NCBI GenBank assembly: GCA_017938925.1
Contig: JAGBAO010000013.1
Coordinates: 440,660-504,659, forward strand
Length of the DNA stretch: 64,000 nucleotides
Origin: Bacteroidales bacterium
GTDB taxonomy: Bacteria; Bacteroidota; Bacteroidia; Bacteroidales; UBA932
Direction of reading: 5' to 3'
Shown: positions 1-64,000 of the stretch, piece after piece
How positions within the stretch are numbered: the stretch's first letter is position 1
Layout of the letters: each line of letters begins with the position of its first letter
Made by a program: the position numbers and the translations under genes
Notes under the pieces: generated by a model
What the model was told of the DNA's origin: nothing
Databases searched by the model: none
Seen by the model: the letters and a program-made list of their open reading frames with translations, nothing else

Positions 1-1790
1 CCGACTGCTCCGAAGACTCCCCATCGGTTATTGGCACCGAAACGGGAGGAACCGTCAGTACGGAGCGACAACTCTCCATAGTACCTGTCCGCATAGTTGT
101 ACTCACCACGTCCGAAGAACGACACACGCGAATAGTCAGAATCTGCAGTGCTGGTCCATGAAGTGGCCCTTGTTCCTGTGGATATATCCGTGAGCTTTCC
201 GTTGTTCTGTCCCTTAGTGCTGACGCTGAACGCCTCCATATGGTAGTTCTGCCACTCGTGACCGAGAAGAAAGTTGAAGTCGTGAGTGTTATCGATATCA
301 AAACGGTAGTTCAACGTATTTGACATCTGGAGGTTCAGTCCGTCGCTTGAACTTCTTGCTGCACTTCCCTCGCCCTGGTTAGGTATATACTCGGGATATG
401 ACTTGCTGAAGCCGGTAGTATGCGAAAAGTCCACACCGAACTGTGACTTGAACACGAGGTTCTTATACAGAGTGAGTTCCGCAAAGACAGTGGAGAACAG
501 TTTATATTTCTTGTATGTCAGCGGATTGTTAGCCAGCCACTCGAGAGGATTCTGTCCCTGACCGAGCCATGAACCGTCTGCAAGTGATGCGACAGAACCG
601 TCAGCCTTGTACGGATTCCAGTACGGCTGCATGAAACGCGCTGCCGAGATAGGAGTCACAAGAGTATAGGCTCCTTCGTCCGCCTGCATGATGTCCTGGT
701 AGTTGAACATGGTGTTGGTTCCCATCTTAAGCCACTTGGCCATCTGCTGTTCTATGTTGAAACGCATCGAATAGCGGGTGAACTGAGATCCCGGAGCGAT
801 ACCTTCCTGATCGTAGTAACCACCTGAGAAGTAATAGTTTGTCTTTTCAGTCGCACCTGACACTGAGAGTTCGTGGCTCTGCAGCATCGCCGAGTCGTTG
901 AAGACCACATCCATCCAGTTCACATCGATGGTCGACAGGTAGTCATAATTCTGTCCCGATGTCAGACCCAGCTCCTTCTCATACTGGATACGCTCCTGGG
1001 TGTTCATCAGGTCCCAGTTTCCGTGAGCCATGGCAGACCATCCCATCTGCATGCGATAGTTGATGTTCGGCTGGTCCATGTTACGGCCACGCTTTGTTGT
1101 GATCACGATCACACCGTTTGCTGCACGGGCACCGTAGATGGAAGTCGAAGAAGCATCCTTAAGCACTGACATGCTCTCGATATCAGCAGGATTGATCGTA
1201 TTGAAGTCCGAAGCGGAGATAGCCACACCGTCAAGGATATACAGAGGTGCGGTGCCTGAGTTGATGGAGTTCGTGCCTCGGATGGTCATCGTCGCCGACG
1301 AGCTCGGTTCACCGGTGCTGGAAAGCACGGTAAGACCTGCCACCTGTCCCTGCAGAGCCTGATCAAAGGCCGCTGTCGGAGTGTTCTCCAGTTTCTCGGA
1401 CTTGACAGTCGAGACAGAACCGGCCACCGTTCCTTTCTTGCGGACTCCATAGGCAATCACGACTACATCATCAAGCTTCATGCTTTCAGGTTGCATCTGC
1501 ACATTATGCGTGAACGTTTCTGCCTGAGGGACAACCACCTTGGCATCCAGGAATCCGATGCTGGAGAAAGTTAGCTGCGTTCCAGGAGCGACCTCTATCA
1601 GATAGTCTCCATCAAGCGATGTCACTACACCGTTTCCTGCTCCGTCCATAACGGCGACACCTATCATAGGCAGCCCGTCATCAGACGAGGTCACCACACC
1701 GCTGACTTTCACAAGAGCCTGAGCATCAGCGGATATGCACCCGATGACAGCCAGCAGGGCAGTCAATAACAATTTGAACAATTTTTTCAT
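1..1790 (-). CDS. SusC/RagA-family TonB-linked outer-membrane transporter (partial, 3' end outside window)
   Basis: Outer-membrane TonB-dependent channel of the SusC family, which imports glycans or peptides together with a SusD lipoprotein. I translated it by hand from the ATG at 1788-1790; about 596 codons are visible and the reading frame runs off the left edge. The N-terminus has a signal peptide (MKKLFKLLLTALLAVIGC, cleaved near ADAQA). A carboxypeptidase-regulatory-like domain follows (VSGVVTSSDDGLPMIGVAV), then the SusC plug signature with DDVVVIAYG and LQGQVAGL, MTIRGTNSI and PLYILDGV. The visible remainder is beta-barrel strands. Family proteins are usually about 1000 residues, so roughly 40 percent is missing. 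A susD partner, if present, would lie outside the window. A well-formed promoter lies just upstream. The substrate cannot be inferred. Confidence 0.93.
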   Translation of the reverse strand, partial: MKKLFKLLLTALLAVIGCISADAQALVKVSGVVTSSDDGLPMIGVAVMDGAGNGVVTSLDGDYLIEVAPGTQLTFSSIGFLDAKVVVPQAETFTHNVQMQPESMKLDDVVVIAYGVRKKGTVAGSVSTVKSEKLENTPTAAFDQALQGQVAGLTVLSSTGEPSSSATMTIRGTNSINSGTAPLYILDGVAISASDFNTINPADIESMSVLKDASSTSIYGARAANGVIVITTKRGRNMDQPNINYRMQMGWSAMAHGNWDLMNTQERIQYEKELGLTSGQNYDYLSTIDVNWMDVVFNDSAMLQSHELSVSGATEKTNYYFSGGYYDQEGIAPGSQFTRYSMRFNIEQQMAKWLKMGTNTMFNYQDIMQADEGAYTLVTPISAARFMQPYWNPYKADGSVASLADGSWLGQGQNPLEWLANNPLTYKKYKLFSTVFAELTLYKNLVFKSQFGVDFSHTTGFSKSYPEYIPNQGEGSAARSSSDGLNLQMSNTLNYRFDIDNTHDFNFLLGHEWQNYHMEAFSVSTKGQNNGKLTDISTGTRATSWTSTADSDYSRVSFFGRGEYNYADRYYGELSLRTDGSSRFGANNRWGVFGAV

Positions 1791-1827
1791 CTATCTATCT
1801 TTATATTTTTCTTCCACACAAAGCCCG

Positions 1828-1862
1828 CAAAGATACTAATTGTTATCCATTAATGCAATTTT
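1828..1862 (-). promoter_or_regulatory. Bacteroidota-type promoter of susC
   Basis: On the minus strand the -7 element TATCTTTG (1828-1835) lies 20 bases from an upstream TTG (1856-1858). This matches the TTTG-N19-21-TAnnTTTG consensus of the Bacteroidota housekeeping sigma factor. Transcription would begin near 1822, leaving a leader of about 30 bases before the ATG at 1790. Confidence 0.7.
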
Positions 1863-1868
1863 ACATGA

Positions 1869-1901
1869 CAGGAGGCAGCAACCGTCACGGCCCGCCTCCT
1901 G
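1869..1901 (-). terminator. GC-rich hairpin after the DUF4906 gene
   Basis: CAGGAGGC (1869-1876) and GCCTCCTG (1894-1901) form an 8-bp stem, with a smaller CCG/CGG stem inside. It sits between the stop codon of the DUF4906 gene (1930) and the susC promoter. There is no clear T-run on the minus strand, so it is at best a weak intrinsic terminator or an RNA-stabilising hairpin. Confidence 0.4.
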
Positions 1902-1929
1902 AAATGGATTATGAAGTATGACAAAAATA

Positions 1930-4900
1930 TTATAAAAGATTTATCCAGCCCTTTGTACCCGGGGCAATTGCGTCCAGCGTATGTATGACATGATAGCCTT
2001 TCCCGGAAGCATCCCGATATGAGCTGCATGATGTGGGAGAAAAGTAATACGGATAGTTCTTACTGACTGTATTGTCACTCATATTACTGCTCACATTCAT
2101 GTCATGCATGGTGTAGCAGGGTGCGTAGCTGCCATAGGCCTCTCCATTAGTCCGGTGATAACCCAGGAACAGTTCCTCTAACTTTGAATCACTTTGGACA
2201 TCAGGATATGTGTACATATATAGGGCTCTGTATAGGACCGTTCCTATTCCTTTCCGCATTCCATATGCTTCACCGCACATGCCCACCCTTTGTCCGCCTC
2301 CGACACATACAGAATACAGCATTCTCTTGCTGACATTCATCTCACCGTCGCCGACCGAAGGTCTCACTATATCCAGACCATTCATGACATTGAGATATGA
2401 CAAGGTCCCTTCTTCCATCCGACTGAACACATAGACTCCGCTGATATCCGTCAGGTATTCCATGGAGACATCCATGTAATGTATCAAACTGGAAGATGTA
2501 GTGGCGAAAACGGGCTGTCCGGCAATGGCATTATAGATACCTGCCACGGTCGGGCCAGTTCCTCCTGATGGCGAATTTGCTGTCAAAGTTCCGAAAGAAG
2601 CTTCTGCTCCTATAGCAGTATGCACATAAACATCTATCTTCCCCAGAGTATGAGATACCAGTTCGTCCGAATGTCTGTTTCTCACATGCAGCCTGAGGGC
2701 ATGACGACCTGCGCTATGGCTGGCTGAAGACGACACATATCCACGTCCGACCGTCACTGAAGCTCCGTTTGGAGACATGGAATCAGAATGATCATATTCT
2801 GAATAATAGACACCATTATCGTTGCTGAACGCTCCCTTCCATTCCGGTTCCATCGATGTTGTGACATATGCTTCATCTGCATCAACAGGAGGAATGCAAT
2901 AAGAGATATCAGTCCAGTCGTCATTCTCATCTGCAAAATAGGATTTTACTGCTGACGGCACGCCTCCCTGCATAAAAAGAGTGTAGTCATCAATCCGTTC
3001 AAGTTCATGCTCAGTCTGTCCATTGAACGGATTTATTACATATACCCTCATGTCATGGATTCCGGCCTCCGGGCAATCCGCAGCTTCCACGACAACATCA
3101 TAGTATGATCCCAGACCGATCTGTTTTCCTGAATCATAGAGTTTTCCCAAGTAGACTTCCATAGAATTACGTCCCACTTCCATGGAAACATAACGACAGC
3201 CTGACATACACGGCTTCAGATATTCCATATACACATCCGGATCCACATTTGTTATCGGATTTCCATGAATATCAGCATAGTAATAATCCAGGTACCCCGA
3301 CTCTCCGTCCGGTGGCAATGCAATATAGACATCGGAAACATGAAGTTTCGGAGCGGCAATATCCATTGTGACAGTCAAGGTCTGCGATCCGTCCGAATTA
3401 CTGAAGGTCACATCTGTCTTCCCTTTACGCAAGGCTGTAAGAAGAAAGGTATCATCAGCGTCCCTCGTACAGCTTACCACAGATGGGTCTGCGACACTGG
3501 CAGTCAGAGGGAGAAAAGCCTGAACGGCACCCGCCAGCTTGAGAGTCCCTTTCTGGGAAACGTATTCAGGCTTTAAATCCCAGGCTGCTGCAAGTTGTCC
3601 GATTTCTGCTACATGTACTGCAGCGACATCGGAACCGGAACCGTCAGCCATCATGACCTTTATCGGAAACGCCTCCCCCACCTTTGCCTCCGAGGAAGCT
3701 GTGATCCTGAAACAATGATCCGAATACCCTCTCTGCCCCTTTACCTTTGTCGATCCCAAGAAGGAACATGTCAGACCTGCATTCTTCATTGCCGTTTCGT
3801 CATATTCATACGTCCAGTCAGACAGAGGTCCAGTCGAATCTGTCTCAAGCGATGTACTGAAACGATTGTAATGGACCAGCACATCTGTCGTGGTTCCCGG
3901 ATATACGACATGAGGGCCTTCCACAAAGCATAGGGTCCTGGTATCCATCCATCCTTCACCTCTGAATACCTTCCAGCTGTCAAGCAGAAATCCCTCGTCC
4001 GTAAAATTCATAGTGAGATCATAGCGGGTATTTCTCCTGATGCTGAAATCTGACACATTATCTTTGCCAAGATAGCATCTGTAGGTTATATCTCCTCCAT
4101 ATCCATCACCCTTCCCTGGTTTGTTGGCAGTAAATTCCAGATATGTACACAGGGCATCATAGGCCTTACCTCCGATGTCCGAGATATTGTCAGCAGTCTT
4201 TGCAAAAGGGTCGGCGTTTGCAGGAAGAAGGACTCCCTGCACGTTCTCCGGCACATAAAGCACCACAGTCGTATCCTGGAAATAACCCAGCCCTGGTCCC
4301 CAGTACTGGGATTTCAACGATCCCTCATAAGCATCCTTATCGGCAAGGTCAGGATTGTAATCCGACTTGTTCATCACATCCTCAATCGTCTCGGCAGCAC
4401 TACCTGATTGCGAAAAGGGTCTCAGCCGCCGGTTAGCCTGACGGACATATATGCTTTTGTTACACAAGGTATATGCACTGACAGATGTCGGAGACGAGCC
4501 TGTTAGCCCCGTATGCAGAATACGTGTCCGGAGCTTGGCAAAGAGCCTCTCCATAGGAATCGTCACGACCTTGCCTCCCTCATAGGTACATCCTTTGAGA
4601 CTTCCGCACATCGGAATCCCCCTCGCCGCCACAACATCATAAGAGCCAAGGGTATATACCATGTTTTCCAGCCCGGACTCCTCATCGGGAAAGCTGGAGG
4701 TCATATTTCCCATATTTGCCACAACATAAACATTACAGATACCGGTTCCGCTTATATACAAAGCCAGCTTAGCTTCTGTTCTTTCATGAAAGATGGTGTT
4801 CACCAGCCTTCCTTCCGAATCATAGGAGGCAAGGGTGACATCACTGATCTTTGTTTCAATCGATTCTTCCGGAAGAATGCTCCTGACCTGTTCTTGCCCA

Positions 4901-5040
4901 TCGACGGCAAGACGGACCTCCACCATTCCTGAGCAAGCGACATCCAGTTCCTCATTTTTCGGTTCCACCTGGCAAGACGTCACCGACGCCCACATCGCCA
5001 AAGGCAGCAAAGCCTTAAAAGACAGTTTATTCCACCACAT
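1930..5040 (-). CDS. DUF4906 domain lipoprotein, large fimbrillin-type surface protein
   Basis: Predicted exported lipoprotein of about 1036 residues. The listed frame can start at a GTG (5046), but the ATG at 5038-5040 gives a cleaner lipoprotein signal (MWWNKLSFKALL, then ASVTSC with the lipid-accepting Cys at residue 23). The first 350 or so residues look like the Mfa/FimB fold (TKISDVTLASYDSEG and NVYVVANMG are typical). The middle carries DUF4906 and Ig-like segments (a SQTLTVTMD strand, for example). The C-terminus is a long Asp/Tyr/Ser-rich region with no recognised motif. The start overlaps the end of the upstream DUF4493 gene, so the two are translationally coupled. Likely role: accessory or tip component of a type V-like fimbria or another surface assembly; the role is inferred from family only. 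Confidence 0.8.
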   Translation of the reverse strand: MWWNKLSFKALLPLAMWASVTSCQVEPKNEELDVACSGMVEVRLAVDGQEQVRSILPEESIETKISDVTLASYDSEGRLVNTIFHERTEAKLALYISGTGICNVYVVANMGNMTSSFPDEESGLENMVYTLGSYDVVAARGIPMCGSLKGCTYEGGKVVTIPMERLFAKLRTRILHTGLTGSSPTSVSAYTLCNKSIYVRQANRRLRPFSQSGSAAETIEDVMNKSDYNPDLADKDAYEGSLKSQYWGPGLGYFQDTTVVLYVPENVQGVLLPANADPFAKTADNISDIGGKAYDALCTYLEFTANKPGKGDGYGGDITYRCYLGKDNVSDFSIRRNTRYDLTMNFTDEGFLLDSWKVFRGEGWMDTRTLCFVEGPHVVYPGTTTDVLVHYNRFSTSLETDSTGPLSDWTYEYDETAMKNAGLTCSFLGSTKVKGQRGYSDHCFRITASSEAKVGEAFPIKVMMADGSGSDVAAVHVAEIGQLAAAWDLKPEYVSQKGTLKLAGAVQAFLPLTASVADPSVVSCTRDADDTFLLTALRKGKTDVTFSNSDGSQTLTVTMDIAAPKLHVSDVYIALPPDGESGYLDYYYADIHGNPITNVDPDVYMEYLKPCMSGCRYVSMEVGRNSMEVYLGKLYDSGKQIGLGSYYDVVVEAADCPEAGIHDMRVYVINPFNGQTEHELERIDDYTLFMQGGVPSAVKSYFADENDDWTDISYCIPPVDADEAYVTTSMEPEWKGAFSNDNGVYYSEYDHSDSMSPNGASVTVGRGYVSSSASHSAGRHALRLHVRNRHSDELVSHTLGKIDVYVHTAIGAEASFGTLTANSPSGGTGPTVAGIYNAIAGQPVFATTSSSLIHYMDVSMEYLTDISGVYVFSRMEEGTLSYLNVMNGLDIVRPSVGDGEMNVSKRMLYSVCVGGGQRVGMCGEAYGMRKGIGTVLYRALYMYTYPDVQSDSKLEELFLGYHRTNGEAYGSYAPCYTMHDMNVSSNMSDNTVSKNYPYYFSPTSCSSYRDASGKGYHVIHTLDAIAPGTKGWINLL

Positions 5041-6115
5041 AATCACTCACATTCTTTACTCCGACAAGTCCATAATATGATGCTACCACATCCCCTTTCA
5101 GACGTATCCTGCTGCCGAGCAGTCCCGGATTATCCACCAGATTGAGATTATCCCTGACGCTGCCGGTCGGCAGTTGTACAGCCAGGCAGGAAGAGCGTCT
5201 CGTCGTAACCTGCTTGGGTCCAAGAAGGATATTCGTCCTTGACGAGAACGGTTCATCGAAAGACGCCGATGACAACGACAGGTCGCCTCCGACAACATAG
5301 CCGCATATCCACACATCATTTTCTCCTACCGAAGCAATTGCCTGGGTTATTCCCATTGCGTTCTCCGGGGACTCACCCTTTTCCGTCCCCTCACCGATGA
5401 CATAGATATCTTCCACCCACACCCTGGATGTGTCCACTGACACTGAAATATCCTTCCGGCCTGACGTCTCTGACGATGAGCCTGCCTGACCCGACGAAAC
5501 CTTAACGCCAAGTGTCAGAATCTCTCCTGGCTCAAGCCATCTTGTCATCAGACTCTTGTCAGTGCCTCCTTCTGACATGACAAGAGAGACATTTCCGGGA
5601 AGGAAATACGCTATCCTCTTTTCAGAATAGGAATACGGCAGGCTGCCCTCCTTGGACTTCAGTACCAGAGATGCACCCGGACACGATGTCAGAAAACCGG
5701 AATCAACCTTAAGACGGATTCCGGAATTCATCTGTGAGCACATAAGCCTGACATGGGCGGAATTATCGGATTCCACTACCACGCACTGTTCATCACCGAA
5801 CTGCGGTGCTGAAAAGATCGGTTTGGAAAATTCAGCGGACAGAGCACGCACATTATAACTCCCGGCCTTGACCATCACGGCATCCGGAGCCTCCCCATAA
5901 GGGCCGTCGTATATGACTTTCCCGTCTGCATCTTCAACGTGCAGCAGAAAATCATTCGTGTCAGGAATTTCCATAGAAGCCCTGGTATCTTCAGTAAGGC
6001 TGCTGTCGAAAGATATCTTCAGCTCCCCTTCCCCGGCAGAACTCCCATCACCCAAGATCTCACACGCGACCAGAAACGGCCACGCAAGCAGAAACAAACT
6101 CAAAACAGGTTTCAT
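5027..6115 (-). CDS. DUF4493-type lipoprotein with C-terminal DUF6359-like domain
   Basis: Predicted lipoprotein of about 362 residues. Three in-frame ATGs lie close together (6130, 6121, 6115). The one at 6115 is preferred because GAGGAG lies 7 bases upstream and the product then begins MKPVLSLFLLAWPFLVAC, a compact lipoprotein signal. The N-terminal half (LKISFDSSLTEDTRA, NDFLLHVEDADG, SYNVRALS) matches the DUF4493 pattern of Bacteroidales surface proteins. The C-terminal part (ENAMGITQAIA, VWICGYVVGG, IRLKGDVVASYYGLVGVKN) resembles the OB-like DUF6359 domain. It is the first gene of an operon with the DUF4906 gene. Its exact role is unknown; a surface structural role is inferred. Confidence 0.75.
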   Translation of the reverse strand: MKPVLSLFLLAWPFLVACEILGDGSSAGEGELKISFDSSLTEDTRASMEIPDTNDFLLHVEDADGKVIYDGPYGEAPDAVMVKAGSYNVRALSAEFSKPIFSAPQFGDEQCVVVESDNSAHVRLMCSQMNSGIRLKVDSGFLTSCPGASLVLKSKEGSLPYSYSEKRIAYFLPGNVSLVMSEGGTDKSLMTRWLEPGEILTLGVKVSSGQAGSSSETSGRKDISVSVDTSRVWVEDIYVIGEGTEKGESPENAMGITQAIASVGENDVWICGYVVGGDLSLSSASFDEPFSSRTNILLGPKQVTTRRSSCLAVQLPTGSVRDNLNLVDNPGLLGSRIRLKGDVVASYYGLVGVKNVSDYVVE

Positions 6116-6159
6116 ATTCATTCTCCTCATTCGTTAATTGCCGCAACATCGCGGCGAGG

Positions 6160-6167
6160 CAAATGTA
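6160..6167 (-). promoter_or_regulatory. -7 element for the DUF4493/DUF4906 operon
   Basis: The minus strand reads TACATTTG at 6160-6167, a match to TAnnTTTG, about 45 bases before the chosen start. No good -33 TTTG lies at the usual distance, so the promoter may depend on an activator. The palindromic A/T block at 6185-6253 lies directly upstream. Confidence 0.5.
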
Positions 6168-6184
6168 TATGAGACCTGCAAGAC

Positions 6185-6253
6185 TTTGACTAAAAAAAAG
6201 AAAAAGTTGAAATTTCTTTTTTTTAGTGCAGATTTTACTGAATTTTAGTCAAA
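6185..6253. repeat. A/T-rich inverted repeats upstream of the DUF4493/DUF4906 operon
   Basis: ACTAAAAAAAAGAAA (6189-6203) and TTTCTTTTTTTTAGT (6213-6227) are 15-bp perfect inverted arms. A third copy of the foot sequence, TTTTAGTCAAA (6243-6253), is the exact reverse complement of TTTGACTAAAA (6185-6195). The block lies between the operon promoter and the 3' end of the helicase gene. It could be a bidirectional terminator or a protein-binding site. A related GACTAAAAAAAA motif occurs at 16865, upstream of the second fimbrillin-type locus. Confidence 0.6.
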
Positions 6254-6270
6254 GTTTTTCTGTTTTTTAA

Positions 6271-8760
6271 TCAGTTTTCCGGATTTTTTGCTATACGGAT
6301 TTTAGCGTATTTCAGTATGAGAATCTTCTCTCCATGATCATCAAAGGCAATCTTTGCCTTGAGGTCGGCAGGCGTGCCGGTTATCTCCAATATCCTACCG
6401 AAGCCGAAACGGTTATGCTCGATCCTCTGCCCGGCGCGGAGCTGAAGGATAGGAGTCGGTTCGAAATCCGCATCAGGCACACGCTGAGGCACGCTCTGAG
6501 GCCTTCTCACCGGCATCGGTTCAGTTCTCCTGGCAGCAGAAGGTTCCGGCCTCTGCATTTCACGTCGATATCCGGACGCAGACGTCCTTTCAGTCTTAAC
6601 AGCTCCGGAACGTCCGTAATCATTGCGTCCGAAACCTCCGAAGCGTGACTGCCCGCCGGAATTTCTTGTTCCCCAGCCGCCGAAAGACTCTTCACGGGCC
6701 GTCTCCATATCCTCCTTGGTCAGAGGATTGGCGATATATTTCGGATCCACTTCCCTGATGAATCTGGACGGGGAATTCGATTCGTGCTTTCCGTTGCGCA
6801 TTCTTGTCGATGCAAAGGAGAAATGCACGTGCTTCTTCGCCCGCGTCATCGCCACATAGAAGAGGCGACGTTCCTCTTCTATCTCCGACTCCGAGGCAAG
6901 GAAACCACCGGAAGGGAAAATGTTCTCCTCCATACCGGCCACGAATACATAAGGGAACTCAAGTCCTTTGGAAGAGTGTACAGTCATGAGAGTAACCTTG
7001 TTGGAGCCGTTCTCATCATCCTCAACATCCACAGCGCTGAGCAACGAGACATTCTCGAGAAAATCCCCCAACAGCACGACCGGGAGGTCAGCTGCAGTCA
7101 GTTCCACTCCCTCATCGACCATTCCCTCCGCCTGCATATCCTCGAAATATTCGTTCTGCTTTTCCTCTATATACGTCTTGACACTGTTCAGGAGTTCCTC
7201 GACATTGGCAAGACAGGACTGTCCTTCAATGCTGTTGTCACCCTTGTAGAACATCAGCAGCCCAGACTCCATGGCCAGGGCGGCAGCTACAGTATATGCA
7301 TCTTCCTTCTGTCCGCGAAGACAGAGCTTTCCCATCATCTCGCAGAATTCCCGGATCTTCTTGATAGCCGCAGCCTTGAGGCCGAACGTTTCGAGATCAT
7401 CGGCAAAGGCGGCCTTGAACAAAGAGGTCTTATGCTCTACGGCCGCAGCTGCAAGGGCAGCAAGTGAGGTGTCGCCGATACCACGAGCCGGCTTGTTGAC
7501 TACCCTCTTGAAGGACTCGTCGTCATTGGGATTCACCGCCAGCTTGAAATATGCCATCATATCCTTGACCTCGGCTCTTTCAAAGAACGAATTGCCGGAA
7601 TAGATCACATAAGGAATATTCCTTCTTCTGAGAGCCTCCTCAAGTGCACGGGACTGGGAATTTGTCCTATATAATATCGCAAAATCCTGATACTCAGCAT
7701 GATCGGACTGTATACGGGAGACAATGGACGATGCAATGAGAAGCGCCTCTTCCTGCTCGGTGTATGCCTGGATCAACCTGATCTTCTCTCCCTCCTCGCC
7801 CATGGAGTAGCACTCCTTCGGAATGCGGGCGGAGTTTCTGGCTATCACCGAGTTAGCTGCATCTACAATGACCTTTGTCGAACGGTAGTTCTGCTCCAGA
7901 CGGAAGATATGATGGTCCGGATAGTCCTTCTTGAAGTTCAGGATATTCTCGATCTTGGCTCCGCGGAATGCATAGATGGACTGGGAATCGTCACCGACCA
8001 CACAAAGGTTCTTATGGAACTGGCTCAGCTTCTTGAGAATCAGATACTGAGCGAAGTTGGTGTCCTGGTACTCGTCCACCATTATGTATCTGAAACGCCC
8101 GGCAATCGATTCAAGAGCAGCAGGATTATCCCTTAGCAAGATATTCATATTCAGGAGGATATCATCAAAGTCCATCACTCCGGCCTGCCTGCATTTCTGG
8201 GCATAGAGCTGATAGATGTCACATATCCTCGGCTTCTTCGCAGACGCATCGTTCTGAAGAGCCGTCGGATTCCTTCGATACGCCTCTGCCGTCACCAGGT
8301 TGTTCTTAGCCATCGATATGCGCGAAAGTACATCCTTCGGCTTATATATCTTTTCATCAAGCTGGAGGTCCTTCAGACATGACTTGATCGCACTGATGGA
8401 GTCACTTGTGTCATATATCGTAAAAGCCTGAGGATATCCCAGTGACTCAGAAAATTCCCTGAGGAACCTGATGAACACAGAGTGAAATGTGCCCATATAA
8501 AGCCTCCTTGCCCTCTTCTCCCCGACCATAAGGGCGATCCTCTCCTTCATTTCCGAGGCTGCCTTCTTGGTAAACGTCAATGCAAGTATGCTTGCCGGAT
8601 CGCAATCCTTTTCCGAAAGGATATAGGCAATCCTGCTGGTAAGCACCCTTGTCTTTCCCGATCCCGCACCCGCAACAATGAGCACCGGTCCGTCCACACA
8701 GCTGACAGCAGCCTTCTGCTCGCTGTTCAGCCCTTCTAAGATTCTGTTGCTGTTCTCCAT
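6271..8760 (-). CDS. UvrD/PcrA-like superfamily 1A DNA helicase
   Basis: ATP-dependent 3'-5' DNA helicase for excision repair and for clearing replication conflicts. The frame is open from 8877, but homologues start at MENSNRILEGLN, so the ATG at 8758-8760 is chosen (829 residues; GGTGAAG precedes it). SF1 motifs in order: AGAGSGKT (Walker A), LTFTKKAA (Ia), MVDEYQDT (Walker B), VGDDSQSIYAFRGA (III), LEQNYRS (IV), LMTVHSSKGLEFPYVF (V) and FYVAMTRAKK (VI). A Gly/Arg/Ser-rich linker leads to the PcrA-type C-terminal domain (GQRIEHNRFGFGRIL), which binds RNA polymerase in other species. It is divergent from nqrA. Whether it is the orthologue of pcrA or uvrD cannot be settled by eye. Confidence 0.93.
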   Translation of the reverse strand: MENSNRILEGLNSEQKAAVSCVDGPVLIVAGAGSGKTRVLTSRIAYILSEKDCDPASILALTFTKKAASEMKERIALMVGEKRARRLYMGTFHSVFIRFLREFSESLGYPQAFTIYDTSDSISAIKSCLKDLQLDEKIYKPKDVLSRISMAKNNLVTAEAYRRNPTALQNDASAKKPRICDIYQLYAQKCRQAGVMDFDDILLNMNILLRDNPAALESIAGRFRYIMVDEYQDTNFAQYLILKKLSQFHKNLCVVGDDSQSIYAFRGAKIENILNFKKDYPDHHIFRLEQNYRSTKVIVDAANSVIARNSARIPKECYSMGEEGEKIRLIQAYTEQEEALLIASSIVSRIQSDHAEYQDFAILYRTNSQSRALEEALRRRNIPYVIYSGNSFFERAEVKDMMAYFKLAVNPNDDESFKRVVNKPARGIGDTSLAALAAAAVEHKTSLFKAAFADDLETFGLKAAAIKKIREFCEMMGKLCLRGQKEDAYTVAAALAMESGLLMFYKGDNSIEGQSCLANVEELLNSVKTYIEEKQNEYFEDMQAEGMVDEGVELTAADLPVVLLGDFLENVSLLSAVDVEDDENGSNKVTLMTVHSSKGLEFPYVFVAGMEENIFPSGGFLASESEIEEERRLFYVAMTRAKKHVHFSFASTRMRNGKHESNSPSRFIREVDPKYIANPLTKEDMETAREESFGGWGTRNSGGQSRFGGFGRNDYGRSGAVKTERTSASGYRREMQRPEPSAARRTEPMPVRRPQSVPQRVPDADFEPTPILQLRAGQRIEHNRFGFGRILEITGTPADLKAKIAFDDHGEKILILKYAKIRIAKNPEN

Positions 8761-8943
8761 ATCTTCACCAATGTTCCAAAATTCAATGCCCCAGGAACCA
8801 TTCGCATGAATGGCGGGGCACAAAAATAGACAAAACGAGGGAATTACCGAGAAGATTTCTGAAAAAGATTTCAACACTTCCGCGAGGGTGATACCTTATT
8901 ATAAAAAAGGCGTCTTTTACTTCGTAAATAGGGAAAAATTGTC

Positions 8944-8951
8944 TAACTTCG
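8944..8951 (+). promoter_or_regulatory. -7 element of the nqr operon
   Basis: TAACTTCG at 8944-8951 differs by one base from TAnnTTTG and lies 40 bases before the nqrA ATG. Transcription would start near 8956. The upstream region is AT-rich (8896-8940) but has no clear -33 TTTG. The divergent helicase gene begins at 8760, so this short gap must hold both promoters. Confidence 0.4.
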
Positions 8952-8991
8952 CGGGCGCATTTTGAAAATTATACTCAAAACGGTTTATATA

Positions 8992-10347
8992 ATGTCAAAC
9001 AACATCTATTTGAAAAAGGGTCTCGACCTTCCGATCAATGGAACGGCGGCCCAGAACACCAAGAAGGTGATCGTTCCTGACGTTGTGGCCGTGAAGCCGA
9101 CCGACTTCAGAAGCCTCGTTCCGAAGCTTCTCGTCAGGGAAGGCGACAAGGTCCTCGCAGGTACTCCTGTCTTGGCAGACAAGATGTCTCAGAACATCCT
9201 CTTCGCGTCTCCGGTAAGCGGAACTGTAGCAGAGGTTGTAAGAGGCGAAAAGAGGAAGTTGCTTGAAGTCCGTATCAAGGCTGATGCTGAGCAGGAGTAT
9301 GTAGACTTCGGCGTCAGAAAGGTAGCAGACATGACTGCTGAGCAGATCAAGAAAGCCCTTCTGGCAGCAGGTCTATGGCCGGCTCTCACTCAGAGACCAT
9401 ACGGCATCATAGCAAACCCTGAGGTCAAGCCGAAGGCCATCTTCGTTTCTGCATTCTCTACAGCTCCTCTGGCTGCAAGTCCTGAGTATGCCCTCCGAGA
9501 AGACCTCGAGCACATCCAGACAGCGATCAACGCTCTCGGCAAGCTCACAGACGGCGGCGTGCACTTCTCGCTCAACTCTGCTAACTATGCAGGAACTCCG
9601 TTCCACAAGATCGAGAACGTGATCCAGCACACTTTCACAGGAAAGCACCCTGCCGGCAATGTCGGAGTTCAGATCCACCACATCAGCCCGATCCGCAAGG
9701 GAGAGACAGTATGGACAGTGTCGCTTCTGATGCTCGCTGCCATCGGCAAGCTCTTCAACACTGGAAAGTACGATGTGAGAAGAAAGATCGCAGTGACCGG
9801 TCCTAAGGCCATCAACCCTGCATATGTGGAGGGTTATCCTGGCATCGCCATCAAGGATGTAGCCGAGTTCTACAACGCTCAGGAGAACCTCCGTTTCATC
9901 AGCGGAGACGTCCTCACAGGAACAAACGTAGGTGCAGAGGGTTACCTCGGATTCTTCGACAACCAGATCTCGATCCTCGAGGAAGGAGACAAGTATGAGC
10001 TTCTCGGCTGGGCAAAGCCTGTAAGATGCAGCCAGTTCAGTGCGTCACGCACATACTTCTCATGGCTCACTCCTAAGAAGAAGTATGACATGGACACCAA
10101 CCTCCACGGAGGTCCGCGTGCATTCGTGGTGAACGACACCTACAGCAAGGTTCTCCCTATGGATCTCTTCCCTGTACATCTCCTCAAGGCTTGTCTTGCA
10201 AACGACATCGACAAGATGGAGAAGTTCGGAATCTATGAGGTTCTCGAGGAAGACTTCGCTCTCTGCGAATACGTCGATCCGTCAAAGATCTACATCCAGC
10301 AGATCATCACGGACGGTATCGCTCTCATGTTAAAGGAAATGTGCTAA
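8992..10347 (+). CDS. nqrA: Na+-translocating NADH:quinone reductase subunit A
   Basis: Cytoplasmic-face subunit of the six-subunit sodium pump that transfers electrons from NADH to quinone. The frame has a TTG start at 8962, but the conserved N-terminus is MSNNIYLKKGLDLPI, so the ATG at 8992 is used (451 residues). Typical features are the lipoyl/biotinyl-like N-terminal stretch (VREGDKVLAGTPVLADK, ILFASPVSGTVAEVVRGEKR) and the conserved VNDTYSKVLPMDLFP near the C-terminus. It is the first gene of nqrABCDEF, and the next gene starts 12 bases after its stop. Length agrees with the family. Confidence 0.97.
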   Translation: MSNNIYLKKGLDLPINGTAAQNTKKVIVPDVVAVKPTDFRSLVPKLLVREGDKVLAGTPVLADKMSQNILFASPVSGTVAEVVRGEKRKLLEVRIKADAEQEYVDFGVRKVADMTAEQIKKALLAAGLWPALTQRPYGIIANPEVKPKAIFVSAFSTAPLAASPEYALREDLEHIQTAINALGKLTDGGVHFSLNSANYAGTPFHKIENVIQHTFTGKHPAGNVGVQIHHISPIRKGETVWTVSLLMLAAIGKLFNTGKYDVRRKIAVTGPKAINPAYVEGYPGIAIKDVAEFYNAQENLRFISGDVLTGTNVGAEGYLGFFDNQISILEEGDKYELLGWAKPVRCSQFSASRTYFSWLTPKKKYDMDTNLHGGPRAFVVNDTYSKVLPMDLFPVHLLKACLANDIDKMEKFGIYEVLEEDFALCEYVDPSKIYIQQIITDGIALMLKEMC

Positions 10348-10359
10348 AAAGCTAAGAAT

Positions 10360-11532
10360 ATGAGTGGATTAAGAAATTTTGTAGACAAGATCAAGCCGAC
10401 CTTTGAGAAAGGCGGCAAGCTCGGATTCCTTCATTCGACATTCGACGCTTTCGAGACATTCCTCTTCGTCCCTAACACAGTGACACGCCGCGGCGCTCAC
10501 GTGAGGGACTGCGTCGACTTGAAGAGAGTCATGATCATGGTAGTGCTCGCCCTCGTTCCTGCAATGCTCTTCGGTATCTGGAACACAGGATATCAGCACA
10601 GCCTCGCTTTCGGCCTCGACTGGGGCTTCTGGGACATCGTACTTTACGGTCTGGTAAAGGTACTTCCTCTTTATATCGTTTCATACCTCGTAGGTCTGGG
10701 TATCGAGTTCGTTTCAGCTCAGATCCAGGGCCACGAAGTGAACGAGGGTTACCTCGTTTCAGGTATGCTCATTCCGCTTATCGTCCCTGTTGACGTTCCT
10801 CTCTGGATGCTCGCGATTGCAGTTGCATTTGCAGTCATCATCGGCAAGGAAGTCTTCGGTGGCACAGGTATGAACATCTGGAACCCTGCACTCCTCACAC
10901 GTGCATTCCTCTTCTTCTCTTACCCAAGCAAGATGTCAGGCAGCACAGTCTGGACAGGCGGAGTGGAGAGATTCATGAACGAGGGTGTGGCATATCAGGC
11001 AGGCAACGGTCTGGTGGACGGTTTCTCAGGAGCTACTCCTCTTGCAGACCCAACCCTTGCAAACCTCCAGCCTAAGCTCTGGGACATGATCCTCGGAACA
11101 ATCCCAGGTTCAGTCGGAGAGACTTCAGTGATCGCCATCCTCCTCGGCGCCATCCTCCTCATCTGGACAGGTGTCGCAAGCTGGAAGATCATGGCATCGT
11201 CTGTTCTCGGAGGTCTTGCAATCGGATATCTCGGATACGCTGTAGGAGCTACTGACCTCCCAGGATACTATCAGCTCGTGATGGGTGGTTTCCTCTTCGG
11301 AACAGTATTCATGGCAACTGACCCTGTGACTTCTGCTCAGACAGAGTGCGGCAAGTGGATCTACGGATTCCTCGTGGGTGCTCTTGCAGTGACAGTTCGT
11401 CTGTGGAACCCGGGATACCCTGAAGGAATGATGCTTGCCATCCTCCTCATGAACACATTTGCACCGCTCATCGACCACTATGTGATCGAGGCATCTCTCA
11501 AGAGAAGGGCAAAGAAGGTAAAAATCGCTTAA
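10360..11532 (+). CDS. nqrB: Na+-translocating NADH:quinone reductase subunit B
   Basis: Membrane subunit that carries a covalently bound FMN and riboflavin and is thought to form the sodium channel. 390 residues with about ten hydrophobic helices. The FMN-attachment motif is visible as SGAT at residues 223-226 (Thr226 would carry the phosphoester-linked FMN), within GFSGATPLADP. Other family marks are HVRDCVDLKR and GKEVFGGTGMNIWNPALLTRAF (quoted in two parts here: GKEVFGGTG, then NIWNPALL). Third-from-last segments include MATDPVTSAQT. It is spaced 12 bases from nqrA and 12 from nqrC. Confidence 0.97.
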   Translation: MSGLRNFVDKIKPTFEKGGKLGFLHSTFDAFETFLFVPNTVTRRGAHVRDCVDLKRVMIMVVLALVPAMLFGIWNTGYQHSLAFGLDWGFWDIVLYGLVKVLPLYIVSYLVGLGIEFVSAQIQGHEVNEGYLVSGMLIPLIVPVDVPLWMLAIAVAFAVIIGKEVFGGTGMNIWNPALLTRAFLFFSYPSKMSGSTVWTGGVERFMNEGVAYQAGNGLVDGFSGATPLADPTLANLQPKLWDMILGTIPGSVGETSVIAILLGAILLIWTGVASWKIMASSVLGGLAIGYLGYAVGATDLPGYYQLVMGGFLFGTVFMATDPVTSAQTECGKWIYGFLVGALAVTVRLWNPGYPEGMMLAILLMNTFAPLIDHYVIEASLKRRAKKVKIA

Positions 11533-11544
11533 TATATATAAGGT

Positions 11545-12300
11545 ATGAATACAAACAGTAATACATATACAGTCATATATTCGATTATCCTCGTTGTGAT
11601 AGTCGCTGCGGTTCTTGCCTTTGCGGCAATGTTCCTCAAGCCTACCCAGGACGCAAACGTAAAGAAGGACACAATCGGTCAGATTCTCACAGCTGCGACA
11701 TTCCCTGGAGTAGAGGATGCGGCAATCCTTGACACATACAAGCAGGAAATCGAATCTGCAATCCTCGTTGACTTCGACGGCAACAAGGTCGGAGAGCTCA
11801 ACATCGAGGAGTGCGAAGTCTACGGCAACTCAGACCTCAAGAGACAGATTACAGCAGACCCTAAGGCTCTGCCTGTGTACATCTTCAAGAACGGCGTGAC
11901 GGTAGTTCCATGCTACGGTGCCGGACTTTGGGGACCGATCTGGGGTTATGTAGGTCTTGAGAAGGACCTCAAGACAATCAAGGCAGTACGCTTCGGACAC
12001 AAGGGAGAGACTCCGGGTCTGGGAGCCAAGATTTCAGACGAGCCTTCATTTGCTGAGGCATTCGTAGGCAAGACCGTAGGTGAAGGTGAAGTCATCTTCG
12101 AGGTGACAAAGCCTGCAAACCGTCAGACCGAAAACAACGGAGTTGATGCAATCTCAGGCGCTACAATCACTTCACAGGCGCTTGGCAAGACACTCGATCA
12201 GTGGTTCGGCTTTTATCAGAACTACTTTGCAAAGAACGGCATCACTGAAGTCGTGGATGCAGTAATTGATGTTGAACCAGTTAACTCTGTGGAGGAATAA
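11545..12300 (+). CDS. nqrC: Na+-translocating NADH:quinone reductase subunit C
   Basis: Membrane-anchored, periplasm-facing subunit with a second covalent FMN. 251 residues: one N-terminal membrane helix (about 8-30), then a soluble FMN-binding domain. The attachment motif is SGAT at residues 204-207 (Thr207) within DAISGATITSQAL. GHKGETPGLGAKI is the conserved flavin-binding loop. The flavin would be attached by an ApbE-type transferase, which is not in this window. The start of nqrD lies 3 bases after its stop, so the two are coupled. Confidence 0.97.
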   Translation: MNTNSNTYTVIYSIILVVIVAAVLAFAAMFLKPTQDANVKKDTIGQILTAATFPGVEDAAILDTYKQEIESAILVDFDGNKVGELNIEECEVYGNSDLKRQITADPKALPVYIFKNGVTVVPCYGAGLWGPIWGYVGLEKDLKTIKAVRFGHKGETPGLGAKISDEPSFAEAFVGKTVGEGEVIFEVTKPANRQTENNGVDAISGATITSQALGKTLDQWFGFYQNYFAKNGITEVVDAVIDVEPVNSVEE

Positions 12301-12303
12301 GAT

Positions 12304-12921
12304 ATGGCAAACATTAAGGAAACATTTTTGAATCCGATATTCAAGGGCAACCCTATCTCTGTCCTTGTCCTCGGTATCTGTTCTTCACTTGCGGTTACTG
12401 TACAGCTGAAGGGTGCGTTAGTGATGGGCCTTTCAGTAATAATAGTAACAGGTATTTCAAGCCTTATATGCTCACTTCTAAGGAACACGATTCCTAACCG
12501 AATCCGTATCATCGTGCAGCTTGTAGTTGTGGCAATGATGGTGATCCTTGTGGACCAGGTGCTCAAGGCATATGCATACAGTGTAAGCAAGACTCTCTCT
12601 GTGTACATCGGTCTTATCATAACCAACTGTATCGTGATGGGACGTATCGAGGCTTTCGCTCTCGGCAACAAGCCTTTCGCATCCCTGATGGACGGACTCG
12701 GAAACGGTCTCGGATATGCAATGATCCTCGTTATCGTTGCCTTCTTCCGTGAGCTTCTCGGAAGCGGCACCCTGTTCGGATTCCAGGTAATCCCGCAGGC
12801 AGTCTACGATTTCGGATACATGAACAACGGTCTTATGATCCTCCCACCGATGGCCCTCATCCTCCTCGGATGCGTCATCTGGGTACAGAGGTCAATCCAG
12901 AAGGACCTTCAGGAAAAATAA
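12304..12921 (+). CDS. nqrD: Na+-translocating NADH:quinone reductase subunit D
   Basis: Integral membrane subunit of Nqr, paired with NqrE to hold the intramembrane iron centre. 205 residues, six hydrophobic segments, length as usual. Conserved stretches are NPISVLVLGICSSLAVT (with a Cys at about residue 29) and GLIITNCIVMGRIEAFA (with a second conserved Cys). The two half-repeats mirror those of NqrE, consistent with the known inverted-topology pair. It follows nqrC closely and precedes nqrE by 19 bases. Confidence 0.97.
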   Translation: MANIKETFLNPIFKGNPISVLVLGICSSLAVTVQLKGALVMGLSVIIVTGISSLICSLLRNTIPNRIRIIVQLVVVAMMVILVDQVLKAYAYSVSKTLSVYIGLIITNCIVMGRIEAFALGNKPFASLMDGLGNGLGYAMILVIVAFFRELLGSGTLFGFQVIPQAVYDFGYMNNGLMILPPMALILLGCVIWVQRSIQKDLQEK

Positions 12922-12940
12922 CACATAACTAAAGAAAATT

Positions 12941-13558
12941 ATGGCAGATTATATTAGCTTATTTGTAAAGTCGATCTTCATCGACAATATGATATTCGCC
13001 TACTTCCTTGGTATGTGTTCATACCTGGCGGTATCAAAGAACGTGAAGACAGCAAACGGCCTCGGAATCGCCGTGATCGCTGTGCTTCTGATCACTCTTC
13101 CGGTGAACTATCTCCTCAACGAGTACATCCTCAAGCCAGGTGCTCTGGCATGGATGGGCGAGAAATATGCGAGCCTTGACCTGAGCTTCCTCAGCTTCAT
13201 CATCTTCATCGCAGTGATCGCTGCCATCGTGCAGATCGTGGAGATGGTCGTGGAGAAGTTCCTTCCTAACCTTTACTCTCAGCTCGGAATCTTCCTTCCG
13301 CTGATCGCAGTGAACTGTGCGATCCTCGGTGGCTCGCTCTTCATGCAGGAGAGGGATTTCGTGAACTTCGGCGAACCTGTGGTCTATGCCCTCGGTTCAG
13401 GTATCGGCTGGTGGCTTGCCATCGTGGCTCTCGCAGCTATCCGCGAGAAGATGGCATATTCACACGTGCCTGCAGGCCTCAAGGGACTCGGAATCACATT
13501 CATCACCGTAGGTCTGATGGGTATCGCGTTCATGACATTCATGGGTATTCAGCTTTAA
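12941..13558 (+). CDS. nqrE: Na+-translocating NADH:quinone reductase subunit E
   Basis: Integral membrane partner of NqrD. 205 residues, with the family's opening pattern [19 protein letters not shown] (19 residues) and [12 protein letters not shown] carrying the conserved Cys. [15 protein letters not shown] holds the second conserved Cys. These cysteines coordinate the 2Fe-2S centre between NqrD and NqrE in the known structures. The gene lies between nqrD and nqrF with short gaps and no internal terminator. Confidence 0.97.
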
Positions 13559-13575
13559 TATAGGAGGACAGGCAT

Positions 13576-14838
13576 ATGCTACAGACAACAATACTTTTTG
13601 CTGTGATCGTCTTCGTGATCGTCACACTCATTCTGGTGGCGCTTCTCCTCTTCATCAAGACGAAGCTGACACCTTCAGGAACAGTCAAGATCAACATCAA
13701 CGAGGGAAGCAAGATCGTCGAGGTCACTCCTGGCGGAAACCTTCTCTCTACTCTCGCAGAACAGAAGATCTTCCTTCCGTCTGCATGTGGTGGAAAGGGT
13801 GCCTGCGGACAGTGCAAGTGCCGCGTGACCGAGGGTGGCGGAGAGATCCTCCCTACCGAGGTCGGTTTCTTCAACCGCAAGCAGATTGCTGCAAACTGGC
13901 GTCTCGGATGTCAGGTGAAGATCAAGGAGGACATGTCTATCGAGGTACCGGCTTCCGCTCTCAGCGTGAAGAAGTGGGAGTGCGAGGTGGTTTCAAACCA
14001 CAACGTGGCTACCTTCATCAAGGAGTTCGTGGTGAAGCTTCCTGAGGGAGAGCACCTGAACTTCCAGTCCGGCGGATATATCCAGATCGACGTACCTGCT
14101 GTCACAGTGGACTACAAGGATATCGACGTGGACGAGCAGTACCAGGCAGACTGGGAGAAGATGGGACTCAGGACCCTCAAGATGGTCAACCCTACTCCTA
14201 CAGTCCGTGCATACTCAATGGCATGCTACCCTGCAGAGGGCGACATCATCAAGCTCAACGTGCGTATCGCAACTCCTCCATTCGACAGGGCTGCGGGCAA
14301 GTGGGTGGATGTAAACCCTGGTATCTGTTCTTCATACATCTACTCTCTCAAGCCAGGCGACAAGATCACAATCTCAGGTCCTTACGGCGAGTTCTTCCTT
14401 CCAAAGGATCTCTCACCGGAGACAGAGCTCATCTTCGTCGGCGGTGGTGCAGGTATGGCTCCGATGAGAAGCCACATCATGCATCTGTTCAAGACAGAGA
14501 AGACAGACCGCAAGGTGAACTTCTTCTATGGCGCACGTGCGCTTAAGGAGGCATTCTACCTCGATGACTACCATGCAATCGAGAAGGAATTCCCTAACTT
14601 CAAGTTCCACCTCGCCCTTGACAGACCGGATCCGGAGGCTGATGCAGCAGGTGTTCCATACGTTGCTGGTTTCGTACACAACGTGATGTTCGAGACATAC
14701 CTCAAGCAGCATGAGAACCCAGAGGATGCGCTTTACCTCATGTGCGGTCCGCCTATGATGGTCGGTGCGGTTGTAAACCTCCTAGACTCACTCGGAGTGC
14801 CGCCTGAAAACATCCTTTACGACAACTTCGGAGCATAA
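13576..14838 (+). CDS. nqrF: Na+-translocating NADH:quinone reductase subunit F
   Basis: Entry point for electrons: oxidises NADH with FAD and passes electrons through a 2Fe-2S centre. 420 residues. One N-terminal membrane helix (about 5-27) is followed by a ferredoxin domain with ligands Cys71, Cys77, Cys80 and Cys112 (SACGGKGACGQC; LGCQVKI). Then come the FAD-binding RAYSMACYP motif and the NADH-binding domain (VGGGAGMAPMRS; LMCGPPMMVGA). It is preceded by an AGGAGG-like site (TAGGAGGAC) 8 bases upstream. Last gene of the operon; a strong terminator follows. Confidence 0.97.
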   Translation: MLQTTILFAVIVFVIVTLILVALLLFIKTKLTPSGTVKININEGSKIVEVTPGGNLLSTLAEQKIFLPSACGGKGACGQCKCRVTEGGGEILPTEVGFFNRKQIAANWRLGCQVKIKEDMSIEVPASALSVKKWECEVVSNHNVATFIKEFVVKLPEGEHLNFQSGGYIQIDVPAVTVDYKDIDVDEQYQADWEKMGLRTLKMVNPTPTVRAYSMACYPAEGDIIKLNVRIATPPFDRAAGKWVDVNPGICSSYIYSLKPGDKITISGPYGEFFLPKDLSPETELIFVGGGAGMAPMRSHIMHLFKTEKTDRKVNFFYGARALKEAFYLDDYHAIEKEFPNFKFHLALDRPDPEADAAGVPYVAGFVHNVMFETYLKQHENPEDALYLMCGPPMMVGAVVNLLDSLGVPPENILYDNFGA

Positions 14839-14857
14839 TCTCCGGCAGTACATAAAC

Positions 14858-14894
14858 TTGCCCCCGGCCTTGCAGAAGACCGGGGGCAATTTTT
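14858..14894 (+). terminator. Intrinsic terminator of the nqr operon
   Basis: TTGCCCCCGG (14858-14867) pairs with CCGGGGGCAA (14880-14889), a 10-bp perfect stem with a 12-base loop, followed by TTTTT (14890-14894). It lies 20 bases after the nqrF stop and 10 bases before the convergent Stealth gene's stop, so it may serve both directions, with a weaker T-run on the minus strand. Confidence 0.88.
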
Positions 14895-14904
14895 CATTGA
14901 TGCG

Positions 14905-15873
14905 TTAGTCGAATGAGACACCCAGAAGCCGCTCTATCCAGGATATGAGTCTCTTGAGCTGTTCCGCTGTAGCGAGATCAACGTTGTTGAAGCAGGCGAA
15001 CTTACCGGAGAAATGCTCAAGTTTCTTCATCTTACCCTCAAAATAGCCACGTTTCGACTTAGGTATGAAATAGAAAAAATCCTTTCGAGGAGATCTGAGT
15101 TCACACTCTCTCCTGTCATAAAGCGTGATATACTGAAGTTCCTGCGGAGTAAACTGCTCTGCAGAGCGGAAACGATGCGAAATGTTTCTGACGAGCTCTT
15201 CCGGATGCTCTGAGAAATACTCCTGATAGAAATCACGACGGAGCGCCTTCTGGCAGTGCGCCAGTCTCAGGAACCAGAACCGGCTGCCTGCAAGCCGTGC
15301 ACCGTTCATATGGGAGCCTTTTGTGGTGACCGGTTTGATTCCAAACTTCACAGGCTTGAACAATCTGGTCAGCCTGGTCAGATGCATGCTGCTCTTCCGG
15401 GCATAGCAGATGACCTTTCCATCCTGCGTGAAGAAATCCTGCGGCTGGACGGGAGCCGTAAGTATCAGGTCATCGTTGAACTCGATGAAATGATCGCTCA
15501 GTCCGGGAATCCTCCATGTCATCGTCTCAAGAGAAATGGAATTGAACGTCGGAAGATAGTCTTCATATCCCCTGAATATAACCTTATGGTCCACTATCTC
15601 CATCGGGATGCATGAGTCCGGGAATCTGGACTTGATGAATTCATCAAGACCAGGATCCTGATTGTCGGTAACTATGTAGATCTTATGTATCCAGGGTGCA
15701 AATCTGTTTAAGGAGGCGACACACCAGAATATTTCTCCCACGCTTGCGTAGCGGGTACTGGAGGCGATATCCTTGATCTTGAACAAGCTGTCCGACCCGT
15801 ATTCAGCCCGTTTGCGTCTATGCTCAGTATCGTTTCCGTCCACCCACGTGATGACGGCATCTATCTTCATCAT
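14905..15873 (-). CDS. Stealth-family sugar-phosphate transferase (second of pair)
   Basis: Predicted sugar-1-phosphate (or hexosamine-1-phosphate) transferase of the Stealth family, which builds phosphodiester-linked capsule or exopolysaccharide. 322 residues. Conserved region 1 is IDAVITWVDGND at residues 4-15. Conserved region 2 includes YLPTFNSISLE and HFIEFNDDLIL, with the Asp pair typical of the active site. Later family-like features are HMNGARL and the basic/aromatic C-terminus. Its first four bases overlap the end of the upstream paralogue (ATGA), so translation is coupled. There is no other polysaccharide gene nearby. The acceptor and donor sugars are unknown. Confidence 0.82.
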   Translation of the reverse strand: MMKIDAVITWVDGNDTEHRRKRAEYGSDSLFKIKDIASSTRYASVGEIFWCVASLNRFAPWIHKIYIVTDNQDPGLDEFIKSRFPDSCIPMEIVDHKVIFRGYEDYLPTFNSISLETMTWRIPGLSDHFIEFNDDLILTAPVQPQDFFTQDGKVICYARKSSMHLTRLTRLFKPVKFGIKPVTTKGSHMNGARLAGSRFWFLRLAHCQKALRRDFYQEYFSEHPEELVRNISHRFRSAEQFTPQELQYITLYDRRECELRSPRKDFFYFIPKSKRGYFEGKMKKLEHFSGKFACFNNVDLATAEQLKRLISWIERLLGVSFD

Positions 15874-16748
15874 AGTTCGAATCTTGATTTTGACGGGAAT
15901 TTCTTTTCAAAGGACTCCAGAACAGCTGCTCTGAGTTCCTCGAATCTTTTTTCAGACAGATTCACATCGTTGATGCATATGATGTTTCTAGACGGCTTCT
16001 CTATCGCCGAACAGATACGTTTCCTTGAAGACACTGCAACAGAAAGATGTTTGCTTGAAATCTTTTCCGATAATGCCTTGCCTTGATAAAACAGATAATC
16101 TGTAAACATGTACTGAGTATAGTTGCCAGCCTCCCTGATTCTCGTATAGGCAGCAGAGATATCATCCTTTACTGTCTCTGCCAGCCTCTCGCACTCGCTT
16201 CGAAGCATAGGGGCACATATATGCTGTGGCCTGACAAAAGAGCATGAAGGCGTCATACCAAGTGCCTTTCTTGCAAGTCTGTCGGAATTCCGGCATATGC
16301 GCTTGAACATTCCGAAGCAGAAGAAATGTCTTGTGAAACCGATAAGAGCCTTTCCATCCCTATAGAAATCTTCCGGAAAACAATCTCTGACCGGGAACAG
16401 ATCATCATTGAAATAAAGATATTCCTCATCAAGTCCCTCAATACGATGAAGATTCATTTCAAGTGTGTTGGAATTGAATGTAGGCAGATACTCAGCTGGT
16501 ACGAAGTCCTTGTGCAGTACCACATTCACGGTCTCTCGGTTCACCCATTCCGGCACCTGGCTTTCATGCGACAAGACAAGAAAGACCTTTCGGATGAAGG
16601 GCATATGCTTTTCTATCCCTCTGAAAAGAAAATGAAGGGTTCCCCAGTCCCGAAACCGTTTTGCCAGAATGGGCCTGCCCGTATATTTCTGATAGTCGGC
16701 CTGCCACACAGGATCAAGACCGTTGACATATGTTATGACAATATCCAT
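15870..16748 (-). CDS. Stealth-family sugar-phosphate transferase (first of pair)
   Basis: Paralogue of the next gene and likely the same type of enzyme. The frame opens at a TTG (16775), but the conserved MDIVITYVNGLDP begins at the ATG at 16746-16748, giving 292 residues. Region 1 is DIVITYVNG; region 2 includes YLPTFNSNTLEMNLHRI and YLYFNDDLFP. A TAAATTTG -7 element on the minus strand (16773-16780) would start transcription a few bases before the ATG. The two tandem genes share only the conserved regions, so they probably act on different sugars or form a hetero-pair. Specificity is unknown. Confidence 0.8.
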   Translation of the reverse strand: MDIVITYVNGLDPVWQADYQKYTGRPILAKRFRDWGTLHFLFRGIEKHMPFIRKVFLVLSHESQVPEWVNRETVNVVLHKDFVPAEYLPTFNSNTLEMNLHRIEGLDEEYLYFNDDLFPVRDCFPEDFYRDGKALIGFTRHFFCFGMFKRICRNSDRLARKALGMTPSCSFVRPQHICAPMLRSECERLAETVKDDISAAYTRIREAGNYTQYMFTDYLFYQGKALSEKISSKHLSVAVSSRKRICSAIEKPSRNIICINDVNLSEKRFEELRAAVLESFEKKFPSKSRFEL

Positions 16749-16864
16749 CTGTTCATCAATTATTGCAAACTTCAAATTTATAAAAAGTTACAATACCGGC
16801 ATACAGAATCATGGCAAAATCCTTTAAAACCGCCTGCTGCAGGAGGCTAAAATAAATTTTAACC

Positions 16865-16940
16865 GACTAAAAAAAATCTTTATACGATTAAAAAAAATCT
16901 TTAATCATAAAAAAAAGAAAAATCTGATAAATCTTTTTTT
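16865..16940. promoter_or_regulatory. Phased A-tract region between Stealth genes and the second fimbrillin-type locus
   Basis: Two direct repeats, GACTAAAAAAAATCTTTA (16865-16882) and GATTAAAAAAAATCTTTA (16886-16903), are 21 bases apart. A third A8 tract (16909-16916) follows 19 bases later. An inverted copy (ATCTTTTTTTAAATCG) ends near 16945. A-tracts spaced by about two helical turns would curve the DNA. A TAGATTTG -7 element (16971-16978) lies just downstream. The region is probably an upstream control element or nucleoid-protein site; this is inference. Confidence 0.5.
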
Positions 16941-16987
16941 AAATCGTGCAATCCTTCAGAATCCGAGCCATAGATTTGCGGAAAAAG

Positions 16988-17512
16988 ATGAAACCGGGAC
17001 TTATGACATTGCTTTTGATGATAGGAGGAATCCTTTGCGATGCACAGGAAAAGATTCACAGAAAGACAGACATAATGGTAGATATCGGAGCCGCAGTAAT
17101 TGCAGAAAGTCTGAAGATCCACCTGAGTCATGAATTTTCCGAGCATTGGACGATAGAAGCAGCCGCCGGATTATGTCTGGGCAGGACAAAGTCAAAGACA
17201 GAAGATGAAAAGTCACATGAAGGATTTCTGTCAGATTCTGCCGAAAATTATTGTTTCGACGCCGGCATGAGCCTCGGACTCATATCAGCAGTCTACTGGC
17301 CGGTCAATGCATATAAAGGTCCTTTCCTTCATGCAGGGTGCTCTGTCGGAGAAGATTCCAGTATTGACATGGCTGTCGGAGCGGGCTACTGCGTCAGGAT
17401 ATGGAAAGGGGTTGCTGCCAGAGTGTTCAGCAGAATCGACATTATAAACTCATATAAGAAAGGCAAAGTGACAGGAGAGCCTCTGTCATTAGGAATCGGA
17501 TACATATTTTAG
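16988..17512 (+). CDS. Small exported, barrel-like protein preceding FimB/Mfa2-like genes
   Basis: Predicted exported protein of 174 residues. The frame opens at 16946, but the ATG at 16988 gives a standard signal peptide (MKPGLMTLLLMIGGILCDAQ) and sits 10 bases after a -7 element TAGATTTG. The mature part alternates Gly-rich and aromatic strands (DIGAAVIAESLKIHLSHEF, TIEAAAGLCLG, FLHAGCSVGEDSS, PLSLGIGYIF), consistent with a small outer-membrane beta-barrel. DUF3575-like barrel proteins commonly head fimbrillin loci in Bacteroidales; I infer the same role but did not recognise the family with certainty. Its stop nearly abuts the next start (3 bases). Confidence 0.6.
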   Translation: MKPGLMTLLLMIGGILCDAQEKIHRKTDIMVDIGAAVIAESLKIHLSHEFSEHWTIEAAAGLCLGRTKSKTEDEKSHEGFLSDSAENYCFDAGMSLGLISAVYWPVNAYKGPFLHAGCSVGEDSSIDMAVGAGYCVRIWKGVAARVFSRIDIINSYKKGKVTGEPLSLGIGYIF

Positions 17513-17515
17513 GAA

Positions 17516-18619
17516 ATGAAACAGGACACTGCATACAAGGGCTGGGATCGGCCATATCCTTTGCTCCGATCGGGAGCACCTTGCACAACAATATCTGGTC
17601 TATCATGTATACTACAGCTCATCATGGGCATATCTGTATTGGCTTTGACCCCAGCCTTGTCGTGCAGTAAGACTGACCCAGAACAGACTCAGGGAACTGA
17701 TGAGAAGGACAAGGTCATCAAAACATTTTCCCTGGCCATCGACACAGGGATGGGAAATGTATTGATAGAGACATTGGACATTCTGGTCTTCGGCACTGAC
17801 AGCCTGCAAAGGCTTGAAGCATACCAGAGATTTGAAGGCCCTCTCACTGAGAAGATATATCTGGCGAGTACTGCCGGAGACAAGCAGGTTTTTGCCTGCG
17901 CCAACAGTCAGTATGAGTCCGGTGACTGGATGAAGGTACATTCTGTATCAGGGCTCTACGACTTCACCTATGAACTGGAGTCCGAAAGACGTGACCATCC
18001 AGTCATGTCAGGACAAGCATCAGTTTCGGCCGGGATCGACTCATGCGCTGTAATCAGCCTTAAACGGCTGACCAGCGAAATCATGCTTAATTCCATAAAC
18101 TGTGATTTCAGGGGCAAGCCCTATGAGGGGGAAAAGATCATGGATGGTCGCATCTATCTGATAAATGTCAACACTCAGGGCAGGATATTCAACGATTCAG
18201 ACAAGAATCCATCAAAACTCGCCAATGTAGGCATTCTGAATGAAAGAGACATCTTCAAGTTCTCCGAACCGGCTCTCATCATGCAGGACCTGCCTTCAGA
18301 AATAGGGGAGGAAAGATTATTTCCGGATATCCATCTGTGCTGCTGCCCGAATCACGGTACAGAAGAAGGATTCGGCTCACCATACACCAGGCTTGTCATC
18401 GAAGGCAAAGTTCAAGGAGAGACATATTACTGGGCAGAGACCATCAACAGGGACGGAGATGAAAACGGTATAACAGGATCCGGGAAATATGTATATAATC
18501 TGACAATACGAAGGAAAGGGAGCAGGGATCCGGACTGCCCTGCCAGCATTACAGATACAGAGTTTACATTCAGCGAAAAAGAATGGGAAGAGCAGGAGCC
18601 ATATATAGTATCGTTCTGA
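17516..18619 (+). CDS. FimB/Mfa2-like fimbrillin-family lipoprotein
   Basis: Predicted lipoprotein of 367 residues in the FimA/Mfa superfamily. The long N-terminus leads to LTPALSC with a lipobox Cys near residue 50. An alternative ATG at residue 37 (17624) would give a shorter signal, but the upstream start has TAGGAA directly before it and is kept. Family-like elements: VLIETLDILVFGTDSLQRLEAYQRF (given as LDILVFGTDSLQRLE), KQVFACANSQ, RLTSEIMLNSI, GSGKYVYNLTIRRKGS near the C-terminus. It lies between the small barrel gene and a DUF4906 lipoprotein gene that overlaps its 3' end by 37 bases. Probable role: anchor or structural subunit of a surface fibre. Confidence 0.75.
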   Translation: MKQDTAYKGWDRPYPLLRSGAPCTTISGLSCILQLIMGISVLALTPALSCSKTDPEQTQGTDEKDKVIKTFSLAIDTGMGNVLIETLDILVFGTDSLQRLEAYQRFEGPLTEKIYLASTAGDKQVFACANSQYESGDWMKVHSVSGLYDFTYELESERRDHPVMSGQASVSAGIDSCAVISLKRLTSEIMLNSINCDFRGKPYEGEKIMDGRIYLINVNTQGRIFNDSDKNPSKLANVGILNERDIFKFSEPALIMQDLPSEIGEERLFPDIHLCCCPNHGTEEGFGSPYTRLVIEGKVQGETYYWAETINRDGDENGITGSGKYVYNLTIRRKGSRDPDCPASITDTEFTFSEKEWEEQEPYIVSF

Positions 18620-19956
18620 CAGCTTCAGTCTTTATGACAGGATGTACAGATCCGGCATCCCATCAAGGTGTCAGAGAGACAGTCACGACAATAAGGTTTG
18701 TTCAGCAGGAGACCGGCACCCGGACTACGGTCGATGATTCAGACCAGATCAATGATATCAGTCTGCTTGTATTCGACAGATTCGGCAAAGCTGGGGAGAA
18801 CATCTACACAACCGAAAGCCAGCATACTTTGAAACTGATTTCAGGAGAACCCTACTCCTTCTATGCTTTTGCCGGCTTCGGATATCAGATCTATGCAGAT
18901 GACATAAGCGAAATCGATGAACTCACATTCAGCTACACCAGACTGATGACCGAAAAGGTGATGAGCTTGCCTCGCTATGCTTTCCTGAAGGATGTCATCA
19001 TCAAAGAAGACATGGATATATGCATGGAACTCGGACATCTTCTGGCAAAGGTCAGCCTTAGCGTGGACAGAAGCTGTCTGGATGATGATGTGAGCCTCAA
19101 TGTGACAGGGCTCGACATCTGCAACTGTCCAGCCTATTCCTATATATTCAATGAGACCGACAATGTCAGACCGGCAGAACGGCGGGATATTTCATGGCCG
19201 CATGAGTATGTCATGAATATGAACATCACTGGCACGGAGCAACAGGGAGAAGTGACAATCTACGTACCGGAAGAGACTTTCCGGCATGAGGCGATGTCAG
19301 CTGATCCTGCCGGAGAAGATTGCATCCATGTGGAAATCCGTATGGATTACCTGTCCTGTTCCCATTATACGTCAGATGGTCCTCTGATCTATCGTCTGCA
19401 TATCGGTGACAGTCTCTGGTGCAGTGACCTAGGACGCAACACACATCATAAGATTTCGATCTGCCCCATCGGAGACGGTTTGAGTTCAGAAGGCTGGAGG
19501 ATAGACAAGACAAATCTGAAGGAGTTCGGACCATCAAGATTTGCGTCATTCCCAGAAAGTTACATTCAGGGAGACATCGGAGACACCCTTCATCTGCGAT
19601 GCGAGTTCTATCCCCCTCATGCTCCTTTCGACGTCGGGCTGGAAGAATTGGAGTACGACAAAGCGGAAGGCATCTATGACTACATCATCGATGAAGACGG
19701 CCACGGGGTCCGGCTTATTCTGACCGGACCGGGCACAGGTATCGTCTATATGGAGGCCGGCAGTCCTGTCAATGAGGCTGCCATGTGGGTCATAGAAGTG
19801 AATCTCCCTCCAGGACCAGAGACAGTTACAGATACTTCGCCGTATAAGAGCCCTTGCAAGACTTCAACTGTTCAGGAGTTCCTGCGAAGACAAGATGTCC
19901 TCCTTCGTCACCGGCCTCGGGTCCGAGATCTATCACCCAGTCCGCCGCACGGATGA
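18583..19956 (+). CDS. DUF4906-like lipoprotein, shortened, 3' end overlaps uvrA
   Basis: Predicted lipoprotein (MGRAGAIYSIVLTASVFMTGC, Cys21 as lipid site; quoted in pieces it is 21 residues so note MGRAGAIYS then FMTGC). 457 residues as annotated. N-terminal Mfa-like elements are TTIRFVQQETGTRTTVDD, NDISLLVFDRFGKAG and EPYSFYAFAGFGYQ. It resembles the 1.0-kb-longer DUF4906 protein at 1930-5040 but ends soon after the first Ig-like repeats (AAMWVIEVNLPPGP). Its last 44 codons lie antisense to the end of uvrA and read as non-globular sequence (Arg/Pro/Ser-rich). This suggests that the native 3' part was lost and the frame now ends inside uvrA. Whether it still functions is unknown. Confidence 0.65.
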   Translation: MGRAGAIYSIVLTASVFMTGCTDPASHQGVRETVTTIRFVQQETGTRTTVDDSDQINDISLLVFDRFGKAGENIYTTESQHTLKLISGEPYSFYAFAGFGYQIYADDISEIDELTFSYTRLMTEKVMSLPRYAFLKDVIIKEDMDICMELGHLLAKVSLSVDRSCLDDDVSLNVTGLDICNCPAYSYIFNETDNVRPAERRDISWPHEYVMNMNITGTEQQGEVTIYVPEETFRHEAMSADPAGEDCIHVEIRMDYLSCSHYTSDGPLIYRLHIGDSLWCSDLGRNTHHKISICPIGDGLSSEGWRIDKTNLKEFGPSRFASFPESYIQGDIGDTLHLRCEFYPPHAPFDVGLEELEYDKAEGIYDYIIDEDGHGVRLILTGPGTGIVYMEAGSPVNEAAMWVIEVNLPPGPETVTDTSPYKSPCKTSTVQEFLRRQDVLLRHRPRVRDLSPSPPHG

Positions 19957-22675
19957 CATCCAGATTATGCTCTACCACGACAATGGAATGTCCTTTGGCC
20001 AGAAGAGCATCAAATGATTTCAGCAGTTTCTCCACATCATAGAAATGAAGTCCCGTGGTCGGCTCGTCAAAGATGAAGAGGATCTTCTGCTGCTTGGACC
20101 TGCTTACCGAAACATCATTCATTGAGAGGAAATAAGCGAGTTTGATGCGCTGGCTTTCTCCTCCGGACAAGGTGCTGCTGCTCTGGCCCAGCTTGATGTA
20201 CGAAAGACCGACGTCGATAAGCGGTTGAAGCCTCTCCGCAATCCTTTTGGCCGTAGGATCTTCCTGAGCTGCAAAGAAGGTTATGGCCTCCTCCACGCTC
20301 ATATTCAGGATGTCATCTATATTGAGTCCCTTGTATCTGACTTCCAGGATATCCGGCTTGAAACGCTTTCCCCCGCAGGCCTCACAGACCATCGTGACAT
20401 CTGCCATGAACTGCATGCCGATCTTCACAAATCCCTCACCCTGGCATTCCGGACAGCGTCCCCCGTCCATATTGAATGAGAAATGAGACGGAGTGAAGCC
20501 GTTGAGCTTTGCGAACTGCTGCTCCGACAGGAGCTTCCTTATATCATCATACACCTTGAGATACGTCACGGCATTGGAACGGGAACTCTTTCCGATAGGG
20601 TTCTGATCCACATATTCCACCTGCGTGATCCTGTCCAGATTTCCTGACAGTCCCCGGAACGTACCTGGAGCGGCCCCGGCCTGATTCAGATGGCGGTACA
20701 ATGCAGGATGGAGGATATCTCCCACGAGCGATGACTTTCCACTTCCGCTGACTCCTGTCACCACGGTAAGCACGCCCAGAGGGAAGGTTACGTTTATATC
20801 CTTGAGATTATGCTCCATTGCTCCCTCGACCGTGATGGAATAGTTCCATTTACGCTGTTTCCTCATATATCTCTGGCGGTCACCGTTCAGATACTGAAGG
20901 GTCAGGGAACGCTCATGGGTTCTCGCATCCACTCTATCCCCTATGCATCCCTGAAACACTATTTCACCTCCGTTGATTCCCGCCTTTGGTCCTATGTCGA
21001 CAAGCAGATCTGCCGCCCTCATAATCTCCTCATCGTGCTCGACTACCACTACGGTGTTACCGATATCTCTCAGACGTTTGAGCACAGCGATAAGTCTCTC
21101 GGTATCACGGGAATGGAGACCGATGCTCGGTTCATCCAGGATATAGAGCGAGCCCACAAGAGAACTGCCTAGAGCCGTCACAAGGTTTATGCGTTGGCTC
21201 TCACCTCCGGAAAGCGTGTTGGATGCACGGTTCAGGGTCAGATATCCCAGACCGACATCATTTATATAGTTCAGACGAGATACGATCTCCTCAATTGCCT
21301 TGGCAGCTATCTGACGTTCTGAATCCGTCAACTGCACATTGGCAAAGAACTCCAGCAACTGTTCGACATTCATGCTCAGAAGTTCATGGATATTCTTTCC
21401 GCCCACCTTGACATACAGAGCCTCCTTGCGAAGACGGCTTCCGCCGCATTCCTGACACACGGTCTTGCCGGAATAACGGCTCAGCATATACTTGTACTGG
21501 ATCTTGTATCTGTTGGCCTCAACCCACTTGAAGAACTCGTTGATACCGATTATCGAATCCTCTTCCCTATCCGCAGTATGTCCCTTCCAGATAAGATCCT
21601 TCACCTCCTGACTGAGATTGCAGTACGGTTCGAAGATCGGGATGCCGTACTTCGAGGCATTTCGAACGATCTGGTCCTTGAACCATCCCATCTTGTCGCC
21701 TCTCCAGCAGGCGATTGCGCCATCGTATATCGTCTTGCTCTTGTCCGGAATCACAAGATCCTCGCTTATGCCGATTATCTTTCCCAGACCTCCGCACACC
21801 GGGCATGCCCCCAGCGGGCTGTTGAAGCTGAAAAGATACTCATCCGGCTTCTCGAACACCATTCCGTCCGCCTCAAAGCGGTTGATGAACTGTTTCGTCT
21901 CAACCTGAACATCTGACGCGCCGTCGCCTGTCTGGGCTTGTACCTCCTTCCTGACATAGATAGTCCCCGCTCCCTTGTCAAAGGCAGTCTCTATCGAGGC
22001 ATGCAGACGAGTCCTGAGATCTTCGTCAGGCTCTGCGTTCAATTTGAGACGATCCACAAGAAGATAAAGCTGAGCCGGATAATCCCCGGTCTGAGCCCTC
22101 TGCATGATCTCCTCTATACGCACCACCCTGTCGGTGAAGAATCTGGAATAGCCTTCCTCCTTGAGCTGAAGCATGAGTTCCACCTTGTCCGGACGGTCTT
22201 TCCAATTCAGATCAGCAAGTATATACGCAGCTGAAGCTCCTCCTTCGAAGATATACTCCATCACATCATTGGTCGTATGGCACTTGACCTCCTCTCCGGT
22301 AATCGGTGAATATGTCCGTCCGATGCGGGCGAAGATCATGCGGAGATAGTCGTATATTTCCGTGCTGGTGGCAATGGTCGAGCGGGGGTTGCGGGTATTC
22401 ACCTTCTGCTCTATTGCTATCGCAGGCGGAATGCCCTCGATCAGTTCCACATCCGGTTTCGACATACGGCCCAGGAACTGTCTGGCATATGAAGAGAGAC
22501 TCTCTGCAAAACGCCTCTGTCCTTCCGCATACAGGGTGTCGAAGGCAAGGGATGACTTGCCTGAGCCGGATATTCCGGTCACTACGACAAACTTCCCACG
22601 TGGGATCTCCACGGTGACATCCTTGAGATTGTTGACCTTCGCCCTGCGGACTATGATGTTTCCTTCTTCTGCCAT
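19826..22675 (-). CDS. uvrA: UvrABC excinuclease subunit A
   Basis: ATP-dependent damage sensor of nucleotide excision repair. 949 residues, normal length. It has two ABC ATPase modules: [22 protein letters not shown] and [11 protein letters not shown] in the first (given as GISGSGKSS and LSGGESQRI), [10 protein letters not shown] and [12 protein letters not shown] in the second. Zinc-finger cysteines are present ([29 protein letters not shown]). Ends with SYTAKYL, as usual. The last 131 bases are overlapped antisense by the DUF4906-like frame. Upstream on the minus strand, TATTTTTG (22716-22723) is a possible -7 element. UvrB and UvrC are not in the window. Confidence 0.97.
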
Positions 22676-22868
22676 ACAAATCGGATTTAGGCCCGATACC
22701 GAAATACCGAGCCTACAAAAATACTAAAATCTCTCCACAATGTAAAATTCTCTCAAAAAACATCTCCCCGACAGAGAAACCGCCGGAGAGATGAACCAAA
22801 ACCCTATTATTAACAACTAAACTAACCGTACCCGCATATTTGCAAAGTGTGTGCCAGATACGTTTAGT

Positions 22869-24209
22869 CTATAGTCTAGCCTTGAGGGCTTCTGCCTGTG
22901 CCTCGTAGCCTGGCTTGCCGAGGAGGGCGAACATGTTCTTCTTGTAGGCCTCTACGCCCGGCTGGTCGAACGGGTTCACACCGAGCATATAGCCGCTGAT
23001 TCCGCATGCCTTCTCGAAGAAGTAGAAGAGGGCTCCGAGGTTGTGCTCGTTGATGCGCTCGATGCTGAGGGAGATCTGAGGAACTCCGCCGTCGATGTGA
23101 GCGAGCTTTGTTCCGAGCTCTGCCATCGCGTTGCACTCCTCAACGTGCTTTCCTGTGAGGAAGTTCAGACCGTCAAGGTTCTGAGGGTCGTTCTCGATGA
23201 GCATGGAGCGGTTGCTGTTCTCCACTGAAACCACTGTCTCCATGAGGGTGCGCTCACCATCCTGAATGTACTGTCCCATTGAGTGGAGGTCAGTCGTGAA
23301 GTTCACTGATGCAGGGAAGATTCCCAGACCGTCCTTTCCTTCCGACTCACCGTAGAGCTGCTTCCACCACTCGCCGAGGAATGTGAGCTTAGGGTTGTAT
23401 GCAACGAGGATCTCGATCTTCTTGCCCTGGCCATAGAGGGCGTTACGCATTGCTGCATACTGAACTGCAGGGTTGCACTCGCAGTTCTTTGCGCAAGCCT
23501 CCTCCATCTCGAGAGCTCCCTCGAGCATGGCCTTCATGTCGAAGCCTGCAAGCACGATAGGAAGGATTCCCACAGGAGTGAGGACTGAGAAACGTCCTCC
23601 CACGTTGTCCTCGATAACAAAGGTCTTATAGCCTTCCTGGGTCGAGAGTGACTTGAGGGCTCCGCGTGCCTTGTCAGTCACTGCTACGATACGCTCTGCT
23701 GCCTCAGCCTTTCCATATGTATCCTCAAGATATTTCTTCACAAGACGGAAAGCCACTGCAGGCTCTGTCGTGGTACCTGACTTTGAGATCACTACGCATG
23801 CCGCGTTCCTTTCCTGCACGAGGTCCATGAGCTCGCACATATATTCCTCAGATAGGTTATGTCCGGCGAACACGATTTCAGGAGCCTCTCCCTTGGTCTT
23901 GAGCTGCTTTGCGAACTGGTGTGAAAGAGCCTCGAGGGCGCACTTGGCTCCGAGGTATGAGCCACCGATTCCGATGACCACCACCAGGTCTATGTTCTTT
24001 GCCTTCCATGCATCCCTCACAGCCTCACACTCAGCCACAAGTCCGCTTGCGAGGGTCTGAGAAGGGAGATGCTTCCAGCCGAGGAAGTCGTTTCCCTTAC
24101 CTGTTTCGTTCTCAAGAACTTCAAGTGCGGAGAGAGCCTTCTCCACATAAGCCTTGTATTCTGCATCTTTTATAAAGGAGCTGCATCCTCCCAGATTTAC
24201 CTTTACCAT
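22869..24209 (-). CDS. pgi: Glucose-6-phosphate isomerase
   Basis: Interconverts glucose 6-phosphate and fructose 6-phosphate in glycolysis and gluconeogenesis. The ATG at 24207-24209 (MVKVNLGGCSSF) is preferred over the frame's first codon at 24239, giving 446 residues, the short bacterial form. Family marks: GIGGSYLGAKCALEAL, VVISKSGTTTEPAVAFR, GLGIFPASVNFTTDLHSMG and FFEKACGISGYMLGVNPFDQ (exactly the PGI signature 2 region). Codon use is strongly biased, as in the nqr operon, suggesting high expression. Monocistronic between uvrA and umuC. Confidence 0.97.
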   Translation of the reverse strand: MVKVNLGGCSSFIKDAEYKAYVEKALSALEVLENETGKGNDFLGWKHLPSQTLASGLVAECEAVRDAWKAKNIDLVVVIGIGGSYLGAKCALEALSHQFAKQLKTKGEAPEIVFAGHNLSEEYMCELMDLVQERNAACVVISKSGTTTEPAVAFRLVKKYLEDTYGKAEAAERIVAVTDKARGALKSLSTQEGYKTFVIEDNVGGRFSVLTPVGILPIVLAGFDMKAMLEGALEMEEACAKNCECNPAVQYAAMRNALYGQGKKIEILVAYNPKLTFLGEWWKQLYGESEGKDGLGIFPASVNFTTDLHSMGQYIQDGERTLMETVVSVENSNRSMLIENDPQNLDGLNFLTGKHVEECNAMAELGTKLAHIDGGVPQISLSIERINEHNLGALFYFFEKACGISGYMLGVNPFDQPGVEAYKKNMFALLGKPGYEAQAEALKARL

Positions 24210-24301
24210 ATTAAAATGATTTATATACGTTTCCAACACTTTTGCCCGTTTTCAAAACGGCACAACCCGACAAAGTTAAGGATTATTTGAAAAATTTCCA
24301 A

Positions 24302-25591
24302 CTAGCGGACCTCGATGATGTCATCCAGAGAGGTCGTATAAAGCCTTGAACAGAAATCACGACGTATTCCGTCCGCGAAATGTCCTGGCCGCTGGGCAGC
24401 AAGCCTTATAAGTGATTTTCCCGAAGAATCCGTTCCTCCTGCAGCTGCACGGTTCACCTTGTCCATCACCTCGGACAGACGGTCCTGCCTGCTTCGGAGC
24501 TCCTCGTCGAAGCCGAATATAGCTCCCTGTACCGCACCAGAGGGAACTATATTACTGACGATCACTCCTGCCTTCTTGTACCTGAAACCAGGCCTGTATA
24601 TTGTCCGGAATGCTCTGAGAGCTGCCCCCACGATTTCCTGGGCACTGTTGGCCGCCACATCCAGACGGATTGTCGCCGATGGAAAATACTGCTGAAGATC
24701 CTCTCTGAAACGGTTGGTGTACATGAACGTCGTGACATCACAGGCCGCCGAGCCTTCTTCGCGAAGTTTCTTCGCGCACAAAGCTGCGAAATCGGACACA
24801 CGCAGCATAAGTTCGTTCTCATCCTCTATCATATCTGCGAATGAACGTGACGTGCAGATGGTTTTCCTGCGCTCTTCCCTTTCTTCTTCCACACATGCAT
24901 GCCCCTGAAGTTCCTCCCAGGTCCGGACCACGGGCAGGCTGAAAGTCCTTTCGACCCAGTCCTTAGGCCTGTTCACAAAATCAAGTGCCGTCATCACAGA
25001 CATCTGCTGCATCTTCGGAGCCAGCCGGCGTCCCACTCCCCACACGTCACCGATCGGGGTCAGTTCCAGGGCTTTCAGACGTTTGGCCTCTGTGTCCATC
25101 ATGCACACTCCCTTGTAACCCTTGTATTTCTTTGCAAAGTGGCTGGCGATCTTAGCCAAGGTCTTGGTCGGCGCCACTCCTATGCTGACCGGCACCCCGA
25201 CCCATTTCCTCACCTTGTCCACAAGTTCGCGGCATAGTTGAGGAACCTTTCCCGGATCGATTCCTTCGAGATGAAGGTAGGCCTCATCGATAGAATATAT
25301 CTCTATCCTGGGCACAGCATCTGCCAGGATGGACATCACCCTGTCAGACAGGTCCCCATAAAGGGCATAGTTTGAGGAGAAGGCATGGAGATGTCCGGCA
25401 TCAGCCAGATGCTTCACCTTGAAGAAGGGAGTTCCCATCTTTATTCCCATGTCCTTGCTCTCATTGCTCCGTGACACTATGCACCCGTCATTGTTGGACA
25501 GCACGACGACAGCCTTTCCCTCCAGATCCGGACGGAAGACCCTTTCGCACGAGACGAAGAAATTATTGCAGTCCACCAATGCGTACATCAC
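24302..25591 (-). CDS. umuC: Y-family DNA polymerase, UmuC subunit of Pol V
   Basis: Catalytic subunit of the error-prone translesion polymerase. 429 residues. Catalytic acids are visible in DCNNFFVSCERVF (near the N-terminus) and IYSIDEAYLH. VSIGVAPTKTLAKIASHFAK is the conserved palm region and GVGRRLAPKM a helix-hairpin-helix. The C-terminal YKKAGVIVSNIVP matches the DUF4113 segment typical of UmuC. It starts 47 bases after umuD on the same strand, so the pair forms an operon under the palindromic control region at 26112-26198. Confidence 0.96.
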   Translation of the reverse strand: MMYALVDCNNFFVSCERVFRPDLEGKAVVVLSNNDGCIVSRSNESKDMGIKMGTPFFKVKHLADAGHLHAFSSNYALYGDLSDRVMSILADAVPRIEIYSIDEAYLHLEGIDPGKVPQLCRELVDKVRKWVGVPVSIGVAPTKTLAKIASHFAKKYKGYKGVCMMDTEAKRLKALELTPIGDVWGVGRRLAPKMQQMSVMTALDFVNRPKDWVERTFSLPVVRTWEELQGHACVEEEREERRKTICTSRSFADMIEDENELMLRVSDFAALCAKKLREEGSAACDVTTFMYTNRFREDLQQYFPSATIRLDVAANSAQEIVGAALRAFRTIYRPGFRYKKAGVIVSNIVPSGAVQGAIFGFDEELRSRQDRLSEVMDKVNRAAAGGTDSSGKSLIRLAAQRPGHFADGIRRDFCSRLYTTSLDDIIEVR

Positions 25592-25638
25592 CTGTCACTC
25601 CTACATTTGAATGTAATGTCGAGCCCGTCGAAGCATAC

Positions 25639-26094
25639 CTACCTGACCTTTTTAATGATATATGTCACCACTCCCCACATCCTGAACTCCACTCCCTCCG
25701 TGATCTCGATGGCCGGATATTTAGGATTCGCCGGTTCCAGCCTGAGTCCTCTGTCCTCGATTCTCAGATGCTTGAGGGTGAACTCCCCGTCCACAAAGCA
25801 CACGGCCATATCCCCGTCCTTAGGATCCAAGGCCCTGTCTATCACGAGTATATCTCCCTCCTCAACCCCCGCATCAATCATCGAGTCCCCGACCACACGC
25901 CCATAGAACGTGGCGGCAGGATGCTTCACGAGTTCGCGGTTCAGGTCTATCGCCTGAGTCATATAATCCGTGGCAGGAGACGGAAACCCTGCATGGATTC
26001 CCGACTGGGCCAGTCCCGGGAGCTGGTCCTTAGGCATAATCTCTTGAGGGAGAGACTCCTGAGAGTCAATATTCTTTTCTGGTATATCTTGCAT
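25639..26094 (-). CDS. umuD: UmuD/LexA-like S24 autoprotease subunit of Pol V
   Basis: 151-residue partner of UmuC; RecA filaments trigger self-cleavage to the active form. The cleavage bond is visible as Ala35-Gly36 (GIHAGFPSP). The catalytic pair is Ser71 (GRVVGDSMIDAG) and Lys108 (FTLKHLRI). The ATG at 26092-26094 lies only 4 bases from a TAACTTTG -7 element (minus strand, 26098-26105), so either the message is leaderless or nearly so, or translation begins at Met20 (26037). The longer N-terminal arm before the cleavage site favours 26094. Likely repressed at the adjacent palindromes. Confidence 0.95.
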   Translation of the reverse strand: MQDIPEKNIDSQESLPQEIMPKDQLPGLAQSGIHAGFPSPATDYMTQAIDLNRELVKHPAATFYGRVVGDSMIDAGVEEGDILVIDRALDPKDGDMAVCFVDGEFTLKHLRIEDRGLRLEPANPKYPAIEITEGVEFRMWGVVTYIIKKVR

Positions 26095-26097
26095 ATT

Positions 26098-26105
26098 GCA
26101 AAGTT
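26098..26105 (-). promoter_or_regulatory. -7 element of umuDC
   Basis: The minus strand reads TAACTTTG, an exact TAnnTTTG match, 4 bases before the umuD ATG. The first palindrome (26112-26147) covers the region where -33 contacts would be made, so a protein bound there would block the promoter. Confidence 0.6.
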
Positions 26106-26111
26106 AGTAAA

Positions 26112-26147
26112 TCAAAAACTCAAAAAAGGTCCGAAATGAGTTTTTGA
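26112..26147. promoter_or_regulatory. Operator-like palindrome 1 (umuD side)
   Basis: TCAAAAACTCA (26112-26122) and TGAGTTTTTGA (26137-26147) are perfect 11-bp inverted arms with a 14-base spacer. The same arm-spacer-arm geometry recurs 51 bases away in palindrome 2. It sits immediately upstream of the umuD -7 element. Confidence 0.65.
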
Positions 26148-26162
26148 CACATAAATTTGGGT

Positions 26163-26198
26163 TCTAAAACTCAAAAGAGCCCCAAAATGAGATTTTGA
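26163..26198. promoter_or_regulatory. Operator-like palindrome 2 (GNAT-like gene side)
   Basis: TCTAAAACTCA (26163-26173) and TGAGATTTTGA (26188-26198) match as inverted arms at 9 of 11 positions, with a 14-base spacer as in palindrome 1. It lies 15 bases upstream of the -7 element TATCTTTG (26214-26221) of the rightward gene. Confidence 0.6.
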
Positions 26199-26213
26199 AA
26201 AAGCAATAGTTGC

Positions 26214-26221
26214 TATCTTTG
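26214..26221 (+). promoter_or_regulatory. -7 element of the GNAT/Mom-like gene
   Basis: TATCTTTG matches TAnnTTTG and ends 7 bases before the ATG at 26229, implying a leader of only a few bases. This mirrors the umuD side, where the -7 element is 4 bases from the start codon. Confidence 0.55.
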
Positions 26222-26228
26222 CCGGACG

Positions 26229-27206
26229 ATGAGAAGACTGACCGAAGAAATAACAGGATTCCTGAAAGATGCCGGATTCGAATGCTCCGTCCAGATGAGG
26301 CACGGGCTGGAGGTCGTGTGCACTGTCACGCTGGACGGGCATCACGACAGGGTCATCCTTCCCCTCGAGATTGAGGGCGGCACCCCGTCTGAGGCCGAAA
26401 AACAGGCGGAAGATGCACTGGAGAGCATCCGCATGATAAATTCATATGACGGGGAATATCCGCTGATCATCACCCGGGACAGATGGGAAAGGCAGAGGGA
26501 GATGATGCAGAAAAGGCTGTTGGCACATCTGGAACTCTTTCTTCCTATATATGCACGCAACTGCGAGGTCAGAAAGATAGACAAAACGACCGCACGGGAA
26601 TTTCTGGAGAAGAATCACAGTTACGGATATGCGGCATGCAGATACTGCTACGGACTTTTCTTCAAGAGGCACACGGGGCATATCGCGCAGATGATGGAGG
26701 GCGGCTTCGCAGACAACGGCAGGAAGGACATGTCAGGCATTGAGGAGGATGTGCCAGGGAGCCGTGAAGACATGTCCGGCACCCTGATGGCAGTGGCGAC
26801 CTTCTCCAATGCGAGGAAATGGGTCAAGGGAGAGCGGACCATAAGGTCATATGAGTGGACAAGGTATGCATCCCTCCCCGAGGTGAGGCTGAGCGGGGGC
26901 ATGGGAAGGCTAATGAAGACGTTCATCAAGGAGGTCTGTCCGGATGACCTGATGAGTTATGCGGACCTGGAATGGTCCAAGGGGGATGTGTACAGGAGAC
27001 TGGGGTTTGAGCTGGAAGGAACGAAGGAGCCGGTCATGTTCGCTGTCGACGACCGGTGGAGGAGATTCCCGGTCAAGCCGGGAATGACGGAAGAGAGAAC
27101 GGGGATGACGAGAGCGGAGACAGAAATGCCTGGGGAACCGGGAATGAGATTCTTCCGGAACTTCGGAAGCAACAAATTCCGTCTCAAGCTGACGGACTAC
27201 GAATAA
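26229..27206 (+). CDS. GNAT/Mom-like acyltransferase-type protein, divergent from umuDC
   Basis: 325 residues, function unproven. The conserved-looking core (residues about 115-275) contains EFLEKNHSYGYAACRYCYGL, LMAVATFSNARKW, IRSYEWTRYAS, GGMGRLMKTFIKE, YADLEWSKGDVYRRLGF. The pattern of an acidic-aromatic strand, a Gly-rich turn and a C-terminal LGF is that of GNAT-fold proteins found in phages, including the Mom DNA-modification family. The N-terminal 100 residues look like a separate alpha/beta domain. Residues 158-184 are a repetitive insert (DMSG twice). Residues 278-306 are encoded by a REP-like palindrome inserted in frame. The end (FFRNFGSNKFRLKL) looks native again. Shared operators suggest SOS co-regulation. 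Confidence 0.6.
   Translation: MRRLTEEITGFLKDAGFECSVQMRHGLEVVCTVTLDGHHDRVILPLEIEGGTPSEAEKQAEDALESIRMINSYDGEYPLIITRDRWERQREMMQKRLLAHLELFLPIYARNCEVRKIDKTTAREFLEKNHSYGYAACRYCYGLFFKRHTGHIAQMMEGGFADNGRKDMSGIEEDVPGSREDMSGTLMAVATFSNARKWVKGERTIRSYEWTRYASLPEVRLSGGMGRLMKTFIKEVCPDDLMSYADLEWSKGDVYRRLGFELEGTKEPVMFAVDDRWRRFPVKPGMTEERTGMTRAETEMPGEPGMRFFRNFGSNKFRLKLTDYE
27064..27090. repeat. REP-like palindrome inside a coding region
   Basis: ATTCCCGG (27065-27072) and CCGGGAAT (27078-27085) flank TCAAG. The whole unit is the reverse complement of the GTCATCCCCGG repeat at 51039-51065, with two paired changes that keep the stem intact. It is followed by further partial copies of CGGGAATGACG (near 27100 and 27139). 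It is translated in frame within the GNAT-like gene. Confidence 0.75.
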
Positions 27207-27213
27207 AAATCAC

Positions 27214-27221
27214 TATCTTCG
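27214..27221 (+). promoter_or_regulatory. -7-like element of purC
   Basis: TATCTTCG, one mismatch from TAnnTTTG, 28 bases before the purC ATG and just after the stop of the GNAT-like gene. No clear -33 element is visible. Confidence 0.4.
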
Positions 27222-27248
27222 CGCCCGAATTAAAACAACTAAGACAAA

Positions 27249-28193
27249 ATGGAAGCAATTGTAAAGACCGATTTCAATTTCCCAGGACAGACCGGCCACT
27301 ATGTAGGAAAAGTACGCGATGTGTACAGCATCAATGATGAATATCTTGTAATGGTCGTTTCCGACCGCATCTCTGCATTCGACGTGGTCCTTCCTAAGGG
27401 AATTCCGTTCAAGGGCCAGGTGCTCAACCAGATAGCTGCTAAGTTCCTGGACGCCACAAGCGACATCCTTCCCAACTGGAAGATCGCGACTCCGGACCCT
27501 ATGGTGACTATCGGTCACAAGTGCGAGCCGTTCAAGGTGGAGATGGTCATCCGCGGATACCTTTCCGGTCATGCATGGAGAGAGTACAAGGCAGGAAAGC
27601 GCACAATCTGCGGTGTCGAGATGCCGGAAGGAATGGTAGAGAACCAGAAGTTCCCTGAGCCTATCATCACCCCTACCACAAAGGCGGCAGAAGGACATGA
27701 CGAAGACATTTCCAAGGAAGAGATCATCGCCCAGGGCATCGTGAGCCGCGAGGACTATGAGCAGCTTGAGGCATACACACGTGCCATCTTCCAGAGAGGA
27801 ACCGAGATTGCCGCAAAGATGGGACTCATCCTTGTGGATACAAAATATGAGTTCGGAAAGAAGGACGGCAAGATATACCTCATGGACGAGATCCACACCC
27901 CTGACTCATCACGCTATTTCTACGCAGAAGGATATGAAGAGCGCCTCGCTGCCGGACAGAAGCAGAAGCAGCTCTCCAAGGAGTTCGTACGCGAGTGGCT
28001 CATGGCAAACGGCTTCCAGGGCCAGGAAGGCCAGCAGGTTCCTGAAATGACAGAGGAAATCGTGAACGGAATCACAGAGCGCTACATCGAGCTCTACGAG
28101 AACATCATCGGAGAGAAGTTCGAGAAGGCAGAAGGCAGCGACATAGCCTCACGCATCGAAAAGAACGTCACCGAGTGTCTCAACACTCTCTAG
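27249..28193 (+). CDS. purC: Phosphoribosylaminoimidazole-succinocarboxamide synthase (SAICAR synthetase)
   Basis: Purine pathway enzyme joining aspartate to CAIR with ATP. 314 residues, the longer form common in Bacteroidota. Family marks: [26 protein letters not shown] (seen as GKVRDVYS and [13 protein letters not shown]), [37 protein letters not shown] and [14 protein letters not shown], the last being the second signature with catalytic acids. Single gene. The first hairpin of the repeat at 28212-28330 follows within 20 bases and may act as its terminator. Confidence 0.97.
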
Positions 28194-28211
28194 AATATAC
28201 AATCACACAGC

Positions 28212-28330
28212 AATCGTCGCAGAAAAACACACCGATTTTTCTGCGACGATTGTCATTTTTAGGGTTGGAGCCCCGTTTTCGGCCATCGTTGCAGAAGAAT
28301 CCCATAATTTTTCTGCAACGATGACAGGGG
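28212..28330. repeat. Double-hairpin palindromic repeat, copy 1
   Basis: 119-bp unit made of two stem-loops and a conserved linker. Stem 1 is 17 bp including one flanking base (CAATCGTCGCAGAAAAA at 28211-28227 with its complement at 28236-28252, loop CACACCGA). Stem 2 is CATCGTTGCAGAA plus GAAT (28284-28300) with ATTTTTCTGCAACGATG (28307-28323), one G-T pair, loop CCCATA. The linker contains GGAGCCCCGTTTTCGGC. Copy 2 lies at 32327-32445. It sits in the convergent gap between purC and the RAYT-like gene, 11 bases from the latter's stop. Confidence 0.9.
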
Positions 28331-28341
28331 CCAGCACTCAA

Positions 28342-29289
28342 TCAACGTGCCGAAGCACTTATGTCAGGATCCAGAAGAAAGCCGCCAAGGCATCGCGTCA
28401 ACTGAAGTCTCGACAATGACGGATATCTGAGTTTCAGCACACCGGCCATTTCAATCAACCTATCCGGAGTCAGCGTATAGACTGTTTCTCCAGAGAGCCT
28501 CAACCCGGAATCTATCTCTGTACAGATTTCCATATCTGTCATGGCCATATAGTTTGCCCGGCCATGTTCGTTGGCAAGCATGGAGTGCATATCCAGTCCG
28601 CAGACTCCCTGTTCGACATTATCAAGTCCTATCGGAACCTGATTCGTATTGTCCTGCAGCTGTTCCTTTTCCCAGGCCTCTCCACTGAGCCTATTCATAT
28701 AATACAGGTAAGTTCTGGCTGTTGCAAACTTATGCTGGAGATCTGCAACATCCACAAAGGTTTCCGGAAGTATCATGCCATCCGGCCCCATGAAATATCC
28801 CTTAGGCAAGGTTGCCCGACTCGGCAGATAGAGATAGCAGGATTTTTCCGGAAGGATTTGCGGAACATCATCCCGTCCCAACTCCTTTCTGAATATTGCA
28901 TTGACTGATGAGAAACGATATCCGAAAGGAGTGGCAGATACTCCATGATGCAGAGGATTGCGCAAGACATATGCGATTGCTGTGAGAAGATGATACAACC
29001 CGTCTATTTTCAGAAGAAAGTAGTCACGTTCCCCGATCCGTCCTTTCCGCATATATTTTTTATTGAAATACCTGTTATATGGATAGCGGAATGCCTTCAT
29101 GAACCTGTCGGGGTCCGCTGTACGCACACAAATATGCACATGATTGGACATAAATGAATAAGCAAGTATTATCGAATCCGTTTTTATCGCAGCCAGACAC
29201 AGGCAATTGACTCCATGGATGTAATCTGCTTCATCTCTGAACATATTTTCATTCCCCGCAGAAAGACAAAGATGATAGGTTCTCTTCAT
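28342..29289 (-). CDS. RAYT-like (REP-associated tyrosine) HUH transposase, Y1_Tnp family
   Basis: Single-domain HUH endonuclease of the TnpA_REP/Y1 transposase type, which nicks single-stranded palindromic DNA. The frame opens at 29361, but homologues start with the strand KRTYHLCL, so the ATG at 29287-29289 is chosen (315 residues). The metal-binding HUH motif is HVH at residues 50-52 (in SFMSNHVHICVR). The nucleophile is one of the tyrosines in FRYPYNRYFNKKY (about 67-79). YVLRNPLHHGV is the usual region after it. The C-terminal 100 residues are an extension that ends with a helical segment (DRLIEMAGVLKLRYPSLSR). A double-hairpin repeat abuts its 3' end. It may be domesticated; activity is unknown. 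Confidence 0.8.
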   Translation of the reverse strand: MKRTYHLCLSAGNENMFRDEADYIHGVNCLCLAAIKTDSIILAYSFMSNHVHICVRTADPDRFMKAFRYPYNRYFNKKYMRKGRIGERDYFLLKIDGLYHLLTAIAYVLRNPLHHGVSATPFGYRFSSVNAIFRKELGRDDVPQILPEKSCYLYLPSRATLPKGYFMGPDGMILPETFVDVADLQHKFATARTYLYYMNRLSGEAWEKEQLQDNTNQVPIGLDNVEQGVCGLDMHSMLANEHGRANYMAMTDMEICTEIDSGLRLSGETVYTLTPDRLIEMAGVLKLRYPSLSRLQLTRCLGGFLLDPDISASAR

Positions 29290-29637
29290 TGTTTTTGCTG
29301 AAATATATGAAGTAGGATGGAATTCGTGATCAAGAAAAAGAAAAATGTGACTAAAATCCACATAGAGTGACGAATGACATGAATATAAATAAATTTTATA
29401 CAGACTAAAATTTATTTTATTGCCATAATTTGATTATGTTTGCAAAGACATAAAAAGCATATTGCTTGAACTTCTAGTTCTTATTCTCTCAACTGAAAAC
29501 CGCCAATTTGAAGAGTACGAGAGTAAGGCATGAATGTTCATACCTGTTAATCGGGTGTGAATTATTTGTGTTTATCTGTACTCCAGGCGCTTGGCGGTGC
29601 CCCAGTTGATGATAGGACATGAATGGTTCCACCCTTT
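29290..29637 (+). promoter_or_regulatory. Intergenic region upstream of the HTH gene, with a -7 element
   Basis: 348 bases between divergent genes. The left half is AT-rich with two GACTAAAAT-like motifs (29350, 29404). TATGTTTG (29435-29442) fits a -7 element for rightward transcription, which would leave a long leader of about 190 bases before the ATG at 29638. I see no coding frame with support in that leader; it could hold a small RNA or a 5'-UTR control element. Confidence 0.35.
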
Positions 29638-29865
29638 ATGATACATATCGGCCACATAATCAAGGAAGTTATGGAAAGTCAGGAACGGACTCCGACCTGG
29701 CTGGCCAGAAAGATCAATTGCGAACGTCCGAACATATACTACATATTTCAGCAGCCTTCCATCAACACCGAACTTCTCCTTAAGATATCCATTGCTCTGA
29801 ACCACGACTTCTTCAGTTACTATTCCCGCGAAACCGTCCAGACGCAAGACCGTAAAAATATTTGA
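29638..29865 (+). CDS. Small XRE-type helix-turn-helix protein
   Basis: 75-residue DNA-binding protein. Two ATGs are possible (29623, 29638); the second (MIHIGHIIKEVMESQERT) matches the usual start of this small XRE family. Helices 2 and 3 are visible as TPTWLARKINCERPNIYYIFQQPSINTE (given as WLARKINCERPNIYYIF), followed by LLLKISIALNHDFFSYYS. The Cro/XRE pattern (I-x-x-x-M, LA-x-K-I, N-I-x-x-I) is clear. It precedes three genes for exported proteins on the same strand. It is likely a regulator of these or of its own promoter. Confidence 0.7.
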   Translation: MIHIGHIIKEVMESQERTPTWLARKINCERPNIYYIFQQPSINTELLLKISIALNHDFFSYYSRETVQTQDRKNI

Positions 29866-29919
29866 CGGAAGCGTATAACTTACTGACGCATAAGAGAATT
29901 TTTGATTGATCATCAGTAA

Positions 29920-29927
29920 TACCTTTG
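29920..29927 (+). promoter_or_regulatory. -7 element of the PEGA-like gene
   Basis: TACCTTTG matches TAnnTTTG and lies 26 bases before the ATG at 29954. It suggests that the exported-protein genes have their own promoter apart from that of the HTH gene. Confidence 0.55.
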
Positions 29928-29953
29928 CATAAGAATGTAAACTAAAATTTATC

Positions 29954-30616
29954 ATGAAGAAGGTATTACTTATTTTATTGGCAGCCTGTGCATTATCCTT
30001 GGACGTTCAGGCGCAGATTTTCGGTAAGGGGAAGACAATCAATGTTATTCCAGACAACGCAAGCATCATGATAGGAGGTGTGGAAGTCGCGACCGGAACC
30101 TACAACCTGCAGATGGGAAAACAGGATTATGTAATGCTCCGACTAAGTGCACCCGGCTACGTAGACAAGACAGTCAGAGTATATAAGGCAGACAAAAGCA
30201 AGACCCTGACATTCAAACTCGAAATAGATGACTCATGGGCAGCCTCAGAGACAAGTAGCGATCTGGCGAACAAATCAATGAGCGTCGTGGTCAGAGATGG
30301 CTTGAGCGCAGACGATGTATGGAAAAGAATAATATACTACACATCCGACCTGTTCCCCAACATGGAAATCAGCGACAAGTCTGCCGGATGGATACGCAGT
30401 TCATGGGAACTTCAGAGCTTTGCTTATTGCACGATCCGAACAAGAATCGAGATTAAAGAAGTACCAGGCCAGGATGACCTCAGGTACAAAGTCATGTTAC
30501 GCTCTGAATATGCTTGGAATGACTGCGGCCTGGATGATCAGTGTTTCAAGGAATGGGACAGGGTACTTAAGAAGTACAAGCAGGCTGTTGAAGATTTAGT
30601 TAACGCTTTAAGATAG
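29954..30616 (+). CDS. Exported protein with PEGA-like N-terminal domain
   Basis: 220 residues, unknown function. A signal peptide (MKKVLLILLAACALSLDVQA, cleaved before QIFGKG) is followed by a short beta domain resembling PEGA (INVIPDNASIMIGGVEVATG, YVMLRLSAPGYVDKTVRV, TLTFKLEIDD), often found in surface-exposed proteins. The C-terminal half (about 110-220) has WKRIIYYTSDLFPNMEI and a Cys-containing strand region, with no motif that I recognise. The next gene starts 5 bases after its stop. Confidence 0.6.
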   Translation: MKKVLLILLAACALSLDVQAQIFGKGKTINVIPDNASIMIGGVEVATGTYNLQMGKQDYVMLRLSAPGYVDKTVRVYKADKSKTLTFKLEIDDSWAASETSSDLANKSMSVVVRDGLSADDVWKRIIYYTSDLFPNMEISDKSAGWIRSSWELQSFAYCTIRTRIEIKEVPGQDDLRYKVMLRSEYAWNDCGLDDQCFKEWDRVLKKYKQAVEDLVNALR

Positions 30617-30621
30617 CAGTC

Positions 30622-31137
30622 ATGAAAAGAACAATACTTACACTCATCCTCGTCTGCATAGCAGGCCTTATTTGCTCAGCCAAGTCATTCTACTATGACG
30701 GAGTCGGATTTGAATATGGCAAGGGGTGGAAATTCAGCAGTTCACCAAATTGTATCATCGGTGTAAAAGATGATTTCAAAATCTTTCTGGCAAAGTATGA
30801 GATGACTGCCAAGACTGGAAAAAGTCGAAACGGACAGGTCATTGCCAGCGAATTGGAGAAGAAAGCTGAAGCCATAATGGAACAAAGTATGAATTCCAGA
30901 GATAAGAAACTCCTATACAAATCAGAAGTAACTGATGGAGATATCAACGGCATACCGGCCAAATACATCGAGTTCAAGTATTCTCATAAAGAATATCATA
31001 GACACTATTGCTTCGAATGGAATGGATACATATTTGAAATTGAGCTAAGTGGTAAAGGCAGCAAATATTACAAGGAATTTGAAAAGCTCCTTTCATCATT
31101 CTCATTCAATCCGGAAGTAAGGCGAAACAGGTGGTAA
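30622..31137 (+). CDS. Exported protein of unknown function
   Basis: 171 residues. The signal peptide is MKRTILTLILVCIAGLICSA, cleaved before KSFYYDG. The mature part (VGFEYGKGWKFSSSPNC, IPAKYIEFKYSHKEYHRHYC, YIFEIELSGKG, YYKEFEKLLSSFSFNP) has the general shape of PsbP/MOG1-like folds, which open with a polypeptide fitting 'folded strand then Trp' and close with a helix and SF-x-F. That likeness is only suggestive. It is in an operon between the PEGA-like gene and the fibronectin-type lipoprotein gene. Confidence 0.55.
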   Translation: MKRTILTLILVCIAGLICSAKSFYYDGVGFEYGKGWKFSSSPNCIIGVKDDFKIFLAKYEMTAKTGKSRNGQVIASELEKKAEAIMEQSMNSRDKKLLYKSEVTDGDINGIPAKYIEFKYSHKEYHRHYCFEWNGYIFEIELSGKGSKYYKEFEKLLSSFSFNPEVRRNRW

Positions 31138-31158
31138 GTCACATTAAAATCACTTGAT

Positions 31159-32307
31159 ATGAACAAAAGAATATTAAATATTTTCCTATTCCTGATATGT
31201 ATCGGTTTGGCTGTTTCGTGTTCTTATGAAGACGGCTCTGAAACTGACTTAAGTGCTCCGTCAGGATTATATATCCGCCAAATGGGTTCATCTTTGTATC
31301 TCGCTTGGGAATATGTCTATGAGGCTTCAACTTATACGGTATACCAATCTGATTCACCAGATGGTCCCTGGAGTGGTGTAGCCTTCTCAAGTAAGACAAG
31401 CGTCGTTATACCATACGACGGTTTCAGCACACTGTATTTTTGCGTCACAGCGTCGAATTATAATGGAGAAAGCGAGCGTTCTGACTATGTGTCGATCAGC
31501 GGAGAAGGCAGCAATAATGGTGACGATGATTATGAGGGTGACGGCTCGTATAAAGAAGACAATGGCGGAAGCGGGAACGACTACACCGGAGGCGGCAATT
31601 ATGGAGGCGGCAATTATGGAGACAACGATGACTACAACGGAGGAAACAATAGCAGCGGAGACGACGATTACGGCGACTATGACAACGGCAACACAAGCAA
31701 GCCTTCAGTTCCTACTGGTGTGACAGCCGAACTTAACGGTCCTCTAATGTATCCATATGTTTCAGTCAGATGGGAATACGTATCAGGAGCCGACTCCTAC
31801 AACATATACAGGAGTACATCAGCTACAGGCTACTACTCGCGCATAGGACAGTCGCAAATTGCCAGCTTTAGCGATGAAAATGTCCAAAAAGGCAAGAATT
31901 ACTACAAGGTCACAGCTGTCAACTCTGCTGGCGAAAGCGCGAAGAGCAACTATGCCTTTGTTGAATATGACCCGAATGCGGCCGCTCCTGGACCAGCACA
32001 GTGGGGCAGTTGCACTGTCAGCGGATACAGCATGACACTAAGGTGGAGCTTTACGACGGGAACAGGCTACGGTACCCCTGACGAGATTGAAATCAGAGCC
32101 AGAAACACAGAGGGACATGATGAAACTGTCACCACCATCAGCGGGACATCAACAAGTTACAAATTAGACCTCAGCGACTGGTTATGGTACAACTCCGGCA
32201 ATGGCTGCCAGATGGTATATGTTGGTATTGTTCTATCAAACAAATACGGAAGTAAAGCCAGCAGCACAAAAGTATACAATTTCACTGAAAAAAAATGGGT
32301 CATCTGA
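31159..32307 (+). CDS. Lipoprotein with two fibronectin type III-like domains and a Gly/Asn/Asp-rich linker
   Basis: 382 residues, predicted surface lipoprotein. Lipobox VSCSYED with Cys at about residue 21. Domain 1 (about 30-115): APSGLYIRQMGSSLYLAWEY, YTVYQSDSP, LYFCVTASNYNGES. The linker (about 120-180) is very rich in Gly, Asn, Asp and Tyr (repeats such as GGGNYGG and GDDDYGDYD) and is encoded by imperfect short tandem repeats. Domain 2 (about 183-270): PSVPTGVTAELNGP, SVRWEYVSGADSYNIYRST, YYKVTAVNSAGES. A third beta-rich domain ends the protein. Probably a binding or scaffold protein; the ligand is unknown. The second copy of the double-hairpin repeat follows its stop. Confidence 0.75.
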   Translation: MNKRILNIFLFLICIGLAVSCSYEDGSETDLSAPSGLYIRQMGSSLYLAWEYVYEASTYTVYQSDSPDGPWSGVAFSSKTSVVIPYDGFSTLYFCVTASNYNGESERSDYVSISGEGSNNGDDDYEGDGSYKEDNGGSGNDYTGGGNYGGGNYGDNDDYNGGNNSSGDDDYGDYDNGNTSKPSVPTGVTAELNGPLMYPYVSVRWEYVSGADSYNIYRSTSATGYYSRIGQSQIASFSDENVQKGKNYYKVTAVNSAGESAKSNYAFVEYDPNAAAPGPAQWGSCTVSGYSMTLRWSFTTGTGYGTPDEIEIRARNTEGHDETVTTISGTSTSYKLDLSDWLWYNSGNGCQMVYVGIVLSNKYGSKASSTKVYNFTEKKWVI

Positions 32308-32326
32308 CACTGACTCAATTTAAGCA

Positions 32327-32445
32327 AATCGTCGCAGAAAAACACACCGATTTTTCTGCGACGATTGTTATTTTTGGGGATGGAGCCCCGTTTTCGGCCA
32401 TCGTTGCAGAAGAATTGGGGGATTTTTCTGCAACGATGACAGGGA
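32327..32445. repeat. Double-hairpin palindromic repeat, copy 2
   Basis: 119-bp unit matching 28212-28330. Stem 1: AATCGTCGCAGAAAAA (32327-32342) with its complement at 32351-32366, loop CACACCGA identical to copy 1. Stem 2: 32399-32415 with 32422-32438, loop TGGGGG, fully different from CCCATA in copy 1, while the stem is unchanged. It lies in the convergent gap between the fibronectin-type gene and the DUF4954 gene, so its T-run (GTTATTTTT) may also terminate the former. Confidence 0.9.
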
Positions 32446-32452
32446 CCTGAAC

Positions 32453-34444
32453 CTACAAAGCCTTAAGGATTTCCAGCACCCGGTCACCCAGTTCGGACTT
32501 GACACGGATGTGGTCCTTGACCGAGGTGACGAAAGGGTTCGCCTCGAAGAAGGAGCCGCGCACCTGCATGAAGTCCTCCATCCTTTCCTCCTCGTCTCCG
32601 TCCGCACCGAAACTGGTCATCACGCTGAGAGAGAACTCCTTGCGAGCATCCTCATATATGAGGTTGTCCAGACCGACCACCGAGCTCTTCCATCTGCTGA
32701 CTATCTCCATCAGTTTCTCGGCAGAAACCGTAGCCAGATCTACATCATATTCGTTTTCCAGCACCTTGTAGGCCCATTTCCACTCATATTCATAATAGTT
32801 CGCATGAATATCGGCGAAACGAGCATTGATGGCCTCGACGTCTGCCAGCACACCGTTCTGAACATCATCCAGAAGTGCAGATACAGCATTCTTCGGAGCT
32901 ATCATTCCGGCCAGGTCCACCCAGTCTCCCTCACCGAAGTTCACCTTAGGCACAAGAGCGGCCCGCAGCTGTTCAATGGAAGAGAATTCTGAATTCATTA
33001 TCCTGGTGATCAGGGAGTTACCCAAGAACTTATCAATGGCCATCCCATAGTACTTCAGGCCGTTTTTCAAGGACGAACTCTTGATCTTTCCGCTCTGATA
33101 TGTGTAGGCGTCCGAATTCACACCGGAGACCTTCTGGAGCCGCTTGAGGATCTTCACGCCCTTGAGCATCTTGTGGATGGTATATGGACTGAGGAGATTG
33201 TAGTTTATCTGGTCGAGTCTGTCCGGATCCTGACGGGCATCGCGACGAGGCCATTTCTTTGCATCACGGATGGTTCCCACACTCTTGAGATTGGCTCCCG
33301 GCATTATGAACGAGGTGTTCTGCTGCTCGATGAGGTAGGAGAACGGCAGATCTGACGTGTCCTGATGGCTGACGTGGCGTCCCATCACCAGCGAGAAGGC
33401 TCCCACCTTGGCCGGCCATAATATATATGAATCAGATGCAGTCTTGGCTCCCCTCTCCATGATTCCCTGATGGATAGGCCCGAGCTTGTACATATGGTTG
33501 CTCTGGTTGGATCCCGAACCGGCATTCATGAAGGAGAACATGCCGGCAATCAGGAGAGTGGACTTGTGATGGGTGACTGTGAAAGGACCGGCAAAGATGG
33601 CACATGCCTCACCGTTTTCTCCCTGGCAGTTGCCGAAGAAAAGCGAATCGGTCGCCGAATAGTTATGTCCGAGCTGGCATGCCTGCCCTACAAAACAGCG
33701 CGAGAAAGTCACTCCATCCTCGACACTTGATCCGCTGGATATGATGAAGTCATCTCCGATGACATTGACTCCGACATGCACGGGAGCATGCTCATTGCTG
33801 TTTATGGTTCCGTTCTTCAGACGGGAAGAGCCTTCGATCTTTGCATAATCCCCCACCTTGACATTCTTTATATAGCCTGAGTCCACGATGGTCACATTGG
33901 AACCGATGTATCCGATATCGGAGCTGACACTGTCCACATATCTTCCTATGGCTGCACGCAGATTGGCCACCATCTCCGGAAGGTGCCTGTACAGTGCCAT
34001 CACATACGCCGTCTGGGCTGTCAGCCTGTCATAGATCATGACCTCGCGCCCGCCTGTTTCGTTCAGCACGGCGACTTCAACACCATTTCCAAATGAACTC
34101 AATCCATCTGTAAGAATGATGTCCACATTTTCTATGAAGGTATCACTTCCTATCTGATAGTTAGCTATATAGTTCTTTACATTCTCGATGCAGCAGTCAT
34201 CACCGACATCGACATTATGCAAGGTCGCATTATATATTCCCGAATGTTTCCTGATACCTCCAGGCATATCGAAACATTTGCTGAAGACTCCCATGCGGAT
34301 ATCTCCGGAGAAGCGCACGTTCCTCACATATTTCGGTATAAAACCTTCAGCTACCTTTATCCTGCCCCAGTCTTCCGCTGTGCAGGACTGAGACTTCAAT
34401 ATCTCTATTTCCTCAGGGGTGAGGAATCTTTGTCCATCTTTCAT
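32453..34444 (-). CDS. DUF4954 protein (left-handed beta-helix, acyl/nucleotidyl-transferase-like fold)
   Basis: 663 residues, function unknown. The N-terminal half is a hexapeptide-like beta-helix with repeating hydrophobic-Gly-Asp turns (NVRFSGDIRMG, ATLHNVDVGDDCCIENVKNYIANYQIG, IGSNVTIVDSGYIKNVKVGDYAKIEG; cited here by short pieces). This is the fold of UDP-sugar acyltransferases and PglD-like enzymes. The C-terminal half is mainly helical (VSRWKSSVVGLDNLIYEDA and EERMEDFMQVRGS). The family is known mainly from Bacteroidota and spirochaetes. Last gene of the rlmN-patatin-recX operon, overlapping recX by 4 bases (ATGA). Confidence 0.85.
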   Translation of the reverse strand: MKDGQRFLTPEEIEILKSQSCTAEDWGRIKVAEGFIPKYVRNVRFSGDIRMGVFSKCFDMPGGIRKHSGIYNATLHNVDVGDDCCIENVKNYIANYQIGSDTFIENVDIILTDGLSSFGNGVEVAVLNETGGREVMIYDRLTAQTAYVMALYRHLPEMVANLRAAIGRYVDSVSSDIGYIGSNVTIVDSGYIKNVKVGDYAKIEGSSRLKNGTINSNEHAPVHVGVNVIGDDFIISSGSSVEDGVTFSRCFVGQACQLGHNYSATDSLFFGNCQGENGEACAIFAGPFTVTHHKSTLLIAGMFSFMNAGSGSNQSNHMYKLGPIHQGIMERGAKTASDSYILWPAKVGAFSLVMGRHVSHQDTSDLPFSYLIEQQNTSFIMPGANLKSVGTIRDAKKWPRRDARQDPDRLDQINYNLLSPYTIHKMLKGVKILKRLQKVSGVNSDAYTYQSGKIKSSSLKNGLKYYGMAIDKFLGNSLITRIMNSEFSSIEQLRAALVPKVNFGEGDWVDLAGMIAPKNAVSALLDDVQNGVLADVEAINARFADIHANYYEYEWKWAYKVLENEYDVDLATVSAEKLMEIVSRWKSSVVGLDNLIYEDARKEFSLSVMTSFGADGDEEERMEDFMQVRGSFFEANPFVTSVKDHIRVKSELGDRVLEILKAL

Positions 34445-34896
34445 ATGTCCGTTTTATATTTATCAATTACATCAACTACTTCGTCGTACTGATACCCTCT
34501 TCCAAGTCCAAAACGAAGAAGCTTCAACCTGGCCTGCGGATCATCCTTCAGAGACTTCGCCTTGGCCGCCATCAGCCTTTCCAGCCGCTGGCCCGCCCTG
34601 GCTTCATCAATTTCCGCCAAGGCCAGGGATATGGTCTCGCGAGGGATTCCCTTGCCGGAAAGCATATACCTGATCTTTGTCCCGCCCCAACCGGAAATCA
34701 TCGACTTTTCCCGTGCATATGCAGTGGCGTAGCGAAGATCATCCACATACTTTTCCGCAACCAGCGCATCCAGAATCTCCTTTGCGCCTTCACGGTCACC
34801 ATCCAAGGCCTCACCAGCCTTCTTCAATATGTCCGCACTGCAATACTCCCTGCGGGAACATTGCCGTCGCAGCCTGTTCAACAACTTATCCTTCAT
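34441..34896 (-). CDS. recX: RecX-family regulator of RecA
   Basis: 151 residues (start at the ATG at 34894-34896; the frame extends to 34935 without support). RecX binds RecA filaments and limits recombinase activity. Three-helix repeats of the family are visible: LLNRLRRQCSRREYCSADIL, EILDALVAEKYVDDLRYATAYAREKS, GWGGTKIRYMLSGKGIPRETI and LLRFGLGRGYQYDEVVDVI (each cited in part). It overlaps the DUF4954 start by 4 bases and begins 1 base after the patatin-barrel stop. The gene is separate from recA, which lies 3.6 kb away on the other strand. Confidence 0.9.
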   Translation of the reverse strand: MKDKLLNRLRRQCSRREYCSADILKKAGEALDGDREGAKEILDALVAEKYVDDLRYATAYAREKSMISGWGGTKIRYMLSGKGIPRETISLALAEIDEARAGQRLERLMAAKAKSLKDDPQARLKLLRFGLGRGYQYDEVVDVIDKYKTDI

Positions 34897-34897
34897 T

Positions 34898-37285
34898 CTA
34901 AAAATTATATCCTGCACTAAGGTAGATGCCCACACGGTTTGTCAGGTTCGACCAGTGCACATTCGCCTTCAAAGGTCCGAAAATGGTGTCGAAGGCATAT
35001 TCTATTCCAGCTCCGAAGTATCCCAGTCCATTGCCATAGGTTCTGAAAGAGTCACAATCCCTGGCATAATTCACTATTCCTGTGATATAATGGTTCTTCA
35101 CGACCCTGAACCTGTAGTCAGTCCTGAATATGGTCAGAATGTTCTTCATGGCAGACAGATTGGTTATGCCTATGAACGGCATCTGCTGATCCACATATCT
35201 TCCAGCCAAAGAACCTCCGACCGCATTGAAATACGGAACAGGGATTTCATTTCCAAGAAGGAACCTGACATTGAAGGATGGGATAAAGGCGAACAGACGT
35301 CCCACAGGAAGAACGACCTTGGCATCAGCCTGTACTGTCTGGAATCCACGCACATGGTTGGGAAAACCGGCAAAAGTCCATGAATATGAAGCACCTGCAT
35401 TGACTCCCTTCGTGGGGAAATATCCGTCATCAAATGTATCTGTCCTGGCATCTGCAAACAAGGAGCTGAAATTATTCCTGACAAGCCCCATGTCATAATC
35501 TCCCATTATCTGTGAGGACTTGAGATTTCTGACATTGAAATACTCACTCCTCACTCCGCCTTTGATGTCCAGCCACTTCCACTTGATGTTGGAGACGTAG
35601 AACTCCAGACGGGCATTAAGGAAGTTGAAATTCAGGTCATTCTCTCTGAAATTCAGCAGATTCATATCAGTCCAGCGGACCGAGGCAGCTGCGTTCATAG
35701 TCGGAATCTTCGGAGTGTCATAAGACCAATGAATCTGCATATAAGGATTCGCTCCAACCTTTCCCACCAGATCCAGCTTATGTCCCTGCAGTCTGTGCGC
35801 ATTGAATCCCAGATTCAGCAGCACTGACACAATCTCTTCGGTATCGGCTCGCACTCCCAGTCCCAGCTGATGTACAGGACCTTTCTTGCAGTTCAGCACG
35901 AGACGGAAAGGCTCCTTTTCTCCAAGAAGCTCATATGTGACATAATCATATGCCTGGGTGCTGTAGATCTGAGCGACTATGTGATCCAGATCGGCCCGGC
36001 TAATCTTCTGCCCGAACTTCAGGTGCAGCCTGCTCTTGAGCATTTCCTTCTCCTTAGGCAGCACTCCCTTCACATCCACCTCCGCAATCATCAGCGAATC
36101 AGCATGAAAATCGAAGGCCTTAGGCTTTCTCATGCTGACATAATCCTCGCGTGTCCTTCTGGCTACCTCTCTCAGCAGGGAATCCTGAGCCTGGGCCGCC
36201 TGCCAGCCACGCATCATGATGGTATCAACTGCATCCTTATTGAAACTCAAGGAGTTGAATTCCGGGAGAAGAGGCTTTATCGTCACGTCAGGAATAAGGA
36301 TGTTCTTTTCATATGAATCCCTTCCCAGCATGTCTATTCCCTGGACGATGATATCCGCTATATTATTGACGCTCATATAGCTCCGTCGTCCCTGAGCCAG
36401 ATCCACACCTATTATTATGTCTGCTCCCATAGCACGGGCAAGAGCAGTCGGATAATTGTCTCTCAGACCGCCGTCCACCAGCACCATTCCCTCAGTCTTG
36501 ACCGGAGCGAACACTCCGGGGATGGACATGGTAGAGCGCATGGCGTCATTCATCTTGCCGCTATGCCATATCTTCGCCTTGCCTGAAACCATATCTGTCG
36601 CAATGCAGGCATACGGAATCGGCAGAGTCTGAAAATCAATGGAATCCTGATATCCGATCGTCAGCGAACTTATAAGGTTGCTGACATTCTGACCATATAT
36701 ATATCCTGACGGAAGGCTTCCCAGAAGATTGTGCTTGAGCATTTCCGGACCATCCTCATTGTCAGCACCGATATGAAGGATCTCATGCTTCTTCATATGG
36801 TCGAAACGATGCTCGTCGGCAAGCTTCATCTTGTAGTAGTCACGCTCGTAATAGAACGGGATGGACAGGAGATATTTCTCCTTGTACTTCATGTCGGTGT
36901 ACGTGATGTACTCTCTCGACAACTTGTCACTCAGAGCCCAGCTCCAGTCCATGTTCCTGACGAGGGTATCCATCTCATCCACCGAATAACCGAGGGAATA
37001 GAGGCCTCCGATCAGACCACCCATGCTTGTACCCACCACAAGGTCCACAGGGATTCCCAGTTCCTCGATATACCTTATTATCGGCACATGGGCGGTTCCC
37101 TTGGCACCTCCTCCGCTGAGCACAAGCGCCACTGTCGGACGTTTCTTCCTTATCTGATCCATCCTCTGGCGCATGCGCTGCACGGCAAGTGAATCCTCCT
37201 TGGGGTCTATACCATAGGCTGAGGCGGTCCGGGCACTCATCAGCACACAGACCGTCAGAATCAGATATGTGAGAAAGCGTTTCAT
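34898..37285 (-). CDS. Patatin-like phospholipase fused to an outer-membrane barrel (PlpD/type Vd-like)
   Basis: 795 residues. A signal peptide (about 1-23, ending ARTASA) is followed by a patatin lipase domain with oxyanion motif GGGAKG (58-63), nucleophile Ser87 in GTSMG (85-89) and catalytic Asp in DGGLRDN. Then comes one POTRA-like domain (VKGVLPKEKEMLKSRLHLKFGQ region) and a C-terminal Omp85/BamA-type barrel ending in the aromatic YLSAGYNF. The architecture is that of a self-secreting phospholipase. It starts 2 bases downstream of the rlmN stop. Probable role: membrane lipid remodelling or a surface lipase; the substrate is unknown. Confidence 0.9.
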   Translation of the reverse strand: MKRFLTYLILTVCVLMSARTASAYGIDPKEDSLAVQRMRQRMDQIRKKRPTVALVLSGGGAKGTAHVPIIRYIEELGIPVDLVVGTSMGGLIGGLYSLGYSVDEMDTLVRNMDWSWALSDKLSREYITYTDMKYKEKYLLSIPFYYERDYYKMKLADEHRFDHMKKHEILHIGADNEDGPEMLKHNLLGSLPSGYIYGQNVSNLISSLTIGYQDSIDFQTLPIPYACIATDMVSGKAKIWHSGKMNDAMRSTMSIPGVFAPVKTEGMVLVDGGLRDNYPTALARAMGADIIIGVDLAQGRRSYMSVNNIADIIVQGIDMLGRDSYEKNILIPDVTIKPLLPEFNSLSFNKDAVDTIMMRGWQAAQAQDSLLREVARRTREDYVSMRKPKAFDFHADSLMIAEVDVKGVLPKEKEMLKSRLHLKFGQKISRADLDHIVAQIYSTQAYDYVTYELLGEKEPFRLVLNCKKGPVHQLGLGVRADTEEIVSVLLNLGFNAHRLQGHKLDLVGKVGANPYMQIHWSYDTPKIPTMNAAASVRWTDMNLLNFRENDLNFNFLNARLEFYVSNIKWKWLDIKGGVRSEYFNVRNLKSSQIMGDYDMGLVRNNFSSLFADARTDTFDDGYFPTKGVNAGASYSWTFAGFPNHVRGFQTVQADAKVVLPVGRLFAFIPSFNVRFLLGNEIPVPYFNAVGGSLAGRYVDQQMPFIGITNLSAMKNILTIFRTDYRFRVVKNHYITGIVNYARDCDSFRTYGNGLGYFGAGIEYAFDTIFGPLKANVHWSNLTNRVGIYLSAGYNF

Positions 37286-37287
37286 CT

Positions 37288-38355
37288 TTATTGTTTTCCA
37301 TGTTCGCCGGCAAGCATTCCGCAGGCAGCAAGTATATCTTCACCACGTGAAGCTCTAACTGTCGTAGTTATGCCGGCATTGTTGAGACGTTGCTTGAAAT
37401 TTTCAATAATCACGCCCGGAGACGTTTCATATGGAAAATCCGGAATCTTATGGAAACGGATAAGGTTCATCCTGCACTCCAGTCCCTTGAGCATCCTTAT
37501 GAGGGCATCCGCATGGACCTTGGTGTCGTTGAATCCGGCGAACATCGTGTACTCGAAGCTGACACGGCGCTGACCGGTGAAATCATACTGTTTTATAAGG
37601 TCTATCACATCCTGGAGCGGCCATGCGCCCTGGACAGGCATCATGCTCAGACGTTCCGGGCCGAAAGGATCGTGGAGGCTGACTGCCAGGTGGCACTTGC
37701 ACTCGTCCAGATATCTCTTTAGGTTCGGAAGGACACCGATGGTCGAAACAGTTATCCTCTTCGGACTCCAGCCGAAGCCCCAGTCCGCTGTCAGGATCTC
37801 TATAGCCCTCATGACGTTCTCGTAATTGTCCAGAGGCTCTCCCATGCCCATAAAGACGGTGTTGGTCAGTCTGTCAGACTCATCCACCGCGATGAACTGC
37901 GAGATTATATCTGCCGCGGACAGATGTCCATGGAAGCCCTGACGTCCCGTCATGCAGAACTTGCAGCCCATGCGGCAACCCGACTGGGACGAAACGCAGA
38001 GGGTCGCACGGTCGTCATCCGGAATCATTACGGCCTCAATGGCTCCTGCCTCGAGTTCCTCCTCCTGGCATACGGGATTCAGTCCCCTTTTGTGCGAACA
38101 TTTCACAGGAAAAAGATACTTCTTGGTGCCATCCGACGAGACCTGCAGCCCGGCATACGGAGTCACACCGACCTCGTACTTCTCAGAGAGTGCCGCACGC
38201 GCAGCCTTGGACAGGTTGGTCATATCATCTATGGAACGCACCTTCTTGACATACAGCCACTGGGCTATCTGCCTGGCAGTGAAGCCAGGCAGTCCCTCGT
38301 CAGCGACCAGGCGCTTGAGTTCCTCAAGATTCTTTCCTAAAAGCTTTATCTTCAT
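37288..38355 (-). CDS. rlmN: Dual-specificity 23S rRNA/tRNA (adenine-C2) methyltransferase
   Basis: Radical-SAM enzyme that methylates A2503 of 23S rRNA and A37 of some tRNAs. 355 residues. The Fe-S cluster cysteines are 127, 131 and 134 (CRMGCKFC). MGMGEPLDNYENV and CHLAVSLHDP are conserved. The catalytic Cys near the C-terminus is visible in ILAACGMLAG. An insertion at about residues 85-105 (VKCSHKRGLNPVCQEEE) adds two extra cysteines where most homologues have a short strand. A TATATTTG -7 element (minus strand, 38373-38380) lies about 18 bases upstream. Heads the operon with the patatin, recX and DUF4954 genes. Confidence 0.95.
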   Translation of the reverse strand: MKIKLLGKNLEELKRLVADEGLPGFTARQIAQWLYVKKVRSIDDMTNLSKAARAALSEKYEVGVTPYAGLQVSSDGTKKYLFPVKCSHKRGLNPVCQEEELEAGAIEAVMIPDDDRATLCVSSQSGCRMGCKFCMTGRQGFHGHLSAADIISQFIAVDESDRLTNTVFMGMGEPLDNYENVMRAIEILTADWGFGWSPKRITVSTIGVLPNLKRYLDECKCHLAVSLHDPFGPERLSMMPVQGAWPLQDVIDLIKQYDFTGQRRVSFEYTMFAGFNDTKVHADALIRMLKGLECRMNLIRFHKIPDFPYETSPGVIIENFKQRLNNAGITTTVRASRGEDILAACGMLAGEHGKQ

Positions 38356-38452
38356 TCAGCAATATTTTAAGTCAAATATAGACATTTTTTCGCACAATAT
38401 TTTCTTGTGCTGCAACTTGGCACAAGAGCCCTTTAATTTTGCATTCGAAAAG

Positions 38453-38484
38453 TTGGAAATGTTCCGCTTTTTTGATTATTTTTG
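38453..38484 (+). promoter_or_regulatory. Promoter of recA
   Basis: TTG (38453-38455), spacer of 21, TATTTTTG (38477-38484): a good match to the Bacteroidota promoter pattern. The leader is about 45 bases. No SOS-box palindrome like those at 26112-26198 is visible here. Confidence 0.55.
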
Positions 38485-38536
38485 CTCCGCTTGAGGAATA
38501 GTTCCGATGGCAATAACTTTTAAATATTTTACATTT

Positions 38537-39565
38537 ATGGCTAAAGAAGAAGTACAGGAAAGTACCGGCATGAATGCAGCAAAGCTCAAGGCGCTGCAGG
38601 CGACGATTGACAAGATTGAGAAAGACTACGGAAAAGGTACGATCATGAAGCTGGGAGATCAGCCAAAATGGGAGGTTTCGGTCATTCCGAGCGGTTCCAT
38701 TGCGCTTGACGCCGCACTCGGCATCGGAGGATACCCTCGCGGAAGGGTAATCGAGATCTACGGACCGGAATCCAGCGGTAAGACGACCCTTGCAATCCAT
38801 GCGATCGCACAGGCTCAGAAGCAGGGTGGAATCGCCGCCATCATCGACGCGGAGCATGCATTTGACCGCACCTATGCCAAGAATCTTGGCGTCGACCTCG
38901 AAACTCTGCTTATCTCGCAGCCTGACAACGGAGAGCAGGCACTCGAGATCGCAGACAACCTCATCCGTTCAGGAGCGATCGACATCATCGTGATCGACTC
39001 TGTTGCAGCCCTCACTCCAAAGGCGGAGATCGAAGGAGAGATGGGAGATTCGAAGATGGGACTTCAGGCAAGGCTCATGAGCCAGGCCCTCAGAAAGCTC
39101 ACAGCTAACATCAGCAAGACCAACACCTGCTGCATCTTCATCAACCAGCTCCGTGACAAGATCGGAGTGATGTTCGGAAATCCGGAGACCACAACAGGAG
39201 GTAATGCCCTCAAGTTCTATGCATCTGTACGTGTGGACGTGCGCCGCACCACCCAGATCAAGGACGGAGACGAGGCTCTCGGAAACCGCACAAAGGTGAA
39301 GATCGTCAAGAACAAGATGGCTCCGCCGTTCAAGAAGGCCGAGTTCGACATCGTGTTCGGAGAGGGAATCTCACATGTGGGAGAGGTGATCGACCTCGGA
39401 GTCGAGTTCGACATCATCAAGAAGAGCGGCTCATGGTTCAGCTATGGAGACAGCAAGCTCGCTCAGGGACGTGAGGCAGTCAAGGCCCTCCTAACCGACA
39501 ACGTCGAGCTTTGCGACGAGATCGAGGCAAAGATCCGTGAAGCACTCCAGAACGTTCAGGACTAA
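38537..39565 (+). CDS. recA: RecA recombinase
   Basis: Central recombinase and SOS co-protease. The frame opens at 38507, but the conserved start is [10 protein letters not shown] at the ATG at 38537 (342 residues). Walker A is GPESSGKT at residues 76-83. [22 protein letters not shown] is the Walker B region (IDSVAAL) and loop 1; [22 protein letters not shown] includes loop 2. The C-terminal acidic tail is short. A bidirectional terminator follows 18 bases after the stop. Its activity should induce cleavage of UmuD encoded at 25639-26094. Confidence 0.98.
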
Positions 39566-39583
39566 GCGGCCTGTCAATACTTT

Positions 39584-39620
39584 AAAAGGTCTGAGGAGTT
39601 TTGACTCTTCAGACCTTTTT
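39584..39620 (+). terminator. Bidirectional terminator between recA and the nucleoside phosphorylase gene
   Basis: AAAAGGTCTGAGGAGT (39584-39599) pairs with ACTCTTCAGACCTTTT (39604-39619), a 16-bp stem with one G-T pair and a TTTG loop, ending in TTTTT on the plus strand and TTTT on the minus strand. Confidence 0.9.
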
Positions 39621-39659
39621 CATTTCCTTGGGCAGCCACGCTGCCAGATCTGCCATCCG

Positions 39660-40529
39660 CTACTGGGCAAGTCTCTCCAGACAAAGTTCGATCAGCTTGC
39701 GCACCTGAGGCTTGTAGTCAGGATTGCTGGCCTTATGGTGGCGGTGAGCGATGATGCAGCAGACAGTGCCGGCATTATGTCCCAGATGAGCAGCGATTCC
39801 TGCAATCGCAGAACCTTCCATTTCGAAATTGGTCACCTTCTCGTCCCCGAAACGGAAGCTCTCGAATGTGTCAAGCATGTCAGGCATTGCCAGAGGCATG
39901 CGGAGCACGCGTCCCTGAGGACCGTAGAATCCTGATGCTGCGATGGTCATTCCCTTATAAGTGCAGTCGCGGAACTTTTCGATCATCTTCTCTCCCGCCC
40001 TGACGAAATATGGGTCAGGAAGATGCTTGTTCCAGTCTGTATGCTTCTTGAAGGCTTCTTCAATGTCGAGAAGGGCGATCTTGTCCCTGTCCGCATACCA
40101 GTTCAACAGGCCGTCACAGCCCACAGAAATATGCGAGAACACAAAGGCACCCAGAGGAATCTCCGGCTGGATGGCACCTGATGTACCGATTCTCAATATG
40201 TTCAGGCAGCGGTGCTGAGGCTTCACTTCCCTCGTCTCGAAATCGATATTGGCAAGAGCATCAAGTTCGTTCATCACGATATCGATGTTGTCTGTTCCGA
40301 TTCCTGTCGAGAGCGCAGTCATCCTGACTCCCTTGTATTTTCCTGTCACTGACACGAACTCGCGCGAAGCGTGCCTGAATTCCTTTTCATCAAAATACTC
40401 GGCAATCATGTCCACTCGACCGGGATCTCCGACAAGGATCACATTGTCTGCCAGTTCCTCAGGACGGAGGTGAAGATGGAACACCGATCCGTCACCATTG
40501 ATTATGAGTTCTGATTCTGCTATTCTCAT
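39660..40529 (-). CDS. Uridine phosphorylase-like nucleoside phosphorylase
   Basis: Phosphorolytic cleavage of nucleosides for salvage. The frame opens at 40634, but the conserved start is MRIAESELIINGDG at the ATG at 40527-40529 (289 residues). Family marks: VILVGDPGRVDMIAEYFD, ALSTGIGTDNIDIVMNELDAL, LRIGTSGAIQPEIPLGAFVF and VTNFEMEGSAIAGIAAHLGH, which holds the ribose-binding Met-Glu pair. The combination is that of the PNP/UDP family I enzymes. Base specificity cannot be read with certainty; uridine is the usual assignment for this Bacteroidota subgroup. Confidence 0.85.
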   Translation of the reverse strand: MRIAESELIINGDGSVFHLHLRPEELADNVILVGDPGRVDMIAEYFDEKEFRHASREFVSVTGKYKGVRMTALSTGIGTDNIDIVMNELDALANIDFETREVKPQHRCLNILRIGTSGAIQPEIPLGAFVFSHISVGCDGLLNWYADRDKIALLDIEEAFKKHTDWNKHLPDPYFVRAGEKMIEKFRDCTYKGMTIAASGFYGPQGRVLRMPLAMPDMLDTFESFRFGDEKVTNFEMEGSAIAGIAAHLGHNAGTVCCIIAHRHHKASNPDYKPQVRKLIELCLERLAQ

Positions 40530-40585
40530 GATTGTTCCTTTTAAGTCATTAGCCTTCAAATATAGATTTTTCCTTTGAAAATTCC

Positions 40586-40593
40586 TATTTTTG
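40586..40593 (+). promoter_or_regulatory. -7 element of the DUF4293 gene
   Basis: TATTTTTG, matching TAnnTTTG, 23 bases before the ATG at 40617. It lies in the divergent gap shared with the nucleoside phosphorylase gene. Confidence 0.5.
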
Positions 40594-40616
40594 CACAGGT
40601 AATAACGATTTTCACC

Positions 40617-41057
40617 ATGTGGCAAAGAATCCAAACACTATACCTGGGCATCTCGACTGCCCTCATATTCTCTATGTTCTTCTGCACCTTCGCAACGATA
40701 ATAGGTCCTGCAGGAGAAGAACTGACGATAGGTTATCATGAAAAGATACCATATCTGGCAATGCTCATAATGCTGTTTACAGCACATGTGGCGGCCACAG
40801 CCAGTTTCAAGGCGTTCTTCCTTCAGGCCCGTGTGAGCGTGATTGCTGCTCTGATGGCAGTGGGATTCCAGATATGGCTGGCGGTTGACTTCATCCGCTT
40901 CCACAATGAGATGACATTCTCCCTCACTGCACTTTTTCCTCTTGCCGCAGCCACCCTTGACTTTATGGCCGCAAAGCGCTCATTAGTAGACGAAATGACA
41001 ATATCTGCCGTCCGATCGGTCAAGTCTTCACGCCGCAGAAGACACGGCAAAGTTTGA
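40617..41057 (+). CDS. DUF4293 membrane protein
   Basis: 146 residues from the ATG at 40617 (MWQRIQTLYLGIS, the typical start of DUF4293). Four predicted membrane helices: about 8-30, 45-65, 70-92 and 98-118. The C-terminus is short and strongly basic (SSRRRRHGKV), presumably cytoplasmic. The family is of unknown function, restricted to Bacteroidota. Between a nucleoside phosphorylase gene (divergent) and a LytTR-domain gene, which has its own promoter starting inside the gap. Confidence 0.8.
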   Translation: MWQRIQTLYLGISTALIFSMFFCTFATIIGPAGEELTIGYHEKIPYLAMLIMLFTAHVAATASFKAFFLQARVSVIAALMAVGFQIWLAVDFIRFHNEMTFSLTALFPLAAATLDFMAAKRSLVDEMTISAVRSVKSSRRRRHGKV

Positions 41058-41083
41058 TTTTTGGATCAAAAACTCTACATTTG
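41053..41083 (+). promoter_or_regulatory. Promoter of the LytTR gene
   Basis: TTTG (41053-41056), spacer of 19, TACATTTG (41076-41083): an exact match to the Bacteroidota consensus. It overlaps the last codons of the DUF4293 gene. The leader is about 35 bases. Confidence 0.7.
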
Positions 41084-41124
41084 CCCTGACTCCGGACTGA
41101 GAAGTCCGGCCAAACGTGTACTTA

Positions 41125-42006
41125 ATGAACCAGAAACTACCATCATATCTGCTGGGTAAATACCAGCTTATCGGCACTGTGACCTTTTCGGTCCTGTTTG
41201 CCATCGTATTCCTCAACATATATATCCCGTTCTCGGAAACGGCATGGTTCGGACTCGGAGATTCAGTGACCTTCTCACTGACAGTCGTCTTTGTCTTTGC
41301 TTCCATCTTAATACTGATACTCAGCAGGATACTGATGTACAGATCCAAGAGGCTGTTCGAGATGACATATCTGGAATATACGATATGGTGCATCATGGAG
41401 ATCCTCCTGATCAGCCTTTTCTACACAAAGCTGACAATGGACATCTCTCATGCCGGCGTGACCCAGCTTCAGGTATTCGGAAGATCCTTCCTCTACGGAA
41501 CCATCGCACTTGGAATCCCCTATCTGATTTCCGGGATGTATTTCGCCATCATCGACAAGAACAATACGATCCGGCTGATGAACTACGAGAATGTCGTGAC
41601 GGACGAGCCACCCAAGCCGGAGTGTGCAAAGAAGATCACCCTGTTCGACAACAGCGGAACACTGAAGCTCTCGGTCAGTCCGGAGAACCTGTATTACATC
41701 GAGTCTGACGACAACTATATAAAGGTCTGGTACACGGACAGCAAGGGAAAGCTGCAGCAGTACATCCTGCGTTGCCGTCTGAAGACAGTCGAAGAAAGCT
41801 TCAAGGGCAGCGGCCTGGTAAGATGCAACAGGAAATACATAGTCAACCTCAACAAGGTCAGCACCTTAAGAAAGGAGAATGACGGATATGTCCTGGATCT
41901 GGACAATGTGGACATTCAGCCAATTCCCGTCACCAAGACATATACCGATATGATTCTCAGCCACTTCACTGAGACCAGCCCCTTGCTGGAGCCTATGGAA
42001 GATTAG
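41125..42006 (+). CDS. Membrane-anchored LytTR-domain DNA-binding protein
   Basis: 293 residues. The frame opens at a GTG (41116); the ATG at 41125 (MNQKLPSYLLGKYQ) is preferred. Four hydrophobic helices span about 15-150. A C-terminal LytTR domain follows (about 170-285), seen as LYYIESDDNYIKVWY, LRCRLKTVEESF, LVRCNRKYIVNLNKV and DIQPIPVTKTY. LytTR domains bind DNA as dimers, often in response to a receiver domain; here the receiver is replaced by membrane helices, so the protein may sense the membrane or an external signal directly. Target genes are unknown. Ends 1 base before the convergent prfA stop. Confidence 0.85.
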   Translation: MNQKLPSYLLGKYQLIGTVTFSVLFAIVFLNIYIPFSETAWFGLGDSVTFSLTVVFVFASILILILSRILMYRSKRLFEMTYLEYTIWCIMEILLISLFYTKLTMDISHAGVTQLQVFGRSFLYGTIALGIPYLISGMYFAIIDKNNTIRLMNYENVVTDEPPKPECAKKITLFDNSGTLKLSVSPENLYYIESDDNYIKVWYTDSKGKLQQYILRCRLKTVEESFKGSGLVRCNRKYIVNLNKVSTLRKENDGYVLDLDNVDIQPIPVTKTYTDMILSHFTETSPLLEPMED

Positions 42007-42007
42007 A

Positions 42008-43090
42008 TTATTCTGCAGCCTTGAGGCGCTCTGCGTTCTCAGCGATCTGAAGCTGATCGAGGACGTCCTGGATCGCACCATCCATGAACACAGGAAGATT
42101 GTACATCGTGTAGTTGATACGATGGTCTGTCACGCGCGACTGAGGATAGTTGTAGGTGCGGATCTTTGCTGAACGGTCTCCGCCGGCAACCATTGTCTTA
42201 CGCTTCGCTGAAATCTCAGCAAGATATTTCTCATACTCCATATTGTAGAGACGGGTACGGAGCTCGGCGAGAGCCTTGTCGAAGTTCTTGAGCTGCGACT
42301 TCTCGTCCTGGCACTGCACCACGAGACCTGTAGGGATATGGGTGAGTCGGATTGCCGAATATGTCGTGTTCACAGACTGTCCGCCAGGGCCTGAAGAACA
42401 GAATGTATCCTTGCGGATGTCATTCATGTTCAACTCGATATCGAACTCATCGGCCTCAGGGAGGACTGCAACGGAAGCGGCAGATGTGTGGACACGGCCC
42501 TGAGTCTCGGTCTGAGGCACACGCTGCACACGGTGCACTCCTGACTCATACTTAAGGACTCCGTAAACTCCGTCTCCCGACACCTTGCAGACGATTTCCT
42601 TGAAACCGCCGGCAGCACCCTCCGCCTGGTTGGTCACCTCAAGCCTCCAGCCGCGTGTCTCGATATATTTCGAATACATACGGAAGAGGTCTCCCGCAAA
42701 GATGGCAGCCTCGTCACCACCCGAACCGCCACGGATCTCCAGAATTGCGTTCTTGCTGTCCTGAGGGTCGGCCGGAATCAGCAGCAGCTTGATCTTTTCC
42801 TCCCACTCGGGAAGAGTAGGCTCGATCTCCGCGATTTCCTCCTTCGCCATCTCCCTGAGGTCCTCGTCCTTCTCGGTCGCGAGGATCTCCTTGGCCATCT
42901 CATAGTTCTCAAGAATTTTCTTGAACTCATTTCCGGCCTCGAGGATAGGCATAAGCTCCTTATATTCCTTGTTCAGCTGAACGAACTTCTTCATATCTGA
43001 AATCACCTCAGGGTCAGCAAGCTGCTCCTGAAGCGAATCGAATTTCTCCTGAAGGCCCAATACCTTCTCCAAAAGTGAATTATCTGCCAT
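42008..43090 (-). CDS. prfA: Peptide chain release factor 1
   Basis: Recognises UAA and UAG stop codons. 360 residues. The GGQ motif is in GPGGQSVNTTYSAIRLTHIPTG (GPGGQSVNT). The stop-codon-recognising region of class RF1 is VPQTETQGRVHTSAASVAV, with the P-x-T type tripeptide expected nearby. Normal length and position of domains. The methylase gene prmC is not adjacent. It is followed at close distance upstream by tcdA on the same strand (33 bases). Confidence 0.96.
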   Translation of the reverse strand: MADNSLLEKVLGLQEKFDSLQEQLADPEVISDMKKFVQLNKEYKELMPILEAGNEFKKILENYEMAKEILATEKDEDLREMAKEEIAEIEPTLPEWEEKIKLLLIPADPQDSKNAILEIRGGSGGDEAAIFAGDLFRMYSKYIETRGWRLEVTNQAEGAAGGFKEIVCKVSGDGVYGVLKYESGVHRVQRVPQTETQGRVHTSAASVAVLPEADEFDIELNMNDIRKDTFCSSGPGGQSVNTTYSAIRLTHIPTGLVVQCQDEKSQLKNFDKALAELRTRLYNMEYEKYLAEISAKRKTMVAGGDRSAKIRTYNYPQSRVTDHRINYTMYNLPVFMDGAIQDVLDQLQIAENAERLKAAE

Positions 43091-43123
43091 ATGTTTCTGT
43101 TAAATCGCGCAAATATAGTAAAA

Positions 43124-43855
43124 TTATTCCATTTCCGACTTCATAAGTCCCTGTATTACAGCCTGGGCACAGACACAGCCGAAGACAGCTGGGATATATG
43201 AGATTGTCCCGACCTGTGATTTCTTGTTGCGGTCCTCGCAAGGGACTATCGAATCCTTGTCAGGAAGTTCCTCGGAGAAGACAACCTGGAAGCCTTTCTT
43301 TATGCCCATATGCCTGAGACGCTTGCGGACTATATACGCCAGCGGACAGTTGAAGGACTTGGAGACATCGGTCAGGCGAACCTTGGTGGCATCGAACTTC
43401 GCGCCCGCCCCCATCGACGAGACGAGGGGGATTCCGTTGTCCATACAATACTTTATAAGGTGCAGTTTCGGGGACAGCGTATCTATCGCATCCACGAGAA
43501 AATCGATCTTATAGCCGCCGAGAACCTCTGATGCCTTCTCTGCCTCAAGGTATTCCGGAATTACGGTCAGGTCCAGCTCAGGATTTATGTCCCTCAGGCG
43601 GGCTGCCAGCACCTCGCACTTGAGTTTTCCTACCGTGGAATCCATAGCCAGAAGCTGACGGTTCTTGTTGCTGACGGACACCTCGTCGCTGTCCAGAATT
43701 ATCAGGTGTCCCACACCCGCACGTACAATCATTTCGGCAGCGTATCCCCCTACGCCGCCGATTCCTATCACTGCCACCGTCGAATTACGGAAATGCTCAA
43801 GCATCTCCTCTCCCACCAGCATCGCTGTCCTTTCCTGCCAGTCTCTCATATTCAT
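43124..43855 (-). CDS. tcdA: tRNA threonylcarbamoyladenosine dehydratase (ThiF/HesA fold)
   Basis: ATP-dependent enzyme that converts t6A37 to its cyclic form ct6A. 243 residues. The nucleotide-binding loop is VAVIGIGGVGGYAAEMIVRAG (GIGGVGGYAAE), followed by LIILDSDEVSVSNKNRQ and the VDAIDTLSPKL region. SMGAGAKFDATKVRLTDVSKSFNCPLA is the conserved C-terminal active-site part (SMGAGAKFD). Two start Mets are possible (1 and 3). It lies between prfA and the divergent recQ. Confidence 0.92.
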   Translation of the reverse strand: MNMRDWQERTAMLVGEEMLEHFRNSTVAVIGIGGVGGYAAEMIVRAGVGHLIILDSDEVSVSNKNRQLLAMDSTVGKLKCEVLAARLRDINPELDLTVIPEYLEAEKASEVLGGYKIDFLVDAIDTLSPKLHLIKYCMDNGIPLVSSMGAGAKFDATKVRLTDVSKSFNCPLAYIVRKRLRHMGIKKGFQVVFSEELPDKDSIVPCEDRNKKSQVGTISYIPAVFGCVCAQAVIQGLMKSEME

Positions 43856-44054
43856 TAATTATCTCTGCGGCACCTGTCACGCGGTCCCGTCACCAAATTT
43901 TTCAAAAATACACATATTTATCCGCAATTGCAATCCCATATATATTTTTGAAGACCTGCTCCACTGACCGCAGGTCTTAGCATCAAATTATTGCGAAAAA
44001 GATTTTGAAATGTCAGGATTTTTGAGTTAACTTAGTATGCTAAAACTTTGAGCC

Positions 44055-46256
44055 ATGAGTATCGACTCCGCATTGCTACACGCCAAACTGAAAGAGTTCT
44101 TCGGTTTTGACTCGTTCAAGGCCGACCAGGAGCGCATCATCAGACATCTCACAGACGGCAACAACGCCTTTGTCCTCATGCCTACGGGAGGAGGAAAGTC
44201 ACTGTGCTACCAGTTGCCGGCGCTTGTCATGGAGGGCACGGCCATCGTGATCTCACCTCTGATTGCGCTTATGAAGAACCAGGTGGATGCAATCAGAGGA
44301 TTCGTAGCGGGAAACGACGGCATAGCACACTTCCTGAACTCGTCCCTGAACAAGGCTCAGATCGCGGAAGTGCGCAATGATCTGCTGTCAGGAGCGACCA
44401 AACTGCTGTATGTGGCTCCCGAGTCCCTGACCAAAGCGGAGAACATAGCGATGCTCAAGGAGATAAAGATTTCATTCTATGCCGTGGACGAGGCTCATTG
44501 CATTTCCGAGTGGGGACACGACTTCCGGCCGGAGTACAGGCGCATCCGCACGATCATCGAGGAGATTTCCGTAGCTCCGATAATCGCCCTGACCGCGACA
44601 GCCACCCCTAAGGTGCAGAGCGACATCATAAGGAATCTGGGCATGACGGACGCCACCGTCTTCAAGTCATCCTTCAACCGCCCCAACCTCTATTATGAGA
44701 TCCGGGACAAGTCGGACCCGAAGAGAGACATAATCAAGTATATAAAGCAGAATCCGGGCAAGTCCGGCATCATCTACTGCCTCAGCCGCAAGAAGGTGGA
44801 GGAGCTTGCCGAACTGCTGAACATCAACGGAATAAAGGCAGCGCCATATCACGCAGGCCTTGACGCGAAGACACGTGCCGAGAATCAGGACAGGTTCCTC
44901 ATGGAGGAGATCGACGTCATTGTTGCGACGATCGCCTTCGGCATGGGAATCGACAAGCCTGACGTGCGGTTCGTCATCCATTACGACATTCCGAAGAGCA
45001 TAGAGGGATACTATCAGGAGACGGGACGCGCAGGAAGAGACGGGCGTGAAGGCCAGTGCATAACGTTCTACAGCTACAAGGACATCCAGAAACTGGAGAA
45101 GTTCATGCAGGGCAAGCCGATCGCCGAGCAGGAGATCGGAAAGCAGCTCCTGATGGAAACCGTAGCATATGCCGAGTCGAATTCCTGCCGCAGAAAGCTG
45201 CTGCTGAGCTATTTCGGAGAGGACTACCACGAAGAGAACTGCGGAGCCTGCGACAACTGTCTGCACCCGAAAAAACAGTTTGACGGAAGAGAGGAGATGG
45301 CCATGGTCATCGAGCTCATCCAGTCGCTGCCGGAACGTTTCAAGATGGAGCACATCGCCAACATCCTTGCAGGCGAGCAGAACTCCATCATCAAATCATA
45401 CAAACACGACAAGCTGGAGATGTTCGGAGCCGGAAAGGACCACTCCGTCCGTTTCTGGAGCGCCGTCATCCATCAGGGACTCATACTGCACCTTCTTCAT
45501 AAGGACATAGAATCCTATGGTCTGATTTCCGTCACGGAAGCAGGTGCGGCATTCTTCAACGCACCATATGAACTCATGCTGACCGAGGACAGGGAATTCG
45601 CCGACGGAGAGGACGACGATGACGACATAGCTGCAGCATCTGCTGCCAGAGGTGGCGGAGGAGGAGACGAACAGCTGCTGGCCATGCTCAAGGACCTTCG
45701 AAAGGGCGTGGCAAGGAAGCTCAAGCTTCAGCCTTGGGTGATATTCGGGGACCCTTCACTTGAAGATATGTCCATCATGTACCCTATCACGGTTGACGAA
45801 CTCAAGAACTGCCAGGGAGTCGGTGAAGGAAAGGCCCGCAAGTTCGGAAAGCCGTTTCTCGAACTGATTGCCAGATATGTGGAGGAGAACGAGATAGAGC
45901 GTCCTGACGACTTCGTGATGAAGTCCATCGTGAACAAGTCAGTGAACAAGGTGTTCATCATCCAGAGCGTCGACAGGAAGCTTCCGCTTGAGGACATCGC
46001 CGATGCCAAGGGAATGGAGATGGAAGACCTTCTGAGCGAGATCGAAGCCATCGTATATTCCGGAACGAAACTGAATCTGGACTACTACATCGAGCAGACG
46101 CTCGACGATGATGTGGTGGAAGAGATATATGACTATTTCCACGACGAGGCCGAGTCAGACGACCTGGCGACAGTGATGGAAGACCTCAAGGACGACTACG
46201 ACGAGTTCGAAGTGCGTCTAGTCCGCATCAAGTTTCTCTGCGAGGTGGCGAACTGA
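44055..46256 (+). CDS. recQ: RecQ-family ATP-dependent DNA helicase
   Basis: 3'-5' helicase for recombination and fork repair. 733 residues, longer than E. coli RecQ (about 610). Motifs: MPTGGGKSLCYQLPAL, VDEAHCISEWGHDFRP, LTATATPKV, GIIYCLSRKKVEELA, ATIAFGMGIDKPDVRFVIHYD, QETGRAGRDGR. The zinc-binding site follows (CRRKLLLSYFGED, then CGACDNC). After the winged helix there is an acidic/Gly-rich linker (EDDDDDIAAA and RGGGGG, about residues 515-540), then an HRDC domain and a C-terminal HTH_40-like helical tail. This is the extended form commonly seen in Bacteroidota. Confidence 0.96.
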   Translation: MSIDSALLHAKLKEFFGFDSFKADQERIIRHLTDGNNAFVLMPTGGGKSLCYQLPALVMEGTAIVISPLIALMKNQVDAIRGFVAGNDGIAHFLNSSLNKAQIAEVRNDLLSGATKLLYVAPESLTKAENIAMLKEIKISFYAVDEAHCISEWGHDFRPEYRRIRTIIEEISVAPIIALTATATPKVQSDIIRNLGMTDATVFKSSFNRPNLYYEIRDKSDPKRDIIKYIKQNPGKSGIIYCLSRKKVEELAELLNINGIKAAPYHAGLDAKTRAENQDRFLMEEIDVIVATIAFGMGIDKPDVRFVIHYDIPKSIEGYYQETGRAGRDGREGQCITFYSYKDIQKLEKFMQGKPIAEQEIGKQLLMETVAYAESNSCRRKLLLSYFGEDYHEENCGACDNCLHPKKQFDGREEMAMVIELIQSLPERFKMEHIANILAGEQNSIIKSYKHDKLEMFGAGKDHSVRFWSAVIHQGLILHLLHKDIESYGLISVTEAGAAFFNAPYELMLTEDREFADGEDDDDDIAAASAARGGGGGDEQLLAMLKDLRKGVARKLKLQPWVIFGDPSLEDMSIMYPITVDELKNCQGVGEGKARKFGKPFLELIARYVEENEIERPDDFVMKSIVNKSVNKVFIIQSVDRKLPLEDIADAKGMEMEDLLSEIEAIVYSGTKLNLDYYIEQTLDDDVVEEIYDYFHDEAESDDLATVMEDLKDDYDEFEVRLVRIKFLCEVAN

Positions 46257-46291
46257 TGCTGACCTGGCCATCCCGACAGGAAGACCTGCGG

Positions 46292-47209
46292 TCAGAGGGT
46301 CAGCCAGCGGATGGACTTGTCACGGCCCCAGTAGGAGAGCTGGCGTTTGGCGTAGTGGCGGGTGTTGCGCTGAATGAGTTCCACTGCACGGTCAAGAGAT
46401 GTGACAGGGCCGTCACCCGGAGTGTTCGGAGTCCAGCCTTCAGCGGACACAAGACCCGCCTCATAATCAAACCAGTCGAATATTTCCTTATAACCGACAG
46501 TCTGGAGGGCTGCCAGGTCGCGGTACTGTGTCAGTCCCCGCACCTCTTCGACCAGTCCCTCATCCACCATCTGGATGACTCGGCGGTTGATCCGGTCGTA
46601 AAGTTCCTCACGAGGGCGCGTCAGACCGATTTTCTCTATTTTGAAATCACGGCGCTTGGCCTGGCTGGTCTTGAACGACGAGAACGGCTTTCCTGTCATC
46701 AGGCACACTTCCAGGGCACGCACCACCCTCTGCCCGTTGGCGATGTCTATGGTCGCATAACTTTCCGGATCCAGATGGCGGAGCTCCTGTCTGAGCCCCT
46801 CCACCCCTTCTTCCTTCAAACGAGCCATCAGTTCGTTTCTGAGCTGAAGGTCAGCAGAAGGGAAATCATCCAGTCCGTTCACCAGAGCATCTATATAGAA
46901 TCCCGAGCCTCCCGCCATGACCAGGGTCTCATGTCCCTCATCAAAAAGACGGTTTATCACCTCCAGGGCTTCCAGTTCGTATTTCCCGGCTGTATAGAGC
47001 TGAGTCACCGTATGGGAATGGATAAAATAATGCTGAACAGCCGCAAGCTGCTCAGCAGAAGGCACAGCCGTGCCTATGGTCATTTCCTTATATATCTGAC
47101 GGGAGTCGCAGGAAATTATCGGCGAACCGTATCTGAGCGCAGTCTCGATGCTGTAGTCAGTCTTGCCTACAGCAGTCGGGCCCAGAATTATGATCAGCCT
47201 TCTACTCAC
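46292..47209 (-). CDS. miaA: tRNA dimethylallyltransferase
   Basis: Adds the isopentenyl group to A37 of tRNAs reading UNN codons. 305 residues. P-loop: ILGPTAVGKTDYSIE. DSRQIYKEMTIGTAVPS is the conserved substrate loop (Asp-Ser-Arg-Gln). GGSGFYIDALVNGLDD and NGQRVVRALEVCLMTG are further conserved parts. A plus-strand frame of similar length on the same bases is a shadow. It starts 2 bases after the stop of the upstream pRiA4b ORF-3-like gene, so the two are cotranscribed. Confidence 0.95.
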   Translation of the reverse strand: MSRRLIIILGPTAVGKTDYSIETALRYGSPIISCDSRQIYKEMTIGTAVPSAEQLAAVQHYFIHSHTVTQLYTAGKYELEALEVINRLFDEGHETLVMAGGSGFYIDALVNGLDDFPSADLQLRNELMARLKEEGVEGLRQELRHLDPESYATIDIANGQRVVRALEVCLMTGKPFSSFKTSQAKRRDFKIEKIGLTRPREELYDRINRRVIQMVDEGLVEEVRGLTQYRDLAALQTVGYKEIFDWFDYEAGLVSAEGWTPNTPGDGPVTSLDRAVELIQRNTRHYAKRQLSYWGRDKSIRWLTL

Positions 47210-47211
47210 GC

Positions 47212-47751
47212 CTAATCTTCATCCTCGCCGTAGATCTCTTCGGTCTCGTCGTCATCCTCCTCCTCGCTGACATCGATGTCATCGTCATCATCGAAGTCCT
47301 CGTCGTCCGGATCCTTCTTCTTGTCGTCAGGAAGGTCCTCAAAGGCCACATAGCCGTTCTCGAACTCTATAGGATTCGGACCCTTTGTCTCCACCAGAAG
47401 AGGATATATCGCATTGCGACGCTCATCGCCCTCGCCGTCGAAAGTGACGATCACGCTCTTGACATTGGTGGTGTCATAGAAATATATGAACTTGTCCTCT
47501 CCCCTTTTGTGAACCTCACCGGCTGTGACGCTGTCGATGGTTCCGAAGCCGAAATCCTGGAACACGCTGTACCTGGCCGCGACGTTGCCGTCTGCATCGA
47601 AAGCCTTGAAAAGCACGACCTGATCCTGAGGGAAATCCATATCAGCCCTCATCTGCTTGTGCAGACTGTAAAGAGATGTGGACTCCTTGACTTCATAAAC
47701 TCTTGCAAATCCCTTCAATCCCGGGAGAGAAACTCTATATTTAAGTATCAT
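47212..47751 (-). CDS. pRiA4b ORF-3-like (IS1096 passenger-type) protein with acidic tail
   Basis: 179 residues, function unknown. Residues 1-135 (KYRVSLPGLKGFARVYEVKEST, YSLHKQMRADMDFPQDQVVLFK, KFIYFYDTTNVKSVIVTFDG) follow the alpha/beta pattern of the pRiA4b ORF-3 family, common in Bacteroidota beside miaA. The last 45 residues are nearly all Asp and Glu, resembling a DNA-mimic or chaperone-like tail. Promoter at 47809-47840. The family name comes from mobile elements, but there is no sign of mobility here. Assignment is moderate. Confidence 0.6.
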   Translation of the reverse strand: MILKYRVSLPGLKGFARVYEVKESTSLYSLHKQMRADMDFPQDQVVLFKAFDADGNVAARYSVFQDFGFGTIDSVTAGEVHKRGEDKFIYFYDTTNVKSVIVTFDGEGDERRNAIYPLLVETKGPNPIEFENGYVAFEDLPDDKKKDPDDEDFDDDDDIDVSEEEDDDETEEIYGEDED

Positions 47752-47808
47752 AGACAGTTAGAATAGTTCTTTCAAAAAATCAGCCTCCAGACTTTCTGGA
47801 AGCGAAGC

Positions 47809-47840
47809 CAAAGATAATATTTTTTCTTTCAGCCAACAAA
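47809..47840 (-). promoter_or_regulatory. Promoter of the pRiA4b-like/miaA operon
   Basis: On the minus strand TTTG (47837-47840), spacer of 20, TATCTTTG (47809-47816): an exact consensus match. The leader of about 55 bases contains a small hairpin (CTCCAGACTTTCTGGAAG, 47785-47802). Confidence 0.7.
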
Positions 47841-47867
47841 AAATTTCAATATCAACCAAAAAATCAC

Positions 47868-47875
47868 TACATTTG
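47868..47875 (+). promoter_or_regulatory. -7 element of the yigZ-like gene
   Basis: TACATTTG, an exact TAnnTTTG match, ends 9 bases before the ATG at 47885, so the message would have a leader of about 5 bases. Confidence 0.5.
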
Positions 47876-47884
47876 ATTTTCGGT

Positions 47885-48499
47885 ATGGACAACACTCAGA
47901 TCCAGGATTCGTACAGGAGCATCGCGGAGGAATCGCGTGGTCTATTCAAGGACAATGGAAGCCGATTCATTGCCCATGCATATCCCGTTGAAACAGAAGA
48001 GGAAGTCAAGGAAATCGTCGCAGCTCTCAAGAAGGAGTACTACGACGCAAGGCATCATGTGTATGCGTACCGCCTGGGATACAAGGGCGACAAGTTCCGC
48101 GCGAACGACGACGGAGAACCTTCAGGCTCGTCGGGAAGGCCTGTGCTCGGGCAGATAGACTCGAACGGGCTCAGCGACATCCTGGTGGTGGTCGTGAGGT
48201 ATTTCGGAGGCATAAAGCTGGGCATTCCGGGACTGATCCGGGCATATAAGACCTCCACCGCCGATGCCATAGCCAACGCACAGATAGTGGAGAAGATCGC
48301 CTCGAAGATATACAGGATACATTTCGGATATATGAGCATGAACTCGGTGATGAAGGTGCTCAAGGACATGGGCCTGGAGCAGAAGAACCAGAAGTTCGAC
48401 ATGGAATGCAGCATAGACACCACCGTGAGGCTTTCTCTGGTGGAGGCCTTTCTAGAGAGGATGGGGGATGTCGAAGGGTGCAATGTGGAGGAAATATAA
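47885..48499 (+). CDS. YigZ/IMPACT family protein
   Basis: 204 residues from the ATG at 47885 (MDNTQIQDSYRSI). The family signature is clear: HHVYAYRLG, NDDGEPSGSSGRPVLGQI, DILVVVVRYFGGIKLGIPGLIRAY (as RYFGGIKLG). The C-terminal DUF1949 domain follows. The eukaryotic relative IMPACT acts in translation control. The bacterial function is not established; a link to peptide handling or ribosome-related stress is only proposed. pyrB starts 12 bases after its stop, so they may be cotranscribed. Confidence 0.9.
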   Translation: MDNTQIQDSYRSIAEESRGLFKDNGSRFIAHAYPVETEEEVKEIVAALKKEYYDARHHVYAYRLGYKGDKFRANDDGEPSGSSGRPVLGQIDSNGLSDILVVVVRYFGGIKLGIPGLIRAYKTSTADAIANAQIVEKIASKIYRIHFGYMSMNSVMKVLKDMGLEQKNQKFDMECSIDTTVRLSLVEAFLERMGDVEGCNVEEI

Positions 48500-48511
48500 A
48501 TACATCTATAT

Positions 48512-49420
48512 ATGAGTAAAAAGAGTTTGATTTCAATCAGGGATTTCACCAAGGAGGAGATCCTGCATGTGCTTGAAACGGCAAAGGAGTTCGAGAAGAA
48601 CAAGGAGCAGAAATTCCTCGAAGGCAAGGTGATAGCCAGCCTCTTCTTCGAGCCTTCGACCAGGACGAGACTCAGTTTCGAGACAGCCATCAACCGCCTG
48701 GGAGCCAAGGTGATCGGTTTCTCGGACGCCACAAACACCAGCCAGAGCAAGGGTGAGACGCTCAAGGACACCATAATCATGGTTTCCAACTATGTGGATA
48801 TGATCGTCATGCGTCACCCTCTTGAAGGAAGTTCAAGATATGCCTCCGAAGTGGCCACGGTTCCGGTCGTCAACGCAGGAGACGGAGCCAACCAGCACCC
48901 TTCACAGACTCTCCTCGACCTGTATTCCATCCTTCAGACCCAGGGCACCCTGGAAGGACTGACCATCAACATGGTGGGAGACCTCAAATACGGCCGCACC
49001 ACCCATTCGCTCCTTCAGGCAATGTCCCACTTCAACCCCAAGTTCATATTCACGGCTCCCGAAGAGCTCAAGATGCCGCAGGAATACAAGGACTTCCTTG
49101 ACAGCAAGGGCATCGAATACATAGAGACCACATCACTGGACGAGCACCTGAACGACTGCGACATTCTTTATATGACCCGTGTGCAGCAGGAGAGATTCAC
49201 AGACCCGATGGAATATGAGAGAGTGAAGGACGTGTATCGTCTTGAAGCCTCCATGCTGTCCGGAGTGAGGGAGAACATGAAGATCCTGCACCCGCTCCCA
49301 AGAGTGACGGAGATCGACCAGGATGTCGATGACAATCCTCACGCATATTACTTCAAGCAGGCGGAGAACGGACTCTATGTCCGCATGGCCATCATTTCAT
49401 ATCTTTTAGGGTATCGTTAA
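48512..49420 (+). CDS. pyrB: Aspartate carbamoyltransferase catalytic subunit
   Basis: First committed step of pyrimidine synthesis. 302 residues. The carbamoyl-phosphate site is [33 protein letters not shown] and [14 protein letters not shown] hold other active-site residues; [14 protein letters not shown] is the C-terminal catalytic loop. It is followed 22 bases later by pyrI, giving the class B type holoenzyme of catalytic trimers and regulatory dimers. Confidence 0.97.
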
Positions 49421-49442
49421 ACTGAAGAAATCTTTAATTCAT

Positions 49443-49895
49443 ATGACAAGAAAAGAATTGGTAGTAAGCGCATTGGAAAACGGCACCGTACTGGACCATA
49501 TTCCTGCGGAAAACGTATATAAGGCCCTGGACCTGCTTGACCTCAAGGGCATCGGGAACCAGATCACCATAGGAATCAACCTCAACAGCAAGGCTCAGGG
49601 ACGCAAGGGCATCATCAAGGTAGAGGACAAGTTCTTCGAGGACGAGGAGCTCAACAAGCTTGCCCTCATAGCACCTCAGGCTACCGTGAACATCATCAGA
49701 GACTTCAAGGTGGTGGAGAAGAAGAAGCTCTCCATGCCGAAGGAAGTAATAGGCATCGCAAAATGCCGCAATCCTAAATGCGTGACCAACCATCAGCCTA
49801 TACAGACACGCTTCGCAACCGTCGAAAAAGATAACAGAATTTCACTTTTGTGCCATTTTTGCGAAAAATCTACCGAAATAAAGCACGCACTTTAA
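49443..49895 (+). CDS. pyrI: Aspartate carbamoyltransferase regulatory subunit
   Basis: Zinc-containing allosteric subunit that binds CTP and ATP. 150 residues. The zinc ligands are CRNPKC (Cys-x4-Cys) and CHFC (Cys-x2-Cys) near the C-terminus. The N-terminal allosteric domain begins KELVVSALENGTVLDHIPAENV. It is cotranscribed with pyrB. The gap of 61 bases to serC has a TTACCTTTA element that may start serC transcription. Confidence 0.97.
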   Translation: MTRKELVVSALENGTVLDHIPAENVYKALDLLDLKGIGNQITIGINLNSKAQGRKGIIKVEDKFFEDEELNKLALIAPQATVNIIRDFKVVEKKKLSMPKEVIGIAKCRNPKCVTNHQPIQTRFATVEKDNRISLLCHFCEKSTEIKHAL

Positions 49896-49956
49896 AATAA
49901 TTTGTTACCTTTAAGGCGCTTTTGGTTTAAAATATTAACTAACACATAAGAACAAC

Positions 49957-51030
49957 ATGAAAAAAGTTCACAATTTCAACGCCGGCCCATGCGTATTGCC
50001 ACAGCAGGCAGTCGACGCTGCAGTGGAGGCTCTCAAGGATTTCAAAGGAACAGGCATGCCTGTAATCTGTGTTTCTCACCGTTCAAAGGAGTGGGATGCC
50101 GTGATGGACGAGTGCCGTGCACTCTGGAAGGAACTCCTCAACATTCCTGACACTCACGAGGTCGTGTTCCTCGGCGGCGGTGCCAGCATGGGATTCCTCT
50201 ATGTAGCGATGAACTTCCTTGAGAACAAGGCCGGATACCTCGAGACAGGTGTCTGGGCAAAGAAGGCTCAGAAGGAAGCAAAGGGCCTCGGAAGCGTTGT
50301 GACCGTGGCTTCTTCAGCAGAGACTACATTCAACTATATTCCTAAGGGATATGAGATTCCGGCTGATCTGGACTATCTCCACATCACTACCAACAACACC
50401 ATCTACGGAACCGAGATCCACGAAGACCTCGACTGTCCTGTTCCGCTTATCGCCGACATGTCGTCAGACATCATGAGCCGTCCGGTGGACGTGAGCAAAT
50501 ATGCAATGATCTATGGTGGCGCTCAGAAGAACGTCGGCCCTGCTGGTGTCACATTCTTCATCGTGAAGAAGGACCTTCTCGGCAAGGTGAGCCGCTATAT
50601 TCCTACGATGCTCAACCTCCAGACACATATCGACGGCGGTTCGATGTTCAATACACCTCCAGTATTCCCAATCTTCGTGATGAACGAGACCCTCAAGTGG
50701 GTGAAGGCTCAGGGCGGAGTCGAGGCCGTATATCAGATGAACAAGGAGAAGGCAGCTCTTCTCTATGACGAGATCGACCGCAACCCTCTCTTCGTCGGAA
50801 CAGCCGCCAAGGAAGACCGTTCGCTCATGAACGTATGCTTCGTGATGGCTCCGGGTCATGAGGACCTCCAGGACGAGTTCATGGCATTCGCAAAGGAAAG
50901 AGGCATGGTGGGCATCAAGGGCCACAGGTCTGTGGGCGGATTCCGTGCATCCATCTACAACGCATGTCCTAAGGAAAGCGTGCAGGCACTGGTTGACTGC
51001 ATGAAGGAGTTCGAACAGTTACACAAATAG
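49957..51030 (+). CDS. serC: Phosphoserine aminotransferase
   Basis: PLP enzyme that makes phosphoserine from phosphohydroxypyruvate. 357 residues. N-terminus [17 protein letters not shown]; the PLP-binding Lys is in [34 protein letters not shown] is the conserved C-terminal part. It forms a three-gene cluster with serA and a DUF1015 gene, an arrangement common in Bacteroidales. A REP-like repeat separates it from serA. Confidence 0.97.
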
Positions 51031-51038
51031 TATGATAG

Positions 51039-51065
51039 TCATCCCCGGCTTGACCGGGGATCTCA
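51039..51065. repeat. REP-like palindrome in the serC-serA gap
   Basis: GTCATCCCCGGCTTGACCGG followed by GGATCTC. The palindrome is ATCCCCGG (51041-51048) with CCGGGGAT (51054-51061) around CTTGA. It is the reverse complement of the element at 27064-27090 apart from one compensated base pair. It lies 11 bases before the serA start and so may hide or replace its ribosome-binding site. Confidence 0.75.
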
Positions 51066-51076
51066 ATATACCCGTC

Positions 51077-51988
51077 ATGAAAGTACTCGTAGCAACAGAA
51101 AAGCCTTTCGCAGCAGCTGCTGTGAAAGGCATTCGTGATATCATAGAGGGGGCTGGCCACGAGCTGGCACTTCTCGAGAAATATACTGAAAAGGAGCAGC
51201 TTCTTGCAGCTGTGGCAGACGCAGACGCCCTCATCGTCCGTTCTGACAAGGTTACTGCAGAAGTCATCGAGGCGGCAAAGCAGCTCAAGGTGGTTGTCCG
51301 TGCAGGAGCAGGATATGACAACATCGACCTCAAGGCCTGCACAGAACGCGGCATAGTGGCAGAGAACACTCCTGGTCAGAACTCCAATGCCGTGGCTGAA
51401 CTTGCCATCGCCATGATGCTGTACATGTCCCGCAACCAGTTCAACCCAGGAACCGGCTGCGAACTCAGCGGAAAGACTCTCGGAATCCAGGGATTCGGAA
51501 ACATCGGTCAGCTGGTTGCAAAGAAGGCTGTCGCTCTGGGAATGAATGTCCTCATCTACACAAACGAGGTAAAGGAGAAGCATCAGAGGTGGAACACCAC
51601 ATTCTCCCTTGAAGGTCTCTACAGCACATGCGACTTCGTGTCAGTGAACATTCCTGCAACTCCGTTCACAAAAGGCTGCGTGAACTATGGCCTCATTTCC
51701 AAGATGCCGAAGGGAGGCTGCCTCATCAACACAGCACGCAAGGAAGTCGTGTGCGAGGAAGGGCTGGACAAGGCACTGGCCGAAAGACCTGACCTCAAAT
51801 ACGCCACAGACATCGCTCCCGTGGCCTATGCGGAGCTTAAGGAGAAGTACGGAAAGCAGATCTATGCAACCCCTAAGAAGATGGGAGCCGAGACTGCCGA
51901 GGCCAACATGAATGCAGGTCTTGCAGCGGCCAACCAGATCGTCGCCTTCTTCGAGACAGGATGCACCAGGTTCCAGGTTAACAAATAG
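51077..51988 (+). CDS. serA: D-3-phosphoglycerate dehydrogenase, short Lys-type without ACT domain
   Basis: Oxidises 3-phosphoglycerate in serine synthesis. The frame opens at 51032, but those codons are the REP-like repeat; MKVLVATEKPFAA at the ATG at 51077 is the real start (303 residues). NAD-binding loop: GIQGFGNIGQLVAKKA. LINTARKEVVCEEGL holds the Arg of the active site. The usual catalytic His in the TPHxG motif is Lys here (ATPKKMGAETAEAN), which is the pattern of the type reported for Entamoeba histolytica and Bacteroides enzymes (Lys-type). It lacks ACT or ASB domains, so classical serine feedback is unlikely. Confidence 0.93.
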   Translation: MKVLVATEKPFAAAAVKGIRDIIEGAGHELALLEKYTEKEQLLAAVADADALIVRSDKVTAEVIEAAKQLKVVVRAGAGYDNIDLKACTERGIVAENTPGQNSNAVAELAIAMMLYMSRNQFNPGTGCELSGKTLGIQGFGNIGQLVAKKAVALGMNVLIYTNEVKEKHQRWNTTFSLEGLYSTCDFVSVNIPATPFTKGCVNYGLISKMPKGGCLINTARKEVVCEEGLDKALAERPDLKYATDIAPVAYAELKEKYGKQIYATPKKMGAETAEANMNAGLAAANQIVAFFETGCTRFQVNK

Positions 51989-52002
51989 TAAAACTTCTAC
52001 AA

Positions 52003-53241
52003 ATGGTAAGGATCAAACCATTCGCGGCGGTACGTCCGCCGAAACAATATGTCGAGGAAGTGGCGGCAAGGCCATATGACGTCCTCAATTCAGTGGAAGC
52101 AAAGGCTGAGGCAGGCGAGAAATCCCTCCTCCACATCACCAAGCCGGAGATCGACTTCGACCCTATCATCGACGAGCACAGCCAGCCTGCATATGACAAG
52201 GCTGTCGAGAACTTCGGCGCATGGCAGGAGAAGGGATGGCTTGTGCAGGATGAGAAGCCATACTATTACGTATATGCTCAGACCATGGACGGCCGCACAC
52301 AGTACGGACTCGTGGTATGTGCACATACTGATGACTACGCCAGCGGAGCAATCAAGAAGCATGAGCTTACTCGCAGGGACAAGGAAGAGGACCGCATGAT
52401 CCATGTGCGCATCCAGAACGCGAACATCGAGCCAGTGTTCTTCTCTTATCCGGACAATGATGAGGTTGATGCAATCGTCAACAAGTATATCATCGAGGAG
52501 CCGGAATATGACTTCGTGGCAGCTGACGGATTCGGACACCATTTCTGGGTGATCGACGACCAGGCTGACATCGACCGTCTGACCGAGCTCTTTGCCGGGA
52601 TTCCAGCATTCTATGTGGCTGACGGTCACCACCGCACAGCAGCAGCCGCTCTTGTGGGGGCAGAGAAGAAGTCTCAGAATCCGAACCACACTGGTGAGGA
52701 GGAGTACAACTGGTTCATGACTGTAGCATTCCCTGACAGCCAGCTCAAGATCATCGACTACAACCGAGTGGTCAAGGATCTGAACGGGCTCACTCCAGAG
52801 CAGCTTGTGGAGGCTCTTGGCGAGGACTTCGAAGTCAGGGAGGAAGGTACAGGAATCTATAAGCCAGGAAGACTTCACGAGTTCTCGATGTATCTCGGCG
52901 GAAAATGGTACTCCCTCGTTGCCAAGGAAGGACGCTACGACGACAACGACCCTATCGGGGTTCTCGATGTGACTATCCTCTCGAACCTTGTGCTGGACAA
53001 GCTTCTGGGAATCAAGGACCTTCGCACAGACAAGAGAATCGACTTCGTGGGCGGAATCCGCGGACTCGGCGAGCTCTCACGTCGCGTGGACAGCGGCGAG
53101 ATGGCTGTAGCCTTCGCTCTCTATCCTGTCTCAATGAAGCAGCTGGTGGACATCGCCGACTCAGGCAACATCATGCCTCCGAAGACCACATGGTTCGAGC
53201 CTAAGCTCCGCAGCGGACTGGCTATCCATAAACTGGCATAA
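52003..53241 (+). CDS. DUF1015 family protein
   Basis: 412 residues, no proven function. Starts MVRIKPFAAVRPPKQYVEEV, the classic DUF1015 opening (P-F-x-A-x-R-P). Other family marks: ARPYDVLNSVEAK, YVYAQTMDGRTQYGLVVC, VADGHHRTAAAALVG (a His-rich motif likely at the active site) and DFVGGIRGLGEL. It follows serA by 14 bases. The consistent neighbourhood with serC and serA in Bacteroidales suggests a role in serine or phosphohydroxypyruvate metabolism; this is inference. Confidence 0.92.
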   Translation: MVRIKPFAAVRPPKQYVEEVAARPYDVLNSVEAKAEAGEKSLLHITKPEIDFDPIIDEHSQPAYDKAVENFGAWQEKGWLVQDEKPYYYVYAQTMDGRTQYGLVVCAHTDDYASGAIKKHELTRRDKEEDRMIHVRIQNANIEPVFFSYPDNDEVDAIVNKYIIEEPEYDFVAADGFGHHFWVIDDQADIDRLTELFAGIPAFYVADGHHRTAAAALVGAEKKSQNPNHTGEEEYNWFMTVAFPDSQLKIIDYNRVVKDLNGLTPEQLVEALGEDFEVREEGTGIYKPGRLHEFSMYLGGKWYSLVAKEGRYDDNDPIGVLDVTILSNLVLDKLLGIKDLRTDKRIDFVGGIRGLGELSRRVDSGEMAVAFALYPVSMKQLVDIADSGNIMPPKTTWFEPKLRSGLAIHKLA

Positions 53242-53300
53242 GCCACAGCGCCTCATAGACACAGCGGTGGCAGGCAACAAGCTGTCCCACAGCACATTAC

Positions 53301-53338
53301 AGAAAGTGCGTGCTCCCCTTTGGCGGCACGTACTTTCT
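53301..53338. repeat. Hairpin repeat after DUF1015 and aroC (copy A)
   Basis: AGAAAGTGCGTGC (53301-53313) and GCACGTACTTTCT (53326-53338) pair over 13 bases with one G-T pair and a 12-base loop. The 17-base core TCCCCTTTGGCGGCACG (53314-53330) recurs exactly at 54500-54516. It lies between convergent DUF1015 and aroC stops and may serve as terminator for both. Confidence 0.7.
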
Positions 53339-53383
53339 GTTTCTCGCTGATAATCAAGCGCTTACGCTCCACCGTATTCCAGA

Positions 53384-54439
53384 TTACCTGTCAGACAGGA
53401 GAACCAGGTCGGCAAGAACGATGGCAGTCATAGCCTCCACCACGACAGGAGCTCTGAGCGCAAAGCACACATCATGACGGCCAGGGACCTCCAGAGTATC
53501 GGTTACTCCTTTGGCAAAATTGAAGGTCTGCTGTGGTTTCCTTATGCTGGATGTCGGCTTGAACGCAACACGGAAAGTCAGAGGGGCTCCGTTCGTGATT
53601 CCTCCATTCACTCCGCCGGCTCCGTTCCTGGTCGGACGTCCGTCGGCTCCTATAGGGTCGTTATGTTCGGAACCCTTCATCGCGGCAGCCCTGAATCCGT
53701 CTCCGAATTCGATGCCACGAACGCCAGGTATTGAGAAGACGGCATGAGCTATCAGAGACTCAACGCTGTCCCAGAACGGTTCTCCATATCCCGGATCGAT
53801 GGACGGAACCACACACTCCACGACCGCACCCAGGCTGTCCCCTTCCTGGATTGCCTGATCTATCGCCTGCTGCCATGCCGCAGGGATGGTGCTCTGGCTG
53901 CACTGAGTCTGATTTTCGTCTGTCACTCCCAGCAAAGAGATGCCAGCAAGTTCCACAATGCGAGCCTCTACAGCATTCACCGGCGTATCATCCAGTATAG
54001 TAGCGTCTTCCAGTATCTTCTTCGCAACCACTCCGGCAGCAACTACAGGCAAGGTGAGGCGACCAGAAAAATGTCCTCCGCCACGAGGATCCTGACAGTC
54101 ATCCCATTTAAGGGCGGCAGTAAGGTCTGCATGCCCCGGACGAGGCATGTCAGCAAACAAAGCATAATCCTTAGACTTGGTGTTCGTGTTCTCAAAAACG
54201 ATGGTCAAAGGTGCTCCCGTTGTGTGGCCTTCATACACTCCACTGACGATTCTTGGCTTGTCTGCCTCGATACGGGGCGTGGTACCCTTCGCTCCGCTCT
54301 TCCTGCGTAGGATATCCTTAGTGAAGTCCTCCTGTGCCAGTTCAAGACCGGCCGGGACACCGTCCAACACCACTCCGATGAGTTCGCCATGCGACTCACC
54401 GAATATGCTTACTCTGAATTTTCTGCCGAATGTATTCAT
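53384..54439 (-). CDS. aroC: Chorismate synthase
   Basis: Last enzyme of the shikimate pathway, using reduced FMN. 351 residues. Signatures: GESHGELIGVVLDGVPAG, RPGHADLTAALKW (with RGGGHFSGRLTL), GVNGGITNGAPLTFRVAFKPTSS (as GGITNGAP) and the C-terminal GRHDVCFALRAPVVVEAM. Last gene of the leftward aroB-aroDA-aroC cluster, separated from aroDA by 100 bases that contain the second copy of the hairpin-core repeat. Confidence 0.97.
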   Translation of the reverse strand: MNTFGRKFRVSIFGESHGELIGVVLDGVPAGLELAQEDFTKDILRRKSGAKGTTPRIEADKPRIVSGVYEGHTTGAPLTIVFENTNTKSKDYALFADMPRPGHADLTAALKWDDCQDPRGGGHFSGRLTLPVVAAGVVAKKILEDATILDDTPVNAVEARIVELAGISLLGVTDENQTQCSQSTIPAAWQQAIDQAIQEGDSLGAVVECVVPSIDPGYGEPFWDSVESLIAHAVFSIPGVRGIEFGDGFRAAAMKGSEHNDPIGADGRPTRNGAGGVNGGITNGAPLTFRVAFKPTSSIRKPQQTFNFAKGVTDTLEVPGRHDVCFALRAPVVVEAMTAIVLADLVLLSDR

Positions 54440-54483
54440 ATATCAACTTTTAGCAACACTTAACTGATTGTCTCTCTGCATGT

Positions 54484-54523
54484 TACACACATTGCATGGT
54501 CCCCTTTGGCGGCACGCACTTTC
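54484..54523. repeat. Hairpin repeat in the aroDA-aroC gap (copy B)
   Basis: Shares the core TCCCCTTTGGCGGCACG (54500-54516) and the following ACTTTC with copy A at 53314-53337. The left arm is degenerate (ATTGCATGG), so the hairpin is weaker than in copy A. The bases beyond each copy (CTGATAATCA and CTGAATCTCA, and the CGCTCCAC shared at 53367 and 54551) are also alike. Confidence 0.6.
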
Positions 54524-54539
54524 CATATTTCACTGAATC

Positions 54540-56636
54540 TCAGACGATTGCGCTCCACGCCTCACGGAAGGCAGGGAAGGATTTTGCGACGCACTCCTCA
54601 TCGTCAATCTCTATCGGGCCATCCGCACCGAGCTCTGCCACCTTCAGCGCCATCACCATGCGGTGGTCGTGATGCGACGTATATGCGCCACCCTTGAGCA
54701 GTTCGCCTCTGAGGATTCTCTGAACCAGACTCTGGCCTTCTATCACCATCTCGTCACCCTCTACAGAAGCCTTGACCCCCATCCGGTCCAGCATCTCCAA
54801 TATGGCCTTCGCCCTGTCGCTTTCCTTATTGGCCAGTCTTCCCACTCCCGCCAGCCTGCTCGTGCCCTGGCAGAATGCCGCCAGCACCGATATGATCGGG
54901 AAAAGGTCAGGACAGTTGGAGGCATCCACACTGAAAGCCCTGAGCGGAGCCCTCTGAACCGTAATGTCACCCTTGGCGCCATCCAGCTGGGAAAGACTCG
55001 CACCAGCATCCATCAGGATATCCATAACAGAAAGGTCTGCCTGCAATGAAGTGGTATCCAGTCCCTTAAGAACAGCTTTTCCGAACACGGCACCCGCCAC
55101 CAGGAAATTGGCAGCAGCACTCCAGTCACCTTCAAGATCTATGTCCGCAGCCTTATATTTCTGGCCGCCTCTGACCTTGAAGACCATCTCCGTGCAGAGA
55201 GACCAGTCTCCGTCGGACTCCAGGAAATCCCGCCCGCCAAGCATTTCGTTTCCGATCTTGACGCCGAATTTCTTGAGGACCTCAAGGGTTATGAATATAT
55301 ATGGAATGCTCTTGGGGTCTTTGACAATCAGCGACGAATTCCTTTCTGCAAACGGGAGTGCCATAAGCAGACCTGATATGATCTGAGAACCATGCTTTCC
55401 CGAGATCTCCGCACGACCTGCCTTCAAGGGGCCTTTCACTCGGAACGGCACGTTCACCGGTCTGTCCGGAGCTGCGTCCGGCAAAACCGGGCATATTTCC
55501 GCGCCAAGAGCCTCCATGATTTCCCTTGCACCCGTAAGCGGACGTCCGAGAAGGGTCTTTTCCCCGGTCAATGTCACCGGGCCTGCACTCAACTGAGCCA
55601 TCAGAGGGGTCACCATTCTGGTCAGCAGTCCGGACTCGCCCACATGGAGCTTAGAGTTTCCGTCAGCGTCCTTCTCCAAGGTCAGATTTCCGGTTTCCGC
55701 AGATATTCCCTTGATCACGATCTCCATGCCGTCCACACTCACCTCTGCACCGAGAGCACGTGCCACCTGAAGTGCAGCCTCATTGTCGCCGCAAGAGGTG
55801 TAGCCTCTAAGGTGCGACTCTCCGTCCGCAAGGGCTGCAGCGATGATCGCACGCTGGGCGAAACTCTTCGAACATGGCATAACAGCTGACTCCATATTCA
55901 TAAAAGAGAAGTCCCCATATACCGTCTTCCTCATATCTTCCGCTGCCCACTGCCCAGGAGCTGCAGCCTCCTGCTCATTCACAGCCGCATATGTATATGG
56001 CGCGCCATGCCTGAGGCACTCCAGACGCGACTCCCTTCCGGTCTCTCCCATGCAGAACGCCACGAGCCCGCCGTCGGCGAGGGCACTGATCCTCTCATCC
56101 GAGTGGCTTCCTCCTCTGCACCAGTCATATAGTCCAAGGACCTTTGCGACATCCTCCTGAGAATGAGCAGTGGTCACGATCTTGACCATATCGGCACCAT
56201 GATATACGCACTTCTCCACTATGGCCTTCAACGCCTCCGGCGAATCTGTCCCCTCGAAGTCATGATATGACCTTATGAAGACCGTACCGTTCTCATGAGC
56301 TGCCTGACGCACCCTCTTGGACATCTGCTTCTGAGCCTCAAGCTCCACGTCCACATATCTCGCACCTGCCTCAATCGCCCTTATAAGCCTTCTCTTGGCA
56401 ATCTGCATGGCCTTGATCATGCGGCTCTGCTCCGGGAGTCCCTGCAGGGACGGTTCCGCCGAGGCCACCTCGCAGATCCTGCATGTGGCCACGAGAGGCA
56501 CATCTGACGAGAACACCTCGTCCAGTTCCCTGTCTGTCAGCCGGCAACGGTCCAGACGGACTTCTGCCATCTCGCAGTCCTGGAGCAACTGAAGAATCTG
56601 CTCAGCCGTCCTGTTCTGTATAGTCGTACAAATCAT
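54540..56636 (-). CDS. Fused 3-dehydroquinate dehydratase (type I) and EPSP synthase
   Basis: One 698-residue protein carrying two shikimate steps. Residues 1-about 235 are a type I dehydroquinase (AroD): EVRLDRCRL, YVDVELE, active-site His125 in IRSYHDFEGT and Schiff-base Lys152 in ADMVKIVTTAHS, GRESR and PYTYAAVNE at the end. Residues about 240-698 are EPSP synthase (AroA): PCSKSFAQRAIIAAALADG (with Lys257, Ser258, Arg262), GESGLLTRMVTPLMA, LLMALPFAE, DCPDLFPIISVLAAFC-like NCPDLFPIIS, and SHHDHRMVMALKV. The order is aroD then aroA, without frameshift. Starts 3 bases after the aroB stop, so coupled. Confidence 0.93.
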   Translation of the reverse strand: MICTTIQNRTAEQILQLLQDCEMAEVRLDRCRLTDRELDEVFSSDVPLVATCRICEVASAEPSLQGLPEQSRMIKAMQIAKRRLIRAIEAGARYVDVELEAQKQMSKRVRQAAHENGTVFIRSYHDFEGTDSPEALKAIVEKCVYHGADMVKIVTTAHSQEDVAKVLGLYDWCRGGSHSDERISALADGGLVAFCMGETGRESRLECLRHGAPYTYAAVNEQEAAAPGQWAAEDMRKTVYGDFSFMNMESAVMPCSKSFAQRAIIAAALADGESHLRGYTSCGDNEAALQVARALGAEVSVDGMEIVIKGISAETGNLTLEKDADGNSKLHVGESGLLTRMVTPLMAQLSAGPVTLTGEKTLLGRPLTGAREIMEALGAEICPVLPDAAPDRPVNVPFRVKGPLKAGRAEISGKHGSQIISGLLMALPFAERNSSLIVKDPKSIPYIFITLEVLKKFGVKIGNEMLGGRDFLESDGDWSLCTEMVFKVRGGQKYKAADIDLEGDWSAAANFLVAGAVFGKAVLKGLDTTSLQADLSVMDILMDAGASLSQLDGAKGDITVQRAPLRAFSVDASNCPDLFPIISVLAAFCQGTSRLAGVGRLANKESDRAKAILEMLDRMGVKASVEGDEMVIEGQSLVQRILRGELLKGGAYTSHHDHRMVMALKVAELGADGPIEIDDEECVAKSFPAFREAWSAIV

Positions 56637-56639
56637 AAT

Positions 56640-57812
56640 CTATTTCAACAATTTCACCACCTCGTCCACCGTCAGATCCACCACCTCGACCGAACCGATC
56701 GCCTTAGGCAGCACGAAATGGACCTTTCCTCCTTCCGCCTTCTTGTCCTTCCTCATCACCTGAGCCATCTCCTTGATGGAATACGGGCTCTCGGACGGCA
56801 ATCCGCATGCAGCAAGATCCGCAACCAGTTTCTCAGCCAGGCCGTCCTCCGGCTTCCTGAACATTCCTGCGATACGATTCACGAGTCCTTGTCCGGACTT
56901 TTCCAGTTCATCTGCCAGTCGAGCAGCCATAACCATCCCGACAGCCACTGCTTCTCCGTGAGTCATTCCGGCATCCTTTCCATTAAGATTCAGCACCGGC
57001 ATCCGCTCCTCCTTCTGCGACAAGGTTTCAATCGCATGAGCGAAAGTGTGCCCGAGATTCAGCACCCTGCGCTCCCCTTTCTCAAACTGGTCACGGGACA
57101 CGACGCCCGCCTTTACGGCAGCGGCCGCAGTTATCAGCTCTTTCAGTTCCACTTCCTTCCGCTCCAAGGTCGCAGTTCTGTCCTGCGAATATGCCTTGAG
57201 ATATGCCACAGCCTTGTCATACATCCCCCCATCACTGATAATGAAGGTCTTGAGCATCTCGGCTGCGCCCGAAAGGAATTCTCTGGCAGGCAGACTTTCA
57301 AGCACCTGAGGGCACAGATATGTGAACTCCGGCTGACGGATCACACCGAGAATATTCTTATATTTTTCGAAATTGACCCCGGTCTTGCCACCGATTGCGG
57401 CATCCACCTGAGCCAGAAGAGTCGTAGGAATATAGGCAAAACGCACTCCGCGCTTGTATATGGTGGCAGCGAAACCGGACATATCAGTGGTTATGCCACC
57501 GCCGACAGCAAGCACAAGAGCATCCCGGTCTGCACCCTTGTCAAGAAGCCATGAACAGATATCCATCACTGATTCCATGGTCTTGACCGTCTCAGACACA
57601 TCGACAGCCTTGACCGGAACCGCCTTGATGATGAACTCCTGAACAAGGTCATACACAGCCCTGGACTTCGTGACAACCTGCCTGTCCACCACCACAAAAA
57701 CATGACTATACGGCTTCAGGCAATCCCCCAGACCGGAATCCAGATTCAGTCCGTCACCGACCACCACCCGGCTGACCTCCTTTCCATCGTGATATATATC
57801 AATCTGTTCCAT
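56640..57812 (-). CDS. aroB: 3-dehydroquinate synthase
   Basis: Second step of the shikimate pathway, NAD- and metal-dependent. The frame is open far upstream (to 58130), but that part runs antisense through tRNA-Leu; the true start is the ATG at 57810-57812 (MEQIDIYHDG, with GGGAGC upstream) or the ATG at 57824. About 390 residues. Family marks: VLAVGGGITTDMSGFAATIYKRG (as VGGGITTDMSGF), IPTTLLAQVDAAIGGKTGVNF, FLSGAAEMLKTFI and NLGHTFAHAIETL with metal-binding His residues. Heads the aro cluster. Confidence 0.96.
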   Translation of the reverse strand: MEQIDIYHDGKEVSRVVVGDGLNLDSGLGDCLKPYSHVFVVVDRQVVTKSRAVYDLVQEFIIKAVPVKAVDVSETVKTMESVMDICSWLLDKGADRDALVLAVGGGITTDMSGFAATIYKRGVRFAYIPTTLLAQVDAAIGGKTGVNFEKYKNILGVIRQPEFTYLCPQVLESLPAREFLSGAAEMLKTFIISDGGMYDKAVAYLKAYSQDRTATLERKEVELKELITAAAAVKAGVVSRDQFEKGERRVLNLGHTFAHAIETLSQKEERMPVLNLNGKDAGMTHGEAVAVGMVMAARLADELEKSGQGLVNRIAGMFRKPEDGLAEKLVADLAACGLPSESPYSIKEMAQVMRKDKKAEGGKVHFVLPKAIGSVEVVDLTVDEVVKLLK

Positions 57813-57832
57813 AAGCTCCCACATTAAGCCTA

Positions 57833-57840
57833 CAAATATA
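57833..57840 (-). promoter_or_regulatory. -7 element of the aroB operon
   Basis: The minus strand reads TATATTTG (57833-57840), an exact TAnnTTTG match 20 bases before the ATG at 57812. It excludes the long upstream frame from the aroB coding region. Confidence 0.6.
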
Positions 57841-57870
57841 CACATTTGTCCCCACGCCCACGATAAATAT

Positions 57871-57901
57871 TTTGCATTTTCCGAAAAATCAGATACCTTT
57901 G
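57871..57901 (+). promoter_or_regulatory. Promoter of tRNA-Leu
   Basis: TTTG (57871-57874), spacer of 19, TACCTTTG (57894-57901): a textbook Bacteroidota promoter. Transcription would start near 57907, leaving a processed leader of about 87 bases before the tRNA. Confidence 0.8.
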
Positions 57902-57993
57902 CATTCCTCAACCGGAAGGCCCAGCCTCTCCGGCCAGGTTCCAGCCCAGACGCAATCCTCCCGAAGGAAAGCCCACAGGCCCGAACCACACCA

Positions 57994-58075
57994 GCCCGGA
58001 TGGCGGAATCGGTAGACGCGCTGGTCTCAAACACCAGTGGAGCAATCCGTGCCGGTTCGATCCCGGCTCCGGGTA
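57994..58075 (+). tRNA. tRNA-Leu (anticodon CAA)
   Basis: 82 bases, class II with a long variable arm. Acceptor GCCCGGA (57994-58000) pairs with TCCGGGT (58068-58074), the first pair being G-T; discriminator A at 58075. The anticodon stem-loop is CTGGT-CTCAAAC-ACCAG, giving anticodon CAA, which reads UUG. T arm GCCGG-TTCGATC-CCGGC. CCA is not encoded (next bases CAT). Confidence 0.95.
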
Positions 58076-58080
58076 CATAA

Positions 58081-58113
58081 AACCCTCGTAGAACGCACTC
58101 TACGAGGGTTTTT
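58081..58113 (+). terminator. Terminator of tRNA-Leu
   Basis: AACCCTCGTAGA (58081-58092), loop ACGCAC, TCTACGAGGGTT (58099-58110), with T-run to 58113. 12-bp perfect stem. Confidence 0.92.
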
Positions 58114-58121
58114 CTGTTTTC

Positions 58122-58143
58122 TTTCCCCACATTTTCCCCACAT
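58122..58143. repeat. Tandem TTTCCCCACAT at the island edge
   Basis: TTTCCCCACAT occurs twice back to back (58122-58132 and 58133-58143). It lies between the tRNA-Leu terminator and the first base of the AT-rich block, where an attachment-site remnant would be expected. No integrase gene is in the window. Confidence 0.5.
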
Positions 58144-58188
58144 GAAGAAAATATTGAATTTTAGTGACTTTAGGGACATTTTTTTAGT

Positions 58189-59226
58189 TTATCGGCCTAA
58201 AATCAACACTTCACACCGTTCTGCATTATGTCGATTCAAAGCAAAACTATGTTTTCCGAGGCTATAAACTTGCGTATTTGGTTTATAGCGCGCAATTATA
58301 TTTCTGATTGTCTCTACATCAGGATATCCTTCCGTAGTATACGATAATGCAATTATAGAATCTTGGTGAATTCGTATCAAAGATTCAAGTTCATCTAAAT
58401 ATGTCCCTCTCTGTTCAAATTCTCTATTGCAACCAATATTTATCTCCCTATTGACTTTATTAAAGTTGATAGCAGGAATAATATCTCCATAATGCATCAA
58501 TCCTTCCAAGAAATGATAACGATTATGATAGGTTATTGTTCCCTTATTAGCCTTAGAAAAATATGGCGTATCAATATACACCAAATCGGCCCTCAGTTGG
58601 CAATTCAATGCACTTTGATTCGAGATGGTATAATTACAATCCTCATCCGGTTGAAACTCATTCAACTCACGTGTAAACTTAACAAACAAATCCTTAAAAG
58701 ACTGTTCCCAAGTCACTTTATTACCGAACTTTGCACTCGTAAAGTTTGTTCTGAGATTTAGATTGTTACGATGAAATAAATTAAACGGTCTTTTTATCAT
58801 GCAACTTTGGAACAAAACATAATATGCACATGCTTGCTGATTCAAAGGAAGGTTCTGAATATTCTGCACCGCAATATCAATAATCTCATTCTCCGCAGCT
58901 GTATAATAAATATTTTGATAATTCTCTGATATAATATAGCGATAATCTCTCCCTGGAATCGGTTCCAATAGCCTTACGGCCTCTTCTTCTGTTAATGTAT
59001 TCTTATGACAATTTATGAGGGCATGGGCTATTGTACAATTAAAAAGAAGAATATCATTATACATCACATTTTTCCTTTTATGTGCCATAAAATATGACAC
59101 AATCCCTGTTCCCCCAAATAAATCCAAGAAGGAATTGAATACAACTCCTTCTTGTTGCAATATCGCCCAGATCTTTTCTACTAATTTCCTTTTTGATCCG
59201 TAATATCTAGTTACAGGTAATTTCAT
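58189..59226 (-). CDS. D12-class DNA adenine (N6) methyltransferase
   Basis: 345 residues, last gene of the AT-rich operon. The N-terminus RYYGSKRKLVEKI is the D12/Dam-type opening. The SAM-binding motif is FLDLFGGTGIVSYF (DLFGGTG at 35-41). The catalytic motif is IDTPY (218-222), a variant of DPPY with Thr in the second position. NVMYNDIL (53-60) follows motif I as expected, and FNLFHRNNLNLRTNF is the family's substrate loop. The size fits an alpha-class N6-adenine methyltransferase. The first ATG overlaps the stop of the nuclease-like gene by 4 bases. It probably marks host DNA against the system's own nuclease; recognition sequence unknown. Confidence 0.88.
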   Translation of the reverse strand: MKLPVTRYYGSKRKLVEKIWAILQQEGVVFNSFLDLFGGTGIVSYFMAHKRKNVMYNDILLFNCTIAHALINCHKNTLTEEEAVRLLEPIPGRDYRYIISENYQNIYYTAAENEIIDIAVQNIQNLPLNQQACAYYVLFQSCMIKRPFNLFHRNNLNLRTNFTSAKFGNKVTWEQSFKDLFVKFTRELNEFQPDEDCNYTISNQSALNCQLRADLVYIDTPYFSKANKGTITYHNRYHFLEGLMHYGDIIPAINFNKVNREINIGCNREFEQRGTYLDELESLIRIHQDSIIALSYTTEGYPDVETIRNIIARYKPNTQVYSLGKHSFALNRHNAERCEVLILGR

Positions 59227-60884
59227 TTAACAATAGACTTGACTTTTCTTTTTAATTTTCCATATTCGGGTTCTACGATACACCTTAAAAACAATTTATC
59301 AAATTGGGCTATAGGTATTAGAAAATCATATACTTTATGAGCTAAACCATCTCTAGCTGATGTCGACCCTTTTTTCTTATCAATAAAAAATTTATATGTA
59401 GATTCAACTGAGCCATCACAATATGGCGCAACTAATGTATATCTAAAGACAATATTTGGATTATTCGTTTGAAAATATGTATGAAATTTTACAATCTTCT
59501 GAATAGTCTCTTCAATATTGAATTTCGTCAATCTGGTTTTTTCTTCAAAGAAACAAATCTCATTAGAAGAAGACAAAACCATAGAATCTATTTCTATAAA
59601 AGACTCGCTTTGTCCCTTTTTTCTCAAGCTAAAATTATGCAAGGATCGACACCCTAGTGATTTAACTACATCTTCAAAACGATCCTCAAAATATTTACTT
59701 ATAAAATAGTAGCTACAATCTGGATGTAATGCCAATACAGATTTGCCTTTATTATTAACAAAAGCGTCCTTGTTACCATTTTTTGTATAATGCTTTCCAT
59801 CAGGTAGTTCATTCACCCAATGCAAAAGATTATAATCATTCCCTATTTTATCCAAAGAGTATACTCCTAATAAGGTATGTTCGCATTCTTTATTAGGGCT
59901 AACATAAAAATGGAATCTCTCCAACTCCTTAATCTGCCTAATCTCATAAACATTCTCAAAGAACTTTGAATATTGCCTTTTAATACTAGGACCATCAGAT
60001 GAAATAAATAAATTACATTTCAAATGAGAAAGAAGACGACTAAAATCAACCTTTTTAGTCGCTTCCCTGAAATTTGCCAGCAATGGAGAATTAACACTAA
60101 TACATGGTTTCGTCTCACTATATTGCAAGGATATTGTTTCCCACATAAATAGTGCATTTTCTTTCTTATTTACATATGGAGATATATCATCAATTGTTAT
60201 TAACTTCTCACCATGAGCTAAAGCAACTAACTTATCGTTTTCGTAATATGCATAAGTTGTAAGCACATCTTGATATTGACACGCACTTTTCCAGTCATCA
60301 GATAAATATAACGATTCCGGGTCAATTGGAGCTTTAGTCAAAGACGACAAATCAACCCAGGAGATAGGCAAGATTAACGAATCTGATGGTGAAGAGTCAA
60401 CAATACGAAGTGACATAGAATAATTTTGATCCAGAACAAAAGTGCATAAACGGCTCTCATAATGTCTAACACTCTCATCTATTAATGAAAATAATTTTGA
60501 CACAGGAGCATACGACTTTAGCATTCCCATCAATGTTTTATTATTCTTTCCTCCTATTACATTTTGAATAACTAAATTATGGTCTTTATAAAGAAGTTTT
60601 ATATCGGATTCTTTTGATGGAGTTAAGCCAGATATAAAATCCTTTTCGATGTAACTAATGATGTCCGAGCACAGTTCATCCTCGTCCAAATCCGCTGGAT
60701 AATTTTCTTCATAGATAACATCAACTTTAAACACATTAGGAACTAACTCAGAAAAAGTCAAATCCGAGTCATCTTGATGCTTAATACCTGCAATCTCTAT
60801 TATAAGATGAATTATCGGTGCCAATAGGCCATCAAGATCTAACTTATAATAGTACTGTTGTAACTTGCTTACATTCTCAAACAT
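59223..60884 (-). CDS. Large protein with C-terminal PD-(D/E)XK nuclease-like site
   Basis: 553 residues, no family recognised. Residues about 395-500 look like a restriction-type nuclease core: helix ISKYFEDRFEDVVKSLG with acidic residues, then EID (431-433), a strand, and FFEEKT with E447-x-K449, followed by a helix that ends at FHTYF and the strand FRYTLVAPY. This is the alpha-beta-beta-beta-alpha-beta order of PD-(D/E)XK enzymes. The N-terminal 390 residues are of unknown fold, with many aromatic and acidic residues. They could bind DNA or the ATPase. The start is 2 bases downstream of the ATPase stop. AT-rich codon use matches the operon, not the host. Confidence 0.7.
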   Translation of the reverse strand: MFENVSKLQQYYYKLDLDGLLAPIIHLIIEIAGIKHQDDSDLTFSELVPNVFKVDVIYEENYPADLDEDELCSDIISYIEKDFISGLTPSKESDIKLLYKDHNLVIQNVIGGKNNKTLMGMLKSYAPVSKLFSLIDESVRHYESRLCTFVLDQNYSMSLRIVDSSPSDSLILPISWVDLSSLTKAPIDPESLYLSDDWKSACQYQDVLTTYAYYENDKLVALAHGEKLITIDDISPYVNKKENALFMWETISLQYSETKPCISVNSPLLANFREATKKVDFSRLLSHLKCNLFISSDGPSIKRQYSKFFENVYEIRQIKELERFHFYVSPNKECEHTLLGVYSLDKIGNDYNLLHWVNELPDGKHYTKNGNKDAFVNNKGKSVLALHPDCSYYFISKYFEDRFEDVVKSLGCRSLHNFSLRKKGQSESFIEIDSMVLSSSNEICFFEEKTRLTKFNIEETIQKIVKFHTYFQTNNPNIVFRYTLVAPYCDGSVESTYKFFIDKKKGSTSARDGLAHKVYDFLIPIAQFDKLFLRCIVEPEYGKLKRKVKSIVK

Positions 60885-60886
60885 GG

Positions 60887-62410
60887 CTATTCAAAAACTG
60901 CTTGCGTTAAATCATCTATTATTTTTGAAATCGAGGTTTGCTGATCAAAGTTCCATTTAAACATATTTAGCAATATAAATAGCTTCTTAGGATCATATTC
61001 TATAATCTTAATATCTACATCTGGATAATTTAACTCAGCATATGAAAGTTCCATATTAGGGGTCGCAAAGATTACAAATTTCTCACAGTTCTTCTCATCA
61101 ATAAAAGTTCCTATCCTATCTGCGACTTTACTCTTGTCATTAAACAAAAAAAAGTAGGCCTTACTAGATGTCGTATCTATAAATGCCTGATAATCTCTAC
61201 GCAGCAAACTTTTCTTTGTATCAAACCCTTTTGCGACCAAATAATACTCGAGAGGATCAAAAAATACACGACTTAAATTATCAAAGCCGCCTTCTAATAG
61301 AAGTTTCTGCTCTGTTTCATCATATAATGATTTCAAGGTCACATTTGTATCTAATAAACTACAACTATCAAACGGCAATCTCTTCTGTTTGAACAACAAA
61401 GTTGATATTTCTTGTAATAAGGCTCGATTGCTTTCAATCACCTTTCTCTTTCTCTGTAGTTTAGAAACGTAATCATCAATTGTATTTGTAACATCAATCT
61501 CATTCAGTTCTGCAATCAGCTTTACAAGTTCAGTAATCTCTTCTTTTGATGTCAAAGGCTGCAAAACCACAATATCCGGCTCCACTCTGCTATAAAATGG
61601 AGGACTCAAAAGATTAATTTCCACACCTTTAGTTATGCAACTGATTAAATAGTGGCCACGTATCTTACTAAACAAATCGATCAATTCACGGTATGAAGTG
61701 AAAAAATGAGCCATACGTTTAGGAGACTTATCACGAATTTTCTCCAACTCATCTATAGCGAATAACACATATATCCTCGCCGACGCCAAGATATTTAGGA
61801 ACAAGACCAAAACTTCTCTCCTATTAAAATCTGTAAGTTGTTGCAAACCATATTTAGAAAAAACACCTTTTGAGTACAAACGTCCTGTTCCCATATATAG
61901 CAACTCACGCAAAGCCTCAGCATCTATCGAAGCATCAAACAATTTCGCAGTATATTCTTTTATAGCTGCAAAATCATCATCGAAATTAGAGACTAATGCC
62001 TTGTAATCATAGTCATCAGACTCCTTAAGACGAGTAATCTCTTTCTCTATATCATCCAATAATGCAAATTGTATATGCTGCATCAGAAACAAGCATAAAT
62101 CCGTTTGATCTGGGTTTGCTCTACAATACAACATTTTAACATTAAGTTCTGGATGGAGATCAAAATAAAGTTTGAGATATTTGATAATATTAGTTTTACC
62201 ATCTCCATAATTCGCCTGGATAATAGAGTTTACCATCCTATCACCATCTATCATTGATATTTTAGCAGCAATAGCAGACTTCGCACTTTCTTGGCCTATA
62301 ATTACATATGGCAAGTCCGGAACCTTACCTTCACTCCAATCTTTTGCAATTGTAGCCAACTTGCTTGGGTCTATTGTAAGACGATCCCACAGATTTGGTA
62401 ACCTTATCAT
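60887..62410 (-). CDS. AAA+/ORC-like P-loop ATPase
   Basis: 507 residues. Walker A is ANYGDGKT at 66-73 (a Gly-poor variant of GxxGxGKT). Walker B is YVLFAIDELEKI, with Asp-Glu at 220-221. A sensor 1-like strand (HYLISCITKG, about 253-262) and LQPLTSKEEITELVKLI (about 283-299) resemble the ORC/Cdc6 and BREX-associated ATPase (BrxC/BrxD) groups. The C-terminal 200 residues are probably a lid plus winged helix or a partner-binding region; I recognise no motif there. It overlaps the upstream gene by 4 bases (ATGA). Likely role: ATP-driven DNA or partner remodelling for the nuclease. Confidence 0.75.
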   Translation of the reverse strand: MIRLPNLWDRLTIDPSKLATIAKDWSEGKVPDLPYVIIGQESAKSAIAAKISMIDGDRMVNSIIQANYGDGKTNIIKYLKLYFDLHPELNVKMLYCRANPDQTDLCLFLMQHIQFALLDDIEKEITRLKESDDYDYKALVSNFDDDFAAIKEYTAKLFDASIDAEALRELLYMGTGRLYSKGVFSKYGLQQLTDFNRREVLVLFLNILASARIYVLFAIDELEKIRDKSPKRMAHFFTSYRELIDLFSKIRGHYLISCITKGVEINLLSPPFYSRVEPDIVVLQPLTSKEEITELVKLIAELNEIDVTNTIDDYVSKLQRKRKVIESNRALLQEISTLLFKQKRLPFDSCSLLDTNVTLKSLYDETEQKLLLEGGFDNLSRVFFDPLEYYLVAKGFDTKKSLLRRDYQAFIDTTSSKAYFFLFNDKSKVADRIGTFIDEKNCEKFVIFATPNMELSYAELNYPDVDIKIIEYDPKKLFILLNMFKWNFDQQTSISKIIDDLTQAVFE

Positions 62411-63486
62411 AACTTTATTATTTTAATTTTAAGTACTGGGGTGTTTCTTATATAAAAGCGTTTTCGTTGATCAATCGTGGATACAATATTTATGAAAAAT
62501 ATTGAGAGTCGCATTCTTTCCTCTTCATAAAACCAAGATAAAAAGGTATTGAAGGACTTGTAACTCATTTTCATATAGGCGCAGATATCATACAAATTAA
62601 CATAATCATTCAAATCTACCTGTTTTTTTAGGATTGCATTATATGCCTTTAGAAACAGCTTCTTTTTTGTCTGCAACTTACCCTTTTGAACTATCTCATT
62701 TTTAAACTGACTAATATTACAAATAATATCGGAATATATTGCATTAAACTGGTCATTCTCTTTTATACAAGTTAATAGAAGTGATGACAAACCATTACTA
62801 CTAGTTAATGCCTTCAAATCCTCAATCCACCCTTTACGAACAACATAATAATTGGTATGACTACTATGTGTATAGTCAAACTTAAAATTTGGATAGTATC
62901 TGGCCACAAAGTCAAATACTAATGATTCTTCATCCAACGAATAGCGCCTTGCATATTTACATAACATGCATTGAGACAAGAAGAAATGAATATCATACTC
63001 TAATATTTGCTTCAAATATAATCTTCTGTCGGCATTATTGATTACAGATGATACTCTACACTTTTGCAATTTGATAATATCCCATCCTAAAATTTTCCAA
63101 TCTTTATCTACAAAATGTAGTTTATCAATAGCCAAGTTGACATAGTACGATGATGCTTTATATGTAGAATAAATCTGTTTCTCTATTTCAGTCTCTCTCT
63201 GTTTTGTGAGAGTTTGTTTAAGCATAGAGACTCTCAACGTTTTATTATACGCAGAAAAGTAACCATAAACAGAATCGACAGCTAATTTTGAAGGAACGCC
63301 ATCGGAATTCTTAGGATAATTACGGTGCAGGTAATTCAATAAAAAGAAATAAAACTCTACATTCAAATCTTCCTTGCAATATGTAACACAAGAAGTTTTC
63401 ACAAGAAATCGACAAAATAATTTCACCATCCACAACGGACGATGAAACGGACGATGAAGACTACTTATGATTCTAGGTGCAAGCAT
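62407..63486 (-). CDS. Unknown protein, first gene of the AT-rich operon, possible C-terminal winged helix
   Basis: 359 residues from the ATG at 63484-63486, 19 bases after a TAATTTTG -7 element. A later Met (63429) is possible. Predicted mostly helical, rich in Lys, Tyr, Phe and Ser. Near the C-terminus, VNLYDICAYMKMSYKSFNTF (about 296-315), followed by a helix and a strand pair ending FYIRN..LKIKIIKL, has the spacing of a winged helix-turn-helix. No catalytic motif is visible. Cysteines occur in an odd cluster (LSQCMLCKYARRY). It could be a DNA-recognition or regulatory subunit. No database family is recognised. Confidence 0.6.
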   Translation of the reverse strand: MLAPRIISSLHRPFHRPLWMVKLFCRFLVKTSCVTYCKEDLNVEFYFFLLNYLHRNYPKNSDGVPSKLAVDSVYGYFSAYNKTLRVSMLKQTLTKQRETEIEKQIYSTYKASSYYVNLAIDKLHFVDKDWKILGWDIIKLQKCRVSSVINNADRRLYLKQILEYDIHFFLSQCMLCKYARRYSLDEESLVFDFVARYYPNFKFDYTHSSHTNYYVVRKGWIEDLKALTSSNGLSSLLLTCIKENDQFNAIYSDIICNISQFKNEIVQKGKLQTKKKLFLKAYNAILKKQVDLNDYVNLYDICAYMKMSYKSFNTFLSWFYEEERMRLSIFFINIVSTIDQRKRFYIRNTPVLKIKIIKL

Positions 63487-63505
63487 TTTTAAAAGTACTA
63501 ACTTG

Positions 63506-63513
63506 CAAAATTA
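63506..63513 (-). promoter_or_regulatory. -7 element of the AT-rich four-gene operon
   Basis: The minus strand reads TAATTTTG, matching TAnnTTTG, 19 bases before the first ATG. No convincing -33 element lies at the standard distance. The whole operon seems to depend on this one site, since the internal gaps are 2 bases or negative. Confidence 0.5.
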
Positions 63514-63601
63514 AGGAAAAGTTTTCAGATAACCGAACAATGCTAACGTACATACTTCTGAACTTATATATGATAACTATTATCCATATTAAAAAGATTA
63601 C

Positions 63602-63609
63602 TAACTTTG
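63602..63609 (+). promoter_or_regulatory. -7 element of the candidate structured RNA
   Basis: TAACTTTG, an exact TAnnTTTG match. The region upstream (63541-63601) is AT-rich but has no clear -33 TTTG. Transcription would start near 63613, just before the first hairpin of the candidate RNA. Confidence 0.5.
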
Positions 63610-63611
63610 CA

Positions 63612-63821
63612 TAGTGATTGGAGATATCTGGTCACGAATTTGATAATATTAATTAGCGTTTGCTATTTATTCGGAATACTCTGAAAACTTGGCCGTTAAC
63701 AGAATTCCTATATCCGGATAAGTTCAGTGAACGTCTGCGCTATAGCGTGGATGGAACTTATCCCATAGGAAAGGCCAGGCCAAGTGCCTAGAGTATGGAT
63801 TTGTGAAGTCCATGCTTTTTT
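63612..63821 (+). ncRNA. Candidate rod-like structured RNA with intrinsic terminator
   Basis: About 210 bases. 5' hairpin at 63614-63635. Then nested perfect stems: ATACTCT (63676-63682) with AGAGTAT (63790-63796); CTTGGCC (63688-63694) with GGCCAAG (63778-63784); TTCCTAT (63705-63711) with ATAGGAA (63765-63771); GGATAAGTTC (63716-63725) with GAACTTATCC (63754-63763). Together they form one long rod with a central bubble. A terminator hairpin (ATGGATTT-gtg-AAGTCCAT, 63795-63813) and TTTTTT (63816-63821) end it. No coding frame fits. The shape recalls 6S RNA, but it could also be a leader or regulator of the methyltransferase gene that follows. Identity unknown. Confidence 0.55.
63795..63821 (+). 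terminator. Terminator of the candidate RNA
   Basis: ATGGATTT (63795-63802) pairs with AAGTCCAT (63806-63813), one G-T pair, 3-base loop, then GC and TTTTTT (63816-63821). It lies 57 bases before the methyltransferase ATG, so it either ends an independent RNA or attenuates the downstream gene. Confidence 0.75.
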
Positions 63822-63878
63822 AATGCACTTATCTGGTCTTTCATCCGAAGGGATAGCCTACGCTGCAAATAGCGCAGG

Positions 63879-64000
63879 ATGAACCACCAGATCAAGTCGA
63901 AGGAGAGGGTGGCGGCTCACGGTGAGGTGTTTACTTCAGAGCGTGAGGTGAATGCTATGCTCGACCTTGTGAAGCAGGAGACGGAGAGGATCGATTCCCG
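63879..64000 (+). CDS. N-terminus of an Eco57I/N6-type DNA methyltransferase (partial)
   Basis: Only 40 codons are in the window, too short for an automatic frame list. Starts at the ATG at 63879 with CAGG 3 bases before it. The peptide begins MNHQIKSKERVAAHGEVFTS, then EREVNAMLDLVKQETERIDS. The HGEVFT..x..V..MLDLV pattern is the N-terminal region just before the SAM motif of Eco57I-like and type I/IIG restriction-modification methyltransferases. The next residues should read FLEPACG or similar. Base composition is back to that of the host. It suggests that restriction-modification genes continue to the right of the window. Confidence 0.7.
   Translation, partial: MNHQIKSKERVAAHGEVFTSEREVNAMLDLVKQETERIDS

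Follow-up and report, generated by a model that had tools for sequence, protein, structure and literature searches.

At the right-hand end of the window (the whole stretch of 64,000 nucleotides analysed), four tightly packed leftward genes on a foreign-looking insert form an AT-rich operon which, with the balance tilted slightly in favour, we read as a mobile, multi-subunit, NTP-dependent restriction-modification (R-M) cassette whose ATPase is not recognisably McrB-like. This reading draws on the endonucleases found beside relatives of its methyltransferase (10 of 16 neighbourhoods), the tight same-strand linkage with 4-base overlaps, the Walker motifs and weak BrxC/BrxD match of the second product, the PD-(D/E)XK-like spacing in the third, the position of the set with a tRNA-Leu on its left and a second R-M operon on its right, and a precedent for the layout in PMC1459862. 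Three of the four proteins have no recognisable relatives, and the function of the operon is a reasoned guess.

Organization of the operon

The ORF ends on the minus strand match those of the four leftward genes claimed in the first-pass annotation. Gene 1 (62407-63486) is the first ORF of the operon and encodes P0001, a product of 359 residues without assigned family; gene 2 (60887-62410) encodes P0002, a P-loop ATPase of 507 residues, possibly of the ORC/Cdc6 AAA+ type; gene 3 (59223-60884) encodes P0003, a putative nuclease of 553 residues with an EID...EEK motif at residues 430-449; and gene 4 (58189-59226) encodes P0004, a D12-class N6-adenine DNA methyltransferase of 345 residues. In transcription order, the ORF list gives junctions of a 4-base overlap, a 2-base gap and a 4-base overlap, so that gene 4 is clustered and oriented like genes 1-3 and overlaps gene 3. 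In 200 first-order Markov resamples of 58189-63486, no open frame exceeded 164 codons. The G+C content of this block was computed as 0.329 (32.9%) versus 0.504 (50.4%) for positions 1-57990, in agreement with the earlier estimate of one third against a host near one half.

A single promoter for the four genes is plausible. The candidate is a -7 element found by pattern only, TAATTTTG (63506..63513, minus strand), which sits some 20 bases ahead of gene 1 and resembles the Bacteroidota -7 consensus. The -33 TTG was absent at the spacing tried relative to this element, and matches to sigma-70-type promoters in 57900-64000 were at chance level (28 versus 27.9 expected).

The methyltransferase and its relatives

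P0004 is assigned by its sequence to the D12 adenine methyltransferases, of the kind which accompanies AlwI- and DpnII-type endonucleases. The earlier claim of such an enzyme was borne out by a match to Pfam PF02086 above the gathering score (5.6e-14; 52.9 bits for a cut-off of 22) and by the presence of both motif types (DLFGGTG at residues 35-41 and DTPY at 219-222); in an alignment with nine relatives, motif IV reads DTPY in P0004 and DPPY in the others. Further matches are to the PADLOC MTase_II model PDLC03261 (1.6e-43, spanning model positions 307-626 of 643) and to PHROG 27806 (2e-29).

Relatives of P0004 were matched in 22 of 395 genomes of the class, its own included. Neighbourhoods were fetched for 15 of the 59 plasmid records matching P0004 and for the one phage, and in 10 of these 16 an AlwI-, DpnII-, type IIS- or other type II endonuclease is annotated beside the relative or one small gene off. 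Many of the relatives are fused or tandem pairs, and for an asymmetric site one methyltransferase alone is unusual, which counts against the R-M reading. The closest relative begins 624 bases from a contig end, a stretch without any long leftover frame on the strand of the gene.

The three upstream products

P0002 is ATPase-like, as had been claimed: a pattern search found both Walker A (ANYGDGKT, residues 66-73) and Walker B (IYVLFAIDE, 213-221), the Walker A pattern alone being weak, with 22 of 2000 shuffles of P0002 showing one. Its Walker A region is covered by a weak Pfam match to PF10923 BrxC_BrxD (E 0.017; 14.5 bits, below the cut-off of 22.2), hardly better than an implausible match to Snapin_Pallidin (E 0.02); that the BrxC/BrxD match stays under the Pfam cut-off speaks against the R-M cassette. 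No McrB-type family was matched in P0002 by Pfam at E<=1. Its only match was its own genome, among both 395 genomes of the phylum (1/395) and 80 of the order (1/80), and searches of IMG/VR, plasmids and phages gave no match.

The nuclease claim fared less well. Its PD-(D/E)XK-like motif, IEIDSMVLSSSNEICFFEEK, was recovered by pattern search at residues 430-449 of P0003, and the pattern by itself is weak, present in 20 of 2000 shuffles. Confirmation of the motif came from neither the family searches nor the fold models. Pfam, PADLOC, NCBIfam and PHROG gave no family match, restriction-enzyme families included. Single-sequence AlphaFold2 models had a low mean pLDDT of 35 for the whole protein and 49 for residues 385-553, and the best Foldseek matches were to TDP2 (E 0.02, TM about 0.3 or less), not to a PD-(D/E)XK protein; both results argue against the R-M cassette. 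Among the best 50 of 941 Foldseek matches were some PD-(D/E)XK proteins (RecE, HincII, SwaI and cap-snatching endonucleases); none was significant, and the list was set aside as support for a nuclease. A sequence search of the PDB returned nothing below E 0.3 for P0002, P0003 or P0004.

In 299 genomes of the family, P0003 was matched in its own genome only (1/299). Among 237 genomes of the order three matched, of which only its own is credible: one weak match (E 0.002) was dropped as chance with stops inside, and another (E 0.008) was dropped because its host protein looks, by eye, like a methyl-accepting chemotaxis protein, a match which reaches E 7e-4 in tblastn against the fetched loci alone. 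P0003 had no match in IMG/VR, none in phages at E<=0.01 and none in plasmids at 1e-5; two plasmid RecQ matches at E 9 (limit 10) were taken as chance. Finally, P0001 had no match at E<=1 in Pfam, PADLOC or NCBIfam and two in PHROG at E 0.07-0.08. Its relatives were found in none of 78 other genomes of the family (1/79 being its own genome), in no plasmid or phage at E<=0.01 and nowhere in IMG/VR.

Recurrence of the set

The first-pass annotation had proposed a search for co-conserved four-gene loci. The set was not found in the diverged genomes sampled, and its sole copy is near-identical: a 3.5-kb contig (L002) which differs from the window at 3 of 3476 bases, holds the end of gene 2 together with genes 3-4, and was the sole match when the genome_contigs collection was searched with P0002. 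In blastp against the ORFs of 18 loci carrying P0004 relatives, no match of genes 1-3 had an E-value below 0.06; in tblastn against 141 fetched loci, no credible relative appeared beyond their own locus and the near-copy, the only other matches being the two of P0003 judged to be chance, and nine later plasmid and other loci, run apart, gave one match at E 0.095. The genome sets used for genes 1-3 are samples rather than whole taxonomic groups. In the samples searched, genes 1-3 have no credible relative except in the near-identical copy, and therefore conserved co-occurrence is not demonstrated, an outcome close to the absence which had been named as telling against an undescribed anti-phage system. 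The lack of credible relatives in the 141 loci likewise weighs against the R-M cassette.

These searches also bear on a composite origin, in which a solitary D12 methyltransferase would by chance lie behind three genes of an unrelated accessory module, such as an ATPase- and nuclease-containing set for abortive infection or DNA processing. That P0004 relatives do not stand beside relatives of genes 1-3 (blastp on 18 loci, tblastn on 141) agrees with it, but genes 3 and 4 overlap by 4 bases with all genes in one direction, and the near-copy, although nearly identical, retains genes 3-4 together with the end of gene 2. We consider this origin unlikely.

Genomic surroundings

The left border of the AT-rich insert is a tRNA-Leu(CAA) gene at 57994..58076 on the plus strand (ARAGORN; Rfam RF00005, 5.5e-10), and the junction lies directly behind this tRNA and a hairpin. 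Left of the junction, part of window 56700-58180 is matched in 90 of 101 genomes of the genus, its own included. A second att copy was not found, the final 24 bases of the tRNA-Leu occurring once in the genome at <=2 mismatches. Contamination or misassembly is a possible source of the AT-rich block.

On the right, the start of a DNA methyltransferase gene (63879..63998, plus strand), broken by the contig end, belongs to a neighbouring R-M operon. A relative (L067) has the full methyltransferase gene (PF20473 MmeI_Mtase, 6.7e-07) followed by PF07669 Eco57I (3.7e-38). Another genome (G1182) carries the start of the same operon at 97% identity from window position 63602 onward, and there PARIS AriA (5.1e-38) and AriB (1.8e-15) flank it where the window has the four genes; none of the four proteins is matched by the AriA or AriB models. 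The set thus stands between tRNA-Leu and a second R-M operon, a supported defence-island position.

Outside the set, a structured leader RNA of the neighbouring operon (63642..63822, plus strand) may be more novel than the four genes. It covaries, as counted on a hand-drawn structure, and is found again ahead of unrelated genes for DNA methyltransferases; Rfam 15 contains no family that it matches above the gathering score. Unconstrained RNAalifold on the same alignment has the 5' arm paired with columns 73-92, a pairing incompatible with helix 5 of the hand-drawn structure, the central hairpin being common to both. A hairpin and T run were read from the alignment; the terminator scan found no plus-strand terminator there.

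Comparison with known systems

Against the 2023 PADLOC models, P0004 alone matched (10 of 11 models MTase_II and one PD-Lambda-5_B at 1.5e-4), no named system was matched by two or more of the genes, and genes 1-3 were unmatched in PADLOC at E<=1 and in NCBIfam below E 0.06. The earlier statement that the set matches no named system holds for this comparison and was too strong as to kind, as it overlooked a precedent in layout. M.LlaI is a FokI-like adenine methyltransferase, and AlwI- and DpnII-type endonucleases are not known to need ATP. The AlwI- and DpnII-type R-M systems share the D12 methyltransferase family with P0004; they differ in that each of their endonucleases is annotated as one protein, whereas P0003 fits no restriction-enzyme family. 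According to PMC1459862, the restriction ORFs number three in LlaI and in BsuMI and two in LlaJI, with methyltransferase(s) and a clustered NTPase subunit and, in LlaJI, a PD...D/ExK subunit. Here too a methyltransferase is clustered with an NTPase-like protein, and P0003 is a putative nuclease with a PD-(D/E)XK-like motif. R1.LlaJI is, in the same source, a putative GTPase resembling McrB, and LlaJI serves its asymmetric site with two cytosine methyltransferases, whereas P0002 has no McrB match in Pfam at E<=1 and a single D12 methyltransferase is present here.

A BREX-like system, in which the ATPase and methyltransferase would sense and mark DNA and cause replication arrest rather than cleavage, P0003 not being the main effector, has a rather low probability, a shade below that of the composite. 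BrxC/BrxD (E 0.017) is the only family trace in P0002 that makes biological sense and the sole BREX-related one, sub-threshold, in the four genes. According to PMC12839542, BrxC and BrxD are classed as ORC/Cdc6 AAA+ ATPases, and BREX and the DUF499-centred (Hma) systems likewise combine an AAA+ ATPase with an N6-methyltransferase; but BrxC there has 1200-1300 residues versus 507 for P0002, and the methyltransferase here is of the D12 class. The four genes, beside which the contig ends, show no match to the BREX core (PglZ, BrxX/PglX, BrxC/PglY above threshold), to BrxL, or to DUF499 or a helicase; the prior claim that PglZ and helicase are lacking was upheld with Pfam, PADLOC and NCBIfam. A type IV, modification-dependent enzyme of the McrBC kind, with the methyltransferase as a bystander, would have the McrBC layout of an NTPase and a PD-(D/E)XK protein (PMC1459862), but is very improbable, as McrB and McrC families are absent among Pfam, PADLOC and NCBIfam matches of the four genes at E<=1 and a co-transcribed methyltransferase is foreign to type IV logic.

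Proposed mechanism

The restriction or anti-phage interpretation of the first-pass annotation is supported in part, by the D12 family, the Walker motifs, the lack of PADLOC and NCBIfam matches for genes 1-3 and the defence-island position; the nuclease fold, a role for gene 1 and co-conservation are not among the supported points. If the operon is an R-M cassette, P0004 would, judging from its family, methylate adenine at a specific site of the host DNA, while recognition of DNA would probably fall to P0001 or to the N-terminal part of P0003. P0002 would act as an oligomeric ATPase, assembling on or moving along unmethylated invader DNA, and would license the cutting of that DNA by P0003. By analogy, this working logic would be like that of the three-ORF LlaI and BsuMI and the two-ORF LlaJI restriction cassettes. 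More speculatively, and with real doubt, genes 1-3 could constitute a new family of restriction machine, in which a very divergent PD-(D/E)XK nuclease is gated by an ORC/Cdc6-type AAA+ ATPase instead of by a helicase or McrB-type motor, with an entirely new recognition subunit and self-marking by the single AlwI/DpnII-type D12 methyltransferase.

Biological implications

With three of four proteins lacking a family, the operon illustrates that defence-like cargo can evade profile libraries, and further unknown cassettes can be sought at the tRNA-Leu site and on the flank of the neighbouring R-M operon. If the operon restricts phage, it would add a type of R-M system whose motor may be a BREX-like ATPase, and such a type would link classical R-M with BREX.

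Organization of the operon

The four leftward genes of the first-pass annotation were recovered on the minus strand (window 58189..63486) as frames of 359, 507, 553 and 345 amino acids, arranged as it had described: the first two overlap by 4 bases, 2 bases separate the second from the third, and the last two again overlap by 4. Across 200 Markov resamples of the block, the longest open frame did not exceed 164 codons. The AT-richness of the block was also borne out, with 32.9% G+C vs 50.4% in window 1-57990. A Bacteroidota origin fits, since no Shine-Dalgarno-like stretch was seen by eye ahead of any of the four genes and gene 1 presents a TAATTTTG element, which resembles the Bacteroidota consensus.

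Protein families

The product of gene 4, P0004, is a D12 adenine methyltransferase as proposed (PF02086, 5.6e-14), and this family and the gene order are what is established for the operon. Its top PADLOC model is a type II methyltransferase of 643 positions, of which the second half alone was matched; among the seven plasmid or phage relatives fetched first, five encode a double-length methyltransferase and two a single one. In a 10-sequence alignment, KRP(F/Y)NLFHR and FGN...TW are common to P0004 and the enzymes of the relative loci L034, L027 and L028, and the other six differ at these places. Behind the methyltransferase of the closest relative found (L034, 37-39% identity) lie genes for two ATPases, one GHKL-type (HATPase_c_3, 8.7e-23) and one AAA_15/AAA_21 (L034 636-4548, plus strand), another unfamiliar methyltransferase-plus-ATPase set. 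On two Rhizobium plasmids, a P0004-like methyltransferase is grouped with a beta-RFAP-synthase-family protein and a non-canonical purine NTP pyrophosphatase (L027 7905-13135; L112 5917-10314), an unfamiliar set perhaps concerned with base modification or nucleotide-based defence.

The annotated ATPase, P0002, does carry Walker A and Walker B motifs, and its putative ATP binding is supported by these motifs only; a sub-threshold BrxC_BrxD match (E 0.017) appeared in the same output as Snapin_Pallidin (E 0.02). For the nuclease claim, the PD-(D/E)XK-like motif of P0003 stood (residues 430-449) and is the sole support for a putative nuclease activity: Pfam, PADLOC, NCBIfam and PHROG profile searches returned no family match, the predicted fold was unusable (mean pLDDT of 35 for the whole protein and 49 for residues 385-553), and the best Foldseek match was to TDP2, with E 0.02. 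P0001, the product of gene 1, had no assignable family in Pfam, PADLOC and NCBIfam profile searches and gave two PHROG matches (E 0.07-0.08).

Distribution of genes 1-3

Genes 1-3 are orphans as far as the searched samples go. The window's own genome was the only match for P0002 among 395 phylum genomes and 80 order genomes, for P0003 among 299 family genomes and for P0001 among 79 family genomes; IMG/VR scans, plasmids and phages gave no credible match to any of the three. Three of 237 order genomes matched P0003, its own included, and the other two matches were weak and judged to be chance. The single other copy, L002, is a 3476-base contig from a water-deer caecum genome labelled Bacilli, holding the end of gene 2 plus genes 3 and 4. 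It shows 3 differences from the window in 3476 bases, every one changing an amino acid, and is too similar for testing conservation. The rest of the insert was not found elsewhere in that genome, and this 3.5-kb contig may be misbinned.

Genomic setting

The insert begins behind tRNA-Leu(CAA) (57994-58076) and its hairpin, with an aroB-like gene, named by eye, ahead of its left border; of 101 genus genomes, 90 (the window's own among them) match some part of the DNA to the left. Among 15 relatives compared, the tRNA-Leu was identical in 3 and 77-88% alike in 12, which may represent a different site from that of the window. The insert was absent from all 15 tRNA-Leu regions, except for an identical 22-base stretch immediately following the tRNA in L094, where the tRNA-Leu is identical (window 58122-58143, L094 1531-1552). 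This stretch contains a repeated CCCCACAT and is a candidate attachment site.

The four genes are followed on the right by a second restriction-modification operon, which reads rightward and is truncated by the end of the contig (C16, 504659 bases). The window stops at exactly this end, beyond which the DNA is unreadable; the start of the operon's MmeI-type methyltransferase gene occupies window 63879-64000 (plus strand). A relative of this operon is split and type IIG-like (L067 5356-10312, minus strand); it comprises, besides a small MmeI-type methyltransferase, one of Eco57I type and a T5orf172-domain protein of 935 aa. In the relative genome G1182, the start of the second operon shares 97% identity with the window from position 63602 onward; its flank carries, instead of the four genes, a divergent pair with matches to AriA (5.1e-38) and AriB (1.8e-15) of PARIS (PARIS-like pair at L066 1553-3683, plus strand, divergent from the neighbouring operon). 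Because the 20-kb stretch of G1182 contains no tRNA, the shared neighbour does not imply the same chromosomal site. Of the independent evidence for the four genes as defence cargo, their position in this setting is the best.

A structured leader RNA

Just outside the four genes, window 63642-63822 (plus strand) encodes a structured RNA of about 180 nt, ending in a hairpin and a T run about 57 bases ahead of the neighbouring methyltransferase gene. In an alignment of 19 copies, itself fitted to a structure drawn by hand, pairing holds in 93.8% of 738 cells and 18 of 40 pairs show both-sided changes (reached by 2 of 500 shuffles), with a covariation score of 0.388 vs 0.189 after shuffling and no more than 0.100 with slid partners; further pair types, 44, are unexceptional (84 of 500 shuffles reach 44). 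The letters of one helix differ from subgroup to subgroup with complementarity kept, over at least 5 bases in 16 copies and over 4 in the remaining 3 of the 19 when the best run is searched. The unconstrained consensus fold favours a partly exclusive alternative, perhaps an artefact or perhaps a switch. At the copies, gathering scores were reached by none of the Rfam 15 families: MIR814 (E 0.05, one copy) and sR30 (E 0.5, opposite strand of one copy) fell below it and look like chance, and DUF805 RNA (E 0.011), also below, lay outside a copy. A literature search judged by titles and abstract starts found no account of this RNA.

In relatives, the RNA recurs ahead of three unrelated classes of DNA methyltransferase, the third under a weaker copy. 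Among 26 strong copies (at least 110 bits) with readable downstream DNA, leaving out two at contig ends and one unfetched, 21 precede the whole or the start of a DNA-methyltransferase gene, which is MmeI/Eco57I-type in 13 and EcoRI-type in 8; representatives were classed by Pfam, the others from how their sequence begins. The tally is partly biased towards methyltransferases, since the first DNA query included the methyltransferase start. Of nine fetched copies that came from the covariance model alone, six are followed by a methyltransferase. The third class, N6_N4_Mtase (2.4e-30), follows the 75-bit copy L131. In both cases tested, the EcoRI-type gene is followed by a GmrSD_N/HNH endonuclease, with the RNA upstream (L078 1078-3209, PADLOC REase_II 2e-131; L075 10208-12459). 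L079 carries the same EcoRI-type methyltransferase, and the methyltransferase gene of L077 is open over a stretch of just 77 codons. The other five strong copies precede DUF4249, an AraC-type regulator and, in three cases, DNA with no named family or gene. Of 159 family genomes, 83, the window's own among them, have model matches (E<=0.01), and weaker ones number up to 16 per genome in other genera; 19 weaker matches inspected lie mostly ahead of varied other genes. Either the family also serves genes outside restriction-modification, or false hits occur among the weak matches.

A possible mechanism and its precedents

In a possible scheme, the DNA would be read by P0001 or by the N-terminal portion of P0003, P0002 would assemble or move on unmodified DNA, licensing P0003 to cut, and P0004 would protect the host. 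The nearest working precedent is LlaJI, plus the three-ORF cassettes LlaI and BsuMI, which the four genes appear to resemble in working logic. According to PMC1459862, LlaJI combines two methyltransferases, a site-binding subunit of the McrB-like NTPase type and a PD...D/ExK subunit, and restriction in vivo needs both restriction subunits; its mechanism is itself partly inferred, since the purified subunits displayed neither GTPase nor cleavage activity. The four genes are not classed with LlaJI, LlaI or BsuMI because no McrB-type subunit was found among them, and they also lack the core components of BREX and DUF499 systems as described in PMC12839542. The central claim, that a putative ATPase, P0002, and a putative nuclease, P0003, act together, is unproven. 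The gene layout first read in this stretch stood, and its defence interpretation is plausible and partly supported: the set may plausibly be seen as an orphan restriction-modification-like cassette rather than a new category.
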